Source: Candidatus Neoanaerotignum tabaqchaliae
GTDB taxonomy: Bacteria; Bacillota; Clostridia; Lachnospirales; Anaerotignaceae
DNA: 33,612 nt
Assembly (NCBI GenBank): GCA_904420235.1
Contig: CAJFUS010000020.1
Location: forward strand, 1-33,612
Reading direction: 5' to 3'
A model generated the notes under the pieces. It did not search any database. It was not told the origin of the DNA and worked only from the letters and a program-made list of their open reading frames with translations. A program made the translations under genes and the position numbers. Below, piece after piece: positions 1-33,612 of the stretch (its first letter is position 1; every line of letters begins with the position of its first letter).

Positions 1-29
1 AAAGTCCTTGATTTTCAGGGACTTTTTTA
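1..29 (+). terminator. Intrinsic terminator of a gene upstream of the window
   Basis: Hairpin AAAGTCCTTGA-TTT-TCAGGGACTTT followed by a T run. Confidence 0.6.
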
Positions 30-266
30 GTTATTAAGCATTTTAAAAGCCCTGCCTTTAACACATTAAAACGTAATTTATAACAATTTAAAACAAATAT
101 TGTTCAACATCAAAATATTTCTAAAAAACAAAACTTTATTTAGCTAAAACTGATTTTTTAATCATTATTAAATTGCAGCAAGGCTTTCTTTGAATCCAGA
201 AGAATAAAAAACTATCTAAATATTATCTTTTTTATTTATCCAATAATATCATATTCTTTAAAAGTG

Positions 267-295
267 TTGACTTACAAAATATCATGTGATAAAAT
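267..295 (+). promoter_or_regulatory. Sigma-A-like promoter for the MATE leader
   Basis: TTGACT (267-272), 17-nt spacer, TAAAAT (290-295), about 10 nt before the structured leader. Confidence 0.7.
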
Positions 296-302
296 CTCTT
301 TT

Positions 303-386
303 GGTCATCGGAGGGCAAATAATACTGCGATATTATAAGCCGGATAAGATGGCGGGTGAAATTCCCGCTCTCTTATCCGGCTTTTT
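303..386 (+). promoter_or_regulatory. Structured attenuator leader, candidate guanidine-IV (mepA motif) riboswitch
   Basis: Small hairpin ATAATA-CTGCGA-TATTAT (319-336), then terminator hairpin AAGCCGGATAAGA...TCTTATCCGGCTT (337-383) with inner stem GCGGG/CCCGC and T run, directly before a MATE gene. GAGGGC (311-316) could pair with GCTCTC (367-372) as an antiterminator. Confidence 0.6.
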
Positions 387-417
387 TAATTAATATAAAT
401 CATTCAGGAGGAAAATC

Positions 418-1758
418 ATGGAAAAAGAAAATGTTCTTATTACCGGAAAAATAGGTCCCTCTCTTTTAAAATTCGCCATTCCGTTTTTGGCGGCAAGCCT
501 ACTTCAGGCGCTTTATGGCGCGGCTGACCTATTCTTTGTTGGACAATACTCCGACTCGTCGGCGGTTTCGGCAGTTGCCATAGGCAGTCAGGTTATGCAG
601 ACAATAACAGGAATAATTCTCGGTATATCAACGGGAGCAACAGTTATAATAGGCCGCCATATAGGCGAAAAGGATTTTGACGGGACCGCAAAAACCATCG
701 GCACCACAGCAGTGCTTTTTATAATTCTTTCGATAATCATAACGCCGATAATGGTTCTTCTTACAGGACGGATAGTATCCGTAATGGATACCCCTCCAGA
801 AGCGGCTATACCGGCCAGAAACTACATATTGACTTGCTCCCTGGGAATACCGTTTATTGTGGGATATAATGCCGTAAGCGGCATATTCAGAGGAATAGGC
901 GACTCGAAAACACCTGTTTACTTTATACTTTTGGCATGTATAATAAACATTGTTATGGACTATATACTTACGGCCATAATACCTTTAAGCGCCGAAGGTG
1001 CCGCCATAGCCACCGTAATGGCGCAGGGCATAAGTTTTATAGCCAGCCTTTTATATTTAAAGAAGAAAGGACTTGGTTTTAAATTTACCAGGAGCCATAT
1101 TTCTTTTAATAAAGGGCTTTCCTTAATGATACTGAAAGTCGGTGCTCCTCTCGCCCTTCAAGATGCTCTTGTAAACGTGTCCTTTCTTGTTATAACAGCC
1201 ATAGTAAACTCCCTTGGAATTGTGGCCTCCGCATCAGTTGGCGTTGTTGAGAAAATAATTGTTTTTGCCATGCTTCCGCCAACAGCCTTTGCCTCAGCCG
1301 TAGCCGCCATGACAGCACAAAACGTTGGAGCCGGAAAAACCGACAGAGCACGCAAAGTTTTATGGTATGGTGTTTCATACTCTCTTATTTTTGGTGTAAT
1401 AGCCTGTCTTTTAGGACAGTTTACACCGCAGAGCCTTACATCACTGTTTTCAAATGACCCCCAGGTTATAGCTTCAGCGGCGCAATATTTAAAGTCCTAC
1501 TCTTTGGACTGTTTGTTTGTAAGCTTTGTTTTTTGCATGAACTCATACTTCAGCGGCTTTGGAAAATCCATAATAGCCTTTGCTCACAGCATGGTTGCAA
1601 CTTTTATAATAAGGATACCATTAACCTATATACTAAGCAAAGCGGCAGGCGGTTCGCTATATATAATAGGCTTCGCTGCACCATGCGCAACGGCTGTGTC
1701 GCTTATAATATGCCTTTACTTTATAAACGCTAAAAAAGATATGTTCCTTTTAAAATAA
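418..1758 (+). CDS. MATE family efflux transporter
   Basis: 446-aa polytopic protein with MATE-like sequence (KFAIPFLAASLLQALYGAADLFFVGQYSD...); RBS aggagg before the ATG. Confidence 0.93.
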   Translation: MEKENVLITGKIGPSLLKFAIPFLAASLLQALYGAADLFFVGQYSDSSAVSAVAIGSQVMQTITGIILGISTGATVIIGRHIGEKDFDGTAKTIGTTAVLFIILSIIITPIMVLLTGRIVSVMDTPPEAAIPARNYILTCSLGIPFIVGYNAVSGIFRGIGDSKTPVYFILLACIINIVMDYILTAIIPLSAEGAAIATVMAQGISFIASLLYLKKKGLGFKFTRSHISFNKGLSLMILKVGAPLALQDALVNVSFLVITAIVNSLGIVASASVGVVEKIIVFAMLPPTAFASAVAAMTAQNVGAGKTDRARKVLWYGVSYSLIFGVIACLLGQFTPQSLTSLFSNDPQVIASAAQYLKSYSLDCLFVSFVFCMNSYFSGFGKSIIAFAHSMVATFIIRIPLTYILSKAAGGSLYIIGFAAPCATAVSLIICLYFINAKKDMFLLK

Positions 1759-1864
1759 AACTTTAATTAAGTTCTGTCTTAACAAAACTGCAAAAATTGA
1801 ATTTTTAAAGTCAAACTTATACAATATTTTATTCAATCATAAAACTCGTCTATTTAAACAGACT

Positions 1865-1895
1865 AAAAATGGCCATAAAAGTTATGGCCATTTTT
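1865..1895. terminator. Bidirectional terminator between convergent MATE and MFS genes
   Basis: Perfect inverted repeat AAAAATGGCCATAA-AAG-TTATGGCCATTTTT. Confidence 0.85.
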
Positions 1896-1911
1896 TATTT
1901 CAGTATTGAAT

Positions 1912-3336
1912 TTATGCTTTCTTAAATATTCCAAAAGTACGTTTATTGCTTTTAACTCCAAAAACCGATATTATAAACAGAACTGCGGCTCCCATAGCCA
2001 TCCAAAAAAACGCTACATTCATACCATGCATAAGAGCGCCGTTCCCATAAACGGCTTTCGAATTCGCTCCCACCGTTGTCATAATACCAACAAACAGCGC
2101 CGACCCAATGGCTCCGGAAATTGTGCGGAACGACGTAAGAAGCGACGACGCGTCAGCTACTTTTTTAGAATCCACACTGCTGCTTCCCCAAGTCAGCAGT
2201 GGCATCATTAGGCTTCCTATAGAAATATTACGTATTACATTAAGTCCAGCTGCAATCCAAAGAGGCGTGCCCATATCAATAAAAAACATTCCTATATTGC
2301 TTATTACTAAGGCTGCTGAACCAACCATAAAAATCTTTTTAATTCCCATTTTGTCATACACTCTTCCGGCAAAAGGGCTTACAACGGCTGTTGCCAGCGA
2401 CCCTGGCAATGTTACCAAGCCTGACACAACAGCTGAATATCCCATAACGCTTTGAACATACAGCGGCATAATCACCGATGACCCCATCATAACAAGATAT
2501 AAAACCATGCTTGACACAACGCTTACAGCGTAATCATAACCTTTCAATATTCTAACGTCAAGAAACGGCCTCTCAAGTTTGCATTGGCGAACAACAAAAA
2601 GCACGCAAACTATAACGCCTATAAGCAAAGGAAGCCCCGCCTGTGTGCTTACAATTCCAAAATCACTTATGTTTCCAATGCCAAGAGTTATACCGCCAAA
2701 GGCAAAAATACTTTCAACAAAAGAAACTGCGTCAAATTTTTTATTTTGAGTTTCCAATACATTCTCAAAAACAATCCACGCCATAATAAATGACATAATC
2801 ATAATAACAAGAACAACATAAAAAATGGATTTCCAGCCAAATGCGTCAATCATAAGTCCGGCTATTGTTGGCGCTATAATGGGCGCCGCCGTTGTTGCCA
2901 AGCCGTATGTTCCCATCATCGCTCCCTTTTTATCCGGCGGATAGACGGTTAAAATAACAACTTGAGCCGCTGACATTAACACTCCGTTTCCACAGGCTTG
3001 TATAACTCTTCCAGCCATCATAATGTAAAAATTTCCTGCAAAAATGCTTAGTAAAAGACCTATTATAAAGCTTCCAATACCAACTATATAAAGCTTTTTT
3101 GTTGGAAATTTTGTAATTAAAAATGCTGTTAGCGGCATAATCATTCCCATAGCCAAAGAATATCCGCTTGTAACCCATTGTCCAACCGATGTGCTTACTC
3201 CAAAATAGTCCACAACATTTGGAAGGGCCGTTGTCATAGCCGTTGACAAAATTGACGAGGCTATGCCGGAAACAACCAAATTTAAAAAAATCATAGCGCG
3301 TTTTTTGTCGGTTAACTTAGTAATTTCATTGTTCAA
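1912..3336 (-). CDS. MFS drug transporter, DHA2 (EmrB/QacA) type
   Basis: 474 aa, many TM segments; DHA2-like pattern (NVVDYFGVSTSVGQWVTSGYSLAMGMIMPLTAFL..., AGRVIQACGNGVLMS). Confidence 0.9.
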   Translation of the reverse strand: MNNEITKLTDKKRAMIFLNLVVSGIASSILSTAMTTALPNVVDYFGVSTSVGQWVTSGYSLAMGMIMPLTAFLITKFPTKKLYIVGIGSFIIGLLLSIFAGNFYIMMAGRVIQACGNGVLMSAAQVVILTVYPPDKKGAMMGTYGLATTAAPIIAPTIAGLMIDAFGWKSIFYVVLVIMIMSFIMAWIVFENVLETQNKKFDAVSFVESIFAFGGITLGIGNISDFGIVSTQAGLPLLIGVIVCVLFVVRQCKLERPFLDVRILKGYDYAVSVVSSMVLYLVMMGSSVIMPLYVQSVMGYSAVVSGLVTLPGSLATAVVSPFAGRVYDKMGIKKIFMVGSAALVISNIGMFFIDMGTPLWIAAGLNVIRNISIGSLMMPLLTWGSSSVDSKKVADASSLLTSFRTISGAIGSALFVGIMTTVGANSKAVYGNGALMHGMNVAFFWMAMGAAVLFIISVFGVKSNKRTFGIFKKA

Positions 3337-3790
3337 AACTTCGTTCCTCCATTCTGTGCCACACCTTTTTATTTATGTTTTCCATCATCTGCTCCATTGT
3401 ACGCTCCGCTTCTTTAATATCCGACGAAGGAATATTATGGCACATATCCCTATAAAAATTTTTGTGTATTTCTTTAATTTTTTTAGCTGGAGGAATCGCT
3501 TTGTCCGTTAAATACAGCAGTTTTATACGCTTGTCCTTTTGACTTTTAACAATGTTAACATAACCAATTTCCATAAGCTTTTTAATAACTTTTGTTAATG
3601 TGGCCTTGTCAACTCTAATACGCTCCGCCATTTCCTGGGCCGAAGCCCCCGGATGGTCATAAATATATTCCACATAAAACTGCTGTCCCCATCCAATTTC
3701 AAAATCAGCTAAGCCTCTATCGTAATACATCTTCATCAGCCTGTCTAAAATAGTTATGCACCGCCCAATATTGGGAAAATTATCGTCCAT
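3326..3790 (-). CDS. MarR family transcriptional regulator
   Basis: 154 aa winged-HTH pattern (SAQEMAERIRVDKATLTKVIKKLMEIGYVNIVKSQKDKRIKLLYLTDKA); overlaps the start of the MFS gene by 11 bp. Confidence 0.92.
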   Translation of the reverse strand: MDDNFPNIGRCITILDRLMKMYYDRGLADFEIGWGQQFYVEYIYDHPGASAQEMAERIRVDKATLTKVIKKLMEIGYVNIVKSQKDKRIKLLYLTDKAIPPAKKIKEIHKNFYRDMCHNIPSSDIKEAERTMEQMMENINKKVWHRMEERSFEQ

Positions 3791-3818
3791 ATAGTTTCAC
3801 CCGCTTTCACAGCGTAAC

Positions 3819-3849
3819 AGTATATCACAAAAAAGTAGCTTACGCAACT
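3819..3849 (-). promoter_or_regulatory. Promoter with candidate MarR operator
   Basis: Minus-strand -10 TATACT (3819-3824), 17-nt spacer, -35 TTGCGT (3842-3847), overlapped by the inverted repeat AGTaGC-TTAC-GCaACT (3834-3849). Confidence 0.6.
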
Positions 3850-4097
3850 ATATTTTAATATTTCTCTAATTAGCGAATATAATAAAAAACTTTCCCATTA
3901 AACATTACTTTTATAACCATAAAACTCCCTATCTTTTATAACATTCAAGCCTTTTAAATTATAAAAAGCAAATCAATTTTTCGGTATGTGTCATTCTTAT
4001 CATGAATATCAATAAAAATTAATACCTAATTCCAAAATTTCGCTAAAACACATGTGTACTAAGTATCTAAAGCTTCCTACTTAAAAAAGGCATTTTT

Positions 4098-4138
4098 AAA
4101 GCCCAACAAACGGAATTTGCTATCCATTGTTGGGCTTT
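4098..4138 (-). terminator. Probable terminator downstream of the UDP-GlcNAc 2-epimerase gene
   Basis: AAAGCCCAACA...TGTTGGGCTTT, 11-bp stem; weak T run. Confidence 0.55.
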
Positions 4139-4214
4139 AGCGTGGTTACATTATACTAAGTCAAATAAAAATCCTTTTATATTGACATATTTGTTTAAAT
4201 AGTTACCGACAATT

Positions 4215-5312
4215 TTATAAATTTTTCTCAAGTATATCGGCTATTCTTACGCAGGCAAAGCCATCGCCGTAGGGGTTTGAAGCATGGCTCATTTTGTCGT
4301 ATTCCTCTTTGCTTGTAAGAAGTTTTTTAAACTCGTTGTATATTGTCTCCTCATTCGTTCCAACAAGCTTAAGAGTTCCGGCCTTAATTCCCTCAGGTCT
4401 TTCGGTGGTGTCTCTCATAACAAGAACCGGCTTTCCAAGAGAAGGCGCCTCCTCCTGTATTCCGCCGCTGTCTGTAAGTATAAGATAGCTTCTTGAAAGG
4501 AAGTTGTGGAAATCAATAACATCGAGAGGCTCTATAATCCTTATACGGTCGTCGTTTCCAAGCTCCTCGTCAGCGGCTTTCCTAACAACAGGATTCATGT
4601 GTATAGGATATATAACTTTTATATCTTCTGTTTCGTCAACTATCCTTCTTATGGCCCTGAACATGTTGTGCATTGGCTTTCCAAGATTCTCTCTTCTGTG
4701 GGCCGTAAGCATTATAAGACGGCTTCCTTCCGCCCATTTAAGATGCTCATTTGAGTAATCTTCTCTTACGGTTGTTTTAAGGGCGTCTATGGCTGTGTTG
4801 CCTGTAACAAAAATCGTATCGGCGCTCTTTCCTTCTCTCAAAAGATTATTTTTAGAAATTTCTGTTGGGGCAAAATTAAACTTAGCCACTATGCCAACAG
4901 CCTGACGGTTAAATTCCTCAGGATATGGCGAGTATATGTTATAGGTTCTTAAGCCGGCTTCAACGTGTCCAACAGGAATCTGCATATAAAAGCAAGCCAA
5001 AGCTGTGCTGAACGTAGTTGTTGTATCTCCGTGAACAAGAACAACATCCGGTCTCTCGGCCTCCAGAACCTGTCTTATTCTCTCCAATATGTTAACTGTA
5101 ACGTCAAAAAGCGTCTGCTTGTCCTTCATTATAGATAAATCATAATCAGGCTCAACATTAAACGCCTTTAAAACTTGGTCCAGCATTTGCCTGTGCTGTC
5201 CCGTTACACAAACAATAGTTTTAAAATTATTCCTTGCTTTAAGCTCATTAACAAGCGGACACATTTTTATAGCCTCCGGTCTTGTGCCAAAAACAAGCAT
5301 TACCTTTTTCAT
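4215..5312 (-). CDS. wecB: UDP-N-acetylglucosamine 2-epimerase (non-hydrolysing)
   Basis: 365 aa; GTRPEAIKMCPLV, VHGDTTTTFSTALACFY, HVEAGLRT, LTAHRRENLG, DSGGIQEEAPSLGKPVLVMRDTTERPEG. Confidence 0.96.
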   Translation of the reverse strand: MKKVMLVFGTRPEAIKMCPLVNELKARNNFKTIVCVTGQHRQMLDQVLKAFNVEPDYDLSIMKDKQTLFDVTVNILERIRQVLEAERPDVVLVHGDTTTTFSTALACFYMQIPVGHVEAGLRTYNIYSPYPEEFNRQAVGIVAKFNFAPTEISKNNLLREGKSADTIFVTGNTAIDALKTTVREDYSNEHLKWAEGSRLIMLTAHRRENLGKPMHNMFRAIRRIVDETEDIKVIYPIHMNPVVRKAADEELGNDDRIRIIEPLDVIDFHNFLSRSYLILTDSGGIQEEAPSLGKPVLVMRDTTERPEGIKAGTLKLVGTNEETIYNEFKKLLTSKEEYDKMSHASNPYGDGFACVRIADILEKNL

Positions 5313-5343
5313 AATTAAGTTCCCCGCTTTATAAAGTCATAAA

Positions 5344-5373
5344 AAACGGCTCCTCAAAAACGCGGAACCGTTT
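5344..5373 (-). terminator. Probable terminator of the DUF1858 gene
   Basis: AAACGGcTCC...GGAaCCGTTT hairpin, one mismatch. Confidence 0.5.
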
Positions 5374-5380
5374 ATTTTTA

Positions 5381-5590
5381 TTACTGCTTTTTTGAAAGAT
5401 AGTCGTTAATGGCGTCAACAAGCTTATTTGCGTCCATGCCATGAACCATGCTGGCTTCCTCAAGAGTTTCTCCTGCTGACGAAGGGCAGCCAACGCAATG
5501 CATTCCAGCCTGCATAAGAAGTATGGCTATGTTTCTGTCCATCATAAGAAGATCGCCTATTTTTGTATCTTTTGTAACCGTATTTGCCAT
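5381..5590 (-). CDS. DUF1858 domain protein (hybrid-cluster-protein-associated redox disulfide type)
   Basis: 69 aa; TKIGDLLMMDRNIAILLMQAGMHCVGCPSSAGETLEEAS with a CxxC motif; RBS aaggagg. Confidence 0.85.
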   Translation of the reverse strand: MANTVTKDTKIGDLLMMDRNIAILLMQAGMHCVGCPSSAGETLEEASMVHGMDANKLVDAINDYLSKKQ

Positions 5591-5679
5591 TTAAAAAACC
5601 TCCTTGTAAAATTTATAGGCTTAGTATAACATACTTTGTATAAAAATATCAAACCTATCTGTCAAAAAAGGAGATAATA

Positions 5680-6264
5680 ATGTTAGTTGATATAACAAGA
5701 ACTCTCAACTCAAATATTTATACTTATCCGGGAGACCCAAAATTCAGTCTTAAAACCATATGCGATATTAACAGCGCCGGCTTTAACGTAAGCCAAATAT
5801 CAATGGGAAGCCACTGTGGAACACATGTTGACGCGCCAAAACATTTTTTTGGCGACCTTAACGGAATATCTGACATAAATCTTAACACCCTTTGTGGAAA
5901 GGCATTTATAGCCGATGTTTCATCATTAAAAAATGTAGACCGTAATTTTTTAAATGGTCTCAATTTCAGTCTTTTTGACATATTCATACTAAAAACGAAG
6001 AATAAAGATATATTTCTTACACTGAACGGAGCCCAAGAACTTATATCAAAAAAAATAAAGGCCGTTGGAACAGAATGCTTTGACATAGAAGATGAAAAAA
6101 TAACAGGCTTTTCAGTGCATAAAACACTTCTTAAAGCTCAAGTGCCTATTATAGAAGGACTTAAACTTGACGGAATAAAAAGCGGTATATATAAATTTTA
6201 CTGCTTTCCTCTTAAAGTAGAAAACTGCGACGGAGCCCCTGCCAGAGCAGCCGTTGAGATGTAA
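5680..6264 (+). CDS. Cyclase family protein (kynurenine formamidase-like fold)
   Basis: 194 aa; MLVDITRTLNSNIYTYPGDP and GSHCGTHVDAPKHF metal-binding motif; RBS aaggagat. Confidence 0.88.
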   Translation: MLVDITRTLNSNIYTYPGDPKFSLKTICDINSAGFNVSQISMGSHCGTHVDAPKHFFGDLNGISDINLNTLCGKAFIADVSSLKNVDRNFLNGLNFSLFDIFILKTKNKDIFLTLNGAQELISKKIKAVGTECFDIEDEKITGFSVHKTLLKAQVPIIEGLKLDGIKSGIYKFYCFPLKVENCDGAPARAAVEM

Positions 6265-6370
6265 AACTGTTTCTCTAAAACACATAAAAGTCTCATAAAC
6301 GCTTCACTTAATTTTCACATGCTGAAATTAAACTATAAACATAAAAATCAAACGAAAGGAGAAGCGTTAT

Positions 6371-7077
6371 ATGAAAAAAACATTGTGTCGCTCACAATAT
6401 CAACCATTATAGTTTCATCTTTAATTTGTGGGTGCACTCTCGCCTCCGAAAACTCATCTCAAACAGAAACACAAGCCATTTCATCAACCAATAACAGTAA
6501 CTTAGAGTCCCCGACATCTAATGAAGAAAACATAATATTAGGAACCGTAAAATCCGTAAGTGAAAGCTCAATAACTATTGAAGTGTTCCAGAACAGAGGC
6601 GGCCGCGGACCTAAAAACAGCAACGAGGGCAGCGTGCCTGCCAAAGATACAGAGGCACCGGAAGGAGGTGAAACCGAAATTCAGCCGGAAATAACGGAAG
6701 GAGGCAATTCCCCTGAGCAAACTCAAAGTGCTGAAGCATCAGAAGTGAACGAAAATGCTGTTCCCTCCGAGGCAACTTCAACCAATGAAAATGCAGTTCC
6801 TCCTGAAAGGCCCGATAGTGAGGAAATCACAATAGAAATATCAGAAAGCTCAAAATTTTATAAAGAGGAAAATTCAGAAACCTCAGAAATCGACCTAAGC
6901 GACATAACAGAAGGTTCTTTTGTTAAAGTAACGCTTGAGGAAAACTCAGAAAACACTGCCGAAAGCGTCACATTGACGGAAATGAGAGAACCTTCTGCTG
7001 GAGGACAAGAACCAAGACTTGAGAAAGAAGGCGATAACATCTCGCGAACAACAAATGAAAACGCTTCACAAAACTGA
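6371..7077 (+). CDS. Putative Glu-rich secreted lipoprotein; natural start appears out of frame (A7 tract)
   Basis: ORF track opens at 6319 without an RBS. AAAGGAG lies 9 nt before ATG at 6371, but that frame ends after 13 codons. One added A would give MKKNIVSLTISTIIVSSLICGCTLASENSS..., a signal peptide with a cysteine. Confidence 0.55.
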
Positions 7078-7161
7078 AGCTAAATTCAAATTTAAAATTA
7101 AATAATATAAACACACTACCTCCCAATGTTTTATGCAAACCCCAAATGTGTAAAATATACA

Positions 7162-7191
7162 GCAAAGAGCCTGAAATATCAGGCCCTTTGC
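7162..7191. terminator. Hairpin between the convergent lipoprotein and carbonic anhydrase genes
   Basis: GCAAAGaGCCTGA-AATA-TCAGGCcCTTTGC; poor T run. Confidence 0.5.
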
Positions 7192-7236
7192 ACTTTCAGA
7201 ATATTTATTTTTTACTTGTCACTATTATAACATAAA

Positions 7237-7782
7237 TTAAACTTCCACAGACCTAAGCTCGCCTGTTTCCGGATTAATAATAAAGCCCTTTATAACTACG
7301 TCCTTCGGCATAAGAGGGTGATTCTTGAGAAAATCCACCGTTTCGGAAACTGACATATCGACATTGTCAAAACCGCTGAGCCATTTTTCAAAGTCTACTC
7401 CGCAATATCTCATCATGTCAATATGGTCTTGAGAAATTCCCCTCTTTAAAAGTTTATCAATCATTTTTTCCGGATTTATTACGGACGCTCCGCAATCGGA
7501 ATGACCTATTACCATTATTTCCTCAACGCCAAGCTCAACAACGCCAACCAATAGGCTTCTTACAACACTTCCAAAAGGGCTTGTAACAATTCCACCGGCG
7601 TTTTTAATCATTTTAACGTCGCCGTTTTTAATACCTAAAGCGGCCGGCAAAAGTTCCACAAGCCTTGTATCCATACATGTTAATATGGCTATTTTTTTAT
7701 CCGGATATTTACTTGTTTGAAATTTTTTATATTCACCGCTCTCAACAAATTTTCTGTTATACTCCACAAGCTCCTCTATCAA
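7237..7782 (-). CDS. Beta-carbonic anhydrase
   Basis: 181 aa; AILTCMDTRL, IKNAGG, VIGHSDCGA zinc-site motifs. Confidence 0.93.
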   Translation of the reverse strand: MIEELVEYNRKFVESGEYKKFQTSKYPDKKIAILTCMDTRLVELLPAALGIKNGDVKMIKNAGGIVTSPFGSVVRSLLVGVVELGVEEIMVIGHSDCGASVINPEKMIDKLLKRGISQDHIDMMRYCGVDFEKWLSGFDNVDMSVSETVDFLKNHPLMPKDVVIKGFIINPETGELRSVEV

Positions 7783-7783
7783 T

Positions 7784-8725
7784 TTAAATCCTCCTTTTTA
7801 AAATAAATTCCGCCGCTCCAAATATTCCGGCGTCATTTCCAAGTTTAGCCGGCAAAACCGGCGTTTCCTCCTCCGTATTAAAGGCAAACTGCTTAAAATA
7901 TTTTCTTATAGGCTCAAATATAACATCTCCCGCTTGAGATACGCCTCCGCCTATAATAAAAACCTTTGGGTCAACTGCTCCCGCCATAAAACTAAGTCCA
8001 AGAGCAACAAATTTTCCAGCTCTGTCAAAAGCCAGTTTGCAAAGTTCATCACCTTCACTTGCTAAATCAGCCATATCCTTAACAGTGAAATTTTCAATTA
8101 TACAAAGTTTTGTGTCAGGATATTTTTCTAAATTTTCATAAGCGAACCTTACTATTCCCGTTGCAGATGAGTAACACTCAAGACAGCCTTTTTTACCGCA
8201 GGAGCATTCAGGTCCATTAAGCGGGTCAATTTTAAAATGCCCTATTTCACCGGCGTTGCCTCTGTAACCTGAAAGTACCTGGCCTTTATATATAACCGCT
8301 CCTCCAACTCCTGTGCCTATGGTAACCATAACGGCGCTGTCATACTCTCCGCCAAGGCCAAAATCAAATTCCCCAAGGGCCGCGGCATTAGCGTCGTTTA
8401 AAACTGCGCATTTAAGCCCTGTTATATTTTCAAGCTCGACCGCGGCTCTTTTATATCCCCATCCAAGATTAACGCAGCCTCTAACAAGACCCTTTTCATC
8501 AACAGGTCCCGGCACGCATATCCCGCAGCCTTCAACGGAGCTTTTTAAGACTCCCATGCTCTCTGTTTTTTTATCTATTTCTCTGCCTATATTTTTTAAT
8601 ATATTTTCTCCGCAATTTTCAACATCTGTGTCTATTTTCCACTTATCAATAAGCTTTCTATCCTTGAAAATTCCGAATTTAGTATATGTACCGCCAACAT
8701 CAACACCAAAAACATATTTTCCCAT
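7784..8725 (-). CDS. ROK family sugar kinase (glucokinase-like)
   Basis: 313 aa; FGVDVGGTYTKFGIF, TIGTGVGGAVIYKG, GEIGHFKIDPLNGPECSCGKKGCLECYSS. Confidence 0.94.
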   Translation of the reverse strand: MGKYVFGVDVGGTYTKFGIFKDRKLIDKWKIDTDVENCGENILKNIGREIDKKTESMGVLKSSVEGCGICVPGPVDEKGLVRGCVNLGWGYKRAAVELENITGLKCAVLNDANAAALGEFDFGLGGEYDSAVMVTIGTGVGGAVIYKGQVLSGYRGNAGEIGHFKIDPLNGPECSCGKKGCLECYSSATGIVRFAYENLEKYPDTKLCIIENFTVKDMADLASEGDELCKLAFDRAGKFVALGLSFMAGAVDPKVFIIGGGVSQAGDVIFEPIRKYFKQFAFNTEEETPVLPAKLGNDAGIFGAAEFILKRRI

Positions 8726-8727
8726 AA

Positions 8728-9216
8728 TTAAATATCACCGCCGAAAGGGAGCTTTATATCCGAACCGTTTAATACTGCTTTTTTAAGGATTTCTCCCTCA
8801 TAAATAAGCTTAAGAGAGAAAAATGGAACGTTCTTTTCTATAAGTCTCAAAAATATTTTGTCTCCTTCCCAAGCCTTAAGGGAATTCACCTTGCTTTTGT
8901 CAACCCATTCCAATTCGCCCTCATCGCACGATATAAGATTACCGCTAAAATTATCGGACCAAAAAAGGTGCATATATTCACTTCCCCATATATCCGACAC
9001 AAATGTCACTATACCCTTATATTTAAAAGAATTAAGTGTAAGTCCCGTTTCTTCTTTAACCTCTCTAATTGCGCAGTCCTCTGGGCTTTCGCCATACTCA
9101 AATTTTCCTCCCACGGCTATCCACTTGTCCTTATTCTCATCAACAGCTTTTTTTGTTCTATGAAGCATAAGATATTTGCCGTCTTTTTCTATATAGCACA
9201 AGGTTGTGTTTCTCAT
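8728..9216 (-). CDS. NUDIX hydrolase (8-oxo-dGTP diphosphatase-like)
   Basis: Nudix box GGKFEYGESPEDCAIREVKEETGL. The track ORF extends to 9429; MRNTTLCYIEKDGKYLMLHR starting at 9216 is the likely start. Confidence 0.9.
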   Translation of the reverse strand: MRNTTLCYIEKDGKYLMLHRTKKAVDENKDKWIAVGGKFEYGESPEDCAIREVKEETGLTLNSFKYKGIVTFVSDIWGSEYMHLFWSDNFSGNLISCDEGELEWVDKSKVNSLKAWEGDKIFLRLIEKNVPFFSLKLIYEGEILKKAVLNGSDIKLPFGGDI

Positions 9217-9303
9217 ACAAAAACCGCCTTTACTTAAAATATAAAAAACCATATAATACAAAGTATACCAAAAAAACTGATTAATTAAAAGGAGGGTATT
9301 TTT

Positions 9304-9777
9304 ATGCAGCGCAGAATGAAAGAATTTCATCTTAGTGAAGAAAGAGTTAATGAAATTTTGATTTTTTCCCCTACCGGAAGCATATCCACAATAGGTTATG
9401 ACGGATACCCATATACTGTCGCCGTTCACTATGTATACTTAAACGGAAACATCTATTTTCACGGTCTGCCAAAGGGAGAGAAGCTTGACAACATAAAAAG
9501 GGAGCCAAAAGTTTGTTTTTACATATACGATTTTAAAAAAATACTTAAAGACGGCATAGTCTCTCCCTGCAAAGCCGATTGCCAGTATGAAAGTGTATGC
9601 GTTAGGGGGCAAGCCTTTATTGTTCACGATATTAATGAGAAGCAGTCTGCATTAAACGCCATTGTTGAAAAATATACTCCTCAGTTTTCCGGCTTCAACA
9701 TACCCAAAGAAATGCTCAACGGCACCTGTGTCGTTAAAATAGTTATAGATTCTGTTACGGGAAAATATCATCAATAA
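9304..9777 (+). CDS. Pyridoxamine 5'-phosphate oxidase family, NimA-like flavoprotein
   Basis: 157 aa; GSISTIGYDGYPYTVAVHYVYLNGNIYFHGLPKGEKLDNIKREPKVCF; RBS aaggagg. Confidence 0.87.
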   Translation: MQRRMKEFHLSEERVNEILIFSPTGSISTIGYDGYPYTVAVHYVYLNGNIYFHGLPKGEKLDNIKREPKVCFYIYDFKKILKDGIVSPCKADCQYESVCVRGQAFIVHDINEKQSALNAIVEKYTPQFSGFNIPKEMLNGTCVVKIVIDSVTGKYHQ

Positions 9778-9791
9778 TTAATTTTAAAAAA

Positions 9792-9809
9792 CCCGAGAAA
9801 ATTCTCGGG
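9792..9809 (+). terminator. Terminator of the NimA-like gene
   Basis: CCCGAGAA-AA-TTCTCGGG followed by ctttta. Confidence 0.8.
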
Positions 9810-9927
9810 CTTTTATTTATATAACAAAATTGATTCAGCTGAAAAATAGATATAAAAATATGCTATTTTTTAATTTTATTCAGAAAATTTTTCCACCGAA
9901 CTTTTAAAAATTACGCTGATTTATTAA

Positions 9928-11133
9928 TCACATTTTATCCAGCGTGTTTTTAATTTCCTTTATAAAATCCTGGCTGTTTAAAACAACAGGGTTCTCAAGC
10001 TCTGTTATGGCCGCCAAATCCTTTGTCATTTTTCCGCTTTCTATTGTGCTTATAACGGCCTTTTCAAGCCTGTCAGCAAAATCGCAAAGCTCGCTTATTC
10101 CGTCAAGCTCTCCTCTTTTTCTTAAGGCTCCTGTCCATGCAAATATCGTGGCCACAGAATTTGTAGATGTTTCCTCGCCTTTAAGATATTTATAATAGTG
10201 CCTTTGAACAGTGCCGTGGGCCGCTTCATACTCATAAACGCCTGAAGGAGAAACAAGAACCGACGTCATCATGGCCAAAGAACCGAAAGCCGACGAAACC
10301 ATATCGCTGAAAACGTCGCCGTCATAATTTTTGCAGGCCCATATAAAGCCGCCTTCCGACTTCATAACCCTTGCCACAGCGTCGTCAATAAGAGTATAGA
10401 AATATTCTATGCCGGCTGCCTCAAATTTTTCTTTATACTCATTTTCATATATCTCGGCAAAAATATCCTTAAAAGTGTGGTCATATTTTTTTGATATGGT
10501 GTCTTTTGTGGCAAACCATAAACTTTGTTTAAGGTCAAGAGCGTAATTAAAGCAGCTTCTGGCAAAGCTTTCTATAGACGAATTAAGATTATGCTGTCCC
10601 TGAATAACTCCTGCGCCATTAAAATTATGTATAAGCTCTCTTGTCTCGTTTCCATTCTCATCTGTAAAAACAAGCTCGGCCTTTCCTGCTCCCGGTATTT
10701 TCATCTCAACAGACTTATATACATCGCCATAGGCATGCCTTGCTATTGTTATAGGTTTTTTCCAGCACTTAACAACCGGCTCTATTCCCTTCACCACAAT
10801 AGGCGTTCTAAAAACAGTTCCATCAAGCATGGCTCTTATTGTTCCGTTTGGGCTTTTCCACATTTCCTTAAGGTTATACTCCTTAACCCTTGCGGCATTC
10901 GGCGTTATTGTAGCGCATTTTACAGCCACGCCATATTTTTTTGTGGCTTCGGCTGAATCAGCCGTAACCTTGTCATTTGTTTCGTTTCTGTGCTCAAGGC
11001 CAAGGTCGTAATACTCTGTTTTTAAATCAACATAGGGTTCTATAAGCTCGTCCTTAATCATTTTCCAAAGCACTCTTGTCATTTCGTCGCCGTCCATTTC
11101 AACAAGCGGCGTAGTCATCTTAATTCTATCCAT
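9928..11133 (-). CDS. icd: NADP-dependent isocitrate dehydrogenase (eukaryote-like dimeric type)
   Basis: 401 aa; [74 protein letters not shown]. Confidence 0.95.
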
Positions 11134-11219
11134 TTTCGTCCTCCCGTATATTTTTTACAAACTAATTATTATACAAAACTTTCGCCTTATCAAGACTTTT
11201 TTGGCGCAACACTATAGTT

Positions 11220-11540
11220 TTATGAGCCTTTATGTTCTTTTCCCATCTCAATAAGCTTTTTAATCATTTTCTCGTCCTTGGCGTCGCCTATTGGTTCAAA
11301 ATCTTTAACCATAAGCAAAAGACGCTCAATCTCAACGCTTTTCGGCTTAAAATTATTGGCCGCTGATATAATTTTTTCCCTAATACTTTTTAAGTCCTCT
11401 CCGCTTTCAATATTCATAAGGCGGCAGAAAACGCCGCATGAATAGGCCAACTCATAATCAGATATTATAGAGGGATTTTTTTCACTTTTCATTTTTATAT
11501 TCATTGCTTGCTCAATAAGCGCCGGTATCATATAAGTCAC
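11220..11540 (-). CDS. Conserved-looking hypothetical protein
   Basis: 106-aa ORF directly downstream of the thioesterase gene with good coding character; no family recognised with certainty. Confidence 0.65.
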   Translation of the reverse strand: MTYMIPALIEQAMNIKMKSEKNPSIISDYELAYSCGVFCRLMNIESGEDLKSIREKIISAANNFKPKSVEIERLLLMVKDFEPIGDAKDEKMIKKLIEMGKEHKGS

Positions 11541-11542
11541 CT

Positions 11543-11962
11543 CTATTTTTCCATAAGCAAATTAAAAGCTTTATCCAGTTCAGGACAAACTTTTTTTAAA
11601 TTAACAGGTCTTCCGCTTGAATTTAAAAAGCAATGGCTGCTCTGTCCCTTAGCCACAATTTTCTTCGTAACGCTGTTTTTCATAACATATTCTATTACCA
11701 ACTTTATTCCATTGTATTCTTTTATATCGGTTTCAATCAAAATATCGTCCTCAAATTGGGTCATAATTTTATAATCGCATTTCACACCTATAACAGGGCT
11801 TATTATGCCTTCTTTTTCAAGACGCCCATATCCAAAACCGGCCTCAGCCATCATGTAAACTCTGGCTTCTTCCATCCACCGCACAAAATTAGAATGATGT
11901 ACTACGCCCATTTTGTCTGTTTCATAATATTGCACATGGTGAATATATGGCTTAATATTCAC
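11543..11962 (-). CDS. 4HBT (YbgC/FadM-like) acyl-CoA thioesterase
   Basis: IHHVQYYETDKMGVVHHSNFVRWMEEARV. GTG start at 11962 preferred over the track start at 12013 because AAAGGGGG sits just upstream. Confidence 0.9.
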   Translation of the reverse strand: MNIKPYIHHVQYYETDKMGVVHHSNFVRWMEEARVYMMAEAGFGYGRLEKEGIISPVIGVKCDYKIMTQFEDDILIETDIKEYNGIKLVIEYVMKNSVTKKIVAKGQSSHCFLNSSGRPVNLKKVCPELDKAFNLLMEK

Positions 11963-12143
11963 GTTAAAGCCCCCTTTATCAGCATTGTGTTTAATAATAT
12001 TATATACGTCCAAATCAGTTAAAACAATAATAAATATGTCTGTTATAATTTATAGAAATTATTGAATATATCAACAAAATGTAATATAATATCTATTATA
12101 TTTGAAGTTATTGACGTTAAATTTTAACAAAGGCGGTGATAAA

Positions 12144-12506
12144 ATGAATTTGCGCGAGTCCGGCGAAAACTATCTTGAGACAATACTCATTCTTGAAAAA
12201 CGAAACGGCATAGCGCGTTCTGTTGACGTAGCCAACGAGCTTAATTTCTCTAAACCCTCTATCAGTCGTGCCATGTCTGTTTTAAAAGAGGCCGGTTATG
12301 TTACTATTGGCAACATAAATCAGCTTGTGCTTACAGAAGAGGGAAGAAAAATAGCTGAAAGTGTTTATGAACGCCACTGCATACTTCACGATTATCTTGT
12401 GTCAATAGGCGTTGACGACGAAACAGCGTCAAAAGATGCATGCCGTATAGAGCACGTAATAAGTGAAGAATCTTTCCAATGCATAAAAAAGCTTCTTGGT
12501 AAATAA
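12144..12506 (+). CDS. DtxR/MntR-like metal-dependent regulator
   Basis: MNLRESGENYLETILILEKRNGIARSVDVANELNFSKPSISRAMSVLKEAGYV...HCILHDYLVSIGVDDETASKDACRIEHVISEE; RBS aaggcggtg before ATG 12144. Confidence 0.9.
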   Translation: MNLRESGENYLETILILEKRNGIARSVDVANELNFSKPSISRAMSVLKEAGYVTIGNINQLVLTEEGRKIAESVYERHCILHDYLVSIGVDDETASKDACRIEHVISEESFQCIKKLLGK

Positions 12507-12644
12507 TATTTTTTTACCCGTGCGTTAGCTTAATGCAATAATCATTTTAGAAACTAACCAATATTTTATCGTGAAATATTTATTTCCTAAAGAAACGGCT
12601 ATTTCTTAAAAAAACTTCTGTTTCAAAAAAGAAATATATGTTTC

Positions 12645-12682
12645 AAACTAAAAAGAGGAGCTTAACCTCCTCTTTTTAGTTT
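12645..12682. terminator. Bidirectional terminator between the DtxR-like and HD genes
   Basis: Perfect 16-bp stem AAACTAAAAAGAGGAG-CTTAAC-CTCCTCTTTTTAGTTT. Confidence 0.85.
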
Positions 12683-12686
12683 ATCT

Positions 12687-13271
12687 TCAGCTGTTATATT
12701 TTTCCATAGTTTCCTGAACAGTCTTTTCACAAGAACGCATTGCTTCAAGAGAATCGGTAAAAAGTTGGTCCAGTTCAATGCCCAAATTTTCTGCGCCTTG
12801 TTTTATAACATCCCTTGAACAGCCTGCTGCGAAAGCCTTGTCTTTAAACTTTTTCTTAAGGCTTTTAAGCTCCATATCCATAACGCTTTTTGAAGGACGC
12901 ATAAGCGCAGCGGCGCCTATAAGTCCTGTAAGCTCATCAACGGCAAAAAGCACCTTTTCCATTTCATGCTCCGGCTTAACATCGGAACAAAGACCATATC
13001 CATGGCTTACAACCGAATGTATTATGTCGTCGCCAACTCCGGCCTCTTTTAAAAGTTCCGGAGCCTTTTTGCAATGCTGGTCAGGATAAAGCTCAAAATC
13101 TATGTCGTGCAAAAGTCCCACTGTTCCCCAATATTCTGGGTCATAACCAAGTTTTTGGGCATACCAGCGCATAACGCCCTCAACTGTAATGGCGTGCTGA
13201 ATGTGGAAAGGCTCTTTGTTATATTTTTTCAAAAGCTCAAAAGCCTCGTCTCTGCTTATAAAATTTCCCAT
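12687..13271 (-). CDS. HD domain hydrolase
   Basis: 194 aa; GLLHDIDFELYPDQH, VVSHGYG, AVDELTGLI. Confidence 0.88.
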   Translation of the reverse strand: MGNFISRDEAFELLKKYNKEPFHIQHAITVEGVMRWYAQKLGYDPEYWGTVGLLHDIDFELYPDQHCKKAPELLKEAGVGDDIIHSVVSHGYGLCSDVKPEHEMEKVLFAVDELTGLIGAAALMRPSKSVMDMELKSLKKKFKDKAFAAGCSRDVIKQGAENLGIELDQLFTDSLEAMRSCEKTVQETMEKYNS

Positions 13272-13284
13272 TTAAACGGCCTCC

Positions 13285-14214
13285 TTAAACAAGATAATCA
13301 GGTGTTGAAAGGTACCTGTCGCCTGTATCCGGTATTATAACAACTATGTTCTTGCCCTTATTTTCCGGTCTTTCGGCAACTTTTAAAGCCGCCCATACGG
13401 CCGCTCCTGAAGATATGCCCGCAAGCACACCCTCTTTTCTGGCAAGAAGTCTGCCCATATTATAAGCATCGTCATCTGAAACGGTTATTATCTCATCATA
13501 AATTTTTCTGTCAAGTGTTTCAGGCACAAAGTTAGCTCCTATTCCCTGAAGCTTATGACTTCCGGCATGTCCTTCGGACAAAAGCGGAGATGATAAAGGC
13601 TCAACGGCTATAACTTTAACAAGAGGGTTCATCTCCTTTAAATATTTTCCTGTTCCGCTAAGGGTTCCCCCTGTTCCAACTCCGGCTATAAATATATCAA
13701 CATTCCCGTCGGTGTCGTTCCATATTTCAGGCCCTGTTGTTAAATAATGAGCTTTAGGATTAGACGGGTTTACAAATTGCCCCGGTATAAAAGAACCGTC
13801 AATTTCAGCCGCCAGCTCATCAGCCTTGTCAACAGCGCCCTGCATTCCCTTTTTGCCGTCTGTAAGCACAATCTCAGCGCCATATGCTTTAAGAAGATTT
13901 ATTCTTTCAACGCTCATTGTGTCGGGCATTACAAAAATAGATTTGTATCCTCTTGAGGCCGCTGCCGCCGCCAATCCTATGCCTGTGTTGCCGCTTGTAG
14001 GCTCAATTATAACAGCTCCTTCTTTAATTAAGCCTTTTTTCTCAGCATCATCAAGCATAAACTTTGCAACCCTGTCTTTGGCGCTTCCGGCAGGATTTAA
14101 AAATTCCAACTTGGCAAAGACCTTTGCTTCAAGTCCGCGTTCCTTTTCAATATTGCTAAGCTCAAGAAGCGGCGTGTTCCCCACTATATCAGTAACCCTT
14201 TTATATAACCTCAA
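13285..14214 (-). CDS. cysK: Cysteine synthase (O-acetylserine sulfhydrylase)
   Basis: VGNTPLLELSNIE, FLNPAGSAKDRVAKFM, EPTSGNTGIGLA, GVGTGGTLSGTGKYLKE. TTG start at 14214 preferred because AGGGAGG lies upstream; track ORF runs to 14271. Confidence 0.95.
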   Translation of the reverse strand: MRLYKRVTDIVGNTPLLELSNIEKERGLEAKVFAKLEFLNPAGSAKDRVAKFMLDDAEKKGLIKEGAVIIEPTSGNTGIGLAAAAASRGYKSIFVMPDTMSVERINLLKAYGAEIVLTDGKKGMQGAVDKADELAAEIDGSFIPGQFVNPSNPKAHYLTTGPEIWNDTDGNVDIFIAGVGTGGTLSGTGKYLKEMNPLVKVIAVEPLSSPLLSEGHAGSHKLQGIGANFVPETLDRKIYDEIITVSDDDAYNMGRLLARKEGVLAGISSGAAVWAALKVAERPENKGKNIVVIIPDTGDRYLSTPDYLV

Positions 14215-14356
14215 ACTTAACGCCTCCCTAAAGAAAATAAAAACTGAAATTAATAAACTAAAGTATACCATAAAAGCTATATTATATAAAAGCGCCTAAC
14301 AAATATTTTTACAAATACCATTCATTATTAAAACGAAAGGAAACCTCTTAACTTCA

Positions 14357-14382
14357 TTGAAAGCTATTAAACTGAATGGTAT
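14357..14382 (+). promoter_or_regulatory. Promoter for the small membrane protein gene
   Basis: TTGAAA, 17-nt spacer gctattaaactgaatgg, TATAAT. Confidence 0.6.
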
Positions 14383-14410
14383 AATGAAGCTTAGTATAGG
14401 AGTTGATAAA

Positions 14411-14701
14411 ATGAAAAAAATCTTTATAAAATGTATTGAGATTTTTACTGAATCAATAAATTATATAATTATCAGCTACGCTCTTTCAAACATGGCTATG
14501 TTTTTCAAAACCAATCTGCTTTATATCCTATTTTTTGCGTCCGAAATATGGGTTACAGGAAATTATCTTAAAAATATTTTTTCCATAACAAAAATAAAGC
14601 TCGTTTCTGTAGTTTTTTTAATAATCTGTTTTATAATTCATATCAGCATGATATACTTTACTGGATATATTTCCGGAACAATCATTCCGTTTAGTGAATA
14701 G
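14411..14701 (+). CDS. Small hypothetical membrane protein (about 96 aa)
   Basis: ATG 14411 with RBS aggag; hydrophobic segments; no family recognised. Confidence 0.6.
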   Translation: MKKIFIKCIEIFTESINYIIISYALSNMAMFFKTNLLYILFFASEIWVTGNYLKNIFSITKIKLVSVVFLIICFIIHISMIYFTGYISGTIIPFSE

Positions 14702-14875
14702 TTGGTAAACCTTTGGCTCTTTATTAACAGGCTTTATTATTTTCATAACATTAAAAATAAAATCTTTGAAATAAGAACTATTTTTTATAAAACTGATTTC
14801 CGGTTTTACTAATCAAAAATTTTATAACATATTTATAAAACGGTTTAATGCTAATCAGTTAAAAATATGCAAAAA

Positions 14876-14893
14876 GCCGGACTTTTGTCCGGC
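14876..14893 (-). terminator. Terminator of the two-component operon
   Basis: GCCGGAC-TTTT-GTCCGGC; the minus strand continues into TTTTT. Confidence 0.8.
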
Positions 14894-14909
14894 TTTAGCA
14901 TGCTTATAT

Positions 14910-16886
14910 TTAATTGAGGCGTATTTCAGCTTTAAACAAATCTCCGTCTATTGTTATGCCGAATTTGCCGCCTTGAAGCTCAACAAGGCTTTTTGCTATA
15001 TTAAGTCCAAGACCGCTTCCCTCTGTATTTCTTGATGCATCTCCTCTTACAAACCTTTCCATAAGCTCGTCGGCGTTTATATTAAGCTGGTCTTTTGATA
15101 TGTTTTTTACAGATATTACAGTTTCGCCCTTTTCCTGTTTAAGGTCAACATAAACCCTTGTTCCATTCTGAGCGTATTTGCATACGTTTGAGAAAAGATT
15201 ATCCATTACTCTCCATAAAAGCCTTCCATCTGCCTTAACAGGCTTTTCGTTTTCCGGAGTTGTAACAACAACCGTAAGATTGGCGTTTTTAAGCTTCTCG
15301 TCATACTCGCCTTCCGACTGATATATTATTTCGCTTGCCAAAAGTTCTTTAATATCAACATTAATATTTCCTGTTGAGGCTTTTGAGGCTTCAAGCAAAT
15401 CATCTATAAGCTTTTTAAGTCTGTCGGACTGACGCGATAAAACATCTATATATTCCTTTTGCTGTTCCGGAGTACATTGTCCCTTTAAAAGGCCAACATA
15501 ATTTATTATTGACGTAAGCGGCGTTTTAATATCATGGGACACATTTGTAATAAGCTCTGTTTTCATTCTCTCACTTTTCATCTGCTTTTCAACAGCAAGA
15601 GCTATGCCTCTATTTATGGAGTTAAGGTTCTCGCCATGTTTTTTAAATCTCCAACGCATACGTTTTGTATCAACTCTATAGTTCATATTTCCATCGGCTA
15701 TCTCTTTGCCGGCTCTTTCAAGAGAAACACAAGTTTTAGCAAATTTGTAGGCTATAAGTATAGCCGCCACATCAACTATAAAATTAAAAAGGAACATATC
15801 TGTGGCATTAACAAATATAATAACCACAACAAAAAGTACGGCTCCCCATGTATAAGGAAGGGAATTTATAAAACTTCCAGCTCCTTTAAGGCAAAGCCTT
15901 ATAAAAGCGAAGAAAATATCCGCGCATTTATAGCAAACCGTTGTTTTTATAAGAGTTTTTGTTTTAATTCTTGTGGCCAGTGTAACTGATGTTGACAGAA
16001 AAAGTGTTGAGCCTATAACAGCCGAAACTATAACGGCTATCCATTGGTATCTTGCCAAAAGGTCCATATAAATAACTTCTTCTATAGCCACAACCACACA
16101 GCATGCAGCAATAAAATCAAAAACAAGATAGAGGTCAAAGGGTATTTTATCGTGCAGATTAGTTTGAATAACATCCTCATATCCTTCAACGCCTTTTTTC
16201 CTTACATGGCCTGCCGCAGCTAAAAGATAAACATAAAGCGCAAAGGCAATAATTGCAAATATCACAGCGGCAGCTATAACATTATATTTATTGCTGTTGA
16301 AACTTTCATACATTTCCTTCTGCTGACTTAGCCAGCTGTTTTCTGGAATGGAAAAAATGCCGTATGCAACCTCATAAAACCTTCCGTTATCACTTGTATA
16401 TGAAAACGACCCTTCTAAAAGAGGCGTTGAATTGCTATATTGCTGCGGTATATTTGTATCATATTTATCAGTGTTAAAGTCACCTACATTAGTAACCGAA
16501 CTGCTTTCATTTGTTCCTGTAAGCGGCTCAACAATTTCTGTTGTGTTTTCCGCAGCGTTTTCGGACGCGCTGTTCCAGCTTCTTTCTTCATAAGTATAGG
16601 TGTCGTATCCGTCAGGATAACCCCTATCATAAATTTTAACATACACTCCGCTGTCGTTGTTTAATGGGAATGAGCCATTTTCTATATACGACACTGAACT
16701 TTCCCACGCCCTGCTATAGGCATAATCGCGGCACAAAGGAGAGCTGAAAAAGCCTCCGGCGTTATAACAGCCATAAATCATAGCATATATAATAGCAACA
16801 ACTGAAACCACAGTAATTGAGGCCGAAATAACAAAAGCCACACTTCCAAAAGCCTTAAGAGCAAAGTTGTTTTTTATGTTCCTCAT
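14910..16886 (-). CDS. Membrane sensor histidine kinase
   Basis: 658 aa; H-box ITNVSHDIKTPLTSIINYVGLL, N-box WRVMDNLFSNVCKYA, GSGLGLNIAKSLVELQGG; about six TM segments and an extracytoplasmic loop. Confidence 0.94.
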   Translation of the reverse strand: MRNIKNNFALKAFGSVAFVISASITVVSVVAIIYAMIYGCYNAGGFFSSPLCRDYAYSRAWESSVSYIENGSFPLNNDSGVYVKIYDRGYPDGYDTYTYEERSWNSASENAAENTTEIVEPLTGTNESSSVTNVGDFNTDKYDTNIPQQYSNSTPLLEGSFSYTSDNGRFYEVAYGIFSIPENSWLSQQKEMYESFNSNKYNVIAAAVIFAIIAFALYVYLLAAAGHVRKKGVEGYEDVIQTNLHDKIPFDLYLVFDFIAACCVVVAIEEVIYMDLLARYQWIAVIVSAVIGSTLFLSTSVTLATRIKTKTLIKTTVCYKCADIFFAFIRLCLKGAGSFINSLPYTWGAVLFVVVIIFVNATDMFLFNFIVDVAAILIAYKFAKTCVSLERAGKEIADGNMNYRVDTKRMRWRFKKHGENLNSINRGIALAVEKQMKSERMKTELITNVSHDIKTPLTSIINYVGLLKGQCTPEQQKEYIDVLSRQSDRLKKLIDDLLEASKASTGNINVDIKELLASEIIYQSEGEYDEKLKNANLTVVVTTPENEKPVKADGRLLWRVMDNLFSNVCKYAQNGTRVYVDLKQEKGETVISVKNISKDQLNINADELMERFVRGDASRNTEGSGLGLNIAKSLVELQGGKFGITIDGDLFKAEIRLN

Positions 16887-17578
16887 TTTCTCGCCTCCAT
16901 TTTATATCCATGTCCCCACACCACTTTTATATATTTAGGCTCAGATGGATTTATCTCTATTTTCTCTCTTAAATGTCTTATATGAACGGCAACAGAGCCT
17001 TCCGAGCCAAAAGGCTTTTCCTGCCATATATGCTCATAAATTTCCGGCGATGAGAAAACTTTCCCTGGATTTTCCATAAGAAATTTAAGTATGTTGTACT
17101 CTATGGGTGTAAGAGTAACAGCCTCGCCGTCAACCGTAACTATTTTTGCCTCATCGTCAAGCTCTATGCCGCCTATAACAAGCTTTCCGGCTTTCTGCTC
17201 CATTCCGCCAAGCCTTGTATATCTTCTTAGCTGTGAACGGACTCTTGCCTGAACCTCAACTGGATTAAAAGGCTTTGTTATGTAATCGTCCGCGCCTATG
17301 TTAAGACCGAATATTTTGTCATTATCCTCACTTTTTGCCGTAAGCATTATTATAGGCACATTGCAGCCCTCATCCCTAAGTTTTTTGGTCGCCTCTATGC
17401 CGTCCATAACAGGCATCATTATGTCAATAAGTATAAGATGTATATCGTTTTGATGCACTTTTTCAATGGCTTCCTGGCCCGTATAGGCTTCAAATATGTT
17501 ATAATTCTCAGAATCAAGATATATTCTAAGAGCTGAAACAATATCTTTCTCGTCATCACATATTAATATGTTATACAT
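16883..17578 (-). CDS. OmpR/PhoB family response regulator
   Basis: 231 aa; ILICDDEKDIV, LILIDIMMPVMDGIEA, DDYITKPFNPVEV, C-terminal winged helix; 4-bp overlap with the kinase gene. Confidence 0.95.
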   Translation of the reverse strand: MYNILICDDEKDIVSALRIYLDSENYNIFEAYTGQEAIEKVHQNDIHLILIDIMMPVMDGIEATKKLRDEGCNVPIIMLTAKSEDNDKIFGLNIGADDYITKPFNPVEVQARVRSQLRRYTRLGGMEQKAGKLVIGGIELDDEAKIVTVDGEAVTLTPIEYNILKFLMENPGKVFSSPEIYEHIWQEKPFGSEGSVAVHIRHLREKIEINPSEPKYIKVVWGHGYKMEARK

Positions 17579-17939
17579 AAAAATTTCCTCCCCAATAAAG
17601 AAACACTTTTCGGCGTAAGAAAATTATAGTTCCCTCCGTCAATAACATTATAGCAAAATATCTGTTTAAGAAAAAAGTATGCAACTAATTAAGAATTGTT
17701 TAAGATGAATAAGTCAACATTTTCTAACTTTAAATACTTTATCATTGTTTCAGACAATAAAAAACAGAATGTCTATATTTTCTGCTGATATTAAATTCTT
17801 CAACGCTTTTTACTACATTTAAAAAATCGGGCAGCATATACTTTGATTAATTCTTAAAAAACATGTTTTTTTGCAGCAAACAAATTTTTCTATTCAATAT
17901 TCACTGTTAATAAACTTTCAAACAAATATTAACACAAAA

Positions 17940-17972
17940 AAGAAAGCCTCATACACAAGGCTTTCTTTTTTT
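17940..17972. terminator. Terminator of the GntP gene
   Basis: AGAAAGCCT-catacac-AAGGCTTTCT with T/A runs on both sides. Confidence 0.75.
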
Positions 17973-17994
17973 ATTTTTTATTTTATATTAAATT

Positions 17995-19335
17995 TTAAAG
18001 TCCCGGAAGAATTCCTTGGAAAAGACTAAGTATCAAAACAATTATAAATCCGGTAATTCCTGCTATAAATCCGCCTATTGTCCAGCCCTTAAGCGACTGG
18101 GAGAAAGAGAAATCGGCAAATCTATTTATAACCCAGAAACCGGAGTCATTTGGAAGTGAAAGTCCAACGCTTCCAAAGCATATAGCAAGACCTACAAGCA
18201 CCGGAGAGGCTCCTGTTGACGCTATTGAAGGGCCAACAATGGCTGAAGCCGTAACAAGTGCAACTGTGGCCGACCCTTGAGCGGCTCTTAATATCTGTGA
18301 AAGAAGGAAGCCAAGAACAATAAGCGGAATATTAAAGTTAGACATTGAAGTTACAATATAATCTCCAATACCTGTGGCGTTTATTATTGCGCCAAAGCTT
18401 CCTCCGGCTCCCGTTATTAAAAATACCATTCCTGCCTGCCCTGCGGCCTCTGTAAGCATGTCGTCAAGGGGACGTTTATAATATTTTCTAAGAGCAAACA
18501 TAGCCACAATAACACCTATAAAAAGAGCTATATTTTTATCGCCTATAAACGCACACGCATCTGTTAATGCTTGATTTTTATCACCAATGGCAACGCTGGC
18601 AACGGTTCCTGCAAGTATAAGTACAATAGGAAGAAGTATAAGTCCGACGGCAAGCATACCAGGGCACCTTTCGCCTGATTTTCCGTCGTCTATCTCGACT
18701 TCCTCAACCTCATGGCCGCACTGCTCAGGGAAAAACTTCTTAACGGTAAGTTTTGAGTAAAGAACTCCGCCAATAAGAGCGGCGGGAACGCTGGCAACTA
18801 TAGAATAGAATACAAAAGAGGCAACCGGAGCGTTTACGGTGCCGCAAACGGCCATAGGACCCGGCGTTGGTATTATGGCGCAGTGAGCCACAATAAGTCC
18901 AACGGCAAGAGCCGTAACAAAACGTGCGAAAGGAATTCCTGTTTTTCTTGAAAGCTGTTTTGCTATTGAAACAAGAATAACAAAAGCCGCGTCAAAGTAA
19001 ACAGGTATAGCAACTATAACGCCTGTTATACAAAGGGCTATTGGGGAATTTTTAATACCAACCTTACGAAGGGCAAGGTTAGCTATTTCCTCCGTTCCAC
19101 CTGTTTCATATAAAAGCTGCCCAAGAATAATTCCAAGAGCTATAACAATACCTATGCTTGTCATTGTTGAGCCAAAGCCTGAAGCGATGTTTGACGATAT
19201 GTCAGTAACATTCATTCCGCTTCCAAACCCCATAAGTATTGACGTAAAAATAAGGGCAAGAAAAGGATTAACCTTAAACTTGATAATTAAAAGCATTAAT
19301 ATAGCAATGCCTATTAAAAAAATCGCCAATAACAT
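17995..19335 (-). CDS. GntP family permease (gluconate/organic acid:H+ symporter-like)
   Basis: GSGMNVTDISSNIASGFGSTMTSIGIVIALGIILGQLLYETGGTEEIA, PTPGPMAVCGT; start at 19335 with RBS aaggag; track ORF runs to 19416. Confidence 0.92.
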   Translation of the reverse strand: MLLAIFLIGIAILMLLIIKFKVNPFLALIFTSILMGFGSGMNVTDISSNIASGFGSTMTSIGIVIALGIILGQLLYETGGTEEIANLALRKVGIKNSPIALCITGVIVAIPVYFDAAFVILVSIAKQLSRKTGIPFARFVTALAVGLIVAHCAIIPTPGPMAVCGTVNAPVASFVFYSIVASVPAALIGGVLYSKLTVKKFFPEQCGHEVEEVEIDDGKSGERCPGMLAVGLILLPIVLILAGTVASVAIGDKNQALTDACAFIGDKNIALFIGVIVAMFALRKYYKRPLDDMLTEAAGQAGMVFLITGAGGSFGAIINATGIGDYIVTSMSNFNIPLIVLGFLLSQILRAAQGSATVALVTASAIVGPSIASTGASPVLVGLAICFGSVGLSLPNDSGFWVINRFADFSFSQSLKGWTIGGFIAGITGFIIVLILSLFQGILPGL

Positions 19336-19453
19336 AATAAATAAACTCCTTAATATTTTTTTATTATTAAGCTGCGCAGCAAAATTACTTCTATCAAAAA
19401 ATAGTTGAAAAATCACTTCTTATAAAATACCGGCGTCCTGAAATTCCTATAAC

Positions 19454-19482
19454 ATAATATTTATATACCCATAATTTGTCAA
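19454..19482 (-). promoter_or_regulatory. Promoter of the GntP gene
   Basis: Minus strand TTGACA (19477-19482), 17-nt spacer, TATTAT (19454-19459). Confidence 0.7.
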
Positions 19483-19711
19483 TTTTATTCATAAAATTTG
19501 GTTTTTATAATTTTTACCTAAAATAATATAATTTAAAGTTAAATAAATTGCACAATTTTTTTAATAAAATAGGATAATAAATTAATTTTTTTCATCTTTT
19601 TTAGTAAATTATTATTAAAAATAAACTAAAAACAAAAAATTATTTTATGAGTATTAATTTTTCAGTTTTTAATATTAAATTTAAGCCGTAATTGAATATA
19701 AAATGCAACAT

Positions 19712-19742
19712 AAAAATCAGCCTTGTAAAAGGCTGATTTTTT
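19712..19742. terminator. Terminator downstream of trmL
   Basis: AAAAATCAGCCT-TGTAAA-AGGCTGATTTTT with T run. Confidence 0.75.
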
Positions 19743-19813
19743 TACTATTATGTGCAATAAATTAATATTTATTAACTTAATTAATGAATTTTATTTAATA
19801 TAAAACTTAAAAA

Positions 19814-20302
19814 TTACCATATATATTTGTGAAGCTGACCATACATCTTAAAACCATCAAAATTTCTTTGACGCAGAGCCTCATAAAGCATAATTGCCAC
19901 TGAGTTCGACAAATTAAGACTTCGCGCCTCACCAAACATTGGTATTCTTACGGCTGTTTCTTTATAGTTAAGTAATATTTCTTCTGGTATGCCTGCCGAC
20001 TCTTTGCCAAACATTATATAGTCGTCTTTTTCATATTTAACATCGGTATATACTTTTTTAGCCTTTGTGGTAGCCATCCAAATTTTTGCTCCTTTATTTT
20101 TCATAATAAAATCCTCAAAGCTGTCGTAATACCTTATATCCAACTCTTTCCAATAATCAAGTCCGGCACGCTTAAGATGTTTATCATCAACAGAAAATCC
20201 CAACGGCCTTATAAGATGAAGAGTTGTGTTTGTAACAGAACAAGTTCTAGCTATATTTCCGGCATTTTGAGGTATCTCCGGTTCGTGAAGTACAACATTC
20301 AT
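19814..20302 (-). CDS. trmL: tRNA (cytidine(34)-2'-O)-methyltransferase
   Basis: 162 aa SPOUT pattern: MNVVLHEPEIPQNAGNIARTCSVTNTTLHLIRPLGF, FGKESAGIPEEIL, RSLNLSNSVAIMLYEALRQ. Confidence 0.95.
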   Translation of the reverse strand: MNVVLHEPEIPQNAGNIARTCSVTNTTLHLIRPLGFSVDDKHLKRAGLDYWKELDIRYYDSFEDFIMKNKGAKIWMATTKAKKVYTDVKYEKDDYIMFGKESAGIPEEILLNYKETAVRIPMFGEARSLNLSNSVAIMLYEALRQRNFDGFKMYGQLHKYIW

Positions 20303-20350
20303 TAAAAAACCTCCTAAATTAAATTGGTATTAAATGTAATTTAAATTATG

Positions 20351-20379
20351 TTGACAAATAACAAAAAAGTTATTATTAT
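20351..20379 (+). promoter_or_regulatory. Promoter of the Fur-family gene
   Basis: TTGACA, 17-nt spacer, TATTAT. Confidence 0.65.
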
Positions 20380-20413
20380 TAAGTAAGAATAATTATTAAA
20401 AAGGAGTATATCT

Positions 20414-20836
20414 ATGAAGCAATTCGCAGAAATTTTAAAAGAAAAGGGACTAAAAGTAACTCCGCAAAGGCTCGCGGTATACTCTGCTTTAGCTGGCACA
20501 AAAACTCACCCATCGGCTGAAGACATACACAAAAAGCTTATAGCTGACAATCCTTCCATAAGTCTTGCCACAGTATATAAAACCTTAGACAGTTTTAAAA
20601 CGGCGGGATTGATAAAGGAGCTTAATTTTTGCTTTGAACATTCCAACTATGACGCCGATGTATCAAATCATCAACATATAGTATGCACAAAATGCTGCCG
20701 CGTGTTTGATGTATCAGTTAAACCAGACGACACAATGCGTTCATTAGTGGAGGCGGAAAGCGGTTTTGAGATAAACGACGAACAGATTGTGTTTTATGGC
20801 ACATGCCCAGAGTGCGCCGCTAAAGCTAAGCAGTAA
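20414..20836 (+). CDS. Fur family regulator, PerR-like
   Basis: 140 aa; GLKVTPQRLAVYSALAGTKTHPSAEDIHKKL, SLATVYKTLDSFKTAGLIKEL, NHQHIVCTKCCRVFDV, CPECAAK. Confidence 0.94.
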   Translation: MKQFAEILKEKGLKVTPQRLAVYSALAGTKTHPSAEDIHKKLIADNPSISLATVYKTLDSFKTAGLIKELNFCFEHSNYDADVSNHQHIVCTKCCRVFDVSVKPDDTMRSLVEAESGFEINDEQIVFYGTCPECAAKAKQ

Positions 20837-20850
20837 TAACTGAAATTAGT

Positions 20851-20880
20851 CGCCAAAAGCCCCATATGGGGCTTTTGGCG
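20851..20880. terminator. Terminator between convergent Fur-family and CoA-transferase genes
   Basis: Perfect 13-bp stem CGCCAAAAGCCCC-ATAT-GGGGCTTTTGGCG. Confidence 0.85.
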
Positions 20881-20891
20881 CGTTTTTAATT

Positions 20892-22196
20892 TTAAATTAA
20901 AATATTCATCTTTTTAGCTTCAAATCTTAACTCCTCCCTAAAATCAGGGTGAGCTATATTAATAAGTTCTTCTGTTCTTTCACGCATTGTCTTTCCAAAA
21001 AGCTGAGCCACGCCATACTCTGTAACTATACAGTCAACCTCATTTTTATGGCTTGTAACAGCGGCTCCTGTTGTAAGCATAGGCTTTATTTTCGATATAG
21101 TTCCTTTTTTCGCCGTTGACGGCATAGCTATAAAACTTCTTCCTCCGCGGCTCATTTTGGCGCCCTTTACATAGTCAAACTGTCCGCCTGGACCGCTGAA
21201 AGGCACAGGACCTATGCTCTCGGAGCACACCTGTCCAAAAAAGTCAACTTCAAGTCCGGCGTTAACTGATATGAAATTATCATTTTTGGCTATATTATAT
21301 GGGTCATTAACATAATCCACTGGCAGCATAACAAGAGAAGGGTTGTTGTTTATATAATCATAAACCTTTTTACTTCCAAAACAAAATGTACTTACACTTT
21401 GCCTTTTATGGAATGTCTTTCTCTCATTTGTAACGGCTCCACATTCAATAAGTTCAACCATGGCGTCAGAGAACATCTCTGTATGTATTCCCAAATCCTT
21501 CTTATCGGCCAAAGCCTTGCCTAAAGCCCCTGATATTCCGCCTATACCGATTTGTATCGTCGCCCCATCGGGCACCATTTCGGCTATATATCCGCCTATT
21601 TTATAGTCATTCTCGCTTATGGAGCTTACGGGAAGTTCAATTATAGGCTCATGATTTTCACAAACTGCCTCAACCTGAGATATATGTATAAAATTTTCTC
21701 CAAATGTTCTTGGCATATATTTGTTTACCTCAACAAAAACATGCTTCGCGTTTCTAAGCATGCCAAGAGTTTCTCCAAAATACGCCCCTGTTGAGAAATA
21801 TCCGTGTTCGTCCATTGGCGAAACCACCATTAAAAGAGCATCAAGGTCATTTCGCATATCATAAATCCGTGGATAATCGGAATAGTTGTAGCTGAAATAG
21901 TCAAAACGCCCCTCCTGTCCGCCTTTTCTTGAGCCGGCGCCAAAAAACCAAGACCTAAAGTCAAATTTTCCGGCAAATTCCTCGTTAAAATAGTCCCTGT
22001 TTCCTATATTAAGCGTTCCGTTTGTCTTTATGTTTTCTATCTCGCCGTTTTTTACCCTGCGGGCTATGGCGTTCATTATGTCCACAGGTTCACCCATACA
22101 TATAGGAGAAGCACAGTTGTATCCAGATTTAATCATTTGAGCTATGCCTTCGGCGCTTGTAAGCTTTTGTTTATAGATTTCACTGAAATTTTCCAA
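20892..22196 (-). CDS. Acetyl-CoA hydrolase/transferase family (butyryl- or 4-hydroxybutyrate CoA-transferase-like)
   Basis: ATIQIGIGGISGALGKAL, HTEMFSDAMVELIECGAVTN, SESIGPVPFSGPGGQFDYVKGAKMSRGGRSFIAMPS. TTG start at 22196 preceded by aaaggagg; track ORF runs to 22217. Confidence 0.92.
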   Translation of the reverse strand: MENFSEIYKQKLTSAEGIAQMIKSGYNCASPICMGEPVDIMNAIARRVKNGEIENIKTNGTLNIGNRDYFNEEFAGKFDFRSWFFGAGSRKGGQEGRFDYFSYNYSDYPRIYDMRNDLDALLMVVSPMDEHGYFSTGAYFGETLGMLRNAKHVFVEVNKYMPRTFGENFIHISQVEAVCENHEPIIELPVSSISENDYKIGGYIAEMVPDGATIQIGIGGISGALGKALADKKDLGIHTEMFSDAMVELIECGAVTNERKTFHKRQSVSTFCFGSKKVYDYINNNPSLVMLPVDYVNDPYNIAKNDNFISVNAGLEVDFFGQVCSESIGPVPFSGPGGQFDYVKGAKMSRGGRSFIAMPSTAKKGTISKIKPMLTTGAAVTSHKNEVDCIVTEYGVAQLFGKTMRERTEELINIAHPDFREELRFEAKKMNILI

Positions 22197-22253
22197 AAGA
22201 AATCCTCCTTTAATCAATGTTGATATAATAAATATTTGCCTCTTATCCAGAGA

Positions 22254-23009
22254 TCATAAATCAATAACAAGCTCAACAGGGCAGTGGTCAGAGCCCATTA
22301 CATCGCTGTGTATAACCGCATCTTTCATTTTTTCGGCAATACGCTGCGAAACAACAAAATAATCTATACGCCACCCCGCATTGTTTTTCCTTGCGTTAAA
22401 CCTATAACTCCACCAGGAATAAGCGCCGGTCGTTTCCGGATAAAAATATCTGAACGAGTCCACAAATCCGCTTTCAAGCAGCTCTGTAAACTTTCCTCTT
22501 TCCTCATATGTAAATCCGGCGTTGCCAATATTGGTTTTGGGATTTTTAAGGTCTATCTCGTTATGCGCCACATTAAGGTCTCCGCAGAATATAACCGGCT
22601 TTACTCTGTCAAGCTCCATCAGATAATCTCTTATATCGTCTTCCCATTTTACTCTATAATCAAGACGTGCGTTTTCGGCCTGAGAATTTGGCACATATGC
22701 CGTAACATGAAAAAAGTTCTCAAACTCAAGTGTTATAAGTCTTCCCTCTTTGTCATGCTCGTCAATCCCCATTCCATAAACAACGCTTATGGGCTTCTTT
22801 TTAGTAAAAACAGCCGTGCCGGAATATCCTTTTTTCTCGGCATAGTTCCAATATTGAAAATATCCCTCCGTTTCAAGGTCTATCTGACCTTCTTGAAGCT
22901 TTGTTTCCTGAATTGAGAATATGTCGGCGTCAGCGCTTTTAAAATAATCCATAAACCCTTTCCCAACAGCGGCCCTTAAACCGTTAACATTCCAAGAAAT
23001 CATTTTCAT
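22254..23009 (-). CDS. Exodeoxyribonuclease III
   Basis: MKMISWNVNGLRAAVGKGF, DIFSIQETKLQ, FCGDLNVAHNEIDLKNPKTN, GSDHCPVEL. Track ORF runs to 23024. Confidence 0.95.
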   Translation of the reverse strand: MKMISWNVNGLRAAVGKGFMDYFKSADADIFSIQETKLQEGQIDLETEGYFQYWNYAEKKGYSGTAVFTKKKPISVVYGMGIDEHDKEGRLITLEFENFFHVTAYVPNSQAENARLDYRVKWEDDIRDYLMELDRVKPVIFCGDLNVAHNEIDLKNPKTNIGNAGFTYEERGKFTELLESGFVDSFRYFYPETTGAYSWWSYRFNARKNNAGWRIDYFVVSQRIAEKMKDAVIHSDVMGSDHCPVELVIDL

Positions 23010-23013
23010 AATA

Positions 23014-23463
23014 TCATACCTCATTCATAATATTAAGCTCTACTCCGGCCTCGTTAAGCATGGATAAAGAAAGCTCGTCTGGATAATTTCCTTTATAAAC
23101 CAGCTTTTTTATGCCGGCGTTTACAATCATTTTGGCGCATATAACACATGGCTGAAGCGTAACGTACATTGTAGCGTTTTCTGTGCTTACGCCTATTTTG
23201 GCCGCCTGTATTATGGCATTTTGCTCGGCATGCAAGGCCCTGCAAAGCTCGTGCCTTTCTCCTGACGGTATCCCCAGCTCCATTCTAAGGCAAGAATTTA
23301 TATCACAACAATGTCTTGTTCCTGCCGGAGCACCGTTATATCCCGTTGTTATAATTCGGTTTTCCCTCACTATAACCGCACCAACCTGCCTTCTTAAACA
23401 GGTTGAGCGCGTTTTTACAATTTCAGCTATCTGCATAAAATATTCGTCCCAACTGGCGCGCAT
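23014..23463 (-). CDS. dCMP deaminase family protein
   Basis: [29 protein letters not shown] zinc deaminase motifs; start at 23463 with RBS ggaggg. Confidence 0.93.
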
Positions 23464-23560
23464 ATTAAAAATTCCCTCCAAAATTTAAGCTATACGATAC
23501 TTCTTGATATTTTATCATATAACTCAGAAATTTTTAAGGGAATTTACAAAATAATATTAA

Positions 23561-24742
23561 TTATGGGAGAGTTATCTCCTGTCCAACCCAAAGTTTGTCC
23601 TTATCGGTTAAATTATTAACGGCCATAACAGTTGTAAGCATTTCCGGCGAGCCATAGTGGCGGTTGCATATGTCCCAAAGAGTATCGCCATATTGTATTA
23701 TATATTTGTCTCCTGTTTCCTGATTTTGTTTTTCTTCCTCAAGTTTTTTAGTCTCGGCCTCCTCTTTTTCACGCTGCTCCTTTTCCTGCTCCATAGTTTT
23801 TACGGCAAAAACCTGCGCCGCCGTATCCTCAATTTTTGAGTTTATATCGCTGTATGTAAATTTAACGTCAGTAAGCTCTGCCTCAAGGGCTTTTATTCTT
23901 CCCATATTTTGAACCATGCTTACACACATAAATATAAACGCCGCGCAAAGCACTCCCGATACTGCCGTAAAAGCCATATATCTTCCCTGCCTTGCTTTTG
24001 CCTTAGTTTCCTCTTTTCCGTTAAGAACTTTCCTTATTCTTGAGGCCGCGTCTATACGGTCTATTTCTTTCTCGGCTTCCGGCACATCAGCTAAGGCAGA
24101 CATAGGCTCGTCCTCATTTTCGATACCTTCGTCATTTATTGGTTCTTTAGGCTTGCTTATGCTGTTTTCAAGCATATAGTCCTGCATGCGTTCATTTTTA
24201 TCATAATATATAAAGTATCCCTTAACAGGCCTTAAAGACGACATATCCTCGTTGTATGTATAAAAACATTCCTGTTTTTCCGCCGGGTCAAGTGTGCAAA
24301 ACACCTGATAACTGTTTTTAAAACATCTTTTATGGAATGTTTCGTCCCGCGACATCATAAATATGCCAAATTCCGGCTGAACATGAACCCAGCCTATAAT
24401 TGAAAGGCCGTCAAAAAACTTCCTTATCTGCTCGTTTATATAAAGCCATGACTCATCCGTAAATGTTTGGGCCCCGTTCTCATTAACCGAAAATCTTCCC
24501 TGTATGGCGCCGTTTATTATAATAACGTCACAGTCATTAATATATGTATGGCTTCCAACAAGCACAGCTAATTTCTCGCTTCCTCCACCTGTTTTGGCAT
24601 ATTGATAAAGATATGTATAAGCATAATCCTCAATATATATTTTAAGTTTTTTGTCTATATTGCCCATTTGCTTAACATTTGACGGAAATGTGAAACCGCT
24701 TTTTTCTCCATTTCCGGTTTCACGCTTTAAATCATAATCCAT
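23561..24742 (-). CDS. Membrane protein with degenerate MPN/JAMM-like N-terminus, coiled coil and C-terminal LysM
   Basis: C-terminal LysM IIQYGDTLWDICNRHYGSPEMLTTVMAVNNLTDKDKLWVGQEITLP; one TM (YMAFTAVSGVLCAAFIFMCVSMV); N-terminal GWVHVQPEFGIFMMSRDE resembles HxHPxxxxxxSxxD. Confidence 0.82.
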   Translation of the reverse strand: MDYDLKRETGNGEKSGFTFPSNVKQMGNIDKKLKIYIEDYAYTYLYQYAKTGGGSEKLAVLVGSHTYINDCDVIIINGAIQGRFSVNENGAQTFTDESWLYINEQIRKFFDGLSIIGWVHVQPEFGIFMMSRDETFHKRCFKNSYQVFCTLDPAEKQECFYTYNEDMSSLRPVKGYFIYYDKNERMQDYMLENSISKPKEPINDEGIENEDEPMSALADVPEAEKEIDRIDAASRIRKVLNGKEETKAKARQGRYMAFTAVSGVLCAAFIFMCVSMVQNMGRIKALEAELTDVKFTYSDINSKIEDTAAQVFAVKTMEQEKEQREKEEAETKKLEEEKQNQETGDKYIIQYGDTLWDICNRHYGSPEMLTTVMAVNNLTDKDKLWVGQEITLP

Positions 24743-24797
24743 AAAAGTGTCCTCCCTTAGTATCTCCGTTTGTATCTAATCTTTTCGTAAAACAGTG

Positions 24798-24846
24798 AAA
24801 TTTAACATTTGCCGCTGTCTTATACAAAAAGAAGGCTGTTAAATTT
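24798..24846 (-). repeat. Inverted repeat in the leader of the LysM gene
   Basis: AAATTTAACA (24798-24807) is the exact reverse complement of TGTTAAATTT (24837-24846); GCC/GGC just inside. Confidence 0.7.
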
Positions 24847-24981
24847 GTCTTACGGTAAATATACCACCGGACGGTACAGGGATTTTGTAGAAAACTGTAA
24901 TTATGTAAATTATTTTAAACGCAAATTTCAGCAATTTTTTCCATAAAAATGTGTTTTGGCTATATAGGGCTCAATATTAAA

Positions 24982-25024
24982 AAATCCGGCAGAAGACTTT
25001 ATAAAAACGTCCTCCGCCGGATTT
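24982..25024 (-). terminator. Terminator of pgi
   Basis: AAATCCGGC...GCCGGATTT; the minus strand continues into TTTTTT. Confidence 0.8.
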
Positions 25025-25036
25025 AAAACTAAAATA

Positions 25037-26443
25037 TCATATTATAAATTTTTCATTTTTTTCTGGCCTCAAATCAAGTTCTTTTTTCTTTTCCTCATAT
25101 CCCGGCCTTCCAAACATAGCGTATGTGGCGTTTTTGCCCTCCTCAACGCCTGGTTGGTCAAAAGCGTTTATGTTCAAAAGCTCTCCGGCAAATCCCGTGG
25201 CTACCTCAAACATATATAAAAGTCCGCCTATTGTAAACTCGTTTACCTCAGGCAAAGTTATTGTAAGATTCATTTTGCCAGATTTTAAAAGAGCGTATTC
25301 CGTTGCCATTTGCTCCGTTTGTATAAGTTTGCTTTGGGAAACTCCGCCTAAAAAGCCAAGTGAAGGTATATCGCCGTAAATAGCCGGTATGTCCATTTCT
25401 CTTTTAAATTTCTCAACACCAAGTATAACTATCATTTTATCAAAGGGTCCCTCTGTGTAAAGCTGAACCTGTGAATGCTGGTCTGTTACGCCAAGGGCTT
25501 TAACAGGCGTTTGGCCAACAAAAATCTCTTTTCCGTCGTTGTCATATCGCTTTCCAAGAGACTCGGCCCAAAGCTGCGCAAACCAGTCGGAAATAAGCTT
25601 AAGTGAATCGGCGTAAGGCATCATAACGGCTATGTTTTTGCCCTTTTTCATGGCAACATAGCTTAAAACTGCGTACATGGCCGCTGGATTTTTATAAATA
25701 TCACTCTCGGAACACAGCTTGTCCATTTCAGCTGCGCCCTGAAGCATTTTTTTAATATCTATTCCGCACATGGCCGCTGGAAGAAGTCCAACTGGTGTAA
25801 GCTCCGAAAATCTTCCGCCAACGCCGGAAGGTATTATAAAAGTTTTATAGCCTTCCTCCTTGGCTATCTTTATAAGGTTTCCTTTTTCCTTATCTGTTGT
25901 GCAAACTATATGTTTTGCGGCCTCATCTTTTGGAAGTTTTTCTGAAAGCAGTTCTTTTATAATCATAAACTGACTCATTGTTTCAGATGTGCTTCCACTT
26001 TTTGACACACAGTTAAAAAGGCATTTCGTCGGGTCTACAGCTTCAAAAAGACATGCCAGTTTTTCCGGGTCTACATTGTCCGCCACATAAAATTTAGGAT
26101 ACCCTCCGCGTTTTTCCCTTGGCAGCTCATTATAATATGGGTGATTTATGGCCTGCTGAACGGCAAGAGGACCTAACGCCGAACCGCCTATTCCGAGCAC
26201 CACAAAGGCCTCAAAATCATTTTTAACGCTTTCGGCATAATTTATGATGTCATCAACAACGTTGTCTTGATTATATGGTAAATCCCTCCAATCCATTTTG
26301 CCTCCAGCGCGTTTTTCAGCCATCGCTTTAAAGGCCTTTTCTATTTCTGGCAGCAAACCAGAAATTTCCTCTTCTGTTACGCCGTCGGCTACATACGGAC
26401 TCATCATGTTGTTAAAATCAAATTTCATACCCAAATTATTCAT
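25037..26443 (-). CDS. pgi: Glucose-6-phosphate isomerase
   Basis: 468 aa; VVLGIGGSALGPLA, VSKSGSTSETMSQF, PSGVGGRFSELTPVGLLPAA, DQHSQVQLYTEGP. Confidence 0.96.
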   Translation of the reverse strand: MNNLGMKFDFNNMMSPYVADGVTEEEISGLLPEIEKAFKAMAEKRAGGKMDWRDLPYNQDNVVDDIINYAESVKNDFEAFVVLGIGGSALGPLAVQQAINHPYYNELPREKRGGYPKFYVADNVDPEKLACLFEAVDPTKCLFNCVSKSGSTSETMSQFMIIKELLSEKLPKDEAAKHIVCTTDKEKGNLIKIAKEEGYKTFIIPSGVGGRFSELTPVGLLPAAMCGIDIKKMLQGAAEMDKLCSESDIYKNPAAMYAVLSYVAMKKGKNIAVMMPYADSLKLISDWFAQLWAESLGKRYDNDGKEIFVGQTPVKALGVTDQHSQVQLYTEGPFDKMIVILGVEKFKREMDIPAIYGDIPSLGFLGGVSQSKLIQTEQMATEYALLKSGKMNLTITLPEVNEFTIGGLLYMFEVATGFAGELLNINAFDQPGVEEGKNATYAMFGRPGYEEKKKELDLRPEKNEKFII

Positions 26444-27333
26444 TATAATTCCCCCTTAAAATCTGGAAGGTCGTAAAGGCTCTTAAACTCATAGCCCTGT
26501 TCCTTCAGGTTTTTTAAAACACTGTCAAGAGCATCGGCATTAGACTGTGAAACGGCATGCAAAAGCGGTATACAGCCATTATGCACATATCCAACAACAC
26601 TTTCATAGGCCGCCTCTTTTCCCGGCTGGTCATCAGTAACCCAGTCTCTGTATGCCAGCGACCAAAAAATTGTTTTATATCCCAGCTCGTCCGTTTTTTG
26701 CAGTGTGCGTATGCTGTAAACTCCTTCCGGCGGCCGGAAAAACTTAGGCATTTCTTTTCCTGTAAGCTCTTTAAAGGCTTCAGCACAGCTATTAATTTCC
26801 TCGGCTATGGCCTCGTCGCTTATGGTTGTAAAATCCGGATGGGTGCTTGAGTGATTGCCCACAACATGGCCTTCGTCAACCATTCTTTTAACAAGCTCAG
26901 GCTCGCTTTTTATGTAGCTTTCGGTAACAAAAAACGCGGCTTTAACATCATTTTTCTTAAGGGTATCAAGTATCTGTTCTGTGCAACCGTTTTCATACCC
27001 TTCGTCAAATGTAAGATATATAACCGGTTTGCTTACATCACCAAGATAATATGCCCCATACTGGCTTATGTTTATGTCGTACTGGGCGCTTGGCGGCATA
27101 TTGGTTTTGTTTCTTGAGAACCACCAACTTTTTCTGTCGTTATATCCAACAAGCGCGCTGTTTTCTTGGGGCTGCGGCGGCATAAGTTCTCTTATGGCAT
27201 CATAATCAAAATAGCTCTGCTCAGTTTCAGATGTTTCCTCCAAAACAGGCTGGCTTTGGGCATTAACAATATAAACCCCGCCTGAAACTGATATAACGGC
27301 TGACATAATACAAGCCGTAAGCTCCGATATCAT
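26443..27333 (-). CDS. Polysaccharide deacetylase (PdaA-like)
   Basis: VIYLTFDEGYENGCTEQILDTLKKNDVKAAFFVT, GHVVGNHSSTHPDF, FFRPPEGVYS, LLHAVSQSNADALD; N-terminal hydrophobic segment. TAATG 1-bp overlap with pgi. Confidence 0.93.
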   Translation of the reverse strand: MISELTACIMSAVISVSGGVYIVNAQSQPVLEETSETEQSYFDYDAIRELMPPQPQENSALVGYNDRKSWWFSRNKTNMPPSAQYDINISQYGAYYLGDVSKPVIYLTFDEGYENGCTEQILDTLKKNDVKAAFFVTESYIKSEPELVKRMVDEGHVVGNHSSTHPDFTTISDEAIAEEINSCAEAFKELTGKEMPKFFRPPEGVYSIRTLQKTDELGYKTIFWSLAYRDWVTDDQPGKEAAYESVVGYVHNGCIPLLHAVSQSNADALDSVLKNLKEQGYEFKSLYDLPDFKGEL

Positions 27334-27553
27334 AAAATCACGCTCCTTAAAAAGCTTATTTTGTTTAATTATAACATTTTAGAACACTAAATTAAAGTTA
27401 TTTTGTGCTCATTAAAACATCTTATTATTTAAAATCACTACACATTAACTAATAAAATAACAATTAGCAATTTTTAACGCCACAAAAATCGTCAATAAAT
27501 CCTAAAAATATGTTATAAATCAAACCATATTAATTAAATTCCATAATTATACC

Positions 27554-27582
27554 TTGCATAAAACAGCTTTTTGATATAGAAT
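27554..27582 (+). promoter_or_regulatory. Promoter of the ferredoxin gene
   Basis: TTGCAT, 17-nt spacer, TAGAAT. Confidence 0.6.
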
Positions 27583-27615
27583 AGGAATAAAGAATTTAAC
27601 GGGAGGTGTATTCCA

Positions 27616-27786
27616 ATGGCATATGTTATCGACAGCAGCTGCATCGGTTGCGGAGCTTGCACTGGTGAATGTCCAGTAGGCGCTATTTCCGACAACGGTG
27701 GTGTTTTCCAGATTGACGCTTCTGCTTGCATCGACTGTGGTGCCTGCGCCGGCGCTTGTCCAGTAGGCGCTCCAAAACAGGCTTAA
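27616..27786 (+). CDS. 2[4Fe-4S] ferredoxin, 56 aa
   Basis: Hand translation MAYVIDSSCIGCGACTGECPVGAISDNGGVFQIDASACIDCGACAGACPVGAPKQA with two CxxCxxCxxxCP motifs; RBS gggaggtg. Below the apparent size cutoff of the ORF track. Confidence 0.97.
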   Translation: MAYVIDSSCIGCGACTGECPVGAISDNGGVFQIDASACIDCGACAGACPVGAPKQA

Positions 27787-27814
27787 TTTTATACACCTGT
27801 TAATTGTACTTAAT

Positions 27815-27860
27815 AAAAAAAGAAAGGCTTTTTACACTAATGTAAAACGTCTTTCTTTTT
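27815..27860. terminator. Terminator between ferredoxin and AI-2E family genes
   Basis: AAAGAAAGGCTTTTTACA-ctaa-TGTAAAACGTCTTTCTTT imperfect hairpin with T run. Confidence 0.65.
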
Positions 27861-27864
27861 TATT

Positions 27865-28935
27865 TTATTCTTTGTAAAGTTTTATAACTCCTTTTTTATT
27901 AAGGTCTGTTAAAAGCGAAATTGTTATAGGGAATCCAAAAAGCCCAAGCACTCCAAAAAACTGTACGCCTATGAACATACTTATAAGTGTAATTACAGGA
28001 TGAAGACCTATTTGGCTTCCAACTATTTTAGGCTCAATTATATTTCTTATAACTGTAACAGCTACATACACAGCCAAAAGCCCTATGGCTATTTTATAGT
28101 CCCCTAATATAAGTTCTATTATTGCCCAAGGTATCATAACTCCGCCTGTTCCCAAAACAGGAAGTATATCAAAAACCGCTATTACAAGAGCTATTAAAAC
28201 CGATTTATTAATTCCTATTATTGTAAGACCTATTGAAAGTTCAACAAATGTTATGCTCATTATAAGAGCGTAAGAACGTATACAAACAAAAAGAGTACCT
28301 ATAACATAATCTTTAATACCCAAAAATACTTCCTTTTTTCGCCCATCCAGCTGCCTTAACAAAAATCCCGATATTTTATCGTAGTCGGCTGATATAAAAA
28401 ATGTTGATATTATCATAAGCAAAAGGCTTATAAAAATCCCTGGTATAGAAACCGCCAGACCCGATGCCGCGCTTACCAGCCAAACCGATGACCTTGATAT
28501 GGCCGACCCGGCTGAGTCAAAAATATTTTGTATTACAGTATTTATAGTATCAACAGTTTCTTTATCCAAATTAACAAAAATACTTTCTCCGCTGTTAAAT
28601 ATGTTAATAAACGCTGGCTTTATATAGGAATCGTATATATAAGGCATATCTAAAATAAGTTCTTTAACAGTTGATATCAGTTTAAAGCATACGGTAAAAA
28701 CAATAACGCCTATGGTACAGTAAAATAAAATAACAAAAATTATTGATATAAATTTTTTATTTATATTAATCTTTTTGTGTACAAATCTTATAGGTTTTTG
28801 AAGTATATAAGCTATAATAAAGGCCAGTACAAAGGGTGTAACCATCGGCAGTGCAAATTTTAAAAAAACAAAAACCGCCACAAGCAATATAGCGTAATAG
28901 GTAAAATTTATAATAAATTTCTTTTTTTCTTCCAT
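27865..28935 (-). CDS. AI-2E family transporter
   Basis: 356 aa; FVLAFIIAYILQKPIRFVHKK, VFDILPVLGTGGVMIPWAIIELILGDYKIAIGLL, IEPKIVGSQIGLHPVITLISMFIG. Confidence 0.93.
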   Translation of the reverse strand: MEEKKKFIINFTYYAILLVAVFVFLKFALPMVTPFVLAFIIAYILQKPIRFVHKKININKKFISIIFVILFYCTIGVIVFTVCFKLISTVKELILDMPYIYDSYIKPAFINIFNSGESIFVNLDKETVDTINTVIQNIFDSAGSAISRSSVWLVSAASGLAVSIPGIFISLLLMIISTFFISADYDKISGFLLRQLDGRKKEVFLGIKDYVIGTLFVCIRSYALIMSITFVELSIGLTIIGINKSVLIALVIAVFDILPVLGTGGVMIPWAIIELILGDYKIAIGLLAVYVAVTVIRNIIEPKIVGSQIGLHPVITLISMFIGVQFFGVLGLFGFPITISLLTDLNKKGVIKLYKE

Positions 28936-29098
28936 ACAATTCCTCCCAAAATGAAGCGTACTTATAATGTCAAAAAACTAAAAAGCAGAGACGGAATTAA
29001 TAAACTTATAAAACCATTTTCATAATAATAATTATAAATAAATACCAACGACGTTTCAATAAAAAGGCATAAATCTAACACACTTTTAACCACTAAGT

Positions 29099-29632
29099 TT
29101 AAACAGGAACATACTTTATAAATTTGGCCGGATTTCCGCCAACAACAGCATTTTCCTCAACATCTTTAGTAACAACGCTTCCAGCGGCTATAACGGCGTT
29201 GTTTCCTATGGTTACTCCGCCAAGTATAACAGAGCTTCCTCCAATCCATACATTGTCTCCAATCAAAACAGGCCGTGCGTATCCGCTTTCATTTCTTCCA
29301 TAAGGCAAAAGCTGATGTCCCGCCGTATATATAGATACATTCGGCGCTATAAGGCAGTTATCGCCAATACGAACCTCCGCCATATCCAATATCGTTAAAT
29401 TATATGCGGCGTAAAAATTATCTCCCACATGTATATTCTTTCCAATATCGCAGTAAAACTGAGGATGGATACTTAAATTTTTTCCGGCGCTGCCAAAAAG
29501 CTCTCTGAAAATTTTCTCATGCGCGTCAAAATCGGTATAATCCGAGTTTTTAAGCCGATTAAGAAGTTTAAGGGCTCTTGAAGTTTTTTCTTTAAGCTCA
29601 TCAGTGCCTCTTTTATAATAAATCTTTTCCAA
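29099..29632 (-). CDS. Sugar O-acetyltransferase (maltose/galactoside acetyltransferase family)
   Basis: 177 aa left-handed beta-helix: FYCDIGKNIHVGDNFYAAYNLTILDMAEVRIGDNCLIAPNVSIYTAGHQL, IGDNVWIGGSSVILGGVTIGNNAVIAAGSVVTKDV. Confidence 0.93.
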   Translation of the reverse strand: MEKIYYKRGTDELKEKTSRALKLLNRLKNSDYTDFDAHEKIFRELFGSAGKNLSIHPQFYCDIGKNIHVGDNFYAAYNLTILDMAEVRIGDNCLIAPNVSIYTAGHQLLPYGRNESGYARPVLIGDNVWIGGSSVILGGVTIGNNAVIAAGSVVTKDVEENAVVGGNPAKFIKYVPV

Positions 29633-29654
29633 AAGTTTTCACCCCTCTGCAAAA

Positions 29655-29676
29655 AAGCCGGCTTTTGGGCCGGCTT
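29655..29676 (-). terminator. Terminator of dnaB
   Basis: Minus strand AAGCCGGC-CCAAAA-GCCGGCTT followed by TTTT. Confidence 0.85.
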
Positions 29677-29689
29677 AAATAAAAACTAA

Positions 29690-31045
29690 TTAAAAATTTC
29701 TAACCATATTGGCAAATTTTGTATATTGCCCAAGCCACATAAGGTCTACCGTTCCCGTCGGACCGTTCCTTTGCTTGGCTATTATAAGCTCAGCTTGATT
29801 CTTCTTTTCCGTATCGGGGAAATAGTACTCGTCCCTATAAAGAAAAGTAACCACATCGGCGTCCTGTTCTATGGCTCCAGATTCTCTAAGGTCTGACAAC
29901 ATAGGTCTGTGGTCGGTTCTTGTTTCGCAAGCCCTGCTTAACTGTGAAAGAGCTATAACTGGGGCATTCATTTCCCTTGCCACAGCCTTAAGCGCCCTTG
30001 ATATTTCTGATATTTCCTGCTGGCGGGACTCCGTTTTAGAATCAGAACTCATAAGCTGAAGATAATCTATAAGTATAAGACCTATTCCACGCTCCAGTTT
30101 AAGCTTTCTGCATTTTGCCCTTATGTCCATAGGCGACACTCCAGGGGTATCGTCTATATATATTTCAGCCTGAGAAAGGGGTCCTATTGCCTGTATAAGC
30201 TTAGGCCAATCCTCATCGGCAAGCTCGCCGGTTCTAAGTTTCTGGGCGTCAACCATAGCTTCTGAACAAAGCATACGGTTAACAAGCTGTTCCTTCGACA
30301 TTTCCAAAGAAAATATGGCAACAGGCACATTGTTTCTTATGGCTGCATTTTGGGCTATATTAAGGGCAAAAGCTGTTTTTCCCATAGACGGCCTTGCGGC
30401 TATCAATATTAAATCAGAAGGCTGAAGTCCGGCCGTTTTCATATCAAAATCGGCAAAGCCAGTTGGAACGCCCGTAAGCTTTCCCTTATTTTTGTAGATA
30501 TCCTCTATACGCTCAAAAGCCGAAACCGCCACATCTCGTACATGGAATATGCCGCTTGAGCTTCGGCCTTCCATTACATTAAATATTCCCTGCTCTGCCC
30601 TGTCTAATATGTTGTTTATTGTATCGTTTCCCTCAAAGCATTGCTGGGTTATATCGCCGGCAGTTTTTATAAGCTCCCTTAAAACCGCCTTATCTTTAAC
30701 TATCTTGGCGTAATTCTTTATGTTTACCGAACTTCCAACAGAAGAGGCAACCTGTCCTATATAGGCCACGCCTCCAACCTGTTCAAAAACGCCTCTTTCC
30801 TCCAGACGGTTTTTAATTGTTATAATATCTATCGGCTCGCCCTTGGCAAATAAATCCAGAGCCGCCTCAAATATAAGCTTGTTGTCAGGCCTGTAAAAAT
30901 CGTCGGCTTTCAAAATTTCCATTGCCGTCGAAACAGCCTCACGGTCAATAAACATAGAGCTTAAAACGGCGCGTTCAGCCTCTGCGTCATGGGGCGGCGT
31001 TTTTTGGAAGTAAGAGAGGGACTGCCCGCTTTCTTCCATTTTCAT
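29690..31045 (-). CDS. dnaB: Replicative DNA helicase
   Basis: 451 aa; PPHDAEAERAVLSSMF, LILIAARPSMGKTAFALNIAQNAA, LILIDYLQLM, LSDLRESGAIEQDADVV. Confidence 0.97.
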   Translation of the reverse strand: MKMEESGQSLSYFQKTPPHDAEAERAVLSSMFIDREAVSTAMEILKADDFYRPDNKLIFEAALDLFAKGEPIDIITIKNRLEERGVFEQVGGVAYIGQVASSVGSSVNIKNYAKIVKDKAVLRELIKTAGDITQQCFEGNDTINNILDRAEQGIFNVMEGRSSSGIFHVRDVAVSAFERIEDIYKNKGKLTGVPTGFADFDMKTAGLQPSDLILIAARPSMGKTAFALNIAQNAAIRNNVPVAIFSLEMSKEQLVNRMLCSEAMVDAQKLRTGELADEDWPKLIQAIGPLSQAEIYIDDTPGVSPMDIRAKCRKLKLERGIGLILIDYLQLMSSDSKTESRQQEISEISRALKAVAREMNAPVIALSQLSRACETRTDHRPMLSDLRESGAIEQDADVVTFLYRDEYYFPDTEKKNQAELIIAKQRNGPTGTVDLMWLGQYTKFANMVRNF

Positions 31046-31067
31046 CAGCCCTCCTTTTTAAATCTTT

Positions 31068-31514
31068 TTATCCTTCCGAAATAACAACCGTAATCTCTGC
31101 GCTTACCTCTGGATGAAGTTTTGCCGTAACATGTCTTGTGCCAACCATTTTAATAGGGTCGGCTATAACTATTTTTTTCTTGTCAACCTTAAGACCGGTC
31201 TGCTCCTCAATGGCAGCCGATATTTCCTTATTTGTAACAGAGCCGAATACCCTTCCATTGTCTCCTGTTTTAACCGAAACATTCACTTTAACACTCTCAA
31301 GCTTTGCGGCAAGCTCTTTAGCTGCGGCAAGCTCCTGTGCTTTTCTCTTTTCCTCGGCCATTTTCTGAAGCTTAAGATTATTCAAATTATCATTTGTGGC
31401 TTCAACAGCTAATTTTTTTGGTATAAGGAAATTGTTGGCATATCCGTCGCTGGCATTTACAAGCTGTCCTTTTTTTCCAGCACCCTTAACATCTTGAAGA
31501 AGTATTACTTTCAT
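31068..31514 (-). CDS. rplI: 50S ribosomal protein L9 (bL9)
   Basis: [40 protein letters not shown]; second ATG (31514) has better RBS spacing (ggaggt) than 31520. Confidence 0.96.
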
Positions 31515-32688
31515 TTTCATCTACCTCCAGCAAATATTCATCAACTGCTTCTTTAAGCAGCTCTTCTACATTTAAAATACTTTTTCCCTCAAACTGCGCT
31601 CCCGCCATGGCGCTGTGGCCGCCACCGCCTACTTTTTTAAGTATGGCCTGAACGTCAACATCTCCGTTGCTTCTAGCGCTTACATATACCATGCCTGAGT
31701 ATTGGCACAAAACAAACGACGCCTTTACACCCTTAACGCCCAGAAGTTCGTCAGCCGCCCTTGCGCAGGCAAGATATATATTTTTATGACTCTCCTCACA
31801 CTTTGAGAATATAATTCCATCTTTATATATAACAGAGTTCTCAACCGCACCTGCCTTAGCTCTCTCAAGACGCATTGTGCTTTTAAAAAGGTTACGCACA
31901 ACTGAGCTGTCGGCGCCGCAGCGGCAAAGATAAGCCGCCGTTAAAAATACATGCTCTCCCGAATTAACGCCAAAATCCCTTGTGTCAACCACAATACCAG
32001 CCAACATGGCCTCAGCCTCAACGGGACGTATATATATGTTAAGGTCCATCAATATAGAAGCTACAATCTCGCATGTAGAGGAATACTCGGTTTTAACACA
32101 AACAATATCAGCCTTGGCAATATCGTCAAAACCGTTTTTGTGGTGGTCTATTATAAGCCTCTTTCCAGCTTTTTCATATATTTCATATTTTTCGATAATG
32201 TCTTTTGAATGCGTGTCAAGTACTACAACAAGAGAATTTTCACTTACCATGCTGTCAGCCTTATGTGCCGGTATAAATACTCCGTCATAAGCCCCATCTA
32301 TAAGGAATTTGTCATATATGTCTTTAACCGCAAACACATCAATGCCCATAACAATAAAGCATTTCTTTTTATGTTTGCGGCATAGGGCATAAATTCCAGC
32401 GCAGGCACCGAAGCTATCAAAATCAGCTCTTTTGTGCCCCATTAAAAATACATTTTCCGCCTTTTTAACAATATTTTCTATCTCCGCAGATATTTCTTCA
32501 TTTTTAATATTGACAGGCTGCAAAAAACCTATTGCCCCGAACAAAGCCGCAGCCAGTAAAAATAAACACCCTGCTAAATAATATGATATGTCATACCTAA
32601 AAACAAAGCATACCGCGGAAATTAAAATAAATACTGCAAAAGCGGTTTTTGAAACAGCACCCGATGGAAAATGGAACATTTTTTTCAT
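31486..32688 (-). CDS. Short GdpP-like DHH/DHHA1 phosphodiesterase with two N-terminal TM segments
   Basis: [53 protein letters not shown] motifs; gene order DHH-rplI-dnaB matches gdpP loci; no PAS/GGDEF-sized region. Start at 32688 preferred (gcggagg upstream); track ORF runs to 32709. Confidence 0.9.
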
Positions 32689-32702
32689 TCCACAAGCCTC
32701 CG

Positions 32703-33527
32703 CTACCATTTTATTATGTCATAAGTTCCCAAGAGTTTAAAGAAATTTGTTTTTCTTTCCAGCATTTTAAGGGCGTCAATTCTGTCATTTATGTTATCAC
32801 ACTCCAAGTCTATATAAAATATATAGGCTCCAAGATGGTCCTTCATTGGTCTTGACTCTATTTTAGTAAGGTTTATGTCCCATATAGACAATATATCAAG
32901 GGCTTTATACAGCTCTCCCGGTTTGTGGTCTATTGAAAAAACAAGACTTGTTTTTCCTTTTCTTGTTATGCCGGTATCCTGCTTTGAAACCGCAAAAAAC
33001 CTTGTTTCATTGTGGCTTTTATCCTGTATGCCTTTTTCAACTATACTAAGTCCATAAATCTCAGCCGCCGATTCAGTTGAAACAGCAAAATAATTTTTAT
33101 CGCTTTCACTTACAATTTTTGCCGCCTCAGAGTTTGACAAGACCTGAATTGTCTCAACATTTTCATAATGTTCCTCAAGATATTTTCGGCACTGTGCAAG
33201 AGACTGAGGGTGCGAGAATATTTTTTCCGGATATTTGCCCACACATTCTGCACGAGTCATTAAATTGTGGCGTATAGGCACTGTAATCTCCGCCTTAATA
33301 AAAAGCTCTACATCAAATATAAGAGAATCCAGCGTAAAATTAACAGTTCCTTCTATGGAATTTTCAAAAGGCACAACGCCCTCGTCAACATCGCCGTTCT
33401 CAACGGCCTTAAGCACGTCCGTTATTTTAGAAAAGGGCACAATATCACATACTCCCGCGTTTTTGGCATATTTAACGGCCGCCATTTGAGAAAATGTTCC
33501 CTCAGGCCCAAGATAGCCTATCTTCAT
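32703..33527 (-). CDS. pheA: Prephenate dehydratase
   Basis: MKIGYLGPEGTFSQMAAVKY, VPFENSIEGTVNFTLD, HPQSLAQCRKYLEEHY, HNETRFFAVSK, SLVFSIDHKPGELYKALDILSIWDINLTKIESRP. Confidence 0.96.
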   Translation of the reverse strand: MKIGYLGPEGTFSQMAAVKYAKNAGVCDIVPFSKITDVLKAVENGDVDEGVVPFENSIEGTVNFTLDSLIFDVELFIKAEITVPIRHNLMTRAECVGKYPEKIFSHPQSLAQCRKYLEEHYENVETIQVLSNSEAAKIVSESDKNYFAVSTESAAEIYGLSIVEKGIQDKSHNETRFFAVSKQDTGITRKGKTSLVFSIDHKPGELYKALDILSIWDINLTKIESRPMKDHLGAYIFYIDLECDNINDRIDALKMLERKTNFFKLLGTYDIIKW

Positions 33528-33541
33528 ACTCAAAAAATCAC

Positions 33542-33612
33542 CTAACCTGAAAATTTATCATTACTATCGCCATAAACAGCATTCATTTTTTGCCTTATGT
33601 CACAGCTAATTT
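33542..33612 (-). CDS. Possible C-terminal fragment of an upstream gene cut by the window edge
   Basis: Open minus-strand frame ...ISCDIRQKMNAVYGDSNDKFSG* ending just upstream of pheA. Confidence 0.3.
   Translation of the reverse strand, partial: ISCDIRQKMNAVYGDSNDKFSG

Follow-up and report, generated by a model that had tools for sequence, protein, structure and literature searches.

The window is the whole 33,612-nucleotide stretch of contig CAJFUS010000020.1 from Candidatus Neoanaerotignum tabaqchaliae, and it contains a short gdpP gene in the order pheA-gdpP-rplI-dnaB (Table 1). The frame that opens at ATG 32688, after the pheA stop, is the likely gdpP coding sequence because a GGAGG precedes this codon and because the resulting length resembles the 384-397 aa of relatives. 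The arrangement is conserved. In the five other members of the genus, gdpP immediately follows pheA and is immediately followed by rplI and dnaB (5/5); a long-form relative has the complete four-gene order as well, and this order is documented at loci L010-L014, L048 and L058. In the source species, the 3′ end of gdpP (31486-31514) and the start of rplI share 29 nt, and gdpP is about 10 codons longer at this end than its counterparts in relatives.

Table 1. Genes, domains and catalytic motifs at the gdpP locus of the window (positions count from the first letter of the window; TM, transmembrane)
Feature	Position	Strand	Remarks
Short gdpP coding sequence	31486..32688	(-)	400 aa; GGAGG 8 nt before ATG at 32688
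Alternative gdpP start	ATG 32709	(-)	407-aa reading
Likely Shine-Dalgarno GGAGG of gdpP	32697..32701	(-)	from sequence
pheA (prephenate dehydratase)	32703..33533	(-)	upstream neighbour of gdpP; conserved synteny
rplI (L9)	31068..31514	(-)	downstream neighbour of gdpP
dnaB (replicative helicase)	29690..31045	(-)	downstream neighbour
TM helix 1	32602..32664	(-)	residues 16-36 (407-aa numbering); AlphaFold/DSSP, hydropathy
TM helix 2	32521..32586	(-)	residues 42-63 (407-aa numbering); hydropathy, AlphaFold/DSSP
DHH domain, PF01368	31993..32454	(-)	residues 86-239; Pfam
DHHA1 domain, PF02272	31537..31770	(-)	residues 314-391; Pfam
Motif GHKRADFD	32416..32439	(-)	metal ligands H92, D96, D98
Motif DTH	32209..32217	(-)	residues 165-167
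Motif DHH	32140..32148	(-)	residues 188-190
Motif VDT	31981..31989	(-)	residues 241-243
Motif GGGGH	31615..31629	(-)	residues 361-365

Canonical GdpP is a protein of about 650 aa that comprises two TM segments, a PAS domain, a degenerate GGDEF domain and the catalytic DHH and DHHA1 domains. In the short protein, Pfam recognizes DHH (E 8.6e-20) and DHHA1 (7.2e-13) and no further domain even at E<=1, so that PAS and GGDEF are absent; long-form relatives match GGDEF_GdpP (PF24898) at 1e-26 to 1e-31. Hydropathy and the AlphaFold model (mean pLDDT 85) agree on two TM helices separated by a short turn and followed directly by the DHH/DHHA1 fold, and the sequence leaves no room for a PAS or GGDEF domain between them. 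The catalytic histidine is residue 85 in the short form versus about 341-358 in intact long forms. All five catalytic motifs are kept in the six members of the genus, with GHRRADFD as a variant in one genome. The first-pass annotation, made from the letters of the window, had proposed a TM-DHH-DHHA1 protein without PAS or GGDEF at these same coordinates, with GHKRADFD near residue 85 right after the TM segments, the other motifs intact, and a conserved gdpP-rplI-dnaB locus. Each of these proposals holds, and pheA can be added on the upstream side.

On sequence grounds the short protein is a GdpP orthologue, although it falls outside a strict definition of GdpP that demands the full architecture. 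It groups with the GdpP sequences, lies in gdpP-rplI-dnaB synteny and combines two N-terminal TM helices with a DHH-DHHA1 unit carrying GHxxxDxD, DTH, DHH, VDT and GGGGH. All these traits are common to GdpP/YybT of B. subtilis and S. aureus, from which it differs by the missing PAS and degenerate GGDEF (~260 residues) and by changes at several GdpP-invariant residues. Its best sequence match in the PDB is the catalytic domain of S. aureus GdpP (5XSI, E 9e-43), followed by a longer c-di-AMP phosphodiesterase construct (9N0L, 3e-34), and its top four fold matches are GdpP; the overlay of the AlphaFold model on whole PDB chains gives an rmsd of about 10 Å, probably owing to the DHH/DHHA1 hinge. 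Stand-alone phosphodiesterases and NrnA reach only about 1e-11 to 1e-13. The DhhP/Pde2/NrnA enzymes share the catalytic fold and likewise have neither PAS nor GGDEF, but they are soluble proteins devoid of TM helices, and their E-values stand at about 1e-11 against 1e-43 for GdpP. The best match among NCBIfam models is PRK14538 (signalling protein-L9), a partial hit that scores far under the model cut-off; NrnA scores lower still (77.5 bits for a cut-off of 350). In the tree of catalytic regions, the branch of NrnA is very long, and no use was made of its exact point of attachment.

The source genome also encodes an NrnA beside truB, a RecJ, a DHH-type pyrophosphatase and a second stand-alone DHH/DHHA1 protein of 331 aa (L005:675-1670), distinct from NrnA. 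A full-length GdpP was found elsewhere in none of the short-form genomes, the source genome included, and the source genome has no detached GGDEF_GdpP (PF24898) as a separate gene. The scenario of a paralogue accompanied by a second, complete GdpP was rejected for want of that second GdpP.

The short form is carried by a few related gut-type bacteria of the order Lachnospirales. Among 52 genomes of the family, a form of 384-400 aa occupies this locus in all six of the source genus, among them that of the isolate Lachnospiraceae bacterium NSJ-143; the remaining genomes with a match nearly all have an open frame of 648-742 aa, and in nearly every other genus of the family a GdpP of ~650-690 aa stands at this locus. 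A seventh copy with the short architecture, in a genome of a neighbouring genus (G035, L048:1484-2651), is split by a frameshift into 164 and 236 aa, and its DTH reads DAN. A scan of 393 genomes from the order and another of 393 from the class, completed by a recheck of 80 genomes with weak or no matches, yielded no other intact form of ~400 aa among the matches listed (the best ~155 of each large scan). These matches include a few frames of odd length, such as those of G152 (459 aa) and G717 (479 aa), and rare short forms may occur elsewhere. Other candidates were discarded on follow-up: in G004 a frameshift interrupts a long form (L047), and the frames of G655, G012 and G017 are cut off by the ends of their contigs.

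In a tree of pheA, rplI and dnaB, the six genomes of the genus and G035 form one clade (support 100/99), nested beside the long-form genomes G051 and G050; deeper joins are weaker (91/97 and 81/84). Since the short-form genomes thus form one clade inside long-form genera, a single event is the simplest account, and the sequences fit best with ~260 residues having been lost once, in place, in an ancestor shared by the genus and its neighbour. The shift of the catalytic histidine puts the loss at about 256-273 residues, with a C-terminal part of unchanged length, and the RARVKA stretch that is invariant before DHH in long forms has gone with the lost part. The orthologous locus, the placement in the GdpP clade and the nesting among long forms bear out the earlier suggestion of domain loss rather than an unrelated paralogue.

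The reading we favour, with a probability of roughly 0.7, is that of a membrane-bound GdpP orthologue which, after this single loss, would still cut c-di-AMP, now free of PAS/GGDEF control. The lost part would comprise the linker, PAS, the degenerate GGDEF and the helix that connects GGDEF with DHH, and the two TM helices would now tether the DHH-DHHA1 unit to the membrane with no module in between. There, the two-metal DHH centre and the nucleotide-binding lobe of DHHA1 most likely cut c-di-AMP to pApA. We infer that the damping or sensing exerted by PAS and GGDEF would be gone, and that control would then rest with expression, with PgpH as second phosphodiesterase and with (p)ppGpp to whatever extent it competes at the active site.

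Published truncations disagree on what such a loss entails, at least as reported or cited in PMC10243994. On its own, the DHH-DHHA1 part of the E. faecalis enzyme has about 13 times the activity of full-length GdpP (PMC10243994), and PAS removal alone is cited there as having no effect in S. pneumoniae, so that 'less regulated' may mean little in vivo. M. bovis GdpP is active without a PAS domain (PMC10720645). The heme, nucleotide and ppGpp inputs had all been predicted to be lost in the short protein. This applies to heme sensing by PAS and to the nucleotide input of GGDEF, since both domains are absent. It does not extend to ppGpp: (p)ppGpp is a reported competitive inhibitor of catalysis (PMC12072042) and inhibits the pApA step of the M. 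bovis enzyme (PMC10720645), so that loss of this control cannot be assumed, and both the DHH-DHHA1 unit and Rel are kept.

Since the loss, the catalytic region has diverged unusually fast, and faster than its neighbours. The ratio of short-to-long over long-to-long mean identity is 0.69 for this region versus 0.88-0.92 for RplI, DnaB and PheA, and in the catalytic tree a long stem (branch 0.71) leads to the short clade. Long forms have 77 conserved positions, 45 of which every short form retains; the other 32 are not fully kept. Changes affect residues after DHH (the flanking R and K), the HEPYASS stretch, and N352D and E358K beside GGGGH; the Asn and Glu altered in the last two are also present in S. 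aureus GdpP, according to the alignment. Given these changes at GdpP-conserved residues and the faster divergence, the specificity of the enzyme may have shifted. Taken further, this leads to a second reading, in which a repurposed, membrane-tethered phosphodiesterase would have evolved fast towards a new substrate balance, acting for example on pApA or nanoRNA or taking c-di-AMP straight to AMP, with PgpH, which is kept, as the main opener of c-di-AMP. The change of N352 in DHHA1 to the D found in NrnA points the same way, as does work cited in PMC7570391, in which one substitution in the nucleotide-binding site is reported to enable GdpP to cut pApA. Against it, the genome already has NrnA and the second stand-alone DHH/DHHA1 protein, the short protein is far nearer to GdpP than to NrnA, and the membrane anchor is retained; a full change of role of this kind is rather unlikely.

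Redundancy within the c-di-AMP pathway bears on how the loss could be tolerated. The source genome has a CdaA gene followed by a YbbR-like CdaR gene, and one PgpH, encoded separately from gdpP; every relative checked has both PgpH and Rel. The source genome has three RelA/SpoT-domain proteins (G000:C35, C202, C223), namely one long Rel and two small alarmone synthetases, versus two in other members of the genus. In the family member G049, a genome search detected no gdpP; its rplI-dnaB locus (L067, G049:C91) is without pheA-gdpP, and PgpH is retained. The absence in G049, together with the frameshifted, DTH-altered copy of G035, indicates that GdpP is probably dispensable in the family, where it appears partly redundant with PgpH, and domain loss may therefore have been tolerated. 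The c-di-AMP riboswitch RF00379 was not found in 11 genomes, hence no regulatory link to it.

The same observations, with PgpH retained throughout, could describe a dispensable GdpP under relaxed constraint that loses domains, then its reading frame, then the gene. Such a course has little probability for the source genus, where close pairs of short forms give dN/dS values of 0.04-0.08, like those of long forms, which places the short gene under purifying selection, and where the motifs are fully intact in six genomes; the G035 frameshift, seen in one assembly, could be decay or a sequencing error. Scarcely credible is an assembly deletion, or the arrival of an unrelated NrnA/DhhP paralogue at this position; this reading has nothing in its favour beyond a draft source assembly in 248 contigs and is contradicted by the same short form in six independent assemblies, one from an isolate, by GdpP clade placement and synteny, and by the lack of a second GdpP.

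This lineage amounts to a natural experiment in which PAS and GGDEF have been deleted at the native locus of an enzyme kept under purifying selection, and the cultured isolate NSJ-143 and close long-form relatives offer a comparison. It also shows that a GdpP may be reduced in length, and seemingly dispensed with, in genomes that retain PgpH. A literature search, with most subscription journals outside its reach, found no description of a natural TM-DHH-DHHA1 GdpP orthologue at the gdpP locus. Soluble enzymes consisting of DHH-DHHA1 alone have been described, as has GdpP without PAS: the Mycoplasma bovis protein (PMC10720645) is, like the short protein, membrane-anchored and without a recognizable PAS, but at 666 aa it keeps the GGDEF-like part that the short protein lacks.

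Another lineage-specific domain loss is seen in family f9 of the order, where a GdpP of ~565-575 aa at the rplI-dnaB locus (L051, L052, L053 and L054) has no TM helices and keeps GGDEF_GdpP and a PAS-like start. The part lost is the opposite of that missing from the short protein, and the loss of the TM helices suggests a cytosolic enzyme.
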